Assembly (NCBI GenBank): GCA_003712055.1
Contig: RHLJ01000002.1
Span: forward strand, 248,001 to 312,000
Source of the DNA: Balneola sp.
GTDB taxonomy: Bacteria; Bacteroidota; Rhodothermia; Balneolales; Balneolaceae
Length of the DNA stretch: 64,000 bases
Reading direction: 5' to 3'
Position numbers and translations under genes: made by a program. The notes under the pieces are model-generated. The model was not told where the DNA came from. It was given only the letters and a program-made list of their open reading frames with translations, and ran no database searches. This document shows positions 1 through 64,000 of the stretch, piece after piece. Within the stretch, counting starts at the first letter, position 1. The number at the start of each line of letters is the position of its first letter.

Positions 1-203
1 GGTCCTTTTAAAGCAACTCTGTGCTCCTCAATAGCAGCTATTACTTCGTCAGGTAGTGGATTTCCTTGATCTTGGTAAGCACCAAGTCCGGCACTATGCT
101 CTACCCAGTCTATTTGTGCACCGGCTTTTTCTAAAATAGTAGTAACGGATGTAGTTATTTCCGTTCCTATCCCATCTCCTGGGATTAAAACAACTTTCTT
201 CAT
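1..203 (-). CDS. Isocitrate/isopropylmalate dehydrogenase family protein, N-terminal part
   Basis: This gene runs off the left edge; only the first 67 residues are seen. They begin MKKVVLIPGDGIGTEI, the nucleotide-binding start of the NAD(P)-dependent beta-decarboxylating dehydrogenases. The later EHSAGLGAYQ, GNPLPDEV and LKGP stretches are typical of this family, where LKGP leads into the substrate-binding loop. The EHSAG and LPDEV pattern looks more like the Thermus-type NAD isocitrate dehydrogenase than LeuB, but the residues that would decide this lie outside the window. It probably acts in the cytoplasm in the TCA cycle. The start at 203 is the first Met and fits the family N-terminus. 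Confidence 0.85.
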   Translation of the reverse strand, partial: MKKVVLIPGDGIGTEITTSVTTILEKAGAQIDWVEHSAGLGAYQDQGNPLPDEVIAAIEEHRVALKG

Positions 204-283
204 GAAGAACTAAAACTTAAAATTCAGGCCGAATATAAGGAAATAAGCTACCTATGTCAGTTAAGGGATATTAACAATGTGCC

Positions 284-1450
284 TTATCCGGAATAAGTAA
301 CCCGATAGATTTTACCTGCATGATCATCAGAGATTAACAGAGAACCATCTTCCAGTTCAACAATTGATACTGGTCGTCCTCTAATTTCATCCTCACTTTG
401 TAACCAGCCCGTAATAAAAGGTTCGTAAGTCAATGCTTCTCCGTTTTCATTAAAGGTCACCATCATGATCCTGTACCCAATCTTTTCACTTCTATTCCAG
501 CTGCCATGTTCAGCAATTAAAGCCTGATTTTTGTATTCAGCTGGAAACATTGAACCCGTATAGAAAACGATTCCGAGCGGTGCAACGTGAGGTCCTAATT
601 CCTGTACCGGTATCTTAAACTCAGAGGCTCTACTTTGGCCTTCCTCTCCAAATTCAGGATCCCAAATCGAATTACCATGTAGAAAAGGGAACCCAAAATG
701 CTGGCCTTCTTCAGTAATTTCATTTAATTCACAAGGAGGTATATCGTCACCCATCCAATCTCTTCCATTATCAGTAAACCAAATATTTTCGGTCTCAGGG
801 TGCCATGTGAATCCAACGGTATTTCGAATGCCATGTGCTACTATTTCACGATCTGAGCCATCATCGTTAATTCGAGTAAGGGTTGAAAATATTGGGTTAT
901 CTTCTTCATGATTGCAAATATTACAGGGAGCACCTACAGGTACATACAGTTTTCCATCCGGTCCAAATGCGATATACTTCCAGCCATGACTGGTCTCGGT
1001 TGGGTATTCATCATTAATAAGTATGGGCGTAGGAGGGTTGGCTAGATCAGATTCAATATCCTCGAATTTCCAAATCTTACTTATCTCTGCTACATATAAA
1101 TCTCCGTCCTTGAAGGCCACACCATTAGGCATTCTAAGTCCCGAAATAATAGTATAAACGGTATCTGCTTTAAAGTCATTGTCTGTATCAACTACTGCAT
1201 AAACTTTACCCTTATCTCCTGTTTTTCTTGTCCCGACATATACAACACCAGAAGGGCTAACAGCCAATTGCCGCGCGCCCGGAACCTGGTCAGAGAATTC
1301 TTCAATCATAAATCCGGAGGGAGCCTCAAGATAACCGAGCGATATAGAAATTTCGTCTCCTCCCGATCTTCCTGCTGCGTCTCCGTCTTGAGTGGAAGAG
1401 GAGCAAGAAATGAATAGTAGTACAAAGCTAATTACACCTAAATATTTCAT
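284..1450 (-). CDS. PQQ-dependent sugar (sorbosone) dehydrogenase-like lipoprotein
   Basis: 388 residues. The N-terminus has a short hydrophobic segment and a lipobox (FISC, Cys16), so the protein is probably a lipoprotein of the periplasm or outer membrane. The rest fits a six-bladed beta-propeller of the soluble glucose/sorbosone dehydrogenase family: MPNGVAF, HGIRNTVGFTWHPE and WFTDNGRDWMGDD, where the last two hold the usual His-Gly-x-Arg-Asn and DNGRD motifs near the PQQ/Ca site. The substrate cannot be told from sequence; related proteins oxidise sugars or are orphan propellers. It stands alone, with the Cry-DASH remnant on its upstream side. Confidence 0.8.
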   Translation of the reverse strand: MKYLGVISFVLLFISCSSSTQDGDAAGRSGGDEISISLGYLEAPSGFMIEEFSDQVPGARQLAVSPSGVVYVGTRKTGDKGKVYAVVDTDNDFKADTVYTIISGLRMPNGVAFKDGDLYVAEISKIWKFEDIESDLANPPTPILINDEYPTETSHGWKYIAFGPDGKLYVPVGAPCNICNHEEDNPIFSTLTRINDDGSDREIVAHGIRNTVGFTWHPETENIWFTDNGRDWMGDDIPPCELNEITEEGQHFGFPFLHGNSIWDPEFGEEGQSRASEFKIPVQELGPHVAPLGIVFYTGSMFPAEYKNQALIAEHGSWNRSEKIGYRIMMVTFNENGEALTYEPFITGWLQSEDEIRGRPVSIVELEDGSLLISDDHAGKIYRVTYSG

Positions 1451-1515
1451 CGTAAATCTAATTTTTATCCAAGATGAGATTTAAAGAACTAATATTCTGT
1501 TAAAGTTTGAGAAGT

Positions 1516-1787
1516 GTTGATTGTGCATCGGGTAATTCATTTATAGAAGCAAATATTTGGGAATTAAACGAAACAGGATTTATGAGTAACCGTGGAAGGC
1601 AAAATGTTTCGAGTATATCTGCCATTGATTACCGGAACTAAAATACGTTCCAAATGAATTTATTCATTGTCCTCACACAATACCTCTCGAACAACAAAAG
1701 TTATATGAATTAGAAATGGGAATTGATTATCCTAAACCAATGATCGATTTGGAGCATAGCTATGAAGAAATCAAAGCCAGAGCCTAA
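1516..1787 (+). pseudogene. Remnant of a DASH-type cryptochrome/photolyase gene
   Basis: Two coding fragments in different frames are recognisable. 1516-1641 encodes FIEANIWELNETGFMSNRGR, then QNVS; TGFMSNRGRQN is the Cry-DASH signature in the FAD-binding domain. It ends at a stop at 1639. A shifted frame from 1641 encodes KYVPNEFIHCP, then MGIDYPKPMIDLEHS, which matches the C-terminal HxPW ... GxDYPxPIVDH end of photolyases, and stops at 1785. About 70 residues normally found between these parts are missing, and there is no N-terminal photolyase domain. The gene is therefore a deleted, frameshifted relic. The DUF2256 gene just downstream is a common companion of photolyase genes, which supports the reading. 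Confidence 0.75.
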
Positions 1788-1989
1788 CGCCAATATTTTA
1801 CATATCACCCAAAAGCAAGCGGTAAAGAAATCGAAAGAAGCCTCTGAAGTGGCGAGGTCACTTTTTTCTGAAACCTGGAGAGTATATATGGATGGTGTCA
1901 ACATGGTTTCTGTTAAAATGACAAAGTCTAAAGGTGAAACTAAGATTGATCGTTCTAAGAAGCCTGTTCGTTTATCGCTAGTTGATTAA
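1762..1989 (+). CDS. Hypothetical small basic protein
   Basis: 75 residues, lysine- and serine-rich, with no signal peptide, membrane segment or motif I recognise. The start overlaps the end of the Cry-DASH remnant in another frame, so the true start may be an internal codon or the ORF may have arisen after the decay. It is followed after 11 bases by the DUF2256 gene on the same strand, so the two could be cotranscribed. The middle (ARSLFSETWRVYMDG) looks protein-like, which is why it is kept. An antisense ORF covers the same bases. Confidence 0.4.
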   Translation: MKKSKPEPNANILHITQKQAVKKSKEASEVARSLFSETWRVYMDGVNMVSVKMTKSKGETKIDRSKKPVRLSLVD

Positions 1990-2000
1990 CGGGAACCCAC

Positions 2001-2141
2001 ATGGGTAAAATGAAGAAGAAGGCAGATCTTCCTGCTAAGATTTGCCCGATATGTAATCGCCCTTTTACCTGGAGAAAGAAATGGCAGCGCAATTGGGAGC
2101 ATGTGAAATATTGCAGCGAGAAATGTAGAAGAAGCTCCTAG
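2001..2141 (+). CDS. DUF2256 small zinc-ribbon-like protein
   Basis: 46 residues, too short for most gene callers. It begins MGKMKKKADLPAKICPICNR and continues PFTWRKKW, then HVKYCSEKCR. The CPxC (Cys15, Cys18) and CSxxC (Cys38, Cys42) pairs with the PFTWRKKW core are the hallmark of the DUF2256 family, probably a single zinc site. The function is unknown. The family is often found beside or fused to photolyase/cryptochrome genes, and a dead Cry-DASH lies 213 bases upstream here. It overlaps the 3' end of the convergent SDR gene by four bases. Confidence 0.8.
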   Translation: MGKMKKKADLPAKICPICNRPFTWRKKWQRNWEHVKYCSEKCRRSS

Positions 2142-2863
2142 AACTTTAAACGATCCCAAATAAATTGCGGAGTTAGTTTTGCTACCCAAGCTATTAGTCG
2201 CCAACGCCTGGTTATATAAGCGTGGTTCTTTCTGGATTCTATAGCCCTCACCATCTGCTTAACAGCTTTTTCTGTAGTGGCAACCCAAAACATGTTTTTA
2301 TTTTGAGCGGTCATTTCAGATTCAACATACCCGGGTTTTATATCAGTAATAGCAATATCTAATCCCCATCTATTAGCCTTTTGTCGGAAACCCGTCATGT
2401 AGTTAGAAATGAAATGCTTCGAAGCAGTATAGGCAGCAGCTCTTCCGGAAGAGAGGGTAGACGCAATAGATGACATTCCAACAATTTGCCCCCTTTTTTG
2501 ATCTACAAAATATTGAAAGGCAACATTGGCTCCATGAGCAAATGCAGTTACATTCACATCAATGGTTTGCTTGTCAGAATCCCAGTTCAGCTTCAAATGG
2601 TCCCGACCTACTCCGGCATTTAAAATCATAATATCCAGGCCTCCCATCTCTTCAATCAAAGATTGATAAGTGGCCTCTGCTTTTTCAAAATCGGTTACAT
2701 CAAGAGGACGAATGAATGCAGAATCTCCTATCTCCCTTTTTAACTCGACCAATCGGTCTTCTCGTCTTCCTATCAATCCTACTGCATATCCTTTTTGAGA
2801 CAATTGTATAGCAAGCTCTCTACCAATTCCGGAAGTAGCTCCGGTAATAATTACCTTTTTCAT
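2138..2863 (-). CDS. SDR family oxidoreductase
   Basis: 241 residues, the normal length of a classical short-chain dehydrogenase. Visible motifs are the cofactor loop GATSGIG (residues 8-14), NAGVG, the catalytic Ser in the SSIAST stretch, and YTASK (Tyr-x-x-x-Lys). An arginine pair after beta-2 (GRRED) favours NADP(H). It is predicted to be cytoplasmic; the substrate is unknown. The start codon overlaps the stop of the TolC-like gene (ATGA), so it is the last gene of the coupled DUF4956-HlyD-TolC operon. That is an unusual partner for an export system and could mean it modifies the exported compound. Confidence 0.85.
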   Translation of the reverse strand: MKKVIITGATSGIGRELAIQLSQKGYAVGLIGRREDRLVELKREIGDSAFIRPLDVTDFEKAEATYQSLIEEMGGLDIMILNAGVGRDHLKLNWDSDKQTIDVNVTAFAHGANVAFQYFVDQKRGQIVGMSSIASTLSSGRAAAYTASKHFISNYMTGFRQKANRWGLDIAITDIKPGYVESEMTAQNKNMFWVATTEKAVKQMVRAIESRKNHAYITRRWRLIAWVAKLTPQFIWDRLKF

Positions 2864-4098
2864 TCAATAAAACTTAAATCGTTGGCTAAATAGTTTTGCA
2901 ATGGTAATTGTTGAAGTGCATCGAACGCAAACAAGAAATCTAAATAATGCTGCAATAACCGTTCATTCGATCTGACTACCAGCTCTTCTAATCTAAGTTT
3001 TCCCTCTTCAAGGTCAAGTAAAGCTATTGGGTCAAAATCTTCTGATACAGCAAGATTCGAGGTTAATACATCAATATTCAATTTTTCGATTTCGGCTAAG
3101 AGCTGATTATGATGTTCGAGGTAATCAGTTAGGAAGCTAGATTCGAGAGCTTTATTAATTGAGTCGCGATAAGCTAAGGTTTCAAATTCACTTTCCTGCT
3201 CAATTTCATCCAATATTCGTTCAGCTATCTGATCCTTATTATTTCTAAAAATGGGAATCGTGACACCAAATGAAAATCCCAGTTCATTATCTCCATTGTT
3301 CTTGAAAGGAGCGTACTCTGCCTGCACAAAACCTAAATCAAAATCAGCTCTTTCAGTTGATGTTTCTAGTTGTGCTACTTCTACTTGCTGTTCGAGATAG
3401 GCCAGTTCAGCAGCGTCAAAGGTAGACGTAATGATGCTATTCATTATCTCCTGAATCTGTGGATGAGCTATTAATTCGAATTCACTCCAATCAACATTAT
3501 CCGTTACCAGGATCAACTTTATCTGCTGTTGTGCCTGATTAACTTCAACACGGAGTTCATCATAGTCCTCTAAAAACTCAATAGTTTCTAGTTTTGCATC
3601 CACGTAATCGCGAGCATCGAATAAATCACTCTGAACGGATTGCTCAAAAAGATTGACCTTTCGCTGAGAGAGCTCGAGTTGCTTTCTACTTAACTCCCTT
3701 TTTTGAATAGCTATCAGATATTCGAGCATCAACGTGTATCGTTCGAACAGAGTCTCTTTAAACTCAAGAGATTGTCTAAGCGAAATGGCCTCTTTACGAG
3801 CATTAAACAAAGCATTATTTCGTCGAATTTTCCAAGGATTGCCTGGTCTAAATCTAAGTTGATACCTAACATCTTCGAATGTTCGCTCATCATTTGAATA
3901 TCGAAACTCAACTTCTTCCCCAATAGGTAGTCGAAAATTCCGGGTTTTTAGAAAATTAAGCTGTGCCTGGTATTCATTTAGACTTGGGTCTTCAAAAGCA
4001 GTAAGTAGAAAGTCATTCGGGCTAGACTGCGCGGATAATTCGGAAACAATTAATAAGACAGAAGAAATAACAAATAGTATTCGAGGAGTGATTCTCAT
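2860..4098 (-). CDS. TolC-like outer-membrane efflux protein
   Basis: 412 residues with a signal peptide (MRITPRILFVISSVLLIV, cleavage near SAQS). Long, charged, heptad-like helices fill most of the rest, with a near-repeat of helix-strand-helix halves as in TolC/OEP proteins. It is shorter than E. coli TolC (about 470 residues). Conservation is not strong enough to name the substrate. It would form the outer-membrane exit duct for the HlyD-like adaptor encoded just upstream: its start overlaps the adaptor's stop (ATGA), and its own stop overlaps the SDR start. Confidence 0.7.
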   Translation of the reverse strand: MRITPRILFVISSVLLIVSELSAQSSPNDFLLTAFEDPSLNEYQAQLNFLKTRNFRLPIGEEVEFRYSNDERTFEDVRYQLRFRPGNPWKIRRNNALFNARKEAISLRQSLEFKETLFERYTLMLEYLIAIQKRELSRKQLELSQRKVNLFEQSVQSDLFDARDYVDAKLETIEFLEDYDELRVEVNQAQQQIKLILVTDNVDWSEFELIAHPQIQEIMNSIITSTFDAAELAYLEQQVEVAQLETSTERADFDLGFVQAEYAPFKNNGDNELGFSFGVTIPIFRNNKDQIAERILDEIEQESEFETLAYRDSINKALESSFLTDYLEHHNQLLAEIEKLNIDVLTSNLAVSEDFDPIALLDLEEGKLRLEELVVRSNERLLQHYLDFLFAFDALQQLPLQNYLANDLSFIE

Positions 4099-5081
4099 TT
4101 GATCATCACTTTTTCGCCGACTGGCAGATCATTGTTTTCACTTATTTCTATGAAAACTTCCAGGCCAAAAGCTTTTACAGCCGTTGACTTTTGTAGGACT
4201 TCAGGTAACTCGGTAATGGAACCAAACCCAATAATTCTACCTTCGGTCTGAATGTATCCTTGCTCCATAGATCGGACTTGAACGATATCACCTAGTTCTC
4301 TATTTCTGTCCTTACTACCAACCAGATAACCAACTACGGTAGTAGGGCGAATAGGGTTTATGGATAGTAGCGAGGTGTAGGAATCAACCTGTTCTCCGGG
4401 TTTAACACTTACGCTATTAATGATGCCATCAAAAAGAGCATACTTGTTGAGATTTTCTTGTTCAACTTTACGCCAATCCAATTCTTGTTTTGCCAGATCA
4501 ATAGTAGCCTGAACTTGAGATTGATCAAATTGGTGATCTTGTTGGATATCTTTTATCCTGATATTGACGGCTTCAATTTCTAGTGCGCCTTTTTCAAGAA
4601 TGGAACTTCTTTGAAGCTGTAAATCTGATAGTGAGTCAGCAGTAGAGGTTGAGTTCACTAGATCTTCGGATAGTGCTCGATTCAATGATATTCTGGAGTC
4701 AATCTGTTGAACTTTGTTATCTACTTCATTTTGAACGATTCTCTTTTCTGATTCTAAAAGCTGTAATTCGGATTCTAGCAATTTTTGCTTCTCAACTTTT
4801 TCCGTCTCCAGGTTTTGGATTTCTTTTTCGAGCTTTCTGATGTCCAGTTCCAATTCCGGGCTTTCCAATTCAACTAATAAGTCACCTGTGGAAACTGTTT
4901 GGCCGGGAACCACATAGCTGTTAATTACAGTGGCGGATTTTTCTGTATTAATCTGATACTTCTTCGCAAAAGTAACCCCAAGAAATGCGTTACTACCTTT
5001 AAAATAACGAGTATTAACGGTAAGCAGAGTAACAAACAGAACCCCAATAATGATATAGAATGAATTTAGCTTGAAACGCAT
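4095..5081 (-). CDS. HlyD/MFP-family periplasmic adaptor
   Basis: 328 residues: one N-terminal membrane anchor (about residues 8-25), a lipoyl-like half near VINSYVVPGQTVSTGDLLVEL, a long coiled coil (about residues 75-205), the second lipoyl half (FDGIINSVSVKPGEQV) and a beta-barrel. This is the architecture of adaptors that bridge an inner-membrane component and a TolC duct. It lies between the DUF4956 gene (one-base gap) and the TolC-like gene (ATGA overlap). No ABC or RND pump gene is in the operon. Confidence 0.8.
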   Translation of the reverse strand: MRFKLNSFYIIIGVLFVTLLTVNTRYFKGSNAFLGVTFAKKYQINTEKSATVINSYVVPGQTVSTGDLLVELESPELELDIRKLEKEIQNLETEKVEKQKLLESELQLLESEKRIVQNEVDNKVQQIDSRISLNRALSEDLVNSTSTADSLSDLQLQRSSILEKGALEIEAVNIRIKDIQQDHQFDQSQVQATIDLAKQELDWRKVEQENLNKYALFDGIINSVSVKPGEQVDSYTSLLSINPIRPTTVVGYLVGSKDRNRELGDIVQVRSMEQGYIQTEGRIIGFGSITELPEVLQKSTAVKAFGLEVFIEISENNDLPVGEKVMIK

Positions 5082-5082
5082 A

Positions 5083-5760
5083 TCAGTTCTCCTCCAGCAT
5101 ATCCTTAACTGTAATACGTGTTCTCGATACTCCTTCTATCTCTGCAATGGCATTGGTTAGCTCGCGTTTATCAGCATCAACTTTTAACTCGATAGCATAC
5201 TCAACTTCAACTGTTCCTGTTGATCTATGGATAATCTGAACTTCATTAAACTCTGAGCAAAACTTTGACAGTGTTTTTTCTATTCCGGAAACAACATCTA
5301 AACTGGTTATTCGAATTAAAACCCTTCCGCGATCGCCTGCTTTTGTGCTAAATGGTGAAAAGTGTAGAATTAACGCTCCGGTGCAAAAAATCATGGTTCC
5401 CACAAATGAGATGGTATATCCAAATACGCCAATAGAAAGGCCAACACTAAGGCCAGCAAAAATAAAAATGATATTCCGTGCATCCTGTATTCGGGTTCTG
5501 AATCGAATGATAGCAAGGGCACCGAATGCACCTAAACCACGAGCTAAACTATCACCAATGGCCATCATAACCATAGCAGCTACAATGGAGCCAAGAGCTA
5601 TGGCCTGAAAGAAATTCCTAGGGTATTGCGGTCCTGTGAAAGTGACTTTATGAGTAATCGCAATAATCGAAGATAAAACAAAAGCCCAAATCAAAGAATA
5701 AAGGACGTTAACTAAAGTAGGGTATTCAAATACCGGTTGATCCGGAAAAAGGTCAAACAT
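5083..5760 (-). CDS. DUF4956 integral membrane protein
   Basis: 225 residues with about four membrane segments in residues 15-145. The core signature GALAIIRFRTRIQDARNIIF marks DUF4956, followed by a soluble C-terminal alpha/beta domain (about residues 150-225) that resembles an ACT-like or MgtC-C-terminal regulatory fold. The function of DUF4956 is unknown; elsewhere it lies near VTC-type polyphosphate polymerase and CotH genes, neither of which is here. It is the first gene of an operon with an HlyD adaptor and a TolC-like duct, so it may be the inner-membrane part of that assembly. Confidence 0.8.
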   Translation of the reverse strand: MFDLFPDQPVFEYPTLVNVLYSLIWAFVLSSIIAITHKVTFTGPQYPRNFFQAIALGSIVAAMVMMAIGDSLARGLGAFGALAIIRFRTRIQDARNIIFIFAGLSVGLSIGVFGYTISFVGTMIFCTGALILHFSPFSTKAGDRGRVLIRITSLDVVSGIEKTLSKFCSEFNEVQIIHRSTGTVEVEYAIELKVDADKRELTNAIAEIEGVSRTRITVKDMLEEN

Positions 5761-5846
5761 AGTAATTAATAAATACTCGAATACGAGTTCTGATCACGTT
5801 AGAGCAAAAGTATACTACTCTTTTACAGTAAGATAAAGATGAAGAA

Positions 5847-6407
5847 CTAGACTTCCTCAAGAGCAGGTAATCTGGATTTGGCAAATTCAAAACCACCAAA
5901 AAGAACACCTGAATACACTAAATCACCAAGAACGGTATTATGGAAGAAAGGAATAGCCATCTCATAACAAAGGATTAAACCCTGGAATGTAGGAGGATAC
6001 TTGACGTCTACCATCCAAACCCCAAAGTTGGAAACCAAAAAGAATATTAAAGAAGCTGATAAACTTCCTGCGAGTACTCTTGGAAGAGTTACCTTTTTAA
6101 GAAGGAATATACCTGCTACCACTATGAGTGCTATGGCTCCATACGTCCACCAGAAATTCGGAGTGAACAAAGTAAAACCACCGAAATACTCAGCATAGAG
6201 AATATTATTAATGAGCAAGTCACTCAAAAACATGGCGAAGAGAGGGAGAATGAACGAAAACTTTTTATCAGCAAAATAAGCTGCTCCAAATAATGACATC
6301 GCTCCGATAGGAGCAAAATTATAAGGATGTGGTATCAATCGTGAGATTGCAGCTACGATGATTAGGCCGGATAAAATGATAAATCGTTTATTCATAGAAT
6401 TCTTCAA
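5847..6407 (-). CDS. DUF6580 membrane protein, possible ECF-type substrate component
   Basis: 186 residues, five to six membrane segments. The pattern SRLIPHPYNFAPIGAMSLFG, then FADKK, LPLFAMFLSDLL and FHNTVLGDLVYSGVLFG is that of the DUF6580 family, whose topology resembles substrate-binding (S) components of ECF vitamin transporters. The substrate is unknown and no ECF ATPase is nearby. A second Met four codons in (at 6395) is an equally good start. It lies downstream of yceI in the same direction, but a hairpin terminator separates them. Confidence 0.7.
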   Translation of the reverse strand: MKNSMNKRFIILSGLIIVAAISRLIPHPYNFAPIGAMSLFGAAYFADKKFSFILPLFAMFLSDLLINNILYAEYFGGFTLFTPNFWWTYGAIALIVVAGIFLLKKVTLPRVLAGSLSASLIFFLVSNFGVWMVDVKYPPTFQGLILCYEMAIPFFHNTVLGDLVYSGVLFGGFEFAKSRLPALEEV

Positions 6408-6417
6408 ATTTCCCTAA

Positions 6418-6454
6418 AATAAAAAAAGCATCGCCTCAATGAAACGATGCTTTT
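6418..6454 (-). terminator. Rho-independent terminator after yceI
   Basis: Read on the minus strand, the stem AAGCATCG pairs with CGATGCTT around an 11-base loop and is followed by a T-run. It lies 19 bases past the YceI stop. Confidence 0.8.
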
Positions 6455-6473
6455 GAAACAAATAGGTAAATAT

Positions 6474-7079
6474 TTATTTAGACGCGTTCAGCTCTAAATT
6501 CAACGTTACTTCCACTTCATTTCCAATAACAGTGTCAGAAACCCAATCACCGGTTCCCACACCAAAATCGTTGCGAAGCAACTGAAATTCAGAAGTGATA
6601 CCTGCAACCATAGTACCTTCTCTAAAAGGATTGTCCATTACACCTAATAAAGTGAAGGGAAGTTCAAAATCTTTGCTTACATCCTTGATAGTAAGAGTTC
6701 CATAAGCTACAAAGTTGTTATCACCTGTAGCTTCAATTCTGTCGCTAGTGAAGGTAATATTCGGGTATGTTTCTACTTCAAAGAAATCTCCTGATTGCAG
6801 GTGACCGTCTCTTCTTTCATTTTTTGTATTTACACTAGCAACTGCAATACTAACATCAATGCTGCTTTCGCCCAGATTATCAGGAGAGAATTTTACATCA
6901 GCACTATAATCTTCAAATGAACCAGCTACATTAGAAAAGAAGTGGCGTATTTCGAAGTTCACAGAACTATGAGATTTGTCTACCGTCCATGGAGTAGACT
7001 GTATGTTAACCATTGCTACTGAAGCAAAAGAAAGAGCAACAAGGCTAAGTAGAGTGAATAATTTTTGAGAAAGTTTCAT
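6474..7079 (-). CDS. YceI family lipid-binding protein
   Basis: 201 residues with a signal peptide (MKLSQKLFTLLSLVALSFAS). The mature part begins TPWTVDKSHSSVNFEIRHFF, the classic YceI opening, and continues with GSFEDYSADVKF, NTKNERRDGHLQSGDFF and the C-terminal GNEVEVTLNLEL strand. YceI proteins are extended lipocalin-like barrels that bind isoprenoid or amphipathic lipids in the periplasm. Length is normal for the family. It has its own terminator; no neighbour suggests the ligand. Confidence 0.9.
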   Translation of the reverse strand: MKLSQKLFTLLSLVALSFASVAMVNIQSTPWTVDKSHSSVNFEIRHFFSNVAGSFEDYSADVKFSPDNLGESSIDVSIAVASVNTKNERRDGHLQSGDFFEVETYPNITFTSDRIEATGDNNFVAYGTLTIKDVSKDFELPFTLLGVMDNPFREGTMVAGITSEFQLLRNDFGVGTGDWVSDTVIGNEVEVTLNLELNASK

Positions 7080-7210
7080 AATAGTAATTTGTTAGTTTTT
7101 TGAAATGACAATCCATTAACCGAATTATCAGATAAATAATTCGTTTAATGTTAAACTAATTTTAGCTTAGCTTGAAATTTGTTTTAATTATCGGTGCAAT
7201 AGAAAAAAAT

Positions 7211-7822
7211 TTATGAAGCAGGACTAGTGTATCCATTGTCTTTAACACGAAATCTCCAGGGTAATTTCGCGTCCTCTCCGGCATAATCAACACCGACACG
7301 AGGAGATGCTATTATTTCTGAATCTTTAATTGCTATTCCCCGATCCTCAATCCAGATTAATTCTCCTGACAAGTCGGTTCCATAATCGTTCGTAGTTATA
7401 CCCAGGGCCTGGGATGCTATACCAGGACCGCCTCCAACCGCTCGAACTAATTTTGTCTTATTTCTTCTTTCAAGGATAGTGTCGATTCCATCTATCGGTT
7501 CAATCCCGCGTATGAGAACGGCATCAGCTAATCCTTTTCTATTGGTTACCACATTGAAAAGATGATGAATACCGTAACACAGATATACATAGGCATACCC
7601 AGGTTCTCCAAACATAACTTTCGTTCGTTCGGTTTTCCCATGAATAAACGAGTGACATGCTCGATCAGTCCTTCCATTATAGGCTTCCGTCTCAACAATC
7701 ATTCCGGAAGTAAACTGCCCGTCAAAGTTTGTGCAAAGTACTTTACCAAGAAGCTCTTTTGCGATTTGTACTACATCATCTCTCTCGTAAAAAGTATGGG
7801 GCAATTTCAGATCAGACATCAA
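7211..7822 (-). CDS. mpg: DNA-3-methyladenine glycosylase (AAG/Mpg family)
   Basis: 203 residues, the usual length of bacterial Mpg. Motifs: LLGKVLC, IVETEAYNGRTDRACHS (catalytic Glu in VETEAY), AYVYLCYGIHHLFNVVT, AVLIRGIEP and GGGPGIASQALGI. It removes alkylated purines such as 3-methyladenine and hypoxanthine from DNA as the first step of base excision repair. Its start overlaps the stop of the upstream yihY-like gene (ATGA), so the two are translationally coupled. The first Met (at 7822) or the second can serve as start. Confidence 0.93.
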   Translation of the reverse strand: MMSDLKLPHTFYERDDVVQIAKELLGKVLCTNFDGQFTSGMIVETEAYNGRTDRACHSFIHGKTERTKVMFGEPGYAYVYLCYGIHHLFNVVTNRKGLADAVLIRGIEPIDGIDTILERRNKTKLVRAVGGGPGIASQALGITTNDYGTDLSGELIWIEDRGIAIKDSEIIASPRVGVDYAGEDAKLPWRFRVKDNGYTSPAS

Positions 7823-8727
7823 TCCAATGCGGCGTAGGGGTTTTCTTCATATGGGTCTTTTTCTTCGAGATAGGTTTCCCGGAAAGCACGGGTTAGAATT
7901 ACTGATATCACAAAAAGCAGAGAGGTGTAGAATGCCCAAATCCCTATCACAATGAAAATTGCATAACCCTGATAGAAGTACTGATAACTGGAGAAAGCAT
8001 AACTCATGTAAAGACTGACGAGTATTTTAGCGATCGTGAAAAGAAGCGTATAAAAAACAGCACCTACTAAGGAAGTCCGGATTGAAATCCTGCGTTCACT
8101 CACAAAACGATAGATGGTGAAAATCAATAAAAAGGTGAAGATGATTGGGAGCGTGAAATCTAGCAGGTCATAAATCCAGGGCAAACGAATCTCAATTTCA
8201 GTGTAGGGTACTTTGATTACACTTAGATCGAGAATGGAAATAACTGAAATAGCTACACTAAAAAAGACAAATACGGCGCCAATTACCCCAAATCCAAGGA
8301 AATTATAAACCATATCCATTACTGGGTGCTTCTTCTCTTTGATATCAAATACATCAAAGATTACATGCTTAAAGCTGTGCAGTAGTCCCTGGGTAAAAAG
8401 GATAAGGATGATTAAACCGGTTATCCCAAAAATGGTGCGAGCACCCACAAGCGGAGTAAGAATATTTCGTAGTGTTTGTTCGCCTTCAATGATATCCGTT
8501 TCGGTAGGTTCGTAAGTAAACACAGGAATTAACTCTGTTCCGTATCGTACGATTTCGTTAAAGGCAGCGTCATAGGATAGGATATATCCGATAATTGAAA
8601 TCAAGATGAGGATAAAGGGGATGGCACAAATAAACAGGTTGAACGTGATAGCGGAAGCATTAAAAAAAATGTCCTTTTCTCCGATCAACGAAAACGCCTT
8701 TTTCCAGAAGTCCTTAATGTTCTGCAC
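7819..8727 (-). CDS. YihY/BrkB family membrane protein
   Basis: 302 residues with about six membrane segments. The family pattern is seen at KAFSLIGEKDIFFNASAITF and at the GLLHSFKHVIFDVFDI loop, with the later segments around residues 140-280. The role of YihY proteins is unsettled (once called ribonuclease BN; some reports suggest envelope or transport roles). The acidic C-terminal tail (EEKDPYEENPY) is cytoplasmic by prediction. It is divergent from mutS and coupled to mpg. Confidence 0.85.
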   Translation of the reverse strand: MQNIKDFWKKAFSLIGEKDIFFNASAITFNLFICAIPFILILISIIGYILSYDAAFNEIVRYGTELIPVFTYEPTETDIIEGEQTLRNILTPLVGARTIFGITGLIILILFTQGLLHSFKHVIFDVFDIKEKKHPVMDMVYNFLGFGVIGAVFVFFSVAISVISILDLSVIKVPYTEIEIRLPWIYDLLDFTLPIIFTFLLIFTIYRFVSERRISIRTSLVGAVFYTLLFTIAKILVSLYMSYAFSSYQYFYQGYAIFIVIGIWAFYTSLLFVISVILTRAFRETYLEEKDPYEENPYAALD

Positions 8728-8812
8728 AGAATGATGTTGTTTCCAATAAAATACATGATGCGATTCTATTTCAAAATAGGGATAGGGTTTAGATTTTAAC
8801 TCAATTCATTGC

Positions 8813-8820
8813 TATGTTTG
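8813..8820 (+). promoter_or_regulatory. Candidate -7 promoter box for mutS
   Basis: TATGTTTG fits the Bacteroidota TAnnTTTG -7 consensus and lies 72 bases before the mutS start in the divergent yihY-mutS gap. No clear -33 TTG at the expected spacing. Confidence 0.45.
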
Positions 8821-8892
8821 CCTTTAATAATTTGGTCAGCATCTTGTACCAACCGTAGCAATCAGAACTAATTTATAGGATTTCTTTTTTAC

Positions 8893-11562
8893 ATGACCGC
8901 TCGCAAACAAACCCCATTAATGCGGCAATACAACGAAATTAAGGAAGAACACCCGGGGACTATTTTACTTTTCAGGGTTGGGGATTTTTACGAGACGTTT
9001 TCTGATGACGCTATTCTGGTAAGCAAAGAGCTGGGCATAACACTTACCAAAAGAAATAATGGGGGAGATCAAACCCCGCTTGCCGGTTTTCCCTTTCACG
9101 CTCTGGATACCTATCTGCCGAAGCTGGTAAAGAAAGGATATAAAGTTGCGGTTTGTGAGCAGACGGAGGCTCCCGAAGAAGCAAAAAAAGCCGGGCGAAA
9201 AATAGTAGAACGTGAAGTCACCGAAATCACTACTCCCGGTGTAACGATGTCGGAGAAGCTGCTTGAGCACAAGCGGAATAACTACATCATGTCTTTGTTT
9301 TGGACAAAGGATAGCCTAGGTGTGGCCTTTTCGGATATTTCTACCGGGGAGTTTGGGCTTAGCGAAATCCGGGAGCAGGAACTGGATAGCTTGCTTGCTG
9401 GCATTCAACCCGCTGAGATTTTAGTTCAAACTAAAAAGAAGAATACCCTGAATGGTAGTTTTACCCCTTTCAATATTACCTATATCGATGATTGGGTGTA
9501 TGAAGGTGATTACGGGTATAAATTACTGACGGAGCATTTTAACACACATTCTCTAAAAGGTTTTGGAGTTGAAGAGCTAAATACGGCGCAAGTCGCAGCC
9601 GGCTCACTGCTGCACTATATGCAGGAAACCCAGAAGGCCTATTTGCGGCATCTTCGAAGACTGTATGCCTATGAGAGCAATGAGTTCATGTCTTTGGACC
9701 CATCTACCAAACGTAATCTTGAGCTTACAGCAAGTTTACAAGAGGGTGGGGTTGAAGGAACTCTCATTTCGATTCTCGATAATACTTGTACTGCCATGGG
9801 AGGTCGACTCCTGCGCAAGTGGATCATGCGCCCGCTGAAGCTTCTCAAACCAATTCATCAAAGGCTGGATGCGGTCGAGGAATTATTCAAAGCTCATACT
9901 ATTCGAAGTACGCTTCGCGAGGAGTTGGAGCAAGTAGGCGATCTAGAGCGATTAATCTCAAGAATATGTGTAGGGCGTTCCAATGCAAGAGACCTTGTCC
10001 AGGTAAAGCTGTCTCTTCTTCAGTTACCGAGGATAAAGAGTCAGTTCGCTGCTATAGATAATCCATTGTTGCAGGATATTGGCAAAAGAATGCGGTTTTT
10101 GATTGATTTGCAGGATCGTATTAGTCAAACTATTGCAGATGAACCCCCCGCAGGTATCCGCGATGGGAATATGATTCGGGAAGGATTTAATGCAGAATTG
10201 GACGAGCTCAGGGATATCGCCAAGAATGGAAAATCCTATATCGCTAAAATTAAAGATCAGCTTTCAGCGGAAACAGGAATAACATCACTAAAAATTGGCT
10301 ATAACAAGGTATTTGGGTATTACATTGAGGTGACCAATGCTCATAAAGACAAGGTACCTGAGACCTTCATCCGCAAGCAAACACTGGTAAATGCAGAGCG
10401 GTACATCACTCCCGAACTAAAAGAAATTGAAGAGAAAATTCTTTCTGCTGAAGATCGAAGTAAGAGCCTTGAGTTTGAGTTATTTGAAGAGATTAGATTG
10501 TTCACGGCTGAGTTTGCAGACGATATCCAGCAAATAGCTTATGCACTTTCTCAGCTCGATTGTATTCAAAGTTTTGCAGAAGTAGCCTTCCGGAATAATT
10601 ATGCCAAACCTGAAGTAAGAGATTCAGAAAAGATCGATATCAAAAAAGGAAGGCATCCTGTAGTGGAGCAATCCTTACCCCTTGGTGAACCTTTTATTCC
10701 AAATGATATTGAGCTCGATAATTCGGAACAGCAGATTATGATTATTACCGGGCCTAACATGGCTGGTAAGAGTATCATACTCAGGCAGACTGGGCTGATC
10801 GTTTTACTTGCTCAAATAGGAAGTTTTGTCCCGGCCGAATCAGCTCATATTGGTTTGGTTGATAAGATTTTCACAAGGGTTGGCGCCTCTGATAACCTGG
10901 CTGCTGGTGAAAGTACCTTTCTTGTTGAGATGAATGAAGCTGCCAATATTCTAAACAATGCTACTCCAAGATCGCTCATTTTATTAGATGAAGTTGGGCG
11001 CGGAACCAGCACATTTGACGGGTTGAGTATTGCTTGGTCGCTGGCAGAGTATCTTCATAACCAGGCATCAGTAGCAGCAAAGACTTTATTTGCTACGCAT
11101 TACCACGAGTTGAATGAGCTTGAGCAAATGTACGACCGTGTTAAGAATTTTAACGTGCAGGTGAAAGAGCATGACGGGAAAGTGATCTTTCTTAGGAAAC
11201 TTATTCGAGGAGGAGCCGATCATAGCTATGGCATCCAGGTGGCAAATATGGCAGGTTTACCGGAGGTAGTGATAAATCGAGCGAAAGAAATTTTGGGGAA
11301 CCTCGAAAATCATAGCCTGGATATCACGAACAAAAACGGAAGTATTGAGCAAAAAGCCACTGAAGGAAAAAAGGCTGCTCAACATCTTTCTCAGAATTTG
11401 GAGAAGCAGGAGTCTATTGAGCAGATGAGTTTATTTACTACTCATATCGATCCTCGATTGGAAACACTCATGAATAAACTTGAAGCTACCGATCCAAACC
11501 GAATGACTCCCATAGAAGCATTAATGCTGGTTAACGAACTTAAAAGGGTATTGGGTAATTAA
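8893..11562 (+). CDS. mutS: DNA mismatch repair protein MutS
   Basis: 889 residues, full length. The N-terminal mismatch-reading domain has GDFYETF, with the Phe-x-Glu that wedges into the mismatch. The core and clamp follow, then the ATPase at about residues 600-790 with Walker A GPNMAGKS, Walker B plus signature LLDEVGRGTSTFDG and FATHYHEL. The C-terminus (TPIEALMLVNELKRVL) is the usual dimer tail. It acts with MutL in the cytoplasm to start mismatch repair. It lies alone on the plus strand; the DUF559 element was inserted directly behind its stop. Confidence 0.98.
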   Translation: MTARKQTPLMRQYNEIKEEHPGTILLFRVGDFYETFSDDAILVSKELGITLTKRNNGGDQTPLAGFPFHALDTYLPKLVKKGYKVAVCEQTEAPEEAKKAGRKIVEREVTEITTPGVTMSEKLLEHKRNNYIMSLFWTKDSLGVAFSDISTGEFGLSEIREQELDSLLAGIQPAEILVQTKKKNTLNGSFTPFNITYIDDWVYEGDYGYKLLTEHFNTHSLKGFGVEELNTAQVAAGSLLHYMQETQKAYLRHLRRLYAYESNEFMSLDPSTKRNLELTASLQEGGVEGTLISILDNTCTAMGGRLLRKWIMRPLKLLKPIHQRLDAVEELFKAHTIRSTLREELEQVGDLERLISRICVGRSNARDLVQVKLSLLQLPRIKSQFAAIDNPLLQDIGKRMRFLIDLQDRISQTIADEPPAGIRDGNMIREGFNAELDELRDIAKNGKSYIAKIKDQLSAETGITSLKIGYNKVFGYYIEVTNAHKDKVPETFIRKQTLVNAERYITPELKEIEEKILSAEDRSKSLEFELFEEIRLFTAEFADDIQQIAYALSQLDCIQSFAEVAFRNNYAKPEVRDSEKIDIKKGRHPVVEQSLPLGEPFIPNDIELDNSEQQIMIITGPNMAGKSIILRQTGLIVLLAQIGSFVPAESAHIGLVDKIFTRVGASDNLAAGESTFLVEMNEAANILNNATPRSLILLDEVGRGTSTFDGLSIAWSLAEYLHNQASVAAKTLFATHYHELNELEQMYDRVKNFNVQVKEHDGKVIFLRKLIRGGADHSYGIQVANMAGLPEVVINRAKEILGNLENHSLDITNKNGSIEQKATEGKKAAQHLSQNLEKQESIEQMSLFTTHIDPRLETLMNKLEATDPNRMTPIEALMLVNELKRVLGN

Positions 11563-11570
11563 AACTTTCA

Positions 11571-11628
11571 AAAGTCCCCTCTTGAGAAGCCCGTCCTGAA
11601 CTCGATTCAGGAGGGATTAGGGGGGGTG
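11571..11628 (+). repeat. Left copy of CCCCTCTTGAGA...GGGGG repeat flanking a DUF559 gene
   Basis: Begins AAAGTCCCCTCTTGAGAAG and ends AGGGATTAGGGGGGGTG. The same 5' core occurs at 12149 and, reversed, at 12036. The last GTG may be the start codon of the DUF559 gene. This copy carries an extra inner palindrome (TCCTGAACTCGATTCAGGA). Confidence 0.8.
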
Positions 11629-12030
11629 AAAAAAATGCCTAGAAGAATAATTATACCATATAACCCGCGACTCAAAGAACTAGCCAGAAAACTTCGCAAT
11701 AATCCAACTAAAGCCGAAACCATTTTATGGAAGTCACTCAAAGGCAAACAATGTTTTGGATATGATTTCCATCGACAAAAGCCATTGGGCAATTTCATCG
11801 TTGATTTCTTTTGTCAGGAGTTAATGTTGGTAATAGAGGTAGATGGAGTTTCTCACAATCTGAAAGATGTCAGAGCTAGAGATCAAGAAAAGGAAAGCTT
11901 CCTAAAAGGATTAGGCATATCTGTTTTAAGATTTCAAGATAATGATATTTACCCTGAAAACAGGGATGCTTTGATGGAAATAGAACGCTATGTTCTGAGC
12001 TATGAGCAAAATTATGGTACTAAGAATTAA
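11626..12030 (+). CDS. DUF559 domain endonuclease-like protein
   Basis: 134 residues covering one DUF559 domain: LRNNPTKAETILWKSLKGKQ, FHRQKPLGNFIVDFFC, LMLVIEVDGVSH and LRFQDNDI. The D...E-x-D arrangement resembles a Vsr/PD-(D/E)xK-type nuclease core, but activity has been little studied. The GTG at 11626 lies in the flanking repeat; the ATG at 11635 (MPRRIII) is the better start. It is bracketed by inverted copies of a short repeat, an arrangement seen again and again around DUF559 genes, so it probably moves as a cassette. Confidence 0.85.
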   Translation: MKKMPRRIIIPYNPRLKELARKLRNNPTKAETILWKSLKGKQCFGYDFHRQKPLGNFIVDFFCQELMLVIEVDGVSHNLKDVRARDQEKESFLKGLGISVLRFQDNDIYPENRDALMEIERYVLSYEQNYGTKN

Positions 12031-12035
12031 TTCTG

Positions 12036-12068
12036 CACACCCCCACCCCCCTCTCAAGAGGGGGCTTG
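12036..12068 (-). repeat. Right, inverted copy of the DUF559-associated repeat
   Basis: Its reverse complement reads AAGCCCCCTCTTGAGAGGGG followed by GGTGGGGGTGTG. It is opposite in orientation to the copy at 11571, so the two bracket the DUF559 gene as inverted repeats. Confidence 0.8.
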
Positions 12069-12148
12069 ATATCTTTTCTATTCTTTTGAAATGTGTTGAA
12101 AAGAGTTGTGGATATGGTTTGTGCAGTTATTTAAGAATATTATTCGAT

Positions 12149-12183
12149 AAGTCCCCTCTTGAGAGGGGATTTAGGGGTGTGCC
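12149..12183 (+). repeat. Third copy of the DUF559-associated repeat
   Basis: AAGTCCCCTCTTGAGAGGGG then ATTTAGGGGTGTGCC. Direct orientation relative to 11571. The 80 bases between it and the 12036 copy hold no gene. Confidence 0.8.
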
Positions 12184-12204
12184 CAATAGTGCATCTTTTA
12201 TTTC

Positions 12205-13098
12205 ATGAAAACCTCTGCCAAACATATCGCGGACCGTATTCGGTTGATGATCTCAACCAAGCAGTTTCAGGTTGGAGAGGTACTCCCATCTACCAGGGAG
12301 TTGGGTCAGCAATTGGGAGCCAGCTTTCATACCGTTCGAAAGGCTTATCATATCTTAGCGAAGGAGGGGTTAATCACGGGGGAGCAGGGAAGGGGATTTA
12401 TTGTGAATCGCCAAACCTCGCTTATGGATAAGGAGGCCCGTCTTGAGGTTGGTGGAGAGAAAGTACAGGCGCTTATTGAAGAATTAGTAGGCTACGGTCT
12501 GGATGAAGCTGAAATAGAACTTCTATTCCAGGAACAACTCGACTTTATGGAATGGCCTAACCGGATTCAATCGTGCGCAAGTGTAGGAGAAAACGAGGAG
12601 CTGGCAAGTATGCTGGCCAGTGCTATCAAAAAACAGATAGGTGTAAAAAGTAAGGTACTTGATGTAGATCAGTATGAAAGTGCTGCGACTTTTGATGCTC
12701 TTTTTGTGCCTATTCACTTGATGCACAAATATAAGTCCTTAAGCGAATCGATCATGATTATTCCTATTATTTATGGCTATGATCCCGAGGTACTGCTCTC
12801 AGTAGTTGATCGCTTTGGCATTCAAACTATTGGACTGGTTACAGCTGAAGAGGAAACAATCCCTAAGATTTTAAGCCAGTTAAAGAATACAATCCCTTTT
12901 GAGGGATCTTTTGTAGCCGGAAGTATTTATGGGAAATCTCTTCCACTGTTTGTCCGTGAGACAGATTTGATTCTTTATACCCCGGATAGCGCCCGGCTAG
13001 TTGAACAGAAAGTGCCACAGAAAAGCCGGATTAGACTGGAATATACATTAAGTGATCGAAGCGCCGAGATGATCCGCTCTGAACTTTGGGATCAGTAA
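12205..13098 (+). CDS. GntR family transcriptional regulator
   Basis: 297 residues. Residues 5-70 are a GntR winged helix: IADRIRLMISTKQF, LPSTRELGQQLGASFHTVRK and ILAKEGLITGEQGRGFIV. The remaining 220 residues are not an aminotransferase (MocR type) nor an obvious FCD or UTRA domain. They alternate alpha and beta (SIMIIPIIYGYDPE, QTIGLVTAEEE), like a degenerate periplasmic-binding-protein ligand domain. The ligand and targets are unknown; no neighbour is an obvious target. It is convergent with osmC across a palindromic repeat. Confidence 0.85.
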   Translation: MKTSAKHIADRIRLMISTKQFQVGEVLPSTRELGQQLGASFHTVRKAYHILAKEGLITGEQGRGFIVNRQTSLMDKEARLEVGGEKVQALIEELVGYGLDEAEIELLFQEQLDFMEWPNRIQSCASVGENEELASMLASAIKKQIGVKSKVLDVDQYESAATFDALFVPIHLMHKYKSLSESIMIIPIIYGYDPEVLLSVVDRFGIQTIGLVTAEEETIPKILSQLKNTIPFEGSFVAGSIYGKSLPLFVRETDLILYTPDSARLVEQKVPQKSRIRLEYTLSDRSAEMIRSELWDQ

Positions 13099-13111
13099 CC
13101 CTTCCCATTTT

Positions 13112-13185
13112 GTCATTCTGAGGCTACTGCCGAAGAATCTAAACGAATTTCCAACTGGATCCTTCGCAGGTATGCTCAGGATGAC
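13112..13185. repeat. Palindromic repeat, GTCATTCTGAG family
   Basis: Arms GTCATTCTGAG and CTCAGGATGAC at the ends, with CGAAGAATC and GGATCCTTCG inside, form a long imperfect hairpin between two convergent genes. It is a common intergenic palindrome type in Bacteroidota-like genomes and may also end transcription from both sides. Confidence 0.75.
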
Positions 13186-13191
13186 TTTTCC

Positions 13192-13608
13192 TTATTCTAT
13201 CTCAAAACCATAGGTGATTTCAGAAACCTTCTCCAACGCTTTTGAGACAGAACAGTATTTAGTAACTGAAAGATCGAGAGCTCGCTTTACTTTGGCCGGG
13301 TCTAAATCACCGGACAGGGTGTACTGCATATGAATCGTCTTAAACTCGGAATATCCACCGTCGGTTTTCTGCTTATCCCCATCTACTTCCACATAAAGAC
13401 TTTCAACAACCTGCTTTTGCTTTCCAAGAATAGATAGTACATCGATGGCGCTACAGCCTGCGGCTCCCGCTAGAAGTAGTTGCATGGGACTTAATCCACC
13501 TTCCAATCCACCTATCCTGTTGGTACCGTCAATACGGATATTACCATTGGTTTCATTTCCTGCTTCAAAGTGTAGGTCTGTTCCTAGCCAGTTTAAATTG
13601 ATGATCAT
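13192..13608 (-). CDS. OsmC family peroxiredoxin-like protein
   Basis: 138 residues. The OsmC/YhfA fold is shown by GLEGGLSPMQLLLAGAAGCS with the first redox cysteine (Cys52) and VTKYCSVSKAL with the second (Cys119). These cysteines reduce organic hydroperoxides in OsmC/Ohr proteins. The sequence is closer to the YhfA-like branch, whose substrate is not settled. It is cytoplasmic and a single gene. The upstream side is a 468-base repeat-rich gap. Confidence 0.88.
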   Translation of the reverse strand: MIINLNWLGTDLHFEAGNETNGNIRIDGTNRIGGLEGGLSPMQLLLAGAAGCSAIDVLSILGKQKQVVESLYVEVDGDKQKTDGGYSEFKTIHMQYTLSGDLDPAKVKRALDLSVTKYCSVSKALEKVSEITYGFEIE

Positions 13609-13679
13609 TAGTATAAATTTTTAAACTGAAGGTAGTGGTTTTTGATTTTTGTTGTGGCTTCATTTGCAGTAGTTAGTTC

Positions 13680-13848
13680 CATCCGCGAACGAAGTGAAGC
13701 GGTCTCAGTATGAAAAGCTGGAAATTTCGGGATCACTTCGCTCCGCTCGTGAATGGGCGGGCATCTGCGAGCATAGCGAAGCAGTCTCAGAATTGGGGAG
13801 TATGAGAAGCTAGAAATACCGGGATCACTTCGCTCCGCTTGTGAATGG
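13680..13848. repeat. Two tandem copies of a palindromic element
   Basis: Copy 1 (13680-13756) and copy 2 (13761-13848) each start with CATC[CT]GCGA, carry GTCTCAG, and end with GGGATCACTTCGCTCCGCT[CT] then GTGAATGG. Within each copy the left (CGAACGAAGTGAAGCGG) and right arms pair to a long stem. They fill most of the gap between osmC and tRNA-Tyr; nothing coding is seen in it. Confidence 0.75.
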
Positions 13849-13902
13849 TAATTTAAATGTGGGGAATGATCCCGAGGTATTGAATTGATGGTCTCAGTAA
13901 CG

Positions 13903-13910
13903 TAACTTTG
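13903..13910 (+). promoter_or_regulatory. Candidate promoter (-7 box) upstream of the tRNA-Tyr leader
   Basis: TAACTTTG is a perfect TAnnTTTG box; a TTG 20 bases upstream (in GGTATTGAATTG) fits the -33 element. The same TAACTTTG box precedes the tRNA-Ile2 gene at 30504. Transcription would start near 13917 and read the small ORF at 13929. Confidence 0.6.
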
Positions 13911-13928
13911 TCCCGATCAAAAAAGATT

Positions 13929-14015
13929 ATGAAACAGTTCCGAATAAATACCACCCCAGATTACGGAAATAAGTATTACCCAATACTTAAGGGAAGGAGT
14001 TTATCCGGTTTATAA
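13929..14015 (+). CDS. Possible Tyr-rich leader peptide, 28 residues
   Basis: ATG to TAA, starting MKQFRINTTPDYGNKYYPIL. Three of the six residues 12-17 are tyrosine. It lies just behind a good promoter box and is followed 25 bases later by a strong terminator, then at once by the tRNA-Tyr gene. That order suggests an attenuator read by tyrosine supply. The coding nature is unproven: there is no ribosome-binding site, and a 29-codon ORF can occur by chance. Confidence 0.35.
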   Translation: MKQFRINTTPDYGNKYYPILKGRSLSGL

Positions 14016-14039
14016 TCATTTGTATAAAAAAGAGATTTT

Positions 14040-14074
14040 TAAAAGCCCGGGTAATCGTTATCCGGGCTTTTTTT
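14040..14074 (+). terminator. Strong hairpin terminator just before tRNA-Tyr
   Basis: AAAGCCCGG, then a loop, then CCGGGCTTTTTTT: a nine-pair GC-rich stem with a run of seven T. It ends three bases before the first base of the tRNA, and no promoter-like box lies between them. Confidence 0.85.
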
Positions 14075-14076
14075 AT

Positions 14077-14162
14077 GGGAGTACGCCAACGTTGGAGAGT
14101 TGGACCAGACTGTAACTCTGGTGTTTGAAAAAACTTGGCAGGTTCGAATCCTGCTATTCCCA
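14077..14162 (+). tRNA. tRNA-Tyr (anticodon GTA)
   Basis: 86 bases, class II with a long variable arm. Acceptor GGGAGTA pairs with TATTCCC plus A73. The D stem is CCAA/TTGG, the anticodon stem CCAGA/TCTGG around CTGTAAC, and the T arm GCAGG-TTCGAAT-CCTGC. CCA is not encoded. Position 8 reads C where U8 is nearly invariant; either the D arm is one base off in my fold or this is a real oddity. Confidence 0.9.
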
Positions 14163-14188
14163 CTACTAATAACAAAAACCCAAAAAAT

Positions 14189-14272
14189 ATGCGTGTGAAT
14201 CAAAAACCAACCGGGGATAACCCCTGGTATGATCGATCATTTTTCGGGATAGAAGAAAACAATTACACCTGA
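14189..14272 (+). CDS. Possible small ORF between tRNA-Tyr and the EIQNDW protein gene
   Basis: 27 residues, MRVNQKPTGDNPWYDRSFFG then IEENNYT. It lies 26 bases after the tRNA. Downstream (14242-14325) are inverted segments (GAAGAAAAC ... GTTTTCTTC, ACCTGA ... TCAGGT) that could fold as a leader before the gene at 14377. No ribosome-binding site is seen, so coding is uncertain. Confidence 0.25.
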   Translation: MRVNQKPTGDNPWYDRSFFGIEENNYT

Positions 14273-14376
14273 ATTGATATCTGAATAGCCCTCAGGTCAT
14301 TCGGCTTCGGTTAGGTTGGTTTTCTTCTTCCCTTTTATAAAAAAACCAATTTAATCAATCCGGAAAGGAAGCTGTT

Positions 14377-15336
14377 TTGACACCTTCAGAATATCAATTA
14401 ATCAAAGAATGCCTCGGCATTCAAAAGAAACCTTATTTCTACTTCAAGGATAAATACGCCCTTGATATCGCAAAAATACTATGCGATAGATACCATGAAG
14501 TAAGGATAGGCGATTTAAAGAGATCCAGGTTTGCTTTTGTACTCAATAAAGAACCTGTGAAACAGATTGTTTCTGGTATCGGACGAGGTACCATTCGGTC
14601 TGACGATCTTGAATATTCGCTAATGCAAGAAGGAAAGGAGTTTTGGTATACACTATCTGAATGGGGTGAATTTAAACGCCACCGCAATGATAGCTACTAC
14701 CAGACATCCCGACCAGGTGTAAATCTTGTTTTACAACTTAATTTCGATAATGCTCACAACAGGCTGTACAACCAATTAGTAAAGCCTGAAAAAAGTGATC
14801 ACCCATTCGCTTTTACCTCTCATCCGGTATCAGTAAGAAGAGTGTACACGATGTGTTGGGCACGGTTAGATATTTCGTTAGAAACAGGAGAGGTACTTGT
14901 TGAAGAAATCCAAAATGACTGGCTTCGAGAAGTGAAACGAATAATCGATTCGCTGGCATATTGGGAAAAACAAGGCCAGGATGTAAGTGGACACTGGTTG
15001 GTATCTCGAACAACTTTAGCAGCCCTCAGAAAATATTACTCTGAACTGCTTAAGCCCTACTACAAACTTTGGGAGGAAGCGATATTAAACCTCGTTCTTA
15101 GTTTTAGTAAAGAGGAGTTAGGTATTAACAATATCTATTACCATACCTACGAAAGTGGGGAGTATCTAAAAGGATACTATAGATATTCTCTACCTCCACG
15201 GTCCATTTATACACAGCTGCCAAAGCGATTTGGTTTTTCTAAAACGGATAAGGCTCCGGAATTAATCAAAAAGGATAATTATCTGAGAAAGAAACTCCGA
15301 AGAAAATCGCTAAGCTGGTTCCAACTTATGCTCTAA
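14377..15336 (+). CDS. Unknown protein with EIQNDW motif, resembling a phage polyvalent-protein domain
   Basis: 319 residues, no signal peptide or membrane segment. The start is TTG at 14377, chosen because AAGGAAG lies just upstream and there is no nearby ATG. I do not recognise a named family. The segment VLVEEIQNDW, the later LGINNIYYHTYESGEYLKGY and the end PPRSIYTQLPKRFGF follow the order 'EIQSDW ... helix ... G-I-x-T ... Y-x-x-(L)PK-x-x-GF' seen in a domain of large phage polyvalent proteins. This could be a chromosomal single-domain relative. Its biochemical role is unknown. It sits downstream of tRNA-Tyr, a common integration neighbourhood, and ends at a bidirectional terminator. Confidence 0.6.
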   Translation: MTPSEYQLIKECLGIQKKPYFYFKDKYALDIAKILCDRYHEVRIGDLKRSRFAFVLNKEPVKQIVSGIGRGTIRSDDLEYSLMQEGKEFWYTLSEWGEFKRHRNDSYYQTSRPGVNLVLQLNFDNAHNRLYNQLVKPEKSDHPFAFTSHPVSVRRVYTMCWARLDISLETGEVLVEEIQNDWLREVKRIIDSLAYWEKQGQDVSGHWLVSRTTLAALRKYYSELLKPYYKLWEEAILNLVLSFSKEELGINNIYYHTYESGEYLKGYYRYSLPPRSIYTQLPKRFGFSKTDKAPELIKKDNYLRKKLRRKSLSWFQLML

Positions 15337-15371
15337 AAAAAGAGGCTTCCCGGATGGGAAGCTTCTTTTCT
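15336..15371. terminator. Bidirectional terminator between convergent genes
   Basis: Stem GAGGCTTCCC/GGGAAGCTTC with A-run before and T-rich run after; serves the EIQNDW gene and SIMPL gene from opposite sides. Confidence 0.85.
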
Positions 15372-15374
15372 GTT

Positions 15375-16112
15375 TCATTCTCCAATATCAAACCGAAGAC
15401 GCATGGTGATGGTGGCGGTCTTCATTTTTGAGGAAGTATTGAACGTACCTCCCCAGCTATAATCATCATTTGAATGCTGAGCAATGATTTGAAAAATTCC
15501 CATTTGGGCATGTTTAAGATCCCCAAGGTCAGCCTTTGATCGGGATGCAATTTGTTCTGCACGGGTACGAGCATCTTCCGTTGCAGCAGCTATCATCTCG
15601 ATTTTAAGTTCAGCAAGCCCGGTATAATAATAGCTGGGTGAGTAGGAATAGAATTCCACTCCTTCATTGATGATTTCAGTAATGTCCCGGGATATTTGTT
15701 CTACATGGTCTACCTGTTTTGACTCTATGGTAATTTGCTGGGTTAATCGATAACCAACAAAATCACTTCGGATATATTTTCCATTCTCATTATAAACGCT
15801 CTTATTCTCTTTGCTAATGGATACTGATGAAAAGGAAAACTCATTCTGGGTTACTCCTTTATCGGTTAGATAATCACTAATAATATCCTGATCCTCTTTA
15901 ATCAGATCATAGGCTTCCCCCAGGGTTTTTGCCTGTTTTGAAAAACTCCCGCTCCAAACGATTAAGTCTGATTTGAAATCTTTTGAACCAAGTCCGGTTA
16001 CAAAAATGGTTTCAGAAGCCTGATTGCGGTTATGGTAGGTGTGTACTCCGATAAGGGTGATGATGATGGCTGTGATACAAAGAATGGAAACAGACAGGAT
16101 GGTTTTTTTCAT
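15375..16112 (-). CDS. SIMPL (DUF541) domain protein
   Basis: 245 residues with an N-terminal signal or anchor segment (ILSVSILCITAIIITLIGV). The body shows the SIMPL pattern: IFVTGLGSKDFKSDLIVWSG, YDLIKEDQDIISDYLTDKGV, YRLTQQITIES and the C-terminal KMKTATITMRLRFDI. These proteins are periplasmic or surface-anchored; roles in oxidative stress or in signalling have been reported for relatives. It is monocistronic, divergent from the SDR at 16483 across a repeat. Confidence 0.85.
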   Translation of the reverse strand: MKKTILSVSILCITAIIITLIGVHTYHNRNQASETIFVTGLGSKDFKSDLIVWSGSFSKQAKTLGEAYDLIKEDQDIISDYLTDKGVTQNEFSFSSVSISKENKSVYNENGKYIRSDFVGYRLTQQITIESKQVDHVEQISRDITEIINEGVEFYSYSPSYYYTGLAELKIEMIAAATEDARTRAEQIASRSKADLGDLKHAQMGIFQIIAQHSNDDYSWGGTFNTSSKMKTATITMRLRFDIGE

Positions 16113-16217
16113 AATTATGTCTCTTGATGAATGTTTTGTTTTTCATCCGAAGTGCTGTTTTAGGAAAATGTTCCTGGAAAGGGGGTTAATTGTTTTTAAC
16201 AGTGTGATGTACTTCTT

Positions 16218-16362
16218 TGTCACCCTGAGCACCGGGGTTTGTTAAGGTTTCGAGATTAATCGCGAAGGGTATCAAATAGTAGAACTGATTGGTATTCCTG
16301 CGCTTGATACCTTTCGCTAAGTGAGACACTACCGATTTTCCTCACGGGGAGCTCAAGGTGAC
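16218..16362. repeat. 145-base imperfect palindrome
   Basis: Outer arms TGTCACCCTGAGC and GCTCAAGGTGACA, inner arms GCGAAGGGTATCAA and TTGATACCTTTCGC. It is a MITE-like intergenic palindrome in the gap between SIMPL and the SDR; no gene is seen in the gap. Confidence 0.75.
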
Positions 16363-16482
16363 AGCAAATAGTTAGTTTGGGATTCAATTAAACCACTCAT
16401 CTACTAATTCGACCGCTTGTCTAAAAAATTTTGATAAGCTGATATCAACAAGCTATTCTCAGCAGAATTAAACGGAGGAATC

Positions 16483-17259
16483 ATGAATGAAGTAGCATTA
16501 ATAACTGGGGCGTCAAGCGGTATTGGAACTGATCTGGCACACATCCATGCAGAAAATGGAAAAGATCTAGTGATCGTAGCTCGCCGAGCCGAAAAACTAA
16601 ACGATTTAAAAGAAGAGCTCGAATCAAAGCATGGTGTTCATGTAAAAGTAATAGCCAAGGATTTAATTGATCCAACTGCTCCAAAAGAGCTGTTTGATGA
16701 ATTGAATGAAGAAGGGATTGAGGTAGAATACCTCATCAACAATGCTGGTTTCGGCGGGCAGGGTTATTTCCATGAGCAAGACCCGGAGCTTCATAAAAAT
16801 ATGATCACCCTAAATATCACTGCTCTAACTGAACTAACTCGATTATTTCTGCCTGCAATGGTAAAAAAGAATAGCGGAAGGATTCTGCAGGTAGCCAGTA
16901 CGGCAGCCTATCTTCCGGGGCCTTTACAGGCAGTTTATTTTGCAACCAAGGCCTATGTGAAATCTTTTAGTATGGGAATAGCTGGCGAATTATTGGAAAC
17001 CAACGTAACCAGTACCGCACTTTGTCCCGGCGCTGTTGCTACGGAGTTTGCCAAAGAAGCCAATCTTGAAAGTACGAGCATGTTTCAAAGTGCCAGGAGT
17101 TCCCGCTCTGTAGCTGAATTTGGATATAATGCTATGATGAAAGGAAAGCTGGATGTGATCAATGAGCCGTGGCTCGGTTTTCAGCTTAAATACATGATGC
17201 CCTTTATGCCTACCAAAGTGGGTTTGAAGATGATCAAGAAGATGCAGGAGACTCAGTAA
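16483..17259 (+). CDS. SDR family oxidoreductase (DltE-like)
   Basis: 258 residues. TGASSGIG at residues 8-15, NNAGFG, catalytic Ser before AAYLPGPLQ, and YFATKAYVKSF (Tyr-x-x-x-Lys). The ARRAEKL loop after beta-2 favours NADPH. The pattern is that of the short-chain dehydrogenases often labelled DltE; the real substrate is unknown. A clear ribosome-binding site (GGAGG, 16474-16478) sets the start. The gene stands alone and runs into the inverted repeat element. Confidence 0.88.
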   Translation: MNEVALITGASSGIGTDLAHIHAENGKDLVIVARRAEKLNDLKEELESKHGVHVKVIAKDLIDPTAPKELFDELNEEGIEVEYLINNAGFGGQGYFHEQDPELHKNMITLNITALTELTRLFLPAMVKKNSGRILQVASTAAYLPGPLQAVYFATKAYVKSFSMGIAGELLETNVTSTALCPGAVATEFAKEANLESTSMFQSARSSRSVAEFGYNAMMKGKLDVINEPWLGFQLKYMMPFMPTKVGLKMIKKMQETQ

Positions 17260-17298
17260 AAAAGATTTTTTCTTGTTCTTTTGGACCGCCAAAAGAAC

Positions 17299-17443
17299 CA
17301 AAAGCTCCCGGCTAAGATTGCTTCCGGGCATATAATCCAGTTCGTTCTACATAAAACCAAACGCTCGCAAGCGAGCAGGTTTTATGGTTTGAACTCACGG
17401 TATGGATTATATGCTATCCCTCCACCAATCTAAGGCCGGATTA
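17299..17443 (+). repeat. Copy A of a 145-bp dispersed repeat
   Basis: Nearly identical (about two mismatches by eye) to the reverse complement of 22812-22956. It begins CAAAAGCTCCCGGCTAAG and contains the hairpin CGCTCGCAAGCGAGC. Together with the flanking hairpin 17446-17645 it fills the gap between the SDR and the DUF3179 gene. Confidence 0.9.
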
Positions 17444-17445
17444 TT

Positions 17446-17645
17446 AATGGCCTTTGAATTCTAGGCGGAACAAGTGAGCTCATGTTCGAGCGTGACCAAA
17501 GGTCGAATAATTCCACACAGGCTCGATTAGAAAATATATCCGAATAGAACGAAGACCTTTGGAATTATTCAGCGAAGAAATGGTGAATCCGCCTAGAATT
17601 CATAGCCTTGATCTTTTGTTACTTTTGCATCAAGGCAAAAGTAAA
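17446..17645 (+). repeat. Hairpin portion attached to copy A
   Basis: Outer arms GAATTCTAGGCGGA and TCCGCCTAGAATTC (perfect 14-base inverted repeat) enclose AGAACGAAGACCTTTGG, also present (reversed) in copy B. It is followed by CCTTGATCTTTTGTTACTTT and CATCAAGGCAAAAGT, another hairpin shared with copy B. Confidence 0.75.
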
Positions 17646-17653
17646 TAGAAGAA

Positions 17654-19045
17654 TTATTTGATCAATTTAGTATTCGGATACGCCGCTAACCACCCAAACC
17701 AAAACGATCGATGATAGGGCAAGCGTGATAGTTCTTCTCCCGAATCAGAAATAAGTGCACTTTCGGTGAGCTTCCAGGTAATACCGGATTCATCAATAGC
17801 GGTATTCCCATCAAAAGAAGAAAAAGATCGAGTACCTTTTTCATAGACCCTATTTGCTCCAGACTCATCAGTAAGCACTACAAAAGAAACTCCACCCAAT
17901 TCATTTTCATAAACGGGGTTTTTATTCAGGAAAGAAGATGAAATAGCCAATTGTTCATCCCGGGTTTCATTGAAACGAAGAGCCAGAACTTCTTCCTTAT
18001 TCTTCAGCCTTCGATCTTTGAAGGGAGTATTGAACATGAGTTGATCGGTAGAGAAGTACTGTTCATAAGCTTTGCCCTCCCGGTAATCCCGCACGTGACC
18101 AGTATTCAACGAAAGTACCTGGCTGTCCGGGTGTCTTTCCTTCCAGGCTCTCCAGGTAGTAGTGATCACACTCAGGTGGTTCAGCTTAATCCCTTTACCC
18201 ACTAAAGGGCCAAGTACAGGCTCTCCCCAAATGGTATTCCACATAGTCTGAGTAGCTTTATCATACATGAGTTTATTGGAGCGATATAAAAACCCACTGG
18301 TGCCCAATTCATAATTGGTACCGTTTAGTTCAGTCTCAAATAAAATGACGGTTCCACACAGGGTGCAATACACTCCGGCTACCGGAACACCACCCACTTC
18401 ATCCACAAACATCTCATGCCAGGCCAGGATACGCTTAGGATAGGCCCTGGAATCCCCATTTATTTCCATTCCAAACACGACGTGATCATCTTCTAAATAA
18501 GAAGCCTCACTGGTAGCTACCATAGCCGGATTACGAAGAGGAGGGATGCCATCTTGCAACACCCCTCCCCAACGAATCTCATCCATCCGAATAGTGCGTT
18601 CCTCCTGGTGATCCAGGAAATAGTCTTCAAAACGGTTATCAATGAGGCGATACATCTCCGCTTTAAATTGATGGTAATTGGGAATAAGATCCTCGTCCTT
18701 TTCCCACAACCACTCATAGAGCTCATTTAAATCATAGCTGGAAGGCGCATCGGTTTTCTTATACAAAATCTCCAGCAAGCGGGTAGAGACTCCCGGATTT
18801 CGTTGAAGTGTGATGCTCTCAATGACCATGGTAGAGTAGCTATCTTCCCACTGCTCTTCAATTTGATCCATTACATTTTCCAGAGCTTTCTCTTCTTGAA
18901 ACTGGAACAGGGATAGGAATAAGTCTTCCGGCTTTATTTTTTGTGCCAGTACAAATTCATTGCTAGTAAGAAAAAGTATTGAGTAAATTATTAGCTGTTT
19001 CATTTTTTTGATCAATTTGAGAAATCTAAGGTCATTTAGAATCAC
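17654..19045 (-). CDS. DUF3179 domain-containing secreted protein
   Basis: 463 residues as the longest ORF. The Met at residue 15 (start at 19003) is preferred, since it begins a proper signal peptide (KQLIIYSILFLTSNEFVLAQ). The DUF3179 core lies in residues 175-460: VFGMEINGDSRAYPKRIL, WHEMFVDEVGGVPVAGVYCT, LCGTVILFE and TQTMWNTIWGEPVLGPLVG. The TLCGT cysteine/threonine loop and nearby His are the most conserved part and probably a catalytic or metal site. The function is unknown. The gene lies just inside copy A of the 145-bp inverted repeat. Confidence 0.85.
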   Translation of the reverse strand: MILNDLRFLKLIKKMKQLIIYSILFLTSNEFVLAQKIKPEDLFLSLFQFQEEKALENVMDQIEEQWEDSYSTMVIESITLQRNPGVSTRLLEILYKKTDAPSSYDLNELYEWLWEKDEDLIPNYHQFKAEMYRLIDNRFEDYFLDHQEERTIRMDEIRWGGVLQDGIPPLRNPAMVATSEASYLEDDHVVFGMEINGDSRAYPKRILAWHEMFVDEVGGVPVAGVYCTLCGTVILFETELNGTNYELGTSGFLYRSNKLMYDKATQTMWNTIWGEPVLGPLVGKGIKLNHLSVITTTWRAWKERHPDSQVLSLNTGHVRDYREGKAYEQYFSTDQLMFNTPFKDRRLKNKEEVLALRFNETRDEQLAISSSFLNKNPVYENELGGVSFVVLTDESGANRVYEKGTRSFSSFDGNTAIDESGITWKLTESALISDSGEELSRLPYHRSFWFGWLAAYPNTKLIK

Positions 19046-19096
19046 GAAAGGATCACATTTTATGAATCAATAGTTACTAACCGTATATCATTAAGG

Positions 19097-19981
19097 ATGT
19101 TTTATAGACGAAAAATACTTTTATCCTTATTACAAGTTTTTGATGGACAACTAGATAAGTTATCATTGAATAAACTTATGCTTATCGTTTCAATGCAGCA
19201 GGAAAATCCATCATATGATTTTATTCCTTATAAATTCGGTTGTTATTCATTCTCGATGAAAGCTGATTTAAATAAAATGCAAGAGATTGGTTTGATAATA
19301 AAGAATGAAACAGCTTATCAAGGAAGCTCTTCTAAGAATTTCTTTAAAGAATTGAATGATTCTGATAAGAAGATTATTAGAAACATAAAGTCTAAATTCT
19401 ACGGCTTTGATTCTAGAGAATTGATGGAATTCACGTATAAGGCTTACCCCTACTTTGCTATTAATAGCCTTGTAGCTAATGATGTGTTGGATTCTAAATC
19501 ATATGGGGAAGTAGTTAAAAAAATACCATACAGGGATGAAATTACATTATTTACAATTGGATATGAGGGCATATCACTAGAATCCTATTTTAACAGATTG
19601 ATAAAGAATGATGTAAAGCTTTTGATAGACGTAAGAAAAAATGCTACAAGCATGAAATATGGATTTTCAAAAAAAACTCTTTCTTATGTCTCGCAAAAGT
19701 TAAAAATTAAATATTTGCATATACCTGAATTAGGTATAAATTCTAGTTATCGAAAGAGCTTAGACTCGAAAGAAGATTATAAGTCACTTTTTGATATGTA
19801 TAGGAAAGAAAATCTTCCCAATACAAAAAAAGAGCAAGAACATATACTCTCCTTATTAAAAGAAGAAAAGCGTGTAGCATTGACTTGTTTTGAAGCAGAT
19901 AAATGCGAGTGTCATAGAAGTCATTTAGCGGATTCTATAAAAGGTTTGGAGGGTTTTTCTTATTCAGTTATTCATCTTTAG
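19097..19981 (+). CDS. DUF488 protein with N-terminal winged-helix-like domain
   Basis: 294 residues, clearly more AT-rich than its neighbours. Residues 1-80 (LSLNKLMLIVSMQQ, IPYKFGCYSFSMKADLNKMQ, EIGLI) look like the 'KL-x-Y-GPYS-x-L' winged-helix or Panacea-like domain. Residues 150-290 are DUF488: TIGYEGISLESYFNRLIK, LLIDVRKNATSMKYGFSKKT, YLHIPELGI and RVALTCFEADKCECHR, with the conserved cysteine and the C-x-CHR motif. DUF488 biochemistry is little known; members occur in defence and DNA-modification neighbourhoods. Its stop abuts the start of the next gene, so the two form a unit. Confidence 0.8.
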   Translation: MFYRRKILLSLLQVFDGQLDKLSLNKLMLIVSMQQENPSYDFIPYKFGCYSFSMKADLNKMQEIGLIIKNETAYQGSSSKNFFKELNDSDKKIIRNIKSKFYGFDSRELMEFTYKAYPYFAINSLVANDVLDSKSYGEVVKKIPYRDEITLFTIGYEGISLESYFNRLIKNDVKLLIDVRKNATSMKYGFSKKTLSYVSQKLKIKYLHIPELGINSSYRKSLDSKEDYKSLFDMYRKENLPNTKKEQEHILSLLKEEKRVALTCFEADKCECHRSHLADSIKGLEGFSYSVIHL

Positions 19982-20794
19982 ATGCCTCTTACAAAGGTTC
20001 TTATAGCGGTTAAAACTTATCCAACACTTTCTTCAAAGTATGAGGAATTAGTATGTACCGCAGGGTTTCTAGAAAATGGAGATTGGATTAGAATCTATCC
20101 TGTACCATTTCGAAAGAAATCTTTTAATGAGAGATACCGGAAGTATGAATGGATCGAATTAGATCTTGTTAAAAATACAGCCGACTTTAGACCAGAGAGT
20201 TACAGGCCTTGGAAAGAGGATACAGAAATAAACATTTTCGGTCATCTTGATACAAAAGGAAACTGGTATCATCGAAAGAAATACGCATTAAAAAAAGTCT
20301 ATACAAACATGAGAGAGCTAATTTCTGAGGCTAAGGACAAAAGTATTGGTACATCGTTAGCGACATTTAAGCCAAGAAAGATTTTAGATTTCACAATAGA
20401 ACAAGTTGAGAGAGAGTGGAGTCCAGAAAAGTTAGCTCTTCTAAATCAATATGGTCTTTTCGAAGAGACATCTACAAAAGAATTCAAAGTAGTTAAGAAA
20501 CTACCTTACAAGTTTTCATATAAGTTTGAGGATGAAGAAGGAAAAGTCTCAACATTAATGAATGAAGATTGGGAGATAGGGCAACTTTACTGGAAGATGC
20601 TTGCTAAATATGAAGGTGATGAACATAAAGCTTGCATCGATGTTAAGAAAAAGTATTTAGATGATTTTGCTAATACCAAAGACTTATATCTTTTTTTAGG
20701 AACTACAAAAGCGAACCATTTTAGAGGTCTTAATCCATTTATTATAATAGGTACTTTTCATCCCAAGATTGAGACACAAGGGTCTCTTTTTTAA
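19982..20794 (+). CDS. Uncharacterised partner of the DUF488 protein
   Basis: 270 residues starting at the base after the DUF488 stop. It opens PLTKVLIAVKTYPTLSSKYE, then LVCTAGFLENGDWIRIYPVP, a pattern I remember as the usual companion of this type of DUF488 gene but cannot name as a family. It contains WIRIYPVPFR, KPRKILDFTIEQVEREWSP and, near the end, LFLGTTKANHFRGLNPFIII. There are no membrane segments or signal peptide. Base use is as AT-rich as the first gene, which suggests joint transfer. It is probably a nucleic-acid or defence-related pair, which is inference. Confidence 0.6.
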   Translation: MPLTKVLIAVKTYPTLSSKYEELVCTAGFLENGDWIRIYPVPFRKKSFNERYRKYEWIELDLVKNTADFRPESYRPWKEDTEINIFGHLDTKGNWYHRKKYALKKVYTNMRELISEAKDKSIGTSLATFKPRKILDFTIEQVEREWSPEKLALLNQYGLFEETSTKEFKVVKKLPYKFSYKFEDEEGKVSTLMNEDWEIGQLYWKMLAKYEGDEHKACIDVKKKYLDDFANTKDLYLFLGTTKANHFRGLNPFIIIGTFHPKIETQGSLF

Positions 20795-20810
20795 ACCCAA
20801 TAAAATTAAT

Positions 20811-21293
20811 TTACTCCCTCCTCATCGAAAACACTTCCGTCCGTACCTCTCCATCATTATTTCTGAGGCGTAAGCGGATTTCCATTTCGGTGTCGGATTT
20901 ACGTTCAAAGACGAGGCCTTTGAGTTCTATCTTATCTTTGGTATGGTTTACCATTTCAAAGGAGACAAAATCATCTTTCTCTTCCCAGCTGGTGATGTCG
21001 GGGTTAAAGTGCTTGAGCCTGAGGCCGGTTTCGTCTAGCAACAGGAATTCGTAGAACACGATCTTTCCATCTTTATAGTGGCGGTACATGCCCATCATCG
21101 TGCCATCAACAGGGGTAGACCAGGTTTCTTCTGACTGCCCGCCAAAACCATCTCCGGTCCAGGTTCCAACCAGCCAGCCGAAGTCTTCAATATTGAATTC
21201 TGAGGATTCTGTGGTTACAAGTTCTATTTCTGTGATCGTGTTGAATGAAATCAACAAAGAAAGGATAGGGAGCGTTAGTATTGCTTTTAGCAT
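20811..21293 (-). CDS. DUF6265 family secreted protein
   Basis: 160 residues with an N-terminal signal segment (MLKAILTLPILSLLISF). The mature part begins with FGWLVGTWTGDGFGGQSEET and continues GTMMGMYRHYKDGKIVFYEF, then RLKHFNPD; this 'W-L-x-G-x-W' lipocalin-like beta-barrel pattern is DUF6265. Ligand and function are unknown. It is convergent with the DUF488 pair (16-base gap) and separated from galM by a palindromic repeat. Confidence 0.8.
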   Translation of the reverse strand: MLKAILTLPILSLLISFNTITEIELVTTESSEFNIEDFGWLVGTWTGDGFGGQSEETWSTPVDGTMMGMYRHYKDGKIVFYEFLLLDETGLRLKHFNPDITSWEEKDDFVSFEMVNHTKDKIELKGLVFERKSDTEMEIRLRLRNNDGEVRTEVFSMRRE

Positions 21294-21345
21294 GGCGTTT
21301 TAGTTAATGGTTGATGGTAGATAGTTAATGGTATGATCTTAGCTT

Positions 21346-21425
21346 GTTATTTCGAACGAATGTGATAAATCTAAAGACCACTCTTTGTTTACGATTTGTA
21401 GATTTCTCGCTCCGCTCGAAATGAC
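21346..21425. repeat. Palindromic repeat, ATTTCGAGCGGAGCGAGAAATCT family (diverged copy)
   Basis: Right arm GATTTCTCGCTCCGCTCGAA then ATGAC; the left arm TTATTTCGAACGAATGTGAT is diverged. A near-perfect copy lies at 23561-23643. Confidence 0.8.
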
Positions 21426-21491
21426 AAAAAGAAAACTGAAATATTCAGCTTTTAATAGAATAACAATCGACCCTGGAAAAGGGAGACATTT

Positions 21492-22556
21492 TTATTTGCT
21501 GATGGAAAACTTATAGATCGTGGTTGTGCTGTACACCTGATCTATATCTAATTCCACAGATGGGAAATGTGGTTGATTGGGGGAATCGGGGAAGTGCTGG
21601 GTTTCAAGGCAAAGACCCATATGCTTATGATTTGAGCCCCCCTTTTTTCCTGGTGGTGTATTTGCCAATGCATTCCCGGAATAGAATTGAATACCAGGTT
21701 CAGTAGTATATACTTCTATCATCCGCCCGGATTTTTGGTGAGATAGCACAGCCATTGGCTGAGTCATATCTCCGGGATTGTTGAGTACCCAGGTAAAGTC
21801 AAAGCCTCCAGCCAGCCGAAGTTGCGGATGATCTTTTTCTATGTTTACTCCTATTTCTTTGGCCGTTCGGAAATCGAAGGGTGTTTCGGATACGGGTTCC
21901 AGTCTTCCTGTTGGTATGGATCCTTCTTTTATCTCAACATAGCGGTCAGCATTAATACTTAATTCATGTCCGAGAATGTCTTCTTTCATTCCGGATAGAT
22001 TGAAATAACTGTGCTGGGAGAGGTTAATGATGGTCTTTTTGTCGGTGGTGGCTCTATATTCTATTTCAAAGGTATCTTCATCGGTGAGCGTATAAATTAC
22101 GCGTATCGTTAAGGCGCCTGGGAATCCTTCTTCACCATCCGGACTAGTGTAGCTCAGTTCCAGTACTTTACCTTTCTCCGAAGAGATCTCTTTTCCTTTC
22201 CACACTACAGTATGAAATCCATGATCTCCTCCATGCAGGTTGTTTTCTCCATCGTTCTTCTCGAGCTGGTAAGTGATGCCATCCAATTCAAAAGAAGCGC
22301 CTGCAATTCGGTTTCCATAACGGCCAATTAGTGCTCCCAGGAAATAGGGGGAGTTCAGGTAGTTTTTGAGGCTATCATGCCCAAGAACAATGTCTTCGAA
22401 TACTCCGTGTTTATCCGGAACAAAAAGGTGAGTGATAATACCACCGTATTCTATGGCCTTCAGCTCGACACCGTTTTTATTGGTGAGTGTGAACTGGTGG
22501 ATGGGAGTGCCGTCAGGGAGGGTGCCGTAGTGGGTTTTTGTGGAGTGTGTACTCAA
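21492..22556 (-). CDS. galM: Galactose mutarotase (aldose 1-epimerase)
   Basis: 354 residues, normal length. Conserved: NRIAGASFELDGITYQLEKN, NNLHGGDHGFHTVVW, NLSQHSYFNLSG (catalytic His), RLAGGFDFTWVL and GLCLETQHFPDSPNQP (catalytic Glu). It interconverts alpha and beta anomers of aldoses in the cytoplasm and probably serves the polysaccharide use seen elsewhere in the window. There is no other sugar gene in its immediate neighbourhood. Its promoter side abuts copy B of the large repeat. Confidence 0.95.
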   Translation of the reverse strand: MSTHSTKTHYGTLPDGTPIHQFTLTNKNGVELKAIEYGGIITHLFVPDKHGVFEDIVLGHDSLKNYLNSPYFLGALIGRYGNRIAGASFELDGITYQLEKNDGENNLHGGDHGFHTVVWKGKEISSEKGKVLELSYTSPDGEEGFPGALTIRVIYTLTDEDTFEIEYRATTDKKTIINLSQHSYFNLSGMKEDILGHELSINADRYVEIKEGSIPTGRLEPVSETPFDFRTAKEIGVNIEKDHPQLRLAGGFDFTWVLNNPGDMTQPMAVLSHQKSGRMIEVYTTEPGIQFYSGNALANTPPGKKGGSNHKHMGLCLETQHFPDSPNQPHFPSVELDIDQVYSTTTIYKFSISK

Positions 22557-22584
22557 TGATGTTTTCCTGTGAAAGTAATGATTT

Positions 22585-22811
22585 TACTTTTGCCTTGATG
22601 CCCCGTTTTTCAACGGGGCGGGCGCCAGTACCAAAAGATCAAGGCTGAGAAATTTGAAAGGCGTTCATGAAGCACCTGCTGAATAAATCCGAAGGTCTTC
22701 GTTCTTTCTAAACAGTTTTCATACTAATGACCTGAACGGATTTATTCGCACTTCGTGCACACAGGTCCTTCTATTCACTTTCTCCTTTCAAATTTCTAAG
22801 GCCGCTTTTTT
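22585..22811 (-). repeat. Hairpin portion attached to copy B
   Basis: Contains TTACTTTTGCCTTGATGC and CCAAAAGATCAAGGC (the reverse of the hairpin at 17610-17645). Outer arms GAGAAATTTGAAAGG and CCTTTCAAATTTCT enclose CCGAAGGTCTTCGTTCT, matching copy A reversed. Order and orientation are the mirror of copy A. Confidence 0.75.
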
Positions 22812-22956
22812 TAATCCGGCCTTAGATTGGTGGAGGGATAGCATATAATCCATACCGTGAGTTCAAACCATAAAACCTGCTCGCCTGCGAGCGTTTGGTT
22901 TTATGTAGAACGAGCTGGATTATATGCCCGGAAGCAATCTTAGCCGGGAGCTTTTG
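22812..22956 (-). repeat. Copy B of the 145-bp dispersed repeat, inverted
   Basis: Reverse complement of 17299-17443 with about two mismatches by eye (CCAGCTCG for CCAGTTCG; CGCAGGCG for CGCAAGCG). It lies in the 571-base gap between galM and hisE, which otherwise holds only related hairpins and the hisE terminator. Confidence 0.9.
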
Positions 22957-23081
22957 CTACTTTTGTCGGTACAAAAGTAGAAGGAGTTGCCCTAAATGGT
23001 TGTGTACTTTTGGCTTGATCCTCCGTTCTTCAACGGGTCGTTCAAAAGGACAAATAGAAAATGGATTAGATTTCCGTGCTC

Positions 23082-23109
23082 AAAAAAGATCCTGAAACAA
23101 GTTCAGGAT
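23082..23109 (-). terminator. Terminator after hisE
   Basis: On the minus strand ATCCTGAACTTGTTTCAGGAT folds into a stem and is followed by CTTTTTT, 19 bases past the hisE stop. Confidence 0.8.
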
Positions 23110-23127
23110 GACTCATGAATTGAAAGT

Positions 23128-23466
23128 CTATTCCCCGATATGCTTATGATTCCCTTTATCGTGCCGCTTGCGTAGGGTTTTAACTACTTTGTGGAACGGG
23201 ATTTTTTTTTCGGCAAGAAGGAGCATAAGGTGGAACAAAAGGTCTGAGGCTTCTTCAATGGTTTCTTTCTTGCCCTTGTTTTTTGAAGCAATAACGGTTT
23301 CTACTGCTTCTTCTCCTACTTTCTGGGCGATTTTATCCAGGCCTTTGCGGAACATGGTAGTAGTGTAGGAGCCTTTCGGCATTTCATCCTTTCGCTCGTA
23401 AAGCAAATCCTCCAGTTCTCTTAAAAACTCAAGGTCTTTATCAGTAAGTGGTTTGTTTACGCCCAT
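23128..23466 (-). CDS. hisE: Phosphoribosyl-ATP diphosphatase (HisE)
   Basis: 112 residues, a stand-alone HisE of the MazG-like all-alpha fold. Motifs: LEDLLYERKDEMPKGSYT, DKIAQKVGEEAVETVIAS (metal-binding EEAxE) and EASDLLFHLMLLLAEK (EAxDLxxH). It hydrolyses phosphoribosyl-ATP to phosphoribosyl-AMP, the second step of histidine synthesis. HisI is not fused. hisF lies 5.3 kb away behind gltB, so the his genes here are scattered. Confidence 0.95.
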   Translation of the reverse strand: MGVNKPLTDKDLEFLRELEDLLYERKDEMPKGSYTTTMFRKGLDKIAQKVGEEAVETVIASKNKGKKETIEEASDLLFHLMLLLAEKKIPFHKVVKTLRKRHDKGNHKHIGE

Positions 23467-23560
23467 CCGTAGTTTTTAGCTAGCTCAAATTGCGTGGCAA
23501 AGTTCTCCATTTTAAACGTACGAATCAAAGATTCGGGGAAATTTAATATTGATTCTACTA

Positions 23561-23643
23561 TTGTCATTTCGAGCGGAGCGAGAAATCTAAAAATTGATCT
23601 TTGTTTGCGTTGTGCAGATTTCTCGCTCCGCTCGAAATGACAA
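23561..23643. repeat. Palindromic repeat, near-perfect copy
   Basis: Left arm TTGTCATTTCGAGCGGAGCG then AGAAATCT; the right arm is its exact reverse complement. It occupies the middle of the 265-base gap between gltB and hisE. Confidence 0.85.
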
Positions 23644-23731
23644 AGAGTGAATAACCCGGGCAAAGTTGCCACTGCTTGCGCAACGGCAAGGCTCTGCCAG
23701 GGCGAGGTCAGCTACGCTAACGCGCTGTTTC

Positions 23732-26700
23732 CTATAATGGTGATCCCTTTACGACTCCTTTTTTAGTGGCTTTTTCTCCTACCATCGAAACCGGAACAAA
23801 TTTTCTTATTTCTGAGGAAGCATTATCCCAATCTGAAAGAAGGTAGGTAGCCTTAGATGAGCCAGTTTCTTTCGCATAATCCTCAAGAATGGATTTCAGG
23901 TGGAAGAGATCTGCTTTTGAAATGTTGTCTTCGGCAATATAGTCCTTGTTGATTTTGGAGCCCGGATTCTCATACATATATAAAATACCTCCGGTCATTC
24001 CCGCTCCGATATTGTCTGAAGTAGCGCCAAGAATTACCACTGTTCCATTGGTCATGTATTCACAGGCATGCAAACCGGTTCCTTCCACAACGGCAGTTGC
24101 TCCACTATTCCGAACGGCAAAGCGGTCACCTGCCTGACCATGCACATACAGTGTTCCTCCAGTTGCACCATATAATGCACAGTTACCGATAATAGCATTA
24201 TCCTCGGGAGCGTAACTAGCATTGGCCGGAGGAACTATAACCGTCTTACCTCCGTGCATCGACTTACATACTGAGTCATTAGCTTCACCAACAAGCCGAA
24301 TATCTACTTCCTTGGTTTGGAATACCCCAAAACTTTGTCCAGCACTTCCCTCAAACCCGAGTTTGATTTTTCCGGTATATGGCTTAACAGAAGTTTCTTC
24401 CTCTTTAATACCAGCCAATCGGGCGACGCTTTGTCGTTGGGCGAGATAGCCAAATAAGGTAGCCAGAGCCGAGCGATCCGTATTAATGATCTTATACTGC
24501 TTATCAGCATCTTTATTCTTTTCAATCACTTTTTCCAGATCGGAAAGCACTTCGGCGTTCAGTGCACTAATAGGTTCCGAAAGTCCTTCCAGAGAAACTT
24601 CTTTCTTATATGCAGGTGCATTCAGGAAAAAGCCCAAATCAAGGTTTAGGGTATTGATGAGTTCCAGATGGGTACCGTTAATAGAAAGCAGGTTGGTATC
24701 ACCACAAATTTCATCTAGTGATGTTTTACCCATTGAAGCCAGGATACGTCGCACATCTTCGGCGATATAAGTAAGGCCTTTTACAATGTGATCTTTATGA
24801 CCAACATATTTGGCTTTGAATTTTGGATCGTGAGTAGCAATCCCACGAGGGCAGGTATTTTTTTCACAGATTCGCGCCATTACACAGCCTTCAGCAATAA
24901 GCAGAAATTTTCCGAAATCGAATTCCTCGGCGCCAAGAATAGAACCAATCACAATATCCTTTCCGCAAGAAAGGCCACCATCTGTTCGAAGAACCACATG
25001 ATCGCGGAGGTTATTCTCAACCAAAGCCTGATGAACTTCAAGCAACCCTATTTCCCAGGGAAGTCCTGCATGTTTCATAGAGCTTAAAGAGGCCGCTCCG
25101 GTTCCACCTTCTCCTCCGGAAACCTGGATGGAATCAGCGCCAGCTTTAGCAACTCCAACAGCAATAGTTCCAATATTTTCACCAGCAACAAGCTTCACAC
25201 TTACTTTTCCCTCAGGGTGGATTTGCTTGAGGTCATTAATCAATTGCTTTAGATCCTCTATACTATAAATGTCGTGCAAAGGAGGTGGAGAGATCAGGTC
25301 AAAACCCGGGTTGGCAAAACGGGCTTTAGCAATATCTGCATCCACTTTAATACCCATGAGCTGGCCACCTTCACCAGGTTTTGCTCCCTGGCATACTTTG
25401 ATCTGGATTTCTTCTCCCGAAACAAGGTATTCGGCGGTTACTCCAAATCTGCCTGAAGCTATTTGTTTGACAGACGCTCCGATTCCTTCTTTAAAATAGT
25501 ATGGGTTTTCGCCTCCTTCACCACTGTTACATCTTCCCCCAATTTCCTTCATGGCAAGGAAGATATCTCGTTGCGATTCAGCGCTGATAGCTCCAAAGGA
25601 CATTGCCCCTGAGCCAAAAGTCTTAAGGATGTGACCAGCTTCTTTGACCTTGTCTAGAGAGGCAGGAGTTTCTGCTTTTTTAGTATTGAAGAGGTGCCTC
25701 AGTGCTACGGGTTCGTCTTCGAGTCCAAGTTTGAGGTACTCGTCATAAAGCTCCATATCGTTAAGTTCCAATCCCTGTTGCTGTACCAGGTCATGGATGA
25801 TTTTAGACCGTGTATTGGTCATGGAATGCTTTTCGCCAACGGTTCCTCTCGTATGTTCTTTGTACTGATAGCTTTTTATGGGTTTAAAAGTAGCTAGTGA
25901 TTCTTCCGTTAAATCACTGGTTCGTTCTAACACCATTTCTGCAATCTGGTCAATTTCCAGACCACCAATAGGGCTTTGAATGCCCGGGAAGTACTCATTG
26001 ATAACTCCTTGACCCAGGCCTAAGGCTGAGAATAATTTTGCGCTCTGATAACTTCTTACGACAGAGATTCCAGACTTGGCCATCACTTTAAGCAGGCCAT
26101 TCTCCATTGCTTTGAGGAGGTTTCTCTCTTTTGTATCAGAATCCAGGTTTTTCAAAGCACGGGCCGGATCATTCCGGGCTATATCAAGTGCCAGATATGG
26201 GCATACTGCCTGAGCACCAAATCCAATGAGTGCTGAAGCATGATGCGTACTTTTTACTTCACCGGTATCAACAATTACGGCGGCATTTAATTTGAGACCT
26301 TCATCATTGAGGGAGTTAACCACTCTGCGAAGGGTAAGTAAGCTTGGAAGCGGTGTTTGATCCAGGTTTGCAGATCGGTCACTTAAAATTAAGATGGTGT
26401 GGCCATCACGTACAGCCTGAATAGCTTCTTCCCCAATTTTTGTAAGTCTGGCTTTAAAGCCAACTACTCCATGTGTTCGCTTAAAGGTTGTATTGATTAC
26501 AAAGGGAACCACCCGGTCTTGTTCGGTGCTGTTCTTAATACAAGAGTATATATAGTCCATTTGGGCGAGGCTCAAGAATGGGCTTTTGACCTCATAAGCA
26601 GGGGCTGGAGGGATGAGTTCTTTTGGTTCGAAGATGTTGGGCTTTTTGCCCAGGTACACCGTCAGGTCGGTAACCACTTTTTCTCTTATATAATCGAGAG

Positions 26701-28216
26701 GTGGGTTGGTAACCTGAGAGAAATTCTGGAAGAAGAAATCGAAAAAGGGACGTGGTTCGGTCGATAATACAGCCAGTCGGGCAGTGTCTCCCATGGAACC
26801 AATAGGCTCTTTACCTTTTTCGGCCATTGGGTAGATGATCTTCGAGAGTTCTTCATCGGTACAGGAGAAGAAAGGCTTTTTGTCCTCAAAGCGCTCTTTG
26901 ATATCACCCACTTTTTCAGGGATGAGTTCAACACGTGCATCGAAGGGGGCATCATGGTTTTCTCTAGAATGACTTGGATCTCGGAAAAGTACCTTTCCTG
27001 AAGCCAGGTCGACGGTGACTCCACGTCCGGCATATAATGTTCCTTTGCCTTCAATAATACCTTCATCAATCTCGAAAGTGCCTGCTTCTGAGGAGAGGTA
27101 GAAATGATCAGCGGTTCGGGTCCAGCGACAAGGGCGGAATCCGTTTCGATCTAGTCGTGCTCCAATCGTATATCCATTTGCATAAGTAATGAGGGCTGGT
27201 CCGTCCCAGGGCTCCATGGCTCGGCTCCAGAATTTGTAGAATTTATTGCCTTCGGTAGCAGGAGGCATACAAATAGCCAGGATATCTTCTACATTTGGAA
27301 TACTACTTCGATAGCGTAGTGCCTCCACCATTTCGTTTAAGCTTCCTGAGTCGCTGATGCCATTTCGGGTAAGCAATTCATTCTTTTCAGCACCAATCAT
27401 TTTTTCGCGCGACTTCGCCCAGGAGCGATTACCCGCAATGGTATTAATTTCCCCGTTGTGGCCGATTAGCCGGAAAGGCTGAGCCTTATCCCACGAAGTA
27501 GTGGTATTGGTACTAAAGCGGCGATGGAAGAGACAAAACCGGGTGGTGTATTTGGGGTTCTTTAAATCAAGATAGAACTCTTCCAATGCATAGGACTGAG
27601 TGAGGGCCTTATATATAATAGTCTTTGCAGAAAGAGAGGTGAAATATAAGGCGTCTTCAAGCTTTTCATTTAATAGCTTTGATTTGGTAAGCTGTTTAGC
27701 TGTGTATAATCTCTTATCAAAAGAGAGCATGGTTTTCGCTCGAGCCGGACGTTTGATTACTGCATGAAGAATATCCGGAACACTAAGGGTGGCATCTTCA
27801 CCTAATACATCGCTGTTCACTGGTACATCTCTGTATTCCAGAACATCTAACCCAAACAGGGCAAAGGTGCTTTCAAAAACCTTAAGGGCTTTTTGTTGGC
27901 GGGATTTATCTTTGGATAAAAAGAGGGTGGCTACGGCTACTGCATCTTGCTCATAGCCGAGCATATCGAAAGGGATATCGGTCATAATCCCGGCGCCATC
28001 TCCGGTTAAACCGTCTGCGGCACAAGCACCTCTATGCTCTACACAACGGAGCGCATGCAGACCCTGAAGCAAATGACTGTTGCTATATTCCTGATGCCGG
28101 CTCACAACAAATCCTACTCCACAGGCCGACTTCTCTGCTCCTGTATACCTAAATTTTTTCTGATCCTTCATTGCGTGAAAGTTACTTTTTCGACAGTGAG
28201 AACCTTCAAAAAGCAT
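23732..28216 (-). CDS. gltB: Glutamate synthase, large subunit
   Basis: 1494 residues as the longest ORF. The catalytic cysteine of the class II glutaminase is in SACGVGFVV at residue 32, so the Met at residue 16 (start 28171) is a likelier start with a short propeptide. The glutaminase domain covers residues 32-430. The FMN-binding synthase domain has EGGENPYYFKEG, SGGEGGTGAASLSS and the 3Fe-4S cysteines in CVMARICEKNTCPRG. The C-terminal beta-helix has NGTVVILG and GMTGGILYMY. It makes glutamate from glutamine and 2-oxoglutarate. The usual small subunit gltD is not in this window. Confidence 0.97.
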   Translation of the reverse strand: MLFEGSHCRKSNFHAMKDQKKFRYTGAEKSACGVGFVVSRHQEYSNSHLLQGLHALRCVEHRGACAADGLTGDGAGIMTDIPFDMLGYEQDAVAVATLFLSKDKSRQQKALKVFESTFALFGLDVLEYRDVPVNSDVLGEDATLSVPDILHAVIKRPARAKTMLSFDKRLYTAKQLTKSKLLNEKLEDALYFTSLSAKTIIYKALTQSYALEEFYLDLKNPKYTTRFCLFHRRFSTNTTTSWDKAQPFRLIGHNGEINTIAGNRSWAKSREKMIGAEKNELLTRNGISDSGSLNEMVEALRYRSSIPNVEDILAICMPPATEGNKFYKFWSRAMEPWDGPALITYANGYTIGARLDRNGFRPCRWTRTADHFYLSSEAGTFEIDEGIIEGKGTLYAGRGVTVDLASGKVLFRDPSHSRENHDAPFDARVELIPEKVGDIKERFEDKKPFFSCTDEELSKIIYPMAEKGKEPIGSMGDTARLAVLSTEPRPFFDFFFQNFSQVTNPPLDYIREKVVTDLTVYLGKKPNIFEPKELIPPAPAYEVKSPFLSLAQMDYIYSCIKNSTEQDRVVPFVINTTFKRTHGVVGFKARLTKIGEEAIQAVRDGHTILILSDRSANLDQTPLPSLLTLRRVVNSLNDEGLKLNAAVIVDTGEVKSTHHASALIGFGAQAVCPYLALDIARNDPARALKNLDSDTKERNLLKAMENGLLKVMAKSGISVVRSYQSAKLFSALGLGQGVINEYFPGIQSPIGGLEIDQIAEMVLERTSDLTEESLATFKPIKSYQYKEHTRGTVGEKHSMTNTRSKIIHDLVQQQGLELNDMELYDEYLKLGLEDEPVALRHLFNTKKAETPASLDKVKEAGHILKTFGSGAMSFGAISAESQRDIFLAMKEIGGRCNSGEGGENPYYFKEGIGASVKQIASGRFGVTAEYLVSGEEIQIKVCQGAKPGEGGQLMGIKVDADIAKARFANPGFDLISPPPLHDIYSIEDLKQLINDLKQIHPEGKVSVKLVAGENIGTIAVGVAKAGADSIQVSGGEGGTGAASLSSMKHAGLPWEIGLLEVHQALVENNLRDHVVLRTDGGLSCGKDIVIGSILGAEEFDFGKFLLIAEGCVMARICEKNTCPRGIATHDPKFKAKYVGHKDHIVKGLTYIAEDVRRILASMGKTSLDEICGDTNLLSINGTHLELINTLNLDLGFFLNAPAYKKEVSLEGLSEPISALNAEVLSDLEKVIEKNKDADKQYKIINTDRSALATLFGYLAQRQSVARLAGIKEEETSVKPYTGKIKLGFEGSAGQSFGVFQTKEVDIRLVGEANDSVCKSMHGGKTVIVPPANASYAPEDNAIIGNCALYGATGGTLYVHGQAGDRFAVRNSGATAVVEGTGLHACEYMTNGTVVILGATSDNIGAGMTGGILYMYENPGSKINKDYIAEDNISKADLFHLKSILEDYAKETGSSKATYLLSDWDNASSEIRKFVPVSMVGEKATKKGVVKGSPL

Positions 28217-28379
28217 AAAAAAATGCAGGATGTCAAACTTTAGATGAGTTGGTAAATCGTGGTTTAAACTAAATAAATAAGGGTTTTAGGGGGTTAATGA
28301 GGTGCGAGAACCACTATGCAAAAAGAAAGAGTTTTTAATGCAATTTAGAAAAGCGCTTTCGGGTATATTGGTGTATAAT

Positions 28380-28419
28380 TATTTATTTAGGTATTTAAAT
28401 CTCATGGCCTAAATAAATA
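28380..28419. promoter_or_regulatory. 12-bp inverted repeat upstream of gltB
   Basis: TATTTATTTAGG and CCTAAATAAATA with a 16-base spacer, 164 bases upstream of the gltB ORF. It could be an operator or an AT-rich stem. The rest of the 528-base gltB-hisF gap holds one palindromic repeat (28531-28665) and no convincing gene. Confidence 0.35.
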
Positions 28420-28530
28420 AAATTTAGATTTTTCTCTCTTTTCTGCCGTCATCCCTGTAGATGTTAGACAATTTGATGATAAAAATTATATAAGCCTCTA
28501 TTCTTGGGATTGAAAAAGTCTCACAAAGAA

Positions 28531-28665
28531 AAAAATCGTCTTTGCGAAGGACACAGCGATAGCTAGTCCTGAAGCAATCTCGTGATGGAGGCTTTTTCCG
28601 GGAGATTGCTTCGTCGATACGAGTACTCAATGAACATATCGCTTTCGAACTCCTCGCAAAGACTC
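28531..28665. repeat. Palindromic repeat with GAAGCAATCTC core
   Basis: Outer arms GTCTTTGCGAAGGAC and CTCCTCGCAAAGAC; inner arms GAAGCAATCTC and GAGATTGCTTC. It is of the 'TTGCGAGG...GAAGCAATCTC' type common in many bacterial genomes. Lies between gltB and hisF. Confidence 0.8.
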
Positions 28666-28744
28666 CTTGGATTTAGATAAAACGGCCATTGAATTGTATG
28701 ACAACTATATGGATGACTTAAGGATAGTTTTACTTAACCAGCAA

Positions 28745-29500
28745 TCAAACCCGAACGGGAATTCCTTGTTTGGTCATTTCTTCTTTAAGGTCGGAGATTT
28801 CTATTTCCTTAAAGTGAAAGATACTTGCTGCAAGTACCGCGTCGGAGTTGGAGATAGAAATGGCGTCCACACAATGCTGGATGGTGCCTGCACCCCCACT
28901 GGCAATTACAGGGATACGCACCAGGTCATTTACCCTGGATAGCAGGTCGAGATCAAAACCGGATTTGGTTCCATCCCTGTCCATGCTTGTTAAAAGGATT
29001 TCACCTGCTCCTCGTTCTTCCACTTCTTTCATCCATTTCAGGGCATCTATCCCGGTATCTTCGGTTCCCCCTTTAATGAATACATTCCAGTTAGATCCCA
29101 TATTTTTAGCATCTACTGCAGCTACGATGGCTTGTGCTCCGAATGCATCGGAAGCTCGATTTATCAAGTCCGGACCTTTTACGATGCTGCTATTCAGAGA
29201 CACTTTATCGGCTCCGGCTTTGAGGAGTTCTTCAATTTCATCCACGGTTTTGATACCACCGCCCACAGTGAAAGGGATATTAATTTTTCGGGCGATGCGG
29301 GTAACGAGCTCAACAAGGGTTCTTCTCTTTTCGAGGGTAGCAGTGATGTCGAGGAATACCAACTCATCGGCACCTTCTTCTGAATATCGCTGTGCCAGTT
29401 CAACGGGATCTCCGGCGTCCCTTAATCCGAGAAAATTGACTCCTTTAACTGTACGGCCGTCTTTGATATCAAGGCAAGGAATGATTCGTTTAGTGAGCAT
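28745..29500 (-). CDS. hisF: Imidazole glycerol phosphate synthase subunit HisF
   Basis: 251 residues, full length (beta/alpha)8 barrel. Catalytic Asp in IPCLDIKDG and in IVAAVDAK; phosphate loops [15 protein letters not shown] and VIASGGAGT. It closes the imidazole ring in histidine synthesis, using ammonia from HisH (not in the window). A TAACTTTG box lies upstream. The gene is divergent from the AMP-binding protein gene. Confidence 0.97.
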
Positions 29501-29531
29501 CGTTGTTTTTTGCAGAGATTAAATTTAACAC

Positions 29532-29539
29532 CAAAGTTA
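29532..29539 (-). promoter_or_regulatory. Candidate -7 promoter box for hisF
   Basis: On the minus strand the sequence is TAACTTTG, a perfect TAnnTTTG box, 32 bases before the hisF start. No clear -33 TTG. Confidence 0.45.
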
Positions 29540-29598
29540 ACACTTCTTTTACACTCTTTTGAAAAACGAGACGTATTGTTTATTGAAATCATTCAGAC

Positions 29599-30456
29599 AT
29601 GGACTATGAGATCACATCGCTAAAAGGGTCCGGGAAGGATATTGTAAGAAGAATAAGGAGTTCAGAGAAGTCGCAGCTATTAATCCCACCCAAACTTTCA
29701 GGGATGAACCTGGATATACCAGCTCCGCCTTCAGGGGATAAGTATATCGGTTTGTTCTCAAGTGGTACTACTCAACAACCAAAGTGCATTTGGAATACCC
29801 TGGATAGGATTGAAGAGAATGCCCGGTATTCAGTGGAAGCTTTTGAGGTAGGCCCGCAGCACCTGGTGTTATTGATGGCCATGCCCTGGCATATTGCCGG
29901 ATTATCGTGGATGTTAATGTGTGAATCGGTGGAGTGTGATTACTTTTTTATCACCACCAAAAAGGGAGAGCACGATTTCTGGATTAAAACGGTGCAGGAT
30001 ATTTCCCCGGATTATCTCTTTACTGTTCCTGCCGTACTCCGGGCGTTGTATGATGAGCGCTGGTTTGTAAATAATGTGGCTTATGGGGGCTATCCCATCA
30101 AATTTGAAGAATATGCAAAGCTATCTCCGCATTGTAGTTTTATGTACCAGGGATATGGACAAACCGAAGCAGGTGGGTTGATTTCCTGCCATAAACGGAG
30201 AAGTACGGTACTTCCTTTTGATCTGGAAAATCTGTGCAATGGTAAAGCGATAGAAGGAGTAGAGCTCACGTGCAGTGGCACACAGGAACATCCAACACCT
30301 ATTTATATCTATTCAAGAACCTCGTGCTTTGCTCAAACCTACGATAGCGGAGATGTAGGATTTACCGATGAAGAGGGGAATATCTATATAGCCGGGAGAT
30401 CCTTAGCTCCTGAAAGTTCCAAAGCAACTACCAAAAAAGAACTGCTCGGCAATTAA
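29599..30456 (+). CDS. Truncated AMP-binding (acyl-CoA synthetase/MenE-like) protein
   Basis: 285 residues, against 450-550 for normal acyl-activating enzymes. It keeps the P-loop FSSGTTQQPK (usual SSGTTGxPK), MAMPWHIAGLSWML, YQGYGQTEAGG and a late SGDVGFTDEEGNIYIAGR. It lacks most of the N-terminal substrate domain and the whole C-terminal lid with its catalytic lysine. The frame is open and there is no sign of decay, so a stripped adenylation-type protein may be real. It resembles OSB-CoA ligase, but no menaquinone genes are near. It precedes tRNA-Ile2 and a P450-ferredoxin pair. Confidence 0.7.
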   Translation: MDYEITSLKGSGKDIVRRIRSSEKSQLLIPPKLSGMNLDIPAPPSGDKYIGLFSSGTTQQPKCIWNTLDRIEENARYSVEAFEVGPQHLVLLMAMPWHIAGLSWMLMCESVECDYFFITTKKGEHDFWIKTVQDISPDYLFTVPAVLRALYDERWFVNNVAYGGYPIKFEEYAKLSPHCSFMYQGYGQTEAGGLISCHKRRSTVLPFDLENLCNGKAIEGVELTCSGTQEHPTPIYIYSRTSCFAQTYDSGDVGFTDEEGNIYIAGRSLAPESSKATTKKELLGN

Positions 30457-30503
30457 GCTGCTTTTTGAAGTAAAAATTGCTTTCAAAAAGAGGGGAAAGG
30501 TCT

Positions 30504-30511
30504 TAACTTTG
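30504..30511 (+). promoter_or_regulatory. Promoter -7 box for tRNA-Ile2
   Basis: TAACTTTG, 17 bases before the tRNA; a TTG at 30477 lies 24 bases upstream, slightly far for the -33 element. Confidence 0.6.
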
Positions 30512-30527
30512 CAGCCTTTGCAAAAAA

Positions 30528-30601
30528 GGGCCCATAGCTCAGTTGGTTAGAGCAGTCGACTCATAATCGATTGGTCGGGGGTTCAAGTCCCTCTGGGCCC
30601 A
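30528..30601 (+). tRNA. tRNA with CAT anticodon, probably tRNA-Ile2 (lysidine-modified)
   Basis: 74 bases. Acceptor GGGCCCA/TGGGCCC plus A73, D arm GCTC/GAGC, anticodon arm GTCGA-CTCATAA-TCGAT, T arm GGGGG-TTCAAGT-CCCTC. The anticodon arm and the GGTC variable loop match bacterial AUA-reading tRNA-Ile2 better than elongator Met, but CAT is shared by both. CCA is not encoded. Confidence 0.92.
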
Positions 30602-30607
30602 CTTCAT

Positions 30608-30645
30608 AAAAACCCATTTCAGTTAACCCTGGGATGGGTTTTTTA
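30608..30645 (+). terminator. Terminator after tRNA-Ile2
   Basis: AACCCAT and ATGGGTT form the stem, followed by a T-run; seven bases after the tRNA. Confidence 0.75.
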
Positions 30646-30787
30646 TTTAAAAATATCTGAATTATCCAAAATTCAGATCGACTGAGGCATAAAATGCTAA
30701 TATCTGCAATAAACTAGTTTAATTTCGCCAATGTTCTTTTCTGCTGAATAAATAGATTTCAGTAACCAACCAACCTAAGAACCCGGA

Positions 30788-31948
30788 ATGAAGGCGAGCG
30801 AATTTTCCTGTCCATTCGAACATCTAAGGAAAGAAGACGGAGTATACCAGATCGAAGATCATGGGGAATCTGTACACATGGTGCTTCGATTAAAGGATTT
30901 GAGAAAAGCTGCTCATTCCTGGGAGATATTCAATTCAGGGTCGGTTGACCCTGGTAGAATTGTGATTCCTTCAGAAGTAGATGTTCGGGATATCCGACAG
31001 ATTCCCGTTGAAATGGATCCCCCACAGCATAAAGATTTTCGGGCTCTTTTGGATCCCTGGTTCAAAAGACCGCTGGAAGAGGGTTTTCAACAAAAACTGG
31101 ATGTTATTATCGACGAATTGCTAAACGAAGCATGCTCAGGAGAGGAGATCGAGTTAGTGGAGGAATTTTCGCTAAAGCTTCAATCGAGAGCCCTTACTCT
31201 ATTATTGAATACGGCAATGGATGAGGCCGATACCTGGATTTCCTGGGGAACACATGTTTTTAGAGGAGAAGGTGGCGAATTAGATTCTACCAAAGCAGGG
31301 GTAGTGGATGAATACATCCTTCAAAAAATAGAAGAAGCGAGTACCAGCCCTGGCGAGGATCTTTTTTCGGTGTTACTGAATTCTGAAGTGGAGGGAAGGA
31401 AGCTGAGCAAAGAAGAAGTTCACGGAATTATGAACCTGACTTTTGCCGGAGGTCGGGACACAGTAATAAACACTCTTACAAACTCCATTGCCTATTTCGC
31501 AGAACATCCGGAAGCATTGCAACAAATACGAGAAAACCCGGATATGGTGAACAATGCTGTAGAAGAATTAGTACGCTATTTCAGTCCACTTACCCAATTA
31601 GGAAGGGTAGCAGCCGAAGAATCAATGATTGGAGATTGTCCCATAAAAAAGAACGAAAAAATTGGATTGACCTGGGCTTCGGCAAATCGGGATGAATCTG
31701 TATTTGAAAATCCGGAGGAAGTTATTCTTGATAGGAAAAGGAATCCTCACGTGGCCTTCGGGTTTGGGATTCATGCCTGTTTAGGCGCCACCCATGCCCG
31801 GCAAATATTACGGAAGGTAGTAAAGGCTCTTTCAGAAAGAGTAGACTCTATCGACATTATCAACTTCAAAGAAAACATCGAAAGCATTGGCGAAATCAAA
31901 AGGAAAGTAGGTTTCGAAGAAATCAATGTTCGTTTCAATTCTAAATAA
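30788..31948 (+). CDS. Cytochrome P450
   Basis: 386 residues, soluble bacterial class I size. I-helix FAGGRDTVINT (variant of A/G-G-x-D-T-T), K-helix EELVRYFSP (ExxR), and the haem loop AFGFGIHACLGATHAR, with the thiolate cysteine. There is no membrane anchor. It should take electrons from the ferredoxin encoded six bases downstream; no ferredoxin reductase is in the window. The substrate is unknown. The short N-terminus (MKASEFSCPFEHLR) fits the CYP107/CYP109-like bacterial families. Confidence 0.93.
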   Translation: MKASEFSCPFEHLRKEDGVYQIEDHGESVHMVLRLKDLRKAAHSWEIFNSGSVDPGRIVIPSEVDVRDIRQIPVEMDPPQHKDFRALLDPWFKRPLEEGFQQKLDVIIDELLNEACSGEEIELVEEFSLKLQSRALTLLLNTAMDEADTWISWGTHVFRGEGGELDSTKAGVVDEYILQKIEEASTSPGEDLFSVLLNSEVEGRKLSKEEVHGIMNLTFAGGRDTVINTLTNSIAYFAEHPEALQQIRENPDMVNNAVEELVRYFSPLTQLGRVAAEESMIGDCPIKKNEKIGLTWASANRDESVFENPEEVILDRKRNPHVAFGFGIHACLGATHARQILRKVVKALSERVDSIDIINFKENIESIGEIKRKVGFEEINVRFNSK

Positions 31949-31954
31949 ATCACA

Positions 31955-32266
31955 ATGGCAAAGATCACTTTTATAACACAATCTCAGGAAGAAATTACAC
32001 TTGATGACAATTCAGGAAGCGTTATGGAGTTGGCTACTTTTCATGATGTACAAGGCATTGAAGGGAATTGTGGTGGGGTTTGTTCTTGTGCTACCTGTCA
32101 CGTTCATGTAGCTCCCGAGGATTTTGATAAAGTTGGCAAGCCTGATGACATGGAAACGGATATCCTTGAATTTGAAGATAATGCAACAGAGTTCAGTCGA
32201 TTGAGTTGCCAGATTGAAATCACTGAAGAGCTCGATGGAATCAGGTTATTTGTAGCAAATGAATAA
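31955..32266 (+). CDS. [2Fe-2S] ferredoxin, adrenodoxin/putidaredoxin type
   Basis: 103 residues. The cluster ligands are CGGVCSCATCH (C-x5-C-x2-C, with one extra cysteine inside) and the last Cys in LSCQIE. The TCHVHV motif and an acidic stretch (EDFDKVGKPDDMETD) for partner docking are typical of P450-supporting ferredoxins. It starts six bases after the P450 stop and surely forms a two-gene unit with it. Confidence 0.93.
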   Translation: MAKITFITQSQEEITLDDNSGSVMELATFHDVQGIEGNCGGVCSCATCHVHVAPEDFDKVGKPDDMETDILEFEDNATEFSRLSCQIEITEELDGIRLFVANE

Positions 32267-32325
32267 TGGAGCATGGTTTAATTCTCGAAGCCTATAGTTA
32301 CATTGTCGCCAAAAAAGATCAATAA

Positions 32326-33231
32326 ATGATGGTACCTCAGCTAATTCTTTTTATAGTTTTCATAGTTACTCCTTGGGAAATGGAGGCAAATAATGAACTA
32401 ATTAGCATTAAACAGTTTGAGTCGAAGTATGTTACCGAAAGGGATATTTTTGTCAGGCTTCCTGATTCATATAATGAAGAAATAAAATATCCGGTGTTGT
32501 ACATGCACGATGGTCAGATGTTGTTCAGCACTTTGGATACATGGAACGGGCAATCCTGGAGATTGGACGAAGTTATCGATAGCCTGGTACTAGAAGGAGC
32601 TATCGAGGATATAATTCTGGTTGGTATTTCTAGTGTTTCTCAGGAAAGGCATTCCAATTATTTTCCCGAAAAACCTTTCAATTCGTTGGAGTCATCTTAC
32701 CGCGATTCTTTACGAAATATAGACCGATATGGATCGCCTATGTTTGGGATAGATGTCAATTCAGATGACTATTTGAAATTTATAGTCTATGAGCTAAAGC
32801 CCTATATCGATAATCGGTTTTCAACTCTGAGTGATGTTTCGAATACATTTATTGCAGGTTCAAGTATGGGTGGGCTCATTTCCATGTATGCCTTTTTTGA
32901 GTACCCCGAAATTTTTGGCGGAGCAGCATGTATTTCCACTCATTGGATTGGGAGTTTTTCTGATAACAGCGAAATACCAGATGCCTTTTATTCTTATTTG
33001 GATGCACGAAAAGAATCTGTTTCAGGCCGGAAACTATATTTTGATATCGGAACGGCTACGCTTGACCAATACTACCCCGTTCATCAGCGACGAATGGATC
33101 AAATTTTTCGAAGTGTAGAGGAATCGATAGATTTTGATTTCTCTACTGAAGTGTATGAAGGTGAGCCCCACACAGAAATAGCATGGAGTAAACGAGTACA
33201 TGAAGCACTTACTTTTTTATTAGCTGACTAG
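32326..33231 (+). CDS. Alpha/beta-hydrolase esterase (Fes/esterase D-like)
   Basis: 301 residues with an N-terminal signal segment (VPQLILFIVFIVTPW), so exported. YPVLYMHDGQ is the oxyanion region, FIAGSSMGGLISMY has the nucleophile serine, and PHTEIAWSKR near the end the catalytic histidine. This is the 'putative esterase' family that includes enterochelin esterase-like and carbohydrate acetyl/feruloyl esterases. With the AraC regulator and the GH127 gene next door, it may remove acyl groups from plant polysaccharide. Confidence 0.8.
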   Translation: MMVPQLILFIVFIVTPWEMEANNELISIKQFESKYVTERDIFVRLPDSYNEEIKYPVLYMHDGQMLFSTLDTWNGQSWRLDEVIDSLVLEGAIEDIILVGISSVSQERHSNYFPEKPFNSLESSYRDSLRNIDRYGSPMFGIDVNSDDYLKFIVYELKPYIDNRFSTLSDVSNTFIAGSSMGGLISMYAFFEYPEIFGGAACISTHWIGSFSDNSEIPDAFYSYLDARKESVSGRKLYFDIGTATLDQYYPVHQRRMDQIFRSVEESIDFDFSTEVYEGEPHTEIAWSKRVHEALTFLLAD

Positions 33232-33238
33232 GGAGTTT

Positions 33239-34093
33239 TTAATCCCGAAATAAGGCCCTTTTCCTGAATTTGAGCGGAGAGGTGTTTTTATAATTCTTGA
33301 AGCACCGGTGAAACTGACTCAGGCTTTCAAAACCTACCTTATAAGCTACTTCGTTGATTGGGTCATCACTGTGAATAAGTAAGTGGCAGGCAATCTCAGT
33401 CCTGGTCCTATTCAAATAGTGGACAAATGAAGTTCCTGAAGCATCTTTGAACCATCGACTAAAGGATTCCCGGCTCATATTTCCAACTCCGGCAGCTTCT
33501 TCAAGTGTGATCTTTCGGTGAATGTTATTAATCACAAAATCTGTGACGTTCTCATATCGCTGTTGAGATTTGTAATTATAGGTAGGAATCCGGTAGCTCG
33601 AGGAAGTAAGGAATTCCGTTGGCTCTTCGCCCTTAAGCTCAAAGAGTATCTCAATCAATCGGGCATACTTCAAAGCATCAGGCAAATCATTGAAGCTTCG
33701 GATTTTATCAAGGAGTTGTTCATCAGGATTCGAGAATGATATTCCTCGTGTAGATGTCCTTACAAACTCATCAATAGAAGTTAATTCTCCGGCGCTCTGG
33801 AGAACTTTGGCTGAAAACTGGAGAACAAAGGCCTCACATTCGCTTACGGTGTCAAAGCTAATCCAATTGTGTGGAAGGTTGCTTCCCAATAAAACAAGAT
33901 CCGTTTCATGGAAAGGCTGGATAGAGTCACCAACAATCCGAACCCCTTTTCCTTTAGTTATGAGTGTAAGTTCCACTTCCGGATGGAAGTGCCAGAAAGG
34001 GGTGAAGCGTTCTCTCTGAATCCAAAAAGAGTAAATAGAATTGGATGAATGTTCATCCAGAATAATTTCCTTTTGAGCCCGATAATTCTTCAA
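33239..34093 (-). CDS. AraC family transcriptional regulator
   Basis: 284 residues. The N-terminal cupin (HFHPEVELTLITKGKG, VLLGSNLPHNW) would sense a ligand, perhaps a sugar. The C-terminal double helix-turn-helix spans residues 185-280: ITLEEAAGVGNMSRESFSRW and AYKVGFESLSQFHRCFK, then the usual PLKFRK end. It is divergent from the GH127 gene, which is the best guess for its target, and convergent with the esterase (7-base gap). Confidence 0.9.
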   Translation of the reverse strand: MKNYRAQKEIILDEHSSNSIYSFWIQRERFTPFWHFHPEVELTLITKGKGVRIVGDSIQPFHETDLVLLGSNLPHNWISFDTVSECEAFVLQFSAKVLQSAGELTSIDEFVRTSTRGISFSNPDEQLLDKIRSFNDLPDALKYARLIEILFELKGEEPTEFLTSSSYRIPTYNYKSQQRYENVTDFVINNIHRKITLEEAAGVGNMSRESFSRWFKDASGTSFVHYLNRTRTEIACHLLIHSDDPINEVAYKVGFESLSQFHRCFKNYKNTSPLKFRKRALFRD

Positions 34094-34223
34094 TACTTAC
34101 TTTATTTACGATTTCCAGGAAGCTTCATGTTAATATATGCGATCAATCGGTTAATTCTCAGCAAGGTTTTATTTCTCAGGTTGGATAGATTTAAATGGGA
34201 AATAACTATCAAAAAGCAGAATT

Positions 34224-36296
34224 ATGGCAAAAAAAAGCTTCTCTGTACTAACTCTGTCATTCATTGTGATTATGTGTTCTTGCGAAACCAAGGAAAGCTC
34301 ACAAGGCAATGCTTTTCTAAATAATGTGAATCAAACAAAGGATACTATTCAGAACGATTCCCATCTGCTCACGTTCTTCAAAAACCCAAGAAGACCAATT
34401 ACACCAGCCTTTCAGCAACTACCTTCGGGTTCAAATAAACCGGAGGGGTGGTTACTGGATGTGATGAAAGAAGATTTAGAACATGGCTTGGTAGGCGCAC
34501 TCGATGAACTGTATCCGGGAATTAAAAAAGACGACTTGTATAACACTGCCAGACGGGGCGGGTTAGAAGATGTGCCTGAAATGGGAGATTTGGTTCTTAC
34601 CGGTGCAGCCTGGGAAGCATCCATTATGTGGTGGAATGCGGAAACCATCGGGAATTGGTGGGATGGATTTGTCCGCCATGCTTACCTGACGAATGATGAG
34701 GCCAGTATTAAACAAAGTGAAGCCATCGTCGAGAACTTATTGGCTTCGCAAGATGAAGATGGGTACATCGGTATTTACAAAGAGAACCTTCGTTATCAGC
34801 ACACCGGATCAAACGGGGAGTTATGGGCCCAAACTACGGCATTCCGGATGCTGCTCGCTTACTATGAATTTACAAATGATGAGAGGGTCCTGGATTCTGT
34901 GGAACGAGCAATGGCTGTAACCATGGCAGAATATGGAGAAGAATCGAAGAACCCCTTCGATTTGGAAAATGCCTTTGGTGGAGTTACTCATGGATTAATG
35001 ATGACCGATGTTTGTGAAACGCTATTCCGAATCACTGGTAACCAGGAGTACCAGGATTATGCGGTGTACCTGTATAAAGCATTTTCGAGTTTTTCTATAA
35101 ACCGGTCGTTCAACGATTTACGCTATCCGTATTTGATGGAGCGTGACTCGGCCTTTACCGGTCATGCGGTGCATACCTATGAACATTTCAGGACGCTGAT
35201 AAATGCCTATTACGCCACCGGATATGATGAATTGAAAGAAGCCTATGATAACGCATTGTTTAAATTAGACCCGTTACTTTTGCCTAGTGGCGCTGCACAT
35301 GGAAATGAATGGATTTTGGGATTAGAAGCTGATCCTACGGTCACATCCACAGAATTTTGTGCGATGTTCGAGCTTCGAAATTTCTTTGGCTCTGCTTTCC
35401 AGAAAACAGGAGATATAAGTTACGCGGACCGGGCAGAACGACTCACTTTTAACGCAATGCTTGGTGCCCGAAACGAGAACGGAACAGCCATGACTTATGG
35501 AAAACCAGACAATGCGTATGTGCTGGATGGTCATCATCATGGAGAAGGAGAACCTTCAGAGGATACCCGCTATAAATACTCTCCAACTCACTCAGAACCA
35601 GCTGTTTGCTGCAGCCCAAATTATGCCCGTAATCTTGGCTACTACCTGGATTATATGTGGATGAAAACGGACGATGGCTTAGCCGCCTTGATGTATGGAC
35701 CTTCGATTCTAACATCAAGTATAAAAGGGGCGGACGTAGAAATTAAGCAGGAAACGAATTATCCGTTTTCTGATGAAATCCGATTTACTATTTCAGTTTC
35801 TGAGCCAACCGAATTCACTCTTTTACTAAGAAAGCCAGGTTGGTCAAAAAGTGTTGAATTAGCAGTTGATGGAGCTTCTGTTACGGAATCGGAAGATTAC
35901 CTGCGAGTCACGAAGCAATGGGAAGGTTCAGAAGTAATGACTCTTAGTTTCGAGAATGAAATTGAAGTAAAAAATTTTGATTCAGACGATATGTATGTGC
36001 AGCGCGGTCCACTGGTTTATTCCTATCCTATTCCTTCCCGACAGGAGACCATCAAAAACTACGAGGGTTCGGAGTTTACTGATTACTATGTGTTCCCAAC
36101 TTCGGAAAGCTTTTATTCACGCTCACTTTCTCCAACTTTTGAATTCCGGGAAAGTGTTTCTGATTCCTACCCGCATTACTCCGGGGTACTACCTGTGGCT
36201 CCACTGATAACCGTGAATCCTGGCACCGAAGAACCCTTCCAGTTGGTTCCTATGGGAGCAACTATATTGAGGAGAGTTACTTTTGAAGGGGAGTAG
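34224..36296 (+). CDS. Beta-L-arabinofuranosidase, GH127/DUF1680 family lipoprotein
   Basis: 690 residues. Lipobox at VIMCSC, so a lipoprotein. The (alpha/alpha)6 barrel fills residues 60-530 with a beta-sandwich behind it. The zinc-binding set of GH127 is complete: STEFCAMFEL (Glu-x-Cys) and PAVCCSPNYARN (Cys-Cys); one of these cysteines is the proposed nucleophile. It releases L-arabinofuranose (or related sugars in sister families) from plant glycans, at the cell envelope. The AraC gene upstream is the likely regulator. Confidence 0.85.
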   Translation: MAKKSFSVLTLSFIVIMCSCETKESSQGNAFLNNVNQTKDTIQNDSHLLTFFKNPRRPITPAFQQLPSGSNKPEGWLLDVMKEDLEHGLVGALDELYPGIKKDDLYNTARRGGLEDVPEMGDLVLTGAAWEASIMWWNAETIGNWWDGFVRHAYLTNDEASIKQSEAIVENLLASQDEDGYIGIYKENLRYQHTGSNGELWAQTTAFRMLLAYYEFTNDERVLDSVERAMAVTMAEYGEESKNPFDLENAFGGVTHGLMMTDVCETLFRITGNQEYQDYAVYLYKAFSSFSINRSFNDLRYPYLMERDSAFTGHAVHTYEHFRTLINAYYATGYDELKEAYDNALFKLDPLLLPSGAAHGNEWILGLEADPTVTSTEFCAMFELRNFFGSAFQKTGDISYADRAERLTFNAMLGARNENGTAMTYGKPDNAYVLDGHHHGEGEPSEDTRYKYSPTHSEPAVCCSPNYARNLGYYLDYMWMKTDDGLAALMYGPSILTSSIKGADVEIKQETNYPFSDEIRFTISVSEPTEFTLLLRKPGWSKSVELAVDGASVTESEDYLRVTKQWEGSEVMTLSFENEIEVKNFDSDDMYVQRGPLVYSYPIPSRQETIKNYEGSEFTDYYVFPTSESFYSRSLSPTFEFRESVSDSYPHYSGVLPVAPLITVNPGTEEPFQLVPMGATILRRVTFEGE

Positions 36297-36501
36297 TTGA
36301 GTTGTAATTGATGGGGTGGGGGTAAGTCTTTCTGGGCCTATTTTCTAACCCTGTTAATTCATTGACTTATCATGGTTTATTGTTCTATAGGCTTTTTTTG
36401 GCAAAAATTTCTAATCTAAAAGGCATGTTTTGAGTTTGCATTCTATAGTCATGGGTATTATTGTAATAATATCAATATTAAAACTCTAAATTAATAAGCG
36501 T

Positions 36502-36885
36502 ATGTCTGGTGGCGGAGGAGGGGGAAGATACTATCCCCCAAGAGATTCTAATAGAAAAAATGGAAATAATGCTACTGGTTCAAGCCAAGGAGGTTCTACA
36601 GGTTCAAGTTCGATTGATTGTAAACAAATTTCTTTTCAAACAAATGTTACATCACCTGATCCCGATGTACTTTCTCGAATTGTAGTTGGGAATTTACTTT
36701 CTGTTGGGTTAAGTAGTGAAAACGGACCGATAATAGTCTCATTTAATGCTCAGGTTCTTGGCTCAATAACAAACTATAGATATATAGATCTTAAAAGATG
36801 TATTAATGAAGGATATTCCTATATAGCTGAGGTGATAAATATAGATGGGGGTACTTGTAGTGTTAGAATTTATAGTACAGATTGA
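36502..36885 (+). CDS. Small protein with N-terminal poly-glycine tail; possible conjugation substrate
   Basis: 127 residues. The first 38 are a flexible tail that opens MSGGGGGGRYYPPRDS and is rich in Gly, Ser and Asn. Residues 39-127 form a compact beta-rich domain (CKQISFQTNV, LLSVGLSS, GPIIVSFNAQVLGSI, CINEGYSYIAEV) with a HIRAN-like rhythm. I know relatives of this shape from defence loci but not a named family. It is the first gene of the island, joined to the PfkB-NDT gene by a TGATG overlap. The exposed poly-Gly start next to a QueC-like gene makes it a candidate acceptor for nucleobase conjugation; that is inference. Confidence 0.75.
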   Translation: MSGGGGGGRYYPPRDSNRKNGNNATGSSQGGSTGSSSIDCKQISFQTNVTSPDPDVLSRIVVGNLLSVGLSSENGPIIVSFNAQVLGSITNYRYIDLKRCINEGYSYIAEVINIDGGTCSVRIYSTD

Positions 36886-38093
36886 TGATTAATGTAATAG
36901 GGGGAGTTTACTATGAAAACTGTAGGTATCCCTATTGGGATGAGATTTATGGTTCAGGTTTAAGAGCAGCTATTGCAATTTCTGAGCTATCAGATGAAGT
37001 CGTTCTAACATCTCCAATAAAGAATGAACTGATATCAAAAATCTCAGGAATAGCTGATTCTTTTGGTATTAAATTGAACCCCATCTATTCAGAAATATTA
37101 GTAGAGTTTTTTTACTTACATGGTTTATCTGCACCTACAATTTTCCCCGATTTAGGTATCATTGAAAAAGAAACAATACATATTGAAGGAGAAAGGATTT
37201 TACAATATGGTATACTCGAAAATGATGTTATAGTAGATGGTGAGAAAGTTGTCTATGATCCTCAATCTCCATTATCACCCAAACATTTTGATGAAAATGG
37301 ATCAAAAGCCCAGGAGCTCGCAATTGTACTTAATGAGTCGGAAGCCAAATTTCTATCTGGTGAGTCAGATATTGTAATTGCAGGAAATAAACTTCTTGAG
37401 AGGAGTCAGGTAGTAGTGATAAAACAAGGGGCATTTGGAGCCAAAGTATTTGAGACAGGTAAAGATATTGTTAGTGTTCCTGCTTTTAAAACAGATAGAA
37501 TTTTTAGTATCGGTTCTGGCGATATTTTTTCTGCTGTCTTTGCCTATTATTGGATTGAACAATCTAGTTCCTCTTCTGAAGCAGCACTTTTTGCTTCCAG
37601 AGCAAGTGCTTATTATTGCAATTCCAAATTGTTGCCTCTTGATGAAAAATACTTAATTGATCAATTTAGTTTCGAAGAGTTACACCCAATTCAAAGAGAT
37701 GATTCTTATGAATATGACATTTATTTAGCTGGACCTTTTTTTTCAATTCAAGAGTTTTGGTTTGTAAATGATGTTCGGCTTTGTTTACTGAATATGGGTT
37801 TGAAGGTATTTTCACCAATTCATGAAATTGGCTTTGGTGCTGCTGAATATGTTGCTAAAGAAGATTTAAGGGCTCTCAAGAAGTCTAAAGCTATTTTTGC
37901 ACTTTGCGATGGTATGGATCCTGGTACTATTTTTGAAATTGGTTACGGAAAAGCTAATAATCTACCAGTTTTTCTTTACTGTTCTCATGAATTGGATCAT
38001 AATACGACAATGTTTGAAGGAACAGGTTGTGAAATACACGAGGACTTGACTACTGCACTTTATAAAGTAGCTTGGAAAATTTTTGAAGGATAA
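36885..38093 (+). CDS. PfkB-like sugar kinase fused to nucleoside 2-deoxyribosyltransferase
   Basis: 402 residues from the ATG at 36885 (a TTG one codon earlier is also open). Residues 1-260 are a PfkB/ribokinase fold: YGSGLRAAIAISELSDE, KQGAFGAKVF and the anion-hole/catalytic motif GSGDIFSAVFAYYW. Residues 275-402 are a nucleoside deoxyribosyltransferase: YDIYLAGPFFS, GLKVFSPIHEIGFGAAEYV, FALCDGMDPGTIFEIGYGKA, with the catalytic Glu in FEIGYG and Asp in DGxDPGT. It could free a base from a (deoxy)nucleoside and phosphorylate the sugar or the nucleoside. It is coupled to the genes on both sides. Confidence 0.85.
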   Translation: MINVIGGVYYENCRYPYWDEIYGSGLRAAIAISELSDEVVLTSPIKNELISKISGIADSFGIKLNPIYSEILVEFFYLHGLSAPTIFPDLGIIEKETIHIEGERILQYGILENDVIVDGEKVVYDPQSPLSPKHFDENGSKAQELAIVLNESEAKFLSGESDIVIAGNKLLERSQVVVIKQGAFGAKVFETGKDIVSVPAFKTDRIFSIGSGDIFSAVFAYYWIEQSSSSSEAALFASRASAYYCNSKLLPLDEKYLIDQFSFEELHPIQRDDSYEYDIYLAGPFFSIQEFWFVNDVRLCLLNMGLKVFSPIHEIGFGAAEYVAKEDLRALKKSKAIFALCDGMDPGTIFEIGYGKANNLPVFLYCSHELDHNTTMFEGTGCEIHEDLTTALYKVAWKIFEG

Positions 38094-38685
38094 GTCAATA
38101 TTACTACTTTCGAGCGGTTTGGAATCAACTGTTCTCGCATATACTCTAAAACCAAAGTATGCACTCACTATTGACTATGGACAAATTTGTGCTGAGTCAG
38201 AAATTAAGGCTTCAAGTAAAATTTGTGAACAATTTGATATTCAACACTTTATATATACTTGTAATCTCAAATCACTAGGTTTTGGAGAGTTATTCGGTGA
38301 AAAAAAATCAAGTCTTTCTGGATTGTTAGAATGGACCCCTTATCGTAATCAATTTTTATTAACTATTGCTTCGATGTACGCAATCAAAGTAGGTGTAGAA
38401 AAAATAATCATAGGCACCGTAAAAGATGATGAATCGTATTCAGATGGTCGGAGTTTATTCTTTGAGCAATTTAATGCCTTATTAAAATGCCAAGAAGGTG
38501 GTATTCAGGTTATGACTCCGGGAATTAATTTGTCATCATTTGAAATGATCAAATCAAGTGGGATTTCAATTAACATTCTTAGATGGGGATTTTCATGTAC
38601 TAAGCATAAGTATGCATGTGGCATTTGCCGAAGTTGTTTAAAAAAGCAACACATACTTGAAAAATTAGAAACAGAACAATATTAA
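38083..38685 (+). CDS. QueC-like ATP-dependent deazaguanine enzyme
   Basis: 200 residues; the start is TTG at 38083, inside the 3' end of the upstream gene (11-base overlap), with no better start in reach. The PP-loop is LLLSSGLEST where true QueC has SGGxDS. TPYRNQFLLTIASMYA, IIIGTVKDDESYSDGR and the zinc knuckle SCTKHKYACGICRSC are all QueC-like. QueC makes preQ0 from carboxydeazaguanine; the divergent QueC relatives Cap9 (type IV CBASS) and QatC act in defence. No other queuosine gene is here, so this belongs to the defence branch. Confidence 0.85.
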   Translation: MKDKSILLLSSGLESTVLAYTLKPKYALTIDYGQICAESEIKASSKICEQFDIQHFIYTCNLKSLGFGELFGEKKSSLSGLLEWTPYRNQFLLTIASMYAIKVGVEKIIIGTVKDDESYSDGRSLFFEQFNALLKCQEGGIQVMTPGINLSSFEMIKSSGISINILRWGFSCTKHKYACGICRSCLKKQHILEKLETEQY

Positions 38686-38689
38686 AAAA

Positions 38690-39238
38690 ATGAATCTAGC
38701 TGAATACTACGATTTAAAGAAGCAGATAATAGAGATAGGTTTTAAAAGCGATTTGGATTACATAGAAAGTTGTTTGCAAAACCCCTGTTCGAGTTCTGAT
38801 GAATTTGCATATGAATATATATGGGTTGTTCTGAATTCAGGATTAAAATATCAGGTTGCTTCTAAAATTTATCCCAAGATTATTGAGGCTTTAAATCTCA
38901 ACATTCCAGTAGAATATATTTTCAATCATTCAGGAAAAGTTTCTGGAATAGATTTTGTTTATAAAAGTAGGAAGAGACTTTTTGATTCTTTCTTGTGTGT
39001 TGACGATAAAATCTCATATTTGGAAACACTTCCTTGGATTGGGGCAGTTACTAAATACCATTTAGCTAGAAATCTAGGAATTAACGTATGTAAACCAGAT
39101 CGTCATTTAATCAGAATTGCGAATAAATTCGACACTGAACCAAGTATATTATGCCAAACCCTTTCTGATTTAAGTGGTGATTTAGTCGGGATAGTGGATT
39201 TCGTTCTATGGAGTTGCGGCAATCAAAGATTGTTGTAA
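38690..39238 (+). CDS. HhH-GPD DNA-glycosylase-like protein
   Basis: 182 residues. The helix-hairpin-helix LETLPWIGAVTKYHLARNLG is followed by KPDRHLIRIA, which keeps the catalytic aspartate of the endonuclease III/OGG superfamily. The lysine of bifunctional members is not at the usual hairpin position, and the C-terminal iron-sulfur cysteines of endonuclease III are absent. It is smaller than housekeeping glycosylases and matches the type of Cap11-like HhH proteins of type IV CBASS. The start lies four bases after the QueC-like stop. Confidence 0.75.
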   Translation: MNLAEYYDLKKQIIEIGFKSDLDYIESCLQNPCSSSDEFAYEYIWVVLNSGLKYQVASKIYPKIIEALNLNIPVEYIFNHSGKVSGIDFVYKSRKRLFDSFLCVDDKISYLETLPWIGAVTKYHLARNLGINVCKPDRHLIRIANKFDTEPSILCQTLSDLSGDLVGIVDFVLWSCGNQRLL

Positions 39239-39246
39239 CAATAGCT

Positions 39247-39729
39247 ATGACTGACGATCAAAGAAAAGAGCTAAGAGATTATGCATGGAACTATTTTATG
39301 GTTCATGCAAATCAAAGAATGAGCCTTCTTAGATTTTTTTTAATCGTAACAAGTATTTTTTTTGCCGTTTATATAGGGTTGAAAAACTCTGAAAACTCTT
39401 CTTTCAATGCAGGCTTAGTACCATTAGTACAAAGTATAATAACTTTTATTTTTTGGCGATTAGAGAGAAGAACACGGGAGCTAATCAAGGTTGGGGAAGA
39501 TTCGCTAAAGAAACTAGATGATGAGATAGAGAGTAAAGTAAAAAGTGGTTTTAAACAGCATTATAAGTTATTCGAATCTGATGACTTGCTACGAAAAAAT
39601 AGAAATAAATTTATTCACCAAGTTTTTTGGTTTACATCATATAGTAATGCGTTAAACATTCTCTATTTGTTAATCTGGATTGGGGCAATTGCCTTAATGT
39701 TGCATGAGTATAAATGGATTATTTTTTAA
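39247..39729 (+). CDS. Membrane protein, possible effector (W-x-Y-F-x-x-H-A-x-Q-R-M family)
   Basis: 160 residues from the ATG at 39247 (MTDDQRKEL), eight bases past the previous stop; the longer frame from 39208 would overlap the glycosylase. WNYFMVHANQRMSLLRFF leads into membrane segment 1, segment 2 is in LVPLVQSIITFIFWRLERRT, a charged helix follows (EDSLKKLDDEIESK), and a third segment lies near the end. I recognise this pattern from small unnamed membrane proteins, some in defence loci. Two or three segments plus a helical stalk resemble SLATT-type effectors; function is inference. Confidence 0.65.
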   Translation: MTDDQRKELRDYAWNYFMVHANQRMSLLRFFLIVTSIFFAVYIGLKNSENSSFNAGLVPLVQSIITFIFWRLERRTRELIKVGEDSLKKLDDEIESKVKSGFKQHYKLFESDDLLRKNRNKFIHQVFWFTSYSNALNILYLLIWIGAIALMLHEYKWIIF

Positions 39730-39823
39730 AGTATGCTAGCTAGATTTTATTGTATATAAATATTATATACTCAAATTATTTTATATCAATGCTATAGAAT
39801 AAATTATAAATAAAATATTATCT

Positions 39824-40411
39824 ATGAATGAAAGGGTTAACAGATTAATAAGTTGGGTATTCGTTTCAATTATTAGTCCAATTGTTATTTATAAAGGAAT
39901 TGAATGGGCTTTTGATTTATTAAGTGAAAATGAAATTGATATTACAACATATACATTAATAGGGGCTAATATATTCTATTTATTTCTTAGGCTAGTTCAA
40001 AAGATTTTAAGTAAAGATGGTATCATTGAAATGTCTGAACAATTCAGACCAAGCTCTGATATGCAATTTTATACGAACCTAGAATTGCACTCGTATAGCA
40101 GTAGACCAGGTTGCTTTAGTAATGGGCTAGGTTGCTTTAATGCAATTTTGCAATATTTAGATCACCTTCTATTAGCGTTTGGATCTATTCTAATTATTTT
40201 TGTTGTACCAGCATTATTAATAATTGGAGGTTTATATCCAGAAAATCCTACTCGAGCAATAAATTTTGCAACAATTTTTCTGTCTTTTGGCATTGCTTGT
40301 GTTTATTACTTTTTTAATAAAGAGAAATTCAAAACTCTAGCTGATAAACTTACATTCTTTTCAGTTACTGGATTACTTCCTGTATCAGTGATTAATTTTC
40401 TATTTATTTAA
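39824..40411 (+). CDS. Hypothetical integral membrane protein
   Basis: 195 residues, about five membrane segments (residues 8-28, 44-62, 107-131, 142-160, 172-193). A soluble loop between segments 2 and 3 carries two similar CFSNGLGCFN-type stretches around residues 95-105. No family is recognised. It is the last gene of the AT-rich island, 94 bases behind the other membrane protein in a very AT-rich gap, and may have its own promoter. Confidence 0.65.
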   Translation: MNERVNRLISWVFVSIISPIVIYKGIEWAFDLLSENEIDITTYTLIGANIFYLFLRLVQKILSKDGIIEMSEQFRPSSDMQFYTNLELHSYSSRPGCFSNGLGCFNAILQYLDHLLLAFGSILIIFVVPALLIIGGLYPENPTRAINFATIFLSFGIACVYYFFNKEKFKTLADKLTFFSVTGLLPVSVINFLFI

Positions 40412-40422
40412 CCCATTAAATC

Positions 40423-40620
40423 AAGTCCGAAAGCAAAAAAGTCTTTTGGGCAATTCTGACGTAAAAGTTAACAATTGATGCTTTTTTTTTATGATACTGG
40501 TGGTAATCAGCTCCACTTGATGACTGTATCATATACTCAATTCTATTAGTATCAGCAATATTCTTACCACAACCACGGCAAATATCATCTACTAAGTTCG
40601 AGGTGAGGTAAATACATTTA
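40423..40620 (-). pseudogene. Possible 3' remnant of a gene
   Basis: On the minus strand a frame open for about 65 codons ends at a TAA near 40423 and reads like real protein: YLTSNLVDDICRGCGKNI, then YHQYHKKKASIVNFYVRIAQ. It has a CxxC pair but no proper start; a stop lies upstream near 40622. It may be the tail of a gene lost when the island inserted. It fills most of the 274-base gap between the island and the GH81 gene. Confidence 0.35.
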
Positions 40621-40685
40621 AATACTAAATATTAAGTTCCTCATAGCCACAGGCATTTAAAATCGTTCTTACTAGAACAGTTTTT

Positions 40686-43600
40686 TTACTTCAACAACAC
40701 CATCTTATTAGACAGAACCTGCCCGTCAAATTCTAACTGGTAGAAGTACACTCCGCTGGATAGCGCTGAAGCATCGAAGGTGAGGGAATGTTGCCCCTGG
40801 TTCATGGTTTGATCAACAAGTTGTTGTACCAGCTGTCCGGTTACATTGAACACACGAAGTTGAGTATGCCCTGTTTTGGGAAGTGCGAATGAAATTTTAG
40901 TGCTGGGGTTAAATGGATTCGGATAATTTTGAGATAGTGAAAACTCGCCTGGCGTACTTCCTTCATCCTCAATACCAACAGCAGTGGTTTTTTGCACATC
41001 AATGTAGTTCATGCTGAATAGCCAGCCTTCTTTATCGGTATCGGAATCAAACTCGAAGCGCATTCGGTGTATCCCTGCTTCCAGTTCGATTCCTTCTATA
41101 TCAATTGGAGTCCAGCTTTCCCAGCCTCCTGTGCTGGTAACATTTCTTCGCCCGCTTACATCTACGTTATCGATATACATTCGGAAGTTTCCAAATCCGG
41201 GAACTGAGGTGACATAAGGACTAAAGGTATAGGCTCCGGCTTCTTCTACTTCAAAGGTATACTCAATCCATTCTCCTGCGACAATCCAGTATACTGCAAA
41301 GCCCCCATCATTTGCACCAGTCAGGTCAACCCCTTCTTCTGGTCGGTAAGCAATGCCGATATTTGATGCTTCTGTATCATGGTAAGCAATACCTTCTCCA
41401 CCAAGATCATAATCTTCCGCTTCAATTTTTCCGGGAACGGCAATCGGCTCTCCTCCAAAAGGAGTTCCATTAGGTAGAACTTCAACTCGTACACTATCCG
41501 ATGCGGTAAAACCGGAAGAGTTTGTAATCTCCAGCTTCACCAAATACTCTCCGACTTCAGTAAAGGTGAAGGAGGTGTCTGAAGCACTACTTACTCCTAA
41601 TGAATCGAACTCCCAGGAGTAGCTGATTTCCAGATCATTACGGTCAAAGCTATTGCTACCTGCAAACTGAATGGTAAGCGGAGATTTACCACTGGTTTTG
41701 TCGGCTATAAGTATGGCAACGGGAGCGTCAGGGTTAGTCTCAGCGGTTGTTTCGCTGGACATGGTTCTGGAAGGAACTGACATGGAGTATCCATCCGTGA
41801 AATTAACTACACGTTCAGCCGATCCTGCATTATAGGCGATATAGGTTTTATCATCTCCACTTTTAAAGACGGCATAGGTAGGGATGTCAGCGAAGGTAGT
41901 TGTATCCACCTGCCCCATTTTCTTCATGTTATACAACCAGTGCATGGTATGTGCTCTCGATTCTCCGTCAAAAGGCTCATAGTTCGGATCAGCAAAGTAG
42001 TAGCTTAAGGCTTGATTTGCATCTGAGAGAGCTAAGTATTGCCAGAAGATATCCTTCCAGACTGTGGGCTGGCCACTCCGCTCTTCTACAACTTCGTTAT
42101 AGTTTTTAAGGATGTAATCAGGATGTCTTCCGAGGTATAGGGAGCCACTGGTAATCGGTAATAAATTTATTCCATGAATGAATTCAGGATCTGCTCCAAA
42201 CCAGGTGGAGTGGACTCCCTTTCCACCCCAAACCATTCCAATGGCTACATGCCCATAATCTTCCGGGAATACCTCTTCATCTACATCAAACCAATACTGT
42301 TCTACCGCGGTAGTTTCTGTTGCGTACAGGAAAACTCCAAGGTCTCGGATTTCATCCTGATTGGTAGCTTCTCCCCATAGAACCACAGCTGAAGCAAAGT
42401 TCATAGACTCTGAGCTAGACTCCTGATTGTTTCCATCCCCAAAGGCGGCATGACCAGCAGCCCAGGAGTGCCCGGCATAAATATCGTGAGATCGCAAGAA
42501 AGGGAACATGTCATCCGTTCGATCCCAATTATTGGCATCTTTGATAAGAAGATTCACCATGCCACCCCATTGATCTTGTGATGCCCATGCCGAATCATAG
42601 TTGGCAATAGTAGCGGCACTTGCTACGGCATAACTTGCATGGAAGTGATGGTCGTTGATTTCCCGGTCAGCACCAAAACCAGAGGGGTAACCGGTGAGTA
42701 CCGTCCATTCTTCATTGTAATAGTATTCCTGATCACCTCCTGCTGTAAACCATTCTTCTAAACGAGCTTTTAATTGAGTCAGGAAGTAATCTCTTTCTTC
42801 TGTTGCTCCCAGTTGCTCAGCAATATGAACCAGATTGGCAAAGCGGGCCATGGCCTTGCCATTTTCATAAGTAGGTTGAACATCCAGGGTTTCCTCTGCT
42901 ACATCCTGCACAAGTTCAAGCAATATGCCTGGGTTATAGTCCCCTTGATTTGGTAAGGCCGGGAGTACTCCCTGAAATGGGAGGGTTGTAGTAAAAGTGT
43001 TTCCCTCAAAGAGCTTCATTTCTCCTCTTGGAGAGTAATAAATATGGGAGGTGGTTGCTTCATTTACATGCAGCCATTGATGGCGATAAAGTGCAGTAAG
43101 TGTCTCATCAAGGTTTCCGTCCGCCGAATCTCTCAATGTTGTTTCATAGGAATAGCTGCTTTCTAGTTGTGCGGTCTGTTCGTTGTATTCCCATTCAATG
43201 GTGCTATTGGCAACAAAAGCATAGGCTCGTGCTCTGAAATACTCCAAGATTTCTTCTGTATTGTCGGGCAACAGAGCTACTGAAAGATAGGTTTTGCCAT
43301 TCAGGTCGGAGGTGAAGGTGCTGGTTCCACTCCATGTCGACCCCGTTGGAGCAAAGATTCCATAGTGCTTTCCATTGATGGTGACCCCAAGTACTTCCCC
43401 TTCATTAAACCAAATGGTTGGGGTAGAAGTGGTAGCAATGCTGGCATTTCCACCTGTAATATCAAAATAAACAAAGGGGAGTCCGTGACCGAAGGTAGCT
43501 TCCATTTGTTTTGATCCGTCTGTCCACTGTGCGGTAACCGTCCAGTCGGTATAGTTAACAGGCACGGTTTCAGAAGCATCCATTCCTTCTACCGAAACCG

Positions 43601-43994
43601 TTAGCTGAGCGGAGAATGGATAAAGGTAATCCTGTGCCGCAAACACCGGATCGATGGTATATCCGATTTGCAGTCCATCATTACTGGCATCTACCAGTAT
43701 TGGATGGGCATAAAGTGTAGGGGAGTGTGCATCCCCAAAAAAAGGAAATATCAGGCTGCTCCAGAAGTCATTCGTTTGAATGGGTTGGTTAAACCCATCG
43801 GCTATTCGGGGAGAAATATTCTGACCATTTACATTTTGGGGTGGGTCTACGTCTGCTGGTAGCGAGGTGGTATAGCTACCGGCACCCACAGTTACTTGTT
43901 GAGCTTTGATGTGCTGATGAGGAATCAAAAAAGCTAAAAGAAGAGGGATAAGGCAATATGTAGTTTTACTACTCTTACATATAGTACAAGGCAT
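40686..43994 (-). CDS. Secreted GH81 endo-1,3-beta-glucanase with PKD, CBM6 and sorting domain
   Basis: 1102 residues. After a signal peptide, GH81 spans about residues 45-690: NDFWSSLIFPFFGDAHSP, DREINDHHFHASYAVA, GHSWAAGHAAFGDGNNQESS and SESMNFASAVVLWGEA, with the catalytic glutamate region in QESSSES. A PKD domain (about 750-830) and a CBM6 (about 845-985, KIEAEDYDLGGEG) follow. The last 88 residues are the sorting tail with NYPNPFNPST and a VLLK end. It cleaves laminarin-type beta-1,3-glucan outside the cell. It lies 34 bases behind the ThuA gene and is probably cotranscribed. Confidence 0.92.
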   Translation of the reverse strand: MPCTICKSSKTTYCLIPLLLAFLIPHQHIKAQQVTVGAGSYTTSLPADVDPPQNVNGQNISPRIADGFNQPIQTNDFWSSLIFPFFGDAHSPTLYAHPILVDASNDGLQIGYTIDPVFAAQDYLYPFSAQLTVSVEGMDASETVPVNYTDWTVTAQWTDGSKQMEATFGHGLPFVYFDITGGNASIATTSTPTIWFNEGEVLGVTINGKHYGIFAPTGSTWSGTSTFTSDLNGKTYLSVALLPDNTEEILEYFRARAYAFVANSTIEWEYNEQTAQLESSYSYETTLRDSADGNLDETLTALYRHQWLHVNEATTSHIYYSPRGEMKLFEGNTFTTTLPFQGVLPALPNQGDYNPGILLELVQDVAEETLDVQPTYENGKAMARFANLVHIAEQLGATEERDYFLTQLKARLEEWFTAGGDQEYYYNEEWTVLTGYPSGFGADREINDHHFHASYAVASAATIANYDSAWASQDQWGGMVNLLIKDANNWDRTDDMFPFLRSHDIYAGHSWAAGHAAFGDGNNQESSSESMNFASAVVLWGEATNQDEIRDLGVFLYATETTAVEQYWFDVDEEVFPEDYGHVAIGMVWGGKGVHSTWFGADPEFIHGINLLPITSGSLYLGRHPDYILKNYNEVVEERSGQPTVWKDIFWQYLALSDANQALSYYFADPNYEPFDGESRAHTMHWLYNMKKMGQVDTTTFADIPTYAVFKSGDDKTYIAYNAGSAERVVNFTDGYSMSVPSRTMSSETTAETNPDAPVAILIADKTSGKSPLTIQFAGSNSFDRNDLEISYSWEFDSLGVSSASDTSFTFTEVGEYLVKLEITNSSGFTASDSVRVEVLPNGTPFGGEPIAVPGKIEAEDYDLGGEGIAYHDTEASNIGIAYRPEEGVDLTGANDGGFAVYWIVAGEWIEYTFEVEEAGAYTFSPYVTSVPGFGNFRMYIDNVDVSGRRNVTSTGGWESWTPIDIEGIELEAGIHRMRFEFDSDTDKEGWLFSMNYIDVQKTTAVGIEDEGSTPGEFSLSQNYPNPFNPSTKISFALPKTGHTQLRVFNVTGQLVQQLVDQTMNQGQHSLTFDASALSSGVYFYQLEFDGQVLSNKMVLLK

Positions 43995-44028
43995 TAAGTA
44001 TGGGTAAAGAATTAAATAACCATCGGTT

Positions 44029-47000
44029 TTATTTCAGTAAAATCATTCGCTTCGAAAGTACTTTTCCATCAAATTCCAATTGATAGAAGTACACCCCACT
44101 GGATAATGCTGAGGCATCGAAGGTCACAGAGTGTGTACCTTCATTTCGAACTTCATCAACAAGCACCTGCACAGTTTGACCTAACAGGTTGAATATATCC
44201 AGGCTTACTTTTCCGGCATTAGGGATGCTGAATTGGATATTGGTGCTTGGATTGAATGGGTTTGGGTAATTTTGAGAAAGCTGGAAGTTGCCGGGTTTTT
44301 CCGTTTCCAGTTCATTTGAAACCTGAAGAGCTTCCAGGTCAGGGATAAGATAGTCTGAGTGGATCACATTAGAAGGATTGGATCCTGACCAACGCAAGTA
44401 CATAGAGGCGTCGCCTGATTCATGAGTGTACTCAACTACTATATCAATGGGCTCACCTTCAACAAGGTCGGTGGTATAAGAGCTAATGAATCCGAATATT
44501 CTTCGTTCTCCATCTATCCATACTTCTACATCTCCTCCTCCATCATCTGCAATTATAGAATATTGACCAGAACTTGGAGCTACAATCTGACCTTCCCATC
44601 GCGCACTAAAACCATCGGCAGGGATTCCTTCAGCAGGTGAGTCGCCTTCCCAGTTCCAGGCTATCATTGGCTCCTGGCGTTTTACCGGGGTTCCGGTGAA
44701 ATCAGTGCTAGGGTAATAGGTAGCTGCTAATCCTTTCAGAGAGTCAGGGTTTTCTTTAGCTGCTCCTATTCCAAAAAATTCAAAGAAGTTCAAGTTTCCA
44801 ATCCCGAATTGTCCGGGGTTTGAGAATACAATATATACATTCTCATGGGTTCCTTCTGGTGCATCCAGAGAAGAGGTGAAATAGTCATAGGTTTGCCATC
44901 CTCCGGTTATAGAAGTTTGGGTGCTAGCTATTAGTTCTCCGGTTGGGCTGTCTAAACGAACTTCAATTTGAGCAGGATTTTGCTGGGTAGCATATCGTGC
45001 GGTGAAGTATTCAATTCCTTCAAAATTCATTGCGCCAAATCTCAGGTAAGATCCGTCATTAACGAAGCCTACATTTAATCCTCCACCTAGGAAGTCTCCC
45101 GTAGACTCGGTTTGCAGATCGCTGAACTCTAATGAGTGTTGCGCCTGCTTTTTCTTTTGATTGAGGATGATGGTAGCATTTCCAGTTAGTGATGCTCCTA
45201 CATCACCGCCGTTGTCGGTATACTCTGCATTCAGAACATAGAATACATTATCAGGTCCGTCTCCATGGGGCTCGGTTAAAAAACTCCCTGTACATCCGGT
45301 AGTGGCTCCAACACCGTGTGCATGATCGTCATGACCAATAGAAGGTTCAACCACCACATCATTGCAATCTATACCATCTTCGGTAGAACCTTCTTCAGGA
45401 TCGGTTACCGATATTGTGTATTCAATAATATCACCATCTTCATAAAACCCACCGTTAATCGGTTCACTTATTGTGACTGTAGGCGCACTATTTCCAACAA
45501 TAATATTAACCTGGGCTACTGCAAATTCTCCATCTGGATCAGTAACCGTTAGCTTAGCAACATAGGAGCCATTTTCGGTATAGGTGAAAGTTGGATTGGT
45601 TTCGCCGGAATCTTCTATATCATCTTCATCAAAATCCCAGGAGTAGTTAAGATCATCATTATCCGGGTCAGTGGATAAGCTTCCGTTAAAATTAACTTCC
45701 AGTGGAGCAGGACCACTTGTAACTGAGGCGGATGCAATAGCAAAAGGAGCTCGGTTAGCAAGATTTTCTACATATTGGATTTTAATGATTCGGGCATCGT
45801 CATTTCCGCCACCGAACCCTGTTCCCCATTCAATTATATACATGGCACCATCAGGGCCAAAGTCCATATCAATAGGACGATTGAGTGTTAGTCCATCAAG
45901 GAATGAGTTAATTTGAAGCAGGTTGCCGTCTTCGTCAAAGCGAACTTCTTTGATCCAGTTTCGGGTCCATTCAAGAATAAAGAGTGTGCTGTCGTAGTAT
46001 TGAGGAAAGCTACCAGTCTCAACATTGGTAGAATCATAAAAATAGTAGGCTCCACCAATAGCAGTCCGGGCGTTTTCAGATCCAAGTTCGGGCCACTCGT
46101 CGGAATCTCCATAAGGATAGTATAACCATGCAGGTTGCGCCACAGGAAGGGTGGTAGATCCTGTGTTGTTTGGAGAATTATTGACCGGATTTGAACAATC
46201 AAAGGCGCTGCCAGAAGTACTGGTGGCAAAATCATAATCAATGTAGGCCTGATTATCAGCAATACAATATGGCCATCCAAAATTACCCGCAGTAGATGTC
46301 CGGTTAAATTCGTCATACCCACGAGGACCCCGGGTTCCACTATCTCCACCAGCATCTGGTCCCACATCTCCCCAAACCAATTCACTGGTGGCCTTATTAA
46401 CGGCTATTCGAAATGGGTTTCTTGTTCCCATTACATAAATCTCAGGTAATCCGTCTTCAGCATTGGCAAATAGATTTCCATCAGGGATGGTGTATGTTCC
46501 ATCATCTTCAGGATGAATTCTAAGGATTTTACCACGCAAGTCATTCGTGTTAGCTGAAGTACCTTGAGCGTCCCAGGCAGAACGCCCTGATTGTTCATCA
46601 ATTGGAGTATACCCGTCAGAGGCGAATGGATTCACATTATCACCAGTAGTAATGAATAGATTTCCATTGTGGTCGAATTCCATGTCGCCTCCTGAGTGGC
46701 AACACTGGTCTCTCTGGACAGGGATCTGGAGTATGATTTCTTCAGTTGAGAGATCAAGCTCATCATCAACAAATTCAAACCGAGACACCCTCTGTTCAAC
46801 CACAGCCGAGGGCGAGTAGAATAGATATACCCATGAATTGGTTTCAAAATCAGGATCAAGTACGATCCCGATTAATCCATCTTCGCGACCTGAATCTACA
46901 CTTAGTTGTCCTACTTCTGAGATAATGCCCGTTTCAATATCTCTTAGTTTTAAAGTACCTCCACGCTCAATGTATAGTACATCTAAGTTTGGAAGAACGG

Positions 47001-47808
47001 CTAATGCCATTGGATTAACAGGATTGTTGTCGACTACAGTAACCTGGTATTTATCTTCAGAACTGGCATCAAAACTGCCGCTTACATCACCGCTGGCATA
47101 AAGAATTCCACCAAGAATGTGCTCAAGAAATAATGCTTCGGAGTAACTTTCTTCGGTATGACCTCCGGCAGTATACCATGCACGGCCGCCATCATAATCG
47201 TGCATCCATGCAATGGGGTGATCATATCCCATGGTTCCCCCTGAAAAAGTGCCCTCGTCAAGAGTAGCCAGTACATGCACATCACCTCTGGGGTTGTCCT
47301 GGAAATTATACCACTCATCAGTTCGTACCCAGTAATCGGGCAAACCTTCGGTAGAGGGATGATTTTTATCGGCTACTTCAATGGTAGCTTCGGTGGTACC
47401 AGGAGGATGACTAGCAAAATAAGCCCCAACGAGTTCTCCATACCATGGCCAGTCATATTCGGTATCAGATGCGGCGTGAATGCCGACAAATCCACCGCCG
47501 CTCTGGATATATTGCTCAAATGCAGTTTGTTGATCTGCATCTAATATATCACCTGTTGTACTCAGGAAAATTACTGCATCATATTGTATTAGATTTGCAA
47601 AGGTAAAGGCGGAAGCGTCTTCAGTTGCGTCTACTTCAAAGTCGTTATCCAGGCCAAGTTGTTGAATTGCAGCAATCCCTTCGTCTATCGAGCTATGCCT
47701 AAAGCCAGCCGTTTTTGAGAAGACGAGCACTTTAAACGTATGGAGTTCAGCAGCTAAGCTATATGAAGAAATCAGAATGGCGAAAAGAAATATCGTAGCC
47801 TTTTTCAT
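44029..47808 (-). CDS. Secreted ThuA / PQQ-type dehydrogenase multidomain protein
   Basis: 1259 residues with a signal peptide. In order: ThuA-like domain (about 25-235, VLVFSKTAGFRHSSIDEGI, GGFVGIHAASDTEYDWPWYG), a glucose/sorbosone dehydrogenase beta-propeller (about 255-690, RDQCCHSGGDMEFDHNGNLF, VMGTRNPFRIAVN), PKD (about 700-785), a CBM6-like domain (about 890-1025), PA14 (about 1035-1170) and the sorting tail (NYPNPFNPST). The ThuA-propeller pairing is common in Bacteroidota and Planctomycetes; the substrate is probably a sugar or glycan end. It is the first gene of a two-gene operon with GH81. Confidence 0.88.
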   Translation of the reverse strand: MKKATIFLFAILISSYSLAAELHTFKVLVFSKTAGFRHSSIDEGIAAIQQLGLDNDFEVDATEDASAFTFANLIQYDAVIFLSTTGDILDADQQTAFEQYIQSGGGFVGIHAASDTEYDWPWYGELVGAYFASHPPGTTEATIEVADKNHPSTEGLPDYWVRTDEWYNFQDNPRGDVHVLATLDEGTFSGGTMGYDHPIAWMHDYDGGRAWYTAGGHTEESYSEALFLEHILGGILYASGDVSGSFDASSEDKYQVTVVDNNPVNPMALAVLPNLDVLYIERGGTLKLRDIETGIISEVGQLSVDSGREDGLIGIVLDPDFETNSWVYLFYSPSAVVEQRVSRFEFVDDELDLSTEEIILQIPVQRDQCCHSGGDMEFDHNGNLFITTGDNVNPFASDGYTPIDEQSGRSAWDAQGTSANTNDLRGKILRIHPEDDGTYTIPDGNLFANAEDGLPEIYVMGTRNPFRIAVNKATSELVWGDVGPDAGGDSGTRGPRGYDEFNRTSTAGNFGWPYCIADNQAYIDYDFATSTSGSAFDCSNPVNNSPNNTGSTTLPVAQPAWLYYPYGDSDEWPELGSENARTAIGGAYYFYDSTNVETGSFPQYYDSTLFILEWTRNWIKEVRFDEDGNLLQINSFLDGLTLNRPIDMDFGPDGAMYIIEWGTGFGGGNDDARIIKIQYVENLANRAPFAIASASVTSGPAPLEVNFNGSLSTDPDNDDLNYSWDFDEDDIEDSGETNPTFTYTENGSYVAKLTVTDPDGEFAVAQVNIIVGNSAPTVTISEPINGGFYEDGDIIEYTISVTDPEEGSTEDGIDCNDVVVEPSIGHDDHAHGVGATTGCTGSFLTEPHGDGPDNVFYVLNAEYTDNGGDVGASLTGNATIILNQKKKQAQHSLEFSDLQTESTGDFLGGGLNVGFVNDGSYLRFGAMNFEGIEYFTARYATQQNPAQIEVRLDSPTGELIASTQTSITGGWQTYDYFTSSLDAPEGTHENVYIVFSNPGQFGIGNLNFFEFFGIGAAKENPDSLKGLAATYYPSTDFTGTPVKRQEPMIAWNWEGDSPAEGIPADGFSARWEGQIVAPSSGQYSIIADDGGGDVEVWIDGERRIFGFISSYTTDLVEGEPIDIVVEYTHESGDASMYLRWSGSNPSNVIHSDYLIPDLEALQVSNELETEKPGNFQLSQNYPNPFNPSTNIQFSIPNAGKVSLDIFNLLGQTVQVLVDEVRNEGTHSVTFDASALSSGVYFYQLEFDGKVLSKRMILLK

Positions 47809-47962
47809 GATGGGTAATCTATGTTTATTAATCTCTGGAAGGGGTTTTCCAGCCTTATAGATAAGCCATTTATCTTTTTTTTAAAAGAGATAAAAATTCT
47901 CACCTTGTTGCAGAGTATAACCCTTAGTATCATCACTCCGATTTAAATAATGCATCTGATTT

Positions 47963-50203
47963 TTGGGCAAGCAAACCGTTGGTAATGTACAGGAAACCAT
48001 AAAAGCCAAGGAAGGTGGCTTAGGTACATTTGCAGGAGTTTTTACTCCATCCATTCTTACTATTCTCGGGGTAATTATGTACCTCCGATTTGGCTGGGTA
48101 GTTGGTAATGTTGGCCTGGTTAATAGTCTTATTATTGTTACGCTCGCAACCTCCATTACTTTTTTGACAAGCTTGTCAGTAGCTGCTATAGCCACTGACC
48201 AAAGGGTTCGAATTGGTGGAGCCTATTATATGATTAGTCGATCGCTGGGAATTGAGTCGGGAGGAGCGATAGGAATTCCATTATATATCGCTTTGGCCTT
48301 ATCAGTGGCATTATATGTAGTGGGTTTTGCTGAAAGTGTGGTTGGAGTATTCCCTGAATTGGACGTACGTTGGGTTGGGGTAATTACTACTCTTGGAGTT
48401 ACTGCGCTGGCATTAATTTCAGCTCGGGCAGCTATCAGGGTACAGTATGTGATTATGCTTGCGATTGGAATTTCTCTTCTCTCATTGGTTTTTGGGAGCC
48501 CCGTTGAAGCATCCGAACCTGCTACTTCTGTATTGACCAATAGAGAACCTTTTTGGGTAGTTTTTGCGGTTTTCTTTCCTGCTGTTACAGGGATAATGGC
48601 TGGCGTGAATATGTCGGGAGATTTGAAGAATCCAACGAAGTCCATCCCATCAGGAACATTTGCGGCTATTGGAGTTGGGTACCTGATCTACATCGGATTG
48701 GTTCTAATCCTTGCCTTTAGGGCAGTACCTGAAGATCTAATTTCAGATCCATTAATAATGCGGAAGATGGCATTTTGGGGAGATGCAATTTTATTGGGAG
48801 TTTGGGGTGCTACACTCTCGAGCGCGGTAGGTAGTATTTTAGGAGGCCCCAGAGTACTCCAGGCATTGGCAAAGGATAAGATATTACCGGGCTGGCTGTC
48901 ATGGCTGGGTAAGGGAAGCGGACAGGATGAAGAGCCCCGGTTGGGTACCATCTTTACAATGGGGGTAGCGTTGGTAGCGGTTTGGTTTGGTGATTTGAAT
49001 TTAATCGCTCCTATACTTTCTATGTTTTTTCTTACTACCTATGGGGTAATCAACCTCGCTGCCGGAATTGAGAAATTACTCGATAGCCCTTCATTTCGGC
49101 CAACATTTAAAGTCCATTGGGCAATATCATTATTAGGGGCGGTGGGTTGTTTTTCGGTGATGTTCCTCATCAATCTGACGGCTACCTTAATAGCACTTAT
49201 GTTTGTCGGGGTCATTTTCTTTTGGTTGGAAAGGAGGGAATTAACATCGGTATGGGGTAATGTTAAAAACGGATTACTAATGGCGGTAATTCGGGAAGTA
49301 CTCCTAAAACTTAGTGATGATTATGAACCTAAAACCTGGAGGCCAAGACCCCTGGTACTTTCAGGTTCGCCCAGAAAGCGCTGGTACCTTATTGATTTTG
49401 CAAATTCGTTAACCCACAATCGTGGGATATTAACGGTAGCAACTGTGTTTCCTGATGAAAATATATCGCATCAACGCAGGGAACGTATGGAAGATGAGAT
49501 TGGGAATTTTCTAAAAAAGAGAGCCATAAGTGCTTTGGTGAGAGTAGTCTCATCCAGTGATCCTTTTTTAGGATCGGTGAAATTGGTTGAAGCTTATGGT
49601 ATGGGGAAATTGGTTCCAAACACCATTGTTCTTGGGGGAAGTGAAAACCCGGATATCAGGGAGCAATATTGCGGGATGGTACGCAAGTTTTATGAAATGA
49701 AGAGAAACGTAGTGCTAATTCATGGAGGGGAGTTTTCTCATAAAAACGAGTTCGGAAGGGCAAAGAAAGTACAACGCATAGATGTATGGTGGGGTGGTTT
49801 CAAAGGAAATGGCGGGCTTATGATGATTCTTGTTTATATGCTCCAAAATAGTCTTTCATGGAAAAATGCTGAGATAAATCTGAAGATAATCGTTGAGAAT
49901 GAAGAGGCTGTGGAAGAGATTGAATCCAATATGAAAGGCATTGTCGATCAAATTCGATTTGAGGCCAGCATCCACGTAATTGTATCTAATGGGGAAGCTT
50001 TTGGTGAGATTTTTAAGAGAGAATCACAGGCGGCAGATTTGATCATGCTTGGAATGGCTACCCCCGAAGATGATTTTACTTCTTACTACGACAATATGCT
50101 CTCTTTAACGGAAGATATGCCAACTACTGCTTTTGTACTTGCAGGCCAGGAAATTTCATTTGGTGAAGTACTGATTCCTAATGATACTATGACAGATACA
50201 TAG
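47963..50203 (+). CDS. SLC12-like cation-chloride cotransporter / amino-acid permease family
   Basis: 746 residues, start TTG at 47963 since there is no ATG before the first membrane segment. About 12 membrane segments in residues 20-450: GVFTPSILTILGVIMYLRFG, then WVVGNVG, FAVFFPAVTGIMAGVNMSGD and SAVGSILGGPRVLQALAKDK are the signature of the Na-K-Cl cotransporter group. The soluble C-terminal half (residues 480-746) has a USP-like repeat (LIDFANSLTHNRGILTVATV) as in SLC12 C-termini. The transported ion is unknown. Confidence 0.85.
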   Translation: MGKQTVGNVQETIKAKEGGLGTFAGVFTPSILTILGVIMYLRFGWVVGNVGLVNSLIIVTLATSITFLTSLSVAAIATDQRVRIGGAYYMISRSLGIESGGAIGIPLYIALALSVALYVVGFAESVVGVFPELDVRWVGVITTLGVTALALISARAAIRVQYVIMLAIGISLLSLVFGSPVEASEPATSVLTNREPFWVVFAVFFPAVTGIMAGVNMSGDLKNPTKSIPSGTFAAIGVGYLIYIGLVLILAFRAVPEDLISDPLIMRKMAFWGDAILLGVWGATLSSAVGSILGGPRVLQALAKDKILPGWLSWLGKGSGQDEEPRLGTIFTMGVALVAVWFGDLNLIAPILSMFFLTTYGVINLAAGIEKLLDSPSFRPTFKVHWAISLLGAVGCFSVMFLINLTATLIALMFVGVIFFWLERRELTSVWGNVKNGLLMAVIREVLLKLSDDYEPKTWRPRPLVLSGSPRKRWYLIDFANSLTHNRGILTVATVFPDENISHQRRERMEDEIGNFLKKRAISALVRVVSSSDPFLGSVKLVEAYGMGKLVPNTIVLGGSENPDIREQYCGMVRKFYEMKRNVVLIHGGEFSHKNEFGRAKKVQRIDVWWGGFKGNGGLMMILVYMLQNSLSWKNAEINLKIIVENEEAVEEIESNMKGIVDQIRFEASIHVIVSNGEAFGEIFKRESQAADLIMLGMATPEDDFTSYYDNMLSLTEDMPTTAFVLAGQEISFGEVLIPNDTMTDT

Positions 50204-50234
50204 TGCATTAATCAGGAAGCTTAGTTCTGCCTGA

Positions 50235-51443
50235 TTAGTCGGAGGAGTTATTCTTAATTAGCACATCAGCCTGAGCCGCGAACAAATCAAACATTGGCAG
50301 GGTTGCGGCTCCCAGAGCAGCAGCATCAGATCCGGCTGTACCACATTGAAAGATAGGAGAAGAAGTTTTAAGCTCTTTACGATAGGAAGCAATTTTATCA
50401 GGAAGTACACTGGCAATATCCTCCAGTATTGCAGTAGGAATTCGCCCTCCTAGAATTACTACTTCCATATCAATGAAATACTCAGCAATTAAAAATATCT
50501 CAGCCAGATACTGTTTGGCTGACTCAAGCCAGCTCATGAAGTACTCATTCTTGTCTTCATATAAATAGCCAAGGTCTTCAGGGCGATTGGCTTTAACACC
50601 GAATTGCTGGAGCCATTTGTAGAGCTTCTTTAAATCGAAATGTTCTCCAATGTGTGGTTGGTCGGAATCACTGAGGGGACTTTTTTCGCCATAATAAGGG
50701 AGATAACCAAATTCTCCTGCATTCTGATTTTGACCCTCATAAAGGTTTCCGTTTAAAACTAATCCTCCACCAAGACCTACTCCAAAGAATGCATATACAA
50801 AATTGGAGATGTTTTTTCCGGCGCCATACCAACGCTCACCAATAGTTGCAGCAGAGGCATTATTATCTATGAAAAGGGGAGCATTAATATGCTCTTTAAG
50901 CATTTCTCCGATAGGTACATGTTTCCAGTTCGGAAAAGCCTTTGGGTTAATGGTGTTACTGATCTCGTTATTCTTATTAATCTCAAGAGGACCAGGAATA
51001 CAAATACCTACTCCGCAAAAGTGAGATCTTTTAACCTCTTCAGAAGCCGTAAGCTGCTGGATAGTAGAAACCATAAGTTTTATTGCTTCTTCCGGATGCG
51101 GAGAATCTACTTCATAGAATATTTTAGTCTTCAAAGTACCTGCGAGATCTACAAGGATACCGGTTAAGTGGTCTCGGTTAAAATCCAAACCAACTGAATA
51201 AGCCCCTTCCGGATTCACTTCCAGGGTAGTTGATGGAGCTCCACGCTGTTTTTGGAGTTTCTTCCCTTCCTGTACAAAGTTTTGGTCCAACAACCGAGAC
51301 ACAATATTGGAAACCGTTTGAGCAGTAAGGCTGGTTCTTCGTGCGACATCTGCCCTTGAAATGGGACCAAACAAACGTATCGTTTCGAATACAATGCGAA
51401 AATTGTACGCTTTGGTGTATGTAAGATTAGTCCCCGTTAACAA
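50235..51443 (-). CDS. ROK family transcriptional repressor
   Basis: 402 residues. An N-terminal winged helix (GPISRADVARRTSLTAQTVS, NIVSRLLDQNFV) is followed by a ROK sugar-kinase fold: VGLDFNRDHLTGILVDLAG, GVGICIPGPLE, FIDNNASAATIGERWYGAG and GVGLGGGLVLNGNLY. The zinc-site cysteine motif of NagC/Mlc (CxCGxxGC) is replaced near GEFGYLPYYG, so it is a non-canonical member. It is divergent from the mannan locus and is the obvious candidate to sense the sugar and control it. Confidence 0.9.
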   Translation of the reverse strand: MLTGTNLTYTKAYNFRIVFETIRLFGPISRADVARRTSLTAQTVSNIVSRLLDQNFVQEGKKLQKQRGAPSTTLEVNPEGAYSVGLDFNRDHLTGILVDLAGTLKTKIFYEVDSPHPEEAIKLMVSTIQQLTASEEVKRSHFCGVGICIPGPLEINKNNEISNTINPKAFPNWKHVPIGEMLKEHINAPLFIDNNASAATIGERWYGAGKNISNFVYAFFGVGLGGGLVLNGNLYEGQNQNAGEFGYLPYYGEKSPLSDSDQPHIGEHFDLKKLYKWLQQFGVKANRPEDLGYLYEDKNEYFMSWLESAKQYLAEIFLIAEYFIDMEVVILGGRIPTAILEDIASVLPDKIASYRKELKTSSPIFQCGTAGSDAAALGAATLPMFDLFAAQADVLIKNNSSD

Positions 51444-51586
51444 ATTACTAATTACTAAAGTGAGTTTAATAAGTAAGGTGAATTAGCCCGCGGAGAATAA
51501 AAAAGAATCCTTCCAAAAAAAAATGGGAAAAGAAAATTGGCTCTAACTATGCATTTCTGTTTAATGAAGGGAGAATCGAAAAATAA

Positions 51587-51598
51587 GGAAGCGTTTCC
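51587..51598. promoter_or_regulatory. Palindrome GGAAGCGTTTCC, candidate ROK operator
   Basis: GGAA-GCGT-TTCC in the 309-base gap between the ROK gene and the TonB receptor gene, 40 bases upstream of the candidate promoter box. Only one copy is seen, so the assignment is weak. Confidence 0.3.
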
Positions 51599-51637
51599 AT
51601 AAAATTTGGTTGATTTAATAAATTGAATTGATTAATC

Positions 51638-51645
51638 TATTTTTG
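51638..51645 (+). promoter_or_regulatory. Candidate -7 promoter box for the mannan locus
   Basis: TATTTTTG fits TAnnTTTG and lies 108 bases upstream of the TonB receptor start. No TTG lies at the ideal distance. The rest of the gap is AT-rich and empty. Confidence 0.4.
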
Positions 51646-51752
51646 TTCAATTTGATTTAGTAATTGTTGGATATTGTGGTTGCTATTTTAAATAAAGATC
51701 AGTTTTTAGGAAAACAGCATTTGAACTACTCCTAACCAAACTTTTATCCCGA

Positions 51753-54700
51753 ATGACCAGGACTTCAATTTTTTCACTTTTAGTTATCATCTTTTTCGTT
51801 TCTCAAGTTGGATACTCAAATTCATTAGAAACTGTCTTTTTTGAGGCTGAAAAGCTGGAAGCGCTTCGTGAAATTTCAACAGAAAAAGCCTTTACAGGGA
51901 GTGTAACAGGGAAAGTATTAGAAGCGGGTACCAATGAGCCTTTGATTGGAGCGAGTGTCCTTATCAAGGGAACTCTCAAAGGAGATGCATCTGATGTAGA
52001 CGGTGATTTCACCATTAGAGGTATTGATGCAGGAGTTCAAACTCTTGTTGTTTCTTATCTAGGGTTCAAAACAAGAGAAATTGAAATTGAAATTACGGAT
52101 GGGGAAACTGTTGAAATTGAAATCATCCTGGAATGGGAAGGGGTACAAGGTGAAGAAGTAACTATTACTGCTCAGGCCAGAGGGCAGGTAGCCGCTATTA
52201 ACCAACAGTTGCAATCGAATACAATCTCCAATATCGTATCCAAAGATAGAATACAGGACATACCGGATGTAAACGCTGCAGAATCTATAGGTCGACTTCC
52301 GGGTGTAGCTATTCAAAGGGATGGTGGTGAGGCCAATAAGGTATTGATTCGTGGCTTGTCTCCTAAATTTAGCTCCATAACTGTAAATGGTGTTCGAATT
52401 CCTTCAACTGGTTCAGATGATCGAAGTGTGGATTTATCTTTGATTTCCTCAAATATGCTGGATGGAATCGAAGTGAAAAAGGCAATTACCCCGGATATGG
52501 ATGGAGATGCTATTGCAGGTTCAGTGGACTTGAAATTACGCGAAGCCCCGGAAGGCTTCCAGTGGAATGCGAACCTGCAAGGAGGGTATACCGAACTTCA
52601 GGAGTATTATGAGAATTACAAAATTAACGCATCAATTAGTGATCGGCTTTTCGATAGTAATCTGGGCTATATAGCAACCTTTAGTGCAGATCAATATGAT
52701 CGAAGTGCTGATCAGTTGAACGTAGGTTATGATACTTTCACAAACCCTACAACAAATGTTATAGATGGTCTTCTGATACAATCTGTAAATGCTCAAGAGT
52801 ACTTCAACTTAAGGAGCAGGATAGGAGGAAGCGCCCTTTTCGATTATAAGATTCCTGATGGAAAGATTACGGGGAATATTTTTTACAACCGTCAAAAAAA
52901 TGATGGCCATACGCGAACGAATAATATTTTTAACGTCAATGGAAGAGCAGGAAATGATCTATCCATCTTTGAGGGAACAACCGAAATATTAACGACCGGA
53001 TTAAGCTTCGAAAAAGATTTTGAATGGATTAGGGTTGACGGAGGAATATCCCGATCGAGCTCTCTCACAAAGAACCCTCGCGACTATTTCGTACAGTTTA
53101 GAATGGAATCTTCTATAGCTGAATTTGTACAGGACGAAAATGGAGTTCCGATTTGGCCCTTAGATACTCTTGGTGTTCAGCCTATTGGAGTACTTCCTTT
53201 TGTTCAGCCTAATGATACTATTACCGTACTTGGAGCTACTTCTATAAATAGTTTAAGGCAAGAAGAAATCAATTATACAAACCAAATCAATTTTACTCTA
53301 CCATTTGATTTGAATGACCAGATAAATGGGCATGTAAAGTTTGGCGGAAAACTTAGATGGCTTGATCGAAGCAATGATCAGGAAGGAAAAGACAGGAATT
53401 GGGCGTACATGACTTACCAGGACTATAATGAAGTAACTGGAGAAGGGGGTAATGAAGAGGAATTAATGAGGTGTATTTTTGAGCAAACGGGCTCAATTAA
53501 CGGATTTAATTTATTCGATGAGCTGGTAGTTAATAATGAAACTGCTTTTTCTCCATACATACCTATTACTTATTTCAATACTGGATATGATAGAAACAAT
53601 TTTCTGACCGGTGAAGGTGGAGATGGATTTCCAATCGGATATGCTCCAGGAGTTTCTGATATGCAACGGTTTCTAGATGCAGCTGACAACTGTATGTTGG
53701 GTAGTCAGGATGCTATGCTGGAAAGTCCCTTCTCAAGTAGAGCAAATGACTACACAGGCAATGAACGATATGGTGCAGCGTATATCATGTCGGAAATAAG
53801 CCTTGGACAGTATGTAACCTTTATTCCGGGCGTGCGATGGGAGAATGACTATTCAACTTATCAGACAGAAAGGTTTAATGTTATTTATACACAAAACGTA
53901 CCCAGCGTTCAGTTTGCTGAAGATATCGAGATAGAAAGAGATTACAATTTCATCCTGCCTATGTTTCATTTACAGGTGGATCCTAATGAATGGTTGAAAA
54001 TAAGAGCGGCCTATACAGAAACTTTAGCCCGCCCTGATTTCACTTTATATATACCAAGAGCAAATTGGGATGTTCAAAATAATGCAATAACGGCCAATAA
54101 CTCAGCATTGAAGCCTTCTGAATCGGTCAACTATGATCTTTCAGCATCGGTTTATCAGAATCATGTTGGTTTATTTACCGTTTCAGGGTTTCAGAAAACA
54201 ATTTCAGACCTTCCGATTTGGACGAGAAGGTTTTTAACCGCGCAGGATACACTCACCGCAGAAGAAGCTGAAAACCTGAACATTCCATTTGGAGGAGATA
54301 ATGAATGGGCAGGGAATGGTACTTCCATTACAACCTATGAAAATGCTCCTTTCGATACAGAAGTTTGGGGAGTAGAGTTCGACTGGCAAACTAATTTCTG
54401 GTATTTGCCTTCTGTATTAAAAGGCTTGGTATTAAACATCAATTATACCCGGATGTTTTCAGAGACTTCTTATCGAACAACGATACAGACAGGTACTCTA
54501 TGCGTTTCTGCCTGCGGTACACCCTTTCAAACCAGTATTCCTGTATATGGTGATTCAACACGGACAGGTAGGGCTTTTGATCAGCCCGCACATTTGTTAA
54601 ATGTGACATTAGGCTATGATTATAAAGGCTTCTCAGGCAGATTCTCGTATCTATTTCAGGGGGATAGATTGACAGGTATGGTAAGTGTAACCAGGCCAGT

Positions 54701-54923
54701 TCAGGATTCTTTCTCTGATGAGTACCGAAGATGGGACATCACACTAAAGCAAAGCCTTGGAGAAGCGATAGAATTATATGGCAACTTTAGTAACCTCACC
54801 AGTACTCCGGATCGGAATTTAATTGGTGATGGAGAAGGAGACAGTAGTAGGGGCTTTGGCAGTACAAGCTTTGTTCAATACTATGGATTTACAATGGATT
54901 TGGGCGTGAGGCTCAGGTTCTAA
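51753..54923 (+). CDS. TonB-dependent receptor
   Basis: 1056 residues with a signal peptide. A carboxypeptidase-regulatory-like domain (about residues 50-130, GSVTGKVLEAGTNEPLIGAS) precedes the plug (about 145-260, RIQDIPDVNAAESIGRLPGV, IRGLSPKFSSITVNGVRIPS), then a 22-strand barrel ending LGVRLRF. The 'IPDVNAAESIGRLPGVAIQRDGGE' type is the carbohydrate-linked group seen without SusD. It would bring mannan oligosaccharides across the outer membrane with TonB energy. First gene of the plus-strand mannan locus. Confidence 0.93.
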   Translation: MTRTSIFSLLVIIFFVSQVGYSNSLETVFFEAEKLEALREISTEKAFTGSVTGKVLEAGTNEPLIGASVLIKGTLKGDASDVDGDFTIRGIDAGVQTLVVSYLGFKTREIEIEITDGETVEIEIILEWEGVQGEEVTITAQARGQVAAINQQLQSNTISNIVSKDRIQDIPDVNAAESIGRLPGVAIQRDGGEANKVLIRGLSPKFSSITVNGVRIPSTGSDDRSVDLSLISSNMLDGIEVKKAITPDMDGDAIAGSVDLKLREAPEGFQWNANLQGGYTELQEYYENYKINASISDRLFDSNLGYIATFSADQYDRSADQLNVGYDTFTNPTTNVIDGLLIQSVNAQEYFNLRSRIGGSALFDYKIPDGKITGNIFYNRQKNDGHTRTNNIFNVNGRAGNDLSIFEGTTEILTTGLSFEKDFEWIRVDGGISRSSSLTKNPRDYFVQFRMESSIAEFVQDENGVPIWPLDTLGVQPIGVLPFVQPNDTITVLGATSINSLRQEEINYTNQINFTLPFDLNDQINGHVKFGGKLRWLDRSNDQEGKDRNWAYMTYQDYNEVTGEGGNEEELMRCIFEQTGSINGFNLFDELVVNNETAFSPYIPITYFNTGYDRNNFLTGEGGDGFPIGYAPGVSDMQRFLDAADNCMLGSQDAMLESPFSSRANDYTGNERYGAAYIMSEISLGQYVTFIPGVRWENDYSTYQTERFNVIYTQNVPSVQFAEDIEIERDYNFILPMFHLQVDPNEWLKIRAAYTETLARPDFTLYIPRANWDVQNNAITANNSALKPSESVNYDLSASVYQNHVGLFTVSGFQKTISDLPIWTRRFLTAQDTLTAEEAENLNIPFGGDNEWAGNGTSITTYENAPFDTEVWGVEFDWQTNFWYLPSVLKGLVLNINYTRMFSETSYRTTIQTGTLCVSACGTPFQTSIPVYGDSTRTGRAFDQPAHLLNVTLGYDYKGFSGRFSYLFQGDRLTGMVSVTRPVQDSFSDEYRRWDITLKQSLGEAIELYGNFSNLTSTPDRNLIGDGEGDSSRGFGSTSFVQYYGFTMDLGVRLRF

Positions 54924-55028
54924 GAATTTCTAACAGGATGTTTGCTCAGAAGAAAGAATGATTTCTATTCAACTCAGTAAATATCAAACAGAAAACTAAA
55001 ACCTAATCAAACCTAGATTGGAGAAAAC

Positions 55029-57707
55029 ATGAAAAACAATTACAAACTCATTGCTATAGCACTTTTTGCTGTGTTTGGCATGCTGACTTCTGACGCTGTT
55101 GCGCAGGATTTTACAGTATGCTCTGAGACAGTAGCTGAGTGTGAGGTAGCATATCACGGCGGAGATTTTGTTCCGATTAACAATGCTCTAAGGAACACCG
55201 TTGCTAACGATACCCTGAACGGGGGAAGAAAGCACTCGGATCGTGTGTATATCCTGGAAACAGGAGGTATGTACATGAACATAGATCCAATTGAGAACAA
55301 TGGTTTTCATTTGAGAATCCGTACTCAAACCGAAGAAGAAGTTGGAGCCGAAAATTACTTTGGGCCAGCTAAGATTCAGATCAAAACAGATGAGTTAGGT
55401 GGTTCATCAGCTCGTTTAATGACTGTTCAGGGTGATCTTACTCTTGACGGTGTGTTTATGACGGGTATGGATGACGGTGGAAGCACAGGTAACTACCTTC
55501 CTATTCGTGTGGGTGCCGATGGTGCCAGAATCGTTGTAAAGAACAGTATTTTTGAGCAAACCGATTTCGCTCTCTTTGGTTTCGATAGCGGTAACAACAA
55601 AGTGTACTTCTATGATAACGTGTTCAGAAACCAGACCAATAAGACCCAGCAATGGGAAGGTCGTGGTATCCGCTTCGAGGCAGGTGCAGATACACTTGTA
55701 GTTGAAAATAATACATACATGAATATTGGGATGACCATTCTTCAATCTGAAGCAGGTCCGATTAACTATACTCGTTTCATGCACAACACAGTTATTAATG
55801 TAGGTCGTCTGTTTAATGCAGGTAACTTCTGGAAAGAAGGATATGTTGCAAACAACCTGTTTATTAACTACTACTGGCATGGTGAAGGATTTGGAGATAA
55901 CATTAATGATCCTAGCAGAGACTATCCGTTTACTGGATTTTTCGCTGTTGCTCCAGTAGCTCCAGGCGTTGGATTCCCGGATTTAGGAAGACGAGTTGTT
56001 TATACAAACAACGCTCACTGGAGAGACCCCGCATTTGCTGCATACTATGCTGATTCTATCAATGCACAGCCGATTTTCAACACAGAGGCTGACTCTATGT
56101 TCGATACCTTCGATGCAACTCAAGATCTTGGTGGCTTCTACAGAGCGAACAATTGGGATGGAACAGATCCTGGCCTTGTAGCTTATACCACTGCTCCAGA
56201 AGTAAGAGATTTTGAAGGGAACTTATCTTATCCAGAAACTCAGGTGCCTTTAGAAGATATCGTTTCTTTAATGATCGATAACATTCGCGATCTTCGTGAA
56301 GCACGTCAAAATCCATTTACTTATTACGGTTGGGATCCAGGTAGAGATCCAGATCCTGCTAGTTTCAGTGTTCAGAGTGTTCTTCCAGATGCCTTGAATC
56401 CTGGTGACTTTTCATATACAGATGAAACATATTTAACTGCCGGTACAGACGGACTTCCTGTAGGTAACTTAAACTACCATGATGGTGCACGTGCTGACTG
56501 GGAAGCAAATAAAAGCACCTATATTGCTGATGTTCAGGCACTTGCTGGTGCGGTTATTGAACTGGATGTTGTAGGAAACTCTGAAGCTGAAGATGGAACC
56601 ACAAGTGGTACCGCAGATGTCTTCTCTTTTGACGGCTTTGCATTCTTGGACTTCCAATCTGCAGGTTATATAGAATGGGAATTTACAGCTACTGCCGGAG
56701 CTTCTGACCTAAACGTTACTACCAACCTGAATGGCAATGGTGTTCGTGGCCAGCGTGTATTTGTGAACGGCGTTAGCATCAAGGATTGCTTGAACTATGG
56801 TGAGTATATCTGGGATGCTGAAGGCGGACAAGGTGGTTGTGCAAACCCACACCAAGGAATGGCAACTAATGAGTGGACAGTTACCAAAATTGAAAATTCT
56901 GCGCTCCATGAAAGCACTACCGATGGTCTTGTTCTTGTTGAAGGAACAAATACTATTCGTCTAGAGCCATCTTGGGGATTCCAGGGATTCGCTGGTATTG
57001 AAGTAGTAGAAGCAGGTACTGAAAATGTAATTGCAGAACTTACTCCTCTTAACGCTGACTATTCTCAGGTAACAGCAGGTGGTCAAACAGAAATGAACGG
57101 TGAAGATGTAGAAGGCATCCCTTCTCGTTTTAAGTCTGTGACTTTAGGAGATAACGGATCTGTAACTGTTGATTTTGGCGGAGGAGAGTTTGATGCTGGT
57201 ACATATAGAGTACAGGTATTCTTCTCTACCGAAGCAGATGCAGATGTTAGCTACTCTATAAACGGAGAAGAAGTTCAAACCACAACATTACCTACTTCAG
57301 GTACCTTCCACATGTCAGACGCTTTCGCCCATGATGGTGGAACTCTTTCACTAGAAGTATCAGGTAATGCGGCTAATATCGATTTCGTTGATTTGATCAA
57401 AGAAACTACTGTAGGTGTTTCCAATGAGCCTGTAGAAACTCCTAGTGGATTCGCTCTTTCTCAAAACTACCCGAATCCATTTAACCCTTCTACAAATATC
57501 AACTTTACCTTACCAGTAGCTTCAGATGTACAACTAACCGTATACAACCTGCTAGGTCAAAAAGTAGCTACGCTTGTTGACGATTCAAGAACAGCAGGAA
57601 ACCACACGGTAAGATTTGATGCAAGATCTTTAGCATCAGGAGTGTATTTCTATCAGCTAAAAGCTGGTGAATTTACACTTCAACGTAGAATGACACTTAT
57701 CAAGTAG
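55029..57707 (+). CDS. Secreted beta-helix protein with carbohydrate-binding and sorting domains
   Basis: 892 residues. Signal peptide ending SDAVAQD. Residues 35-330 have the repeats of a right-handed beta-helix (RLMTVQGDLTLDGVFM, VVENNTYMNIGMTILQS), like polysaccharide lyases or surface proteins; no catalytic residues are certain. Two carbohydrate-binding-module-like sandwiches follow (about 525-660 and 665-800), then the sorting tail with NYPNPFNPST. The middle part (residues 395-490) resembles surface glycan-binding proteins. It sits between the receptor and symporter genes, where a SusD-like binder would be expected, and may fill that role. Confidence 0.75.
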   Translation: MKNNYKLIAIALFAVFGMLTSDAVAQDFTVCSETVAECEVAYHGGDFVPINNALRNTVANDTLNGGRKHSDRVYILETGGMYMNIDPIENNGFHLRIRTQTEEEVGAENYFGPAKIQIKTDELGGSSARLMTVQGDLTLDGVFMTGMDDGGSTGNYLPIRVGADGARIVVKNSIFEQTDFALFGFDSGNNKVYFYDNVFRNQTNKTQQWEGRGIRFEAGADTLVVENNTYMNIGMTILQSEAGPINYTRFMHNTVINVGRLFNAGNFWKEGYVANNLFINYYWHGEGFGDNINDPSRDYPFTGFFAVAPVAPGVGFPDLGRRVVYTNNAHWRDPAFAAYYADSINAQPIFNTEADSMFDTFDATQDLGGFYRANNWDGTDPGLVAYTTAPEVRDFEGNLSYPETQVPLEDIVSLMIDNIRDLREARQNPFTYYGWDPGRDPDPASFSVQSVLPDALNPGDFSYTDETYLTAGTDGLPVGNLNYHDGARADWEANKSTYIADVQALAGAVIELDVVGNSEAEDGTTSGTADVFSFDGFAFLDFQSAGYIEWEFTATAGASDLNVTTNLNGNGVRGQRVFVNGVSIKDCLNYGEYIWDAEGGQGGCANPHQGMATNEWTVTKIENSALHESTTDGLVLVEGTNTIRLEPSWGFQGFAGIEVVEAGTENVIAELTPLNADYSQVTAGGQTEMNGEDVEGIPSRFKSVTLGDNGSVTVDFGGGEFDAGTYRVQVFFSTEADADVSYSINGEEVQTTTLPTSGTFHMSDAFAHDGGTLSLEVSGNAANIDFVDLIKETTVGVSNEPVETPSGFALSQNYPNPFNPSTNINFTLPVASDVQLTVYNLLGQKVATLVDDSRTAGNHTVRFDARSLASGVYFYQLKAGEFTLQRRMTLIK

Positions 57708-57734
57708 CATTATTCTAAATCATATACTGATTAT

Positions 57735-57765
57735 TGAATGGCGGTTGAACCCGCCATTCACTTTT
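57735..57765 (+). terminator. Terminator-like hairpin after the beta-helix gene
   Basis: TGAATGGCGG pairs exactly with CCGCCATTCA around a six-base loop and is followed by CTTTT. It may cut down read-through into the symporter gene and so lower expression of the cytoplasmic part. Confidence 0.7.
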
Positions 57766-57829
57766 AATTTGTACCTGGGGTTTATCATCGTTAAATACGG
57801 CGGTTTATCTAAACCCTAACTAGTCTCTC

Positions 57830-59656
57830 ATGAAACTCCACTTAATTGACGCTCTTATTGTACTGGCCTACTTACTCGCCACTGTAGTAATAGGTTTTGC
57901 ACTTAAAAAGAAGGCACAGCAATCCAAAGAATCCTATCTGCTGGGAGGAAAACAACTTCCCTGGTACATGCTGGGGCTTTCAAATGCCTCTGGGATGTTC
58001 GATATATCCGGAACAGTGTGGTTGGTTACCATCTTGTTTGTGTATGGCCTGAAAAGTATCTGGTTGCCCTGGCTATGGCCGGTATTCAATCAAATATTCT
58101 TGATGGTATTCCTTTCGATGTGGCTTCGTCGCTCAAATGTAACCACAGGAGCAGAGTGGATAGGCACTCGATTTGGTTTTTCTGGAGGGGCCAAAAAATC
58201 ACATGTTATTGTAGTGGTATTCGCACTCATTATGGGGCTCGGATACCTGACCTACGGTTTTATTGGACTGGGTAAATTTGTTGAGATTTTTATTCCATGG
58301 GAATTCCTTAGCATGTATATCCCGCTGGATATTCCTTTGGAATACGTTCCACATTTCTACGGGATTGTGTTTACCTGCTTTGCCATCTTCTACTCCTTAT
58401 TAGGAGGGATGATGAGTATAGTTTGGGCAGATCTGATTCAGTTCATCATTATGGCAATTTCAAGTATTGTGATTGGGGTCATCGCAATGATGGCGCTTTC
58501 TGAAAGTACCCTGGTCATTCCGGAAGGATGGATTAGTCCATTCTTTGGCTGGGAATTGAATATGGACTGGACAGCGATTATTCCCGAGGTGAACCAGAAA
58601 ATTAGAGACGATGGCTTCTCTCTGTTTTCCGTGCTCTTTATGATGATGATTTTCAAAGGGGTGTTGGTGAGTTTGGCAGGTCCGGCTCCTAATTATGATA
58701 TGCAGAAAATCCTGTCTACCAAATCAGAGCGTGAAGCCGCATTAATGAGTGGATCAGTATCTGTAATCCTGATGCCAATCCGGTACTTCATGATCGCTGG
58801 TTTTGCAGTTCTTGGACTTCTCTTCTTTGAAGAATTAGACTTGATGGTACCCGGACGAGGTCTCGATTTCGAACAAATACTCCCATCAGCTATCAGTCAA
58901 TTTGTTCCGGTTGGTTTCCTTGGACTATTGCTAGCTGGTTTATTAGCAGCTTTCATGTCAACCTTTGCCGGAACCTTAAATGCAGCTCAGGCTTACCTGG
59001 TTAATGATATTTATATCAAATATGTGAATCCAAAAGCAGAAAATGCCAAGATCCAAACCATGAATTACGTGGCAGGTTTGGGGATGGTGATCTTTAGTAT
59101 TGTACTGGGCTTTTTTGCGAAGGATGTTAATGACGTACTTCAATGGATTGTGGGTGGCCTTTATGGCAGTTATGTAGCTGCCAACGTACTTAAATGGTAC
59201 TGGTGGCGATTCAACGGAAATGGCTTTTTCTGGGGTATGGTTGGAGGCTTAATTCCTGCGCTTACCTTTAGATTTATTTTCGAAGGAGTACTGGACACCT
59301 ACACCTTTCCACTCATGCTCCTCATTTCAGTAATTGCCTGTTTGATAGGAACCTTCACCGCTCCGCCGGTAGAGGAAGAAGTCCTCAAAAAATTCTACAA
59401 AACAGTTAAACCATGGGGTTTCTGGAAGCCTATTCACGATAAAGTTGTAGCAGAAGATCCTAATTTTGTGAAGAATACTGGTTTTAAATCGGACATGTTC
59501 AATGTTGTGATTGGAACCATCTGGCAAACAGCATTAGTAATCTTCCCAGTGTATCTAGTGTTAATGGAAGCAGTACCGCTTGCAATAAGTATAGGTATTG
59601 CCATAATCACCTCATACATCCTCAAGAAAACCTGGTTCGATAAGCTTCCAGCATAA
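57830..59656 (+). CDS. Sodium:solute symporter (SSS family)
   Basis: 608 residues, about 13-14 membrane segments. SSS signature regions: [56 protein letters not shown] and [20 protein letters not shown]. The last residues hold an extra membrane pair. By context it carries mannobiose or mannosylglucose over the inner membrane with sodium. It begins the downstream half of the locus; the GH130 gene follows after 17 bases. Confidence 0.93.
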
Positions 59657-59673
59657 ACGTCAAAGAGAAACTC

Positions 59674-60849
59674 ATGTCAGAAATTTTTCATACACGAAAA
59701 CAAAAGCTACAGGCAGCACATATAGCACTGCTTAGTAAAAAAAATCATGCCGAGGATATAGGGAATGGAATATATAAGCGCTACCAAAATCCGGTAGTTA
59801 CTGCTGAGCATACTCCTTTAACCTGGAGATATGATTTCAACCCTGAAACGAATCCTTTTTTAATGGAGCGGTTTGGAATAAATGCGGCGTTTAATGCCGG
59901 AGCCATCAAGTTTGGTGGTAAATATGTGCTAGTGGTAAGGGTAGAAGGTAACGACCGAAAATCCTTTTTCGCTGTGGCCGAGAGTGATTCTCCCACTGAA
60001 GGATTTGTATTTAGGGATGAGCCCATAACTATGCCCGAAACTGATATTCCTGATACCAACATTTATGACATGAGGCTAACCGAACATGAGGACGGTTGGA
60101 TCTATGGCATATTCTGTACGGAACGTAAAGATACTCGTGTTCCTGCAAGCGACACGAGCAGTGCAGTAGCACAGGCAGGTATAGCAAGAACAAAAGATCT
60201 GGTTCATTGGGAGCGCCTTCCGGATCTGAAAACAAATTCTGAACAGCAGCGCAATGTGGTGTTGCACCCTGAATTCGTGAATGGTAAATACGCGCTTTAC
60301 ACACGTCCTCAAGATGGCTTTATCGATGCCGGAAAAGGAGGGGGAATAGGCTGGGCTTTATCAGATTCGATGAATCCGGCAAGTGTGGATGTTGAACAAG
60401 TTATTGATGAACGTATCTATCATACCATAAAAGAAGTGAAGAACGGGCAAGGCCCGGCGCCACTGAAAACCGACAAAGGCTGGTTACATCTGGCACATGG
60501 CGTAAGGAATACAGCCGCAGGTCTTAGATATGTACTCTATGTATTTATGACGTCACTGGATGATCCTTCGAAAGTAATACATCGACCTGGAGGACATTTT
60601 ATTGCCCCTTTAGGTGAAGAACGGGTTGGTGATGTATCCAATGTAGCCTTTGCTAATGGCTGGATTCGCGATGACGATGACAAGGTGTATGTCTATTACG
60701 CTTCATCAGATACCCGTATGCACGTAGCAGAAACAAGCATTGCTCAGTTAGTTGACTACACAGTAAACACTCCTGAAGATGGATATAGATCAGCTACCAG
60801 TGTTGAAACCGTTAAAAAGATAGTGGAAGGCAACAACGTATTGGTGTAA
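59674..60849 (+). CDS. 4-O-beta-D-mannosyl-D-glucose phosphorylase (GH130)
   Basis: 391 residues, no signal peptide, cytoplasmic. GH130 subfamily 1 features: [57 protein letters not shown] (the catalytic Asp region) and [14 protein letters not shown]. It splits mannosyl-glucose with phosphate into mannose-1-phosphate and glucose. The next gene is the epimerase that makes this substrate; the same pair is known from Rhodothermus marinus and Bacteroides, so the function is well backed by context. Confidence 0.93.
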
Positions 60850-60859
60850 CTGAAAGAAA

Positions 60860-62104
60860 ATGAATGGAGAACTAATTCTTACTAAACTTCAAAAGGAGCT
60901 TGAGCTTGAGTTCAAGCAAAATCTGCTCCCATTTTGGACTGAATTTGCCATCGATGATAAGAATGGCGGGTTCATAGGAAGAGTTACCTCCGAAAATGTG
61001 AAAGTGTACGATGCCGATAAAGGAGGTATTCTAAACGCCCGAATACTTTGGGCTCTCTCAGCCGCTTACAAGCAATACCCTTCCAAAAAATTATCCAATG
61101 TTGCCCTAAGGGCCTATGAGTATTTCAATACATACTTCATGGATGAAAAATATGGCGGCTTCTTCTGGATGATTGATTCCAAAGGTGAGGTGGTTGATCC
61201 CAAAAAACACATCTATACGCAAGCTTTTGGGATTTACGGACTGGTAGAATATTACTCTGCATTCAATAATCACGAAGCCTTAAAACTGGCTTACAATATT
61301 TACTCACTCATCGAAAAACATTCGGTTGATTCAACCTATGGTGGTTATTTTGAAGCATATAGCCGGGAATGGGAGCTTAATGAAGATGTTCGTTTAAGCG
61401 AGAAAGACGAAAATGAACCAAAGAGTATGAATACTCATCTTCATATTCTTGAAGCTTATACCAATTTGTATCGATATGCTCCCTCCGAAAAGTTGAAAGA
61501 TAAATTGGCTTCGCTGATTCACTACTTTTGTGATTACATCATCAACCCGGAAAGGACAAGCCTGATCAATTTCTTTGGCTTAGATTGGAGCCCCAGATCT
61601 AAGCAAATATCATATGGACATGATATAGAGTCTAGCTGGTTACTCGTAGAAGCAGCAGAAGTAATCGGGGATGAACACCTGATTGACGTAACCAGACAAT
61701 ATGCTGTATCGATAGCTAATGCCGTAATAGGAAATGGTATTGATAGCGACGGCGCGCTTATTAACGAGGCTAATCCTAAAGGGTACACTGATACAGACAA
61801 AGATTGGTGGCCACAAGCGGAAGCTATTGTTGGGTTTTTGAATGCCTACGAAATATCAGGAGATATAAAATTTCTGGAAGCAGCAGGAAATTCCTGGATG
61901 TTTATAAAGCAGCATCTGATTGACAGAAAATATGGGGAATGGTTCGAGAAGACCTCAAGAGAAGGCACCCCTTATTCGCAGCTGGATAAGGTCCGTGCAT
62001 GGAAAGGGCCATACCATAATATGAGAACAATTTTTGAAGTGAATAGAAGAGTAAAAGCCTTACTCAAAAGAGAACCCGTTTTTGTAGAAGAGAAATTAGG
62101 TTAG
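60860..62104 (+). CDS. Cellobiose 2-epimerase (AGE family)
   Basis: 414 residues, (alpha/alpha)6 barrel. Conserved histidines and aromatics are in ARILWALSAAYKQYP, THLHILEAYTNLYRYAP, SYGHDIESSWLLVEAAEVIG and WKGPYHNMRTIFEV. Cellobiose 2-epimerases convert the reducing-end glucose or mannose at C2; in mannan use they turn beta-1,4-mannobiose into mannosylglucose for the GH130 enzyme encoded ten bases upstream. Cytoplasmic. An N-acylglucosamine epimerase label is excluded mainly by context and length. Confidence 0.92.
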   Translation: MNGELILTKLQKELELEFKQNLLPFWTEFAIDDKNGGFIGRVTSENVKVYDADKGGILNARILWALSAAYKQYPSKKLSNVALRAYEYFNTYFMDEKYGGFFWMIDSKGEVVDPKKHIYTQAFGIYGLVEYYSAFNNHEALKLAYNIYSLIEKHSVDSTYGGYFEAYSREWELNEDVRLSEKDENEPKSMNTHLHILEAYTNLYRYAPSEKLKDKLASLIHYFCDYIINPERTSLINFFGLDWSPRSKQISYGHDIESSWLLVEAAEVIGDEHLIDVTRQYAVSIANAVIGNGIDSDGALINEANPKGYTDTDKDWWPQAEAIVGFLNAYEISGDIKFLEAAGNSWMFIKQHLIDRKYGEWFEKTSREGTPYSQLDKVRAWKGPYHNMRTIFEVNRRVKALLKREPVFVEEKLG

Positions 62105-62127
62105 TATAAAACACTTATCGCAGGATT

Positions 62128-64000
62128 ATGAAGAGGACAGTTTTAGCCATTACTATATCAATCATTTTTACCTCCTTTGCCTGGTCACAGTCTGATAACA
62201 GGATTTCCTATAACGATCAGGAACTTTGGCTTAATGGTGGAAACATAGCCTGGGTCAATTTTGCCAGCGATGTGGGACCTGGAAATACTGCTCTGGATGA
62301 TTTTGAAGCCATGTTTCAACAGGTTCAGGAGAATGGTGGGAACGCAATGCGTTTCTGGGTTCATATTACCGGAGGAACAACTCCTACCTGGAGTGGAAAT
62401 AATGTTACCGGTTTGGGAGATGGTACCATTGAGGATCTGGAGAATATCCTGGATTTAGCATGGGAAAATAATGTAAGTATGATTCTTTGCCTGTGGTCAT
62501 TCGACATGCTTAGGATCGAAAATGGTACTACGATTACGGATCGTGCTAAAGCATTACTCGAAGATTCCACACTGACAGAAGTGTATATCGAAAATGCATT
62601 AGTACCTATGGTAGAGGCACTTGGCGATCACCCGGCTTTATTAGCTTGGGAAATCTTTAATGAACCAGAAGGGATGAGTAATGAGTTCGGATGGGATTTT
62701 AATCGTCATGTTCCCATGTCTGCAATTCAACGATTTGTCAATCAAACGGCAGGAGCCATTCATAGAACTGATCCTGATGCGCTTGTATCAAACGGTTCCT
62801 GGAGTTTTCATTCTTTGGCTACCACCAATAGCTCGGTTTCAAAAAACTATTACTCCGACGAAGAACTAATTGCAGCTGGTGGTGACAGTTTAGGGATCCT
62901 GGACTTCTATATGGTTCACTATTACGATTGGGCTGGAACAGCTCTTTCTCCATTTCATCATGATAAAAGTTCATGGGGGCTAGATAAGCCTGTTGTTGTA
63001 GGTGAGTTCGGAGTCCCCGAAGACGATCTTTTTGGAGTGCCTCAAGAAGATATGTATGAAACCCTATTCCAGAGAGGGTATGCCGGAGCATTAGTTTGGC
63101 AATGGGTAGATTGGTATCAAAACCGGGGGAATTATGGGCCAAGCTGGTTAAGGGCTCTGGATCAAATGCATTACATGGATAGTTTGTACACCTCTGAAGT
63201 GCGAATTTTTAGTGTAATTCCTTCCATTCGAAAATTTGAAGCATCATTGGGTGAGATTGAAGAAGGTGGACAATCTCAACTCAGCTGGGATGTATTGAAC
63301 ACTGTTGAGGTGACTATAAATGGTGAGGTAGTAGATAGTGTCGGGTCTATGATTGTAGCTCCTACAGAAACTACTGAATACGAATTGATAGGTACGGGAG
63401 CTGAGGGAGATAAAGATTCCGCTTATGTAACTATCCAGGTCCTTCCCGCAGGTTTAATTAATCGTGCGCTAAATAAGCCTTCCAGAGCTTCAACATTTGA
63501 GACCTGTTGTGGCACTCCTCTGGTATCATCTTTTGCTTTTGATGGAGATGAAAACACCCGATGGAGTAGTGCATGGAGTGATGGAACCGGAACTACTGAA
63601 ATTGATCCTAATACCGATAAAGACCCCGATAGCGAATGGATTGATGTAGACTTAGAAGCTGCACATGAAGTAGGCTCGGTTCTTTTTAATTGGGAAGCAG
63701 CCTACTCAACCAACTATGATATTCAAACCTCTTTTGATGGAATTAACTGGACAACAGTCTATTCTGAAAACAGTTCGGATGGAGGAATCGACTCTATCGC
63801 CTTTGATACCCCAAAACTGGCTCGATTTGTTCGAATGCAAGGGGATGCTCGCTCTCTCGAATTTGGTCACTCTATGTGGGAGTTCGAAGTACGTGGTGCG
63901 GTATCCATAACACAGCCACCAGTGGTGGAAATAAGCTCCCCCGAAAATGGGAAAGGCATTCCTGTGGGTGGCTCAACTACCATTGTTGTAGAAGCTGAGG
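62128..64000 (+). CDS. Secreted GH5-type beta-mannanase, 5' part (runs off the window)
   Basis: 624 residues are visible without a stop. Signal peptide MKRTVLAITISIIFTSFAWS. The (beta/alpha)8 barrel lies in residues 25-365, with the acid/base Glu in WEIFNEPEG and the nucleophile Glu in VVGEFGVPED; LVWQWVDWY lines the active site. A small Ig-like domain (about 372-445) and an F5/8-type CBM32 (about 450-590, ALNKPSRASTFE) follow, and a second Ig-like domain begins at the edge. It would cut beta-mannan outside the cell. The sorting tail is expected beyond the window. Confidence 0.85.
   Translation, partial: MKRTVLAITISIIFTSFAWSQSDNRISYNDQELWLNGGNIAWVNFASDVGPGNTALDDFEAMFQQVQENGGNAMRFWVHITGGTTPTWSGNNVTGLGDGTIEDLENILDLAWENNVSMILCLWSFDMLRIENGTTITDRAKALLEDSTLTEVYIENALVPMVEALGDHPALLAWEIFNEPEGMSNEFGWDFNRHVPMSAIQRFVNQTAGAIHRTDPDALVSNGSWSFHSLATTNSSVSKNYYSDEELIAAGGDSLGILDFYMVHYYDWAGTALSPFHHDKSSWGLDKPVVVGEFGVPEDDLFGVPQEDMYETLFQRGYAGALVWQWVDWYQNRGNYGPSWLRALDQMHYMDSLYTSEVRIFSVIPSIRKFEASLGEIEEGGQSQLSWDVLNTVEVTINGEVVDSVGSMIVAPTETTEYELIGTGAEGDKDSAYVTIQVLPAGLINRALNKPSRASTFETCCGTPLVSSFAFDGDENTRWSSAWSDGTGTTEIDPNTDKDPDSEWIDVDLEAAHEVGSVLFNWEAAYSTNYDIQTSFDGINWTTVYSENSSDGGIDSIAFDTPKLARFVRMQGDARSLEFGHSMWEFEVRGAVSITQPPVVEISSPENGKGIPVGGSTTIVVEAE

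Follow-up and report, generated by a model that had tools for sequence, protein, structure and literature searches.

A protein with a predicted HIRAN fold and a conserved N-terminal tail as a candidate for tagging by a neighboring QueC-like enzyme

Background

Deazaguanylation of a protein N-terminus is so far known for one kind of protein, the cyclase (CD-NTase) of type IV CBASS, in which the QueC-like enzyme Cap9 conjugates 7-deazaguanine to the exposed Gly of an MGGS N-terminus (PMC11996544; PMC13279940). A similar modification has been proposed, but not proven, for QatB of the qatABCD system, which has a long disordered N-terminal tail with a conserved start (MGTS) and lies next to the QueC-family enzyme QatC (PMC13279940). 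A survey of PF06508 (Libby et al. 2026, PMC13329287) described a "cluster 4" of short QueC-like proteins with a CH(x)5CxxCxGCxK-type cysteine motif and a PfkB-NDT neighbor, and interpreted it as purine salvage. In the text examined, that survey does not mention the small partner protein or the SagB-type gene described here, and no earlier report of this partner was found in the papers consulted.

Operon and gene content

We analyzed a window of 64,000 nucleotides from Balneola sp. (GCA_003712055.1, contig RHLJ01000002.1, positions 248,001 to 312,000), in which the following features were identified (window coordinates).

36502..36885 (+), small putative tag-acceptor protein of 127 aa (MSGGGGGGRYYPPRDSNRK...), with a disordered Gly/Ser tail (36502-36618) and a domain of predicted HIRAN fold (36619-36882)
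36505..36510 (+), codons Ser2-Gly3 of the conserved M-[S/G/T/C]-G start; Ser2 is the predicted N-terminus after Met removal and the predicted acylation site, the site of modification being inferred
36885..38093 (+), PfkB sugar/nucleoside kinase fused to nucleoside 2-deoxyribosyltransferase (NDT), with both catalytic motifs kept (PfkB GSGD, Asp213; NDT Tyr280, Glu351)
38083..38685 (+), QueC-like ATP-dependent enzyme (PF06508 cluster 4, E 1.2e-25), the predicted N-terminal conjugating enzyme, with P-loop SSGLES, YGQ, RN, Asp121, and a four-Cys Zn site
38690..39238 (+), HhH/OGG-type protein of the kind found in type IV CBASS (PADLOC OGG, E 1.4e-33)
39208..39729 (+), membrane protein with a weak match to 8xMP (likely start 39247), a possible effector by inference
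39824..40411 (+), second small membrane protein (weak SLATT_5 hint, E 0.01), whose membership of the system is uncertain

The two membrane proteins were not found in the other loci. The next genes outward on both sides look like carbohydrate-related chromosomal genes, as read from the sequence. The small protein was not matched by any Pfam, NCBIfam, or PADLOC family. The ATG at 36502, which opens the reading frame encoding MSGGGGGGRYYPPRDSNRKNGNNATGSSQGGSTGSSSIDC..., is the only ATG/GTG/TTG start available upstream of the domain in that frame, and thus the N-terminus is not a start-codon guess, although it has no clear Shine-Dalgarno sequence. The stop codon overlaps the start of the next gene (TGA/ATG at 36883-36887), and the protein is probably translationally coupled to PfkB-NDT.

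Distribution of related loci

A profile search with the QueC-like protein retrieved 264 relatives in the GTDB contigs, of which 80 were fetched, and 8 close ones on viral contigs, besides plasmid copies. In 107 loci from Proteobacteria, Bacteroidota, Planctomycetota, Cyanobacteria, haloarchaea, and prophages, the order is small protein, PfkB-NDT, and QueC-like protein, with gaps within 60 nt in 105 at each junction; the exceptions inspected are contig edges, broken frames, or duplicated modules. Four loci (L075, L086, L088, and L097) have a QueC domain fused to PfkB-NDT and/or a second small-protein/PfkB-NDT pair downstream. Among the haloarchaeal small proteins (L007, L014 (362 aa); L119, L120), those of L007 and L014 have a very long acidic tail, and several carry two copies of the domain. 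The distribution is patchy, with the locus present in 2 of 59 order relatives, about 6 of 394 sampled Bacteroidota, and 3 of 393 in the haloarchaeal phylum sample. Neighbors include PARIS, AbiE, TIR proteins, restriction-modification (including type I), Dam, and dGTPase genes. Annotated phages hold no full-length PfkB-NDT relative.

Conservation of the N-terminus

The sequence-only reading had proposed that the poly-glycine N-terminus (MSGGGGGG) of this protein is a natural acceptor for a deazaguanine base attached by the QueC-like enzyme, and that a lack of conservation of the N-terminal glycines would refute this. The proposal passed this test. With starts chosen by ribosome-binding site and not by motif, 94 of 97 homologues begin M-x-G with x being one of S, G, T, and C; two of the three others have an in-frame MSG start further down, and the third starts MSSG. 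After realignment, residue 3 is Gly in 96 of 97 homologues, and residue 2 is Ser in 87, Gly in 6, Thr in 3, and Cys in 1, whereas M[SGTC]G starts were found in 18 of 1199 other ORFs of the same loci (1.5%). Every residue seen at position 2 permits removal of Met by methionine aminopeptidase. Positions 4-39 vary in sequence and length. The proposal is supported with changes: the conserved element is a small residue followed by Gly, not poly-glycine or Gly after Met, and the residue after Met is Ser in the window and in most homologues. Modification at the C-terminus, as in C-terminal nitrile RiPPs made by an asparagine-synthetase-like enzyme (PMC13060819), was also considered, but the C-terminus of the small protein is not conserved.

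Predicted structure of the small protein

AlphaFold2 modeling with 72 relatives predicted residues 1-39 to be disordered (pLDDT about 50-65) and residues 40-127 to form a compact beta-rich domain (pLDDT mostly above 90), in agreement with the sequence-only reading. A structure search with this model identified the domain as a HIRAN fold, the best solved structures being 3k2y (Z 12.3), the HIRAN domains of HLTF (4xzg; Z 9.5, 2.3 A over 85 residues) and Rad5, and part of the Hachiman HamB. No Pfam HIRAN match was obtained in 72 members, and the assignment rests on the predicted structure. Two cysteines (Cys40 and Cys100) and Gly87 are invariant in 97/97 homologues.

The QueC-like enzyme

The model of the QueC-like protein (pLDDT 94) is closest to Cap9 from the Cap9-CdnD complex that carries the NDG modification (9nto; Z 21.5, 2.1 A over 174 residues), followed by canonical QueC (19.6 and 18.6) and QatC (15.3), and 9nto is also its best sequence relative in the PDB (E 1.2e-13). 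Asp121, the equivalent of the Cap9 Asp117 that reads the guanine edge (PMC13279940), is invariant in 98/98, and the SGGxDS, RN, and four Cys motifs are kept in the family, although the window's own P-loop is slightly altered (SSGLES). The two substrate-side aromatics of canonical QueC (Tyr131 and Tyr189 in E. coli) are mostly His (94/98 each), and thus the base or the reaction may differ; the stacking Tyr, His in most relatives, is Tyr in the window. The protein does not match canonical QueC (preQ0 synthase), scoring 76 bits against the TIGR00364 cut-off of 150.3 and having YSDG/HxDG in place of YPDC. A GSG[DE]xxG motif shared with 9nto is not present in the Pseudanabaena Cap9 described below, and it was not used as evidence.

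Substrate supply

The window's genome has adjacent queD and queE, which form 7-carboxy-7-deazaguanine (CDG), but no canonical QueC. The whole order shares this with or without the locus: in 34 genomes, QueE (with QueD where checked) and TGT (where checked) are kept, while no canonical QueC reaches the family cut-off, so the step from CDG to preQ0 in this order is unassigned. CDG should thus be available but is not dedicated to this locus, and one MAG carrying the locus has no QueE match. Two Rhodobacterales plasmid copies (loci L010 and L121) carry, just downstream, a gene of the preQ0/preQ1-transporter family (Vut_1) annotated for queuosine salvage.

Related acceptor tails

A type IV CBASS locus of Pseudanabaena has Cap9, TGT, a cyclase starting MGGSGGGFF, and a 2TM effector. 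The small proteins of two of our loci (L055 and L091) start MGGSGGG, and many others start MSGSGGG. In Rhizobiaceae plasmids (L153, L154, and L155), a related operon holds PfkB, a TIR-TGT fusion (frame broken in L153 and intact in L154 and L155), OGG, QueC, and a small ThsB-like TIR protein starting MGGGSSG or MGGGGGG, i.e., a similar tail on another domain. In this operon, the NDT half is degenerate and not recognized by Pfam while TGT is present; in the window type, NDT is intact and TGT absent. We read this as NDT and TGT filling the same slot, which is an inference.

Proposed function and alternatives

We consider it probable, in the absence of experimental evidence, that the locus is a QueC-based protein-tagging module, probably for anti-phage defense. 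In this model, methionine aminopeptidase exposes Ser2 of the small protein, and the QueC-like enzyme adenylates CDG with ATP and transfers it to the N-terminal amine, giving an amide-linked 7-deazaguanine at the end of a flexible tail (predicted +176.03 Da on the Met-less protein). The reaction, the substrate CDG, the defense function, and the roles of the other components are inferred. The HIRAN domain would provide sensing or docking (DNA ends, by analogy with HLTF and HamB), and PfkB-NDT would bind or process the tagged base in place of the Cap10/TGT protein of type IV CBASS. The sequence-only reading had suggested that the PfkB-NDT or HhH protein could remove or sense the mark; PfkB-NDT is more likely a binder or processor than an eraser, again by inference. 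The exposed residue is Ser, and not the Gly of the Cap9 and QatB substrates, which weighs against the model.

It is possible, though less likely, that the enzyme modifies the N-terminus with another carboxylate-bearing base or small acid, as is suspected for QatC. The replacement of both substrate-side Tyr residues by His favors this reading, while the invariant guanine-edge Asp (both residues are Thr in QatC; PMC13279940), queD/queE in the host, and the Vut_1 gene by two operons argue against it. Purine or nucleobase salvage, in which the QueC-like protein makes a free small molecule (amide or nitrile of a purine-like acid), PfkB-NDT processes the nucleoside, and the small protein is an accessory subunit, appears unlikely. 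It was proposed from the PfkB-NDT neighbor (PMC13329287), and the catalytic motifs of PfkB and NDT are kept; however, it does not explain a nearly invariant processed N-terminus on a disordered tail in a protein with no enzyme fold, and the patchy distribution, plasmids, prophages, and neighbors fit defense better. That the tail (28% G and 16% S) is only a flexible linker whose start is conserved for translation or stability is very unlikely, even though Gly and Ser codons are common near starts, because position 3 is nearly invariant while positions 4-30 drift in sequence and length, position 2 excludes Ala, Pro, and Val, which also allow Met removal, and related QueC partners with unrelated domains share the start.

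A SagB-type gene in most relatives

In 77 of 102 loci, a gene after QueC belongs to the SagB peptide dehydrogenase family (TIGR03605 in 30/30 scanned), with the best PDB relatives being CyaGox and BmdC, which are likely azoline oxidases. It occurs only where residue 2 is Ser (74) or Thr (3), and all 8 Gly2 and both Cys2 loci lack it (Fisher 1.5e-7 for G or C). This statistic was not corrected for relatedness, and an independent-pairs test had too few contrasts and gave no significant result. QueC normally uses ATP twice, the second time to dehydrate the 7-deazaguanine amide to a nitrile. A speculative possibility suggested by this pattern, formulated before the SagB identity was found, is that the tag in most relatives is matured into an oxazoline or oxazole. 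The Lys of the Lys-Tyr pair is not fully conserved, and the window itself lacks SagB, so its protein would carry the plain amide.

Comparison with known systems

If correct, the model would make deazaguanylation a general tagging chemistry in which one N-terminal tail is attached to a cyclase, a HIRAN domain, a ThsB-like TIR domain, or QatB and is read by exchangeable base-handling enzymes (TGT or NDT), and it offers a concrete alternative to the purine salvage reading of PF06508 cluster 4. The enzyme of the window belongs to that cluster, with the PfkB-NDT neighbor and the C(x)6CxxCxxCxK cysteine motif. Membership of type IV CBASS or qatABCD is not claimed, although the locus is inferred to work like them. 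With type IV CBASS, it shares a QueC-like enzyme closest to Cap9 in structure, an acceptor (here putative) with a Gly-rich disordered N-terminus, an OGG-type HhH protein, and a base-binding N-glycosyl enzyme; it differs in that no cyclase is present among the operon's ORFs, the operon has PfkB-NDT and no TGT-like Cap10 (the only TGT match of the genome is on another contig), residue 2 is mostly Ser, and many members add a SagB-type dehydrogenase. Compared with qatABCD, the small partner likewise has a long disordered tail and a conserved start next to a QueC-family enzyme; however, the QatA KAP ATPase and QatD TatD nuclease are absent from the operon and from the relatives' conserved neighbors, QatB is all-helical, and QatC has lost the guanine-reading Tyr/Asp and carries extra N- and C-domains, whereas this enzyme is minimal and keeps the Asp. 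The predicted domain fold is shared with HIRAN domains of HLTF, Rad5, HamB of Hachiman, and lp_0118 (Z 7.8-12.3), but here the domain is standalone and carries a tail of the tagged type.
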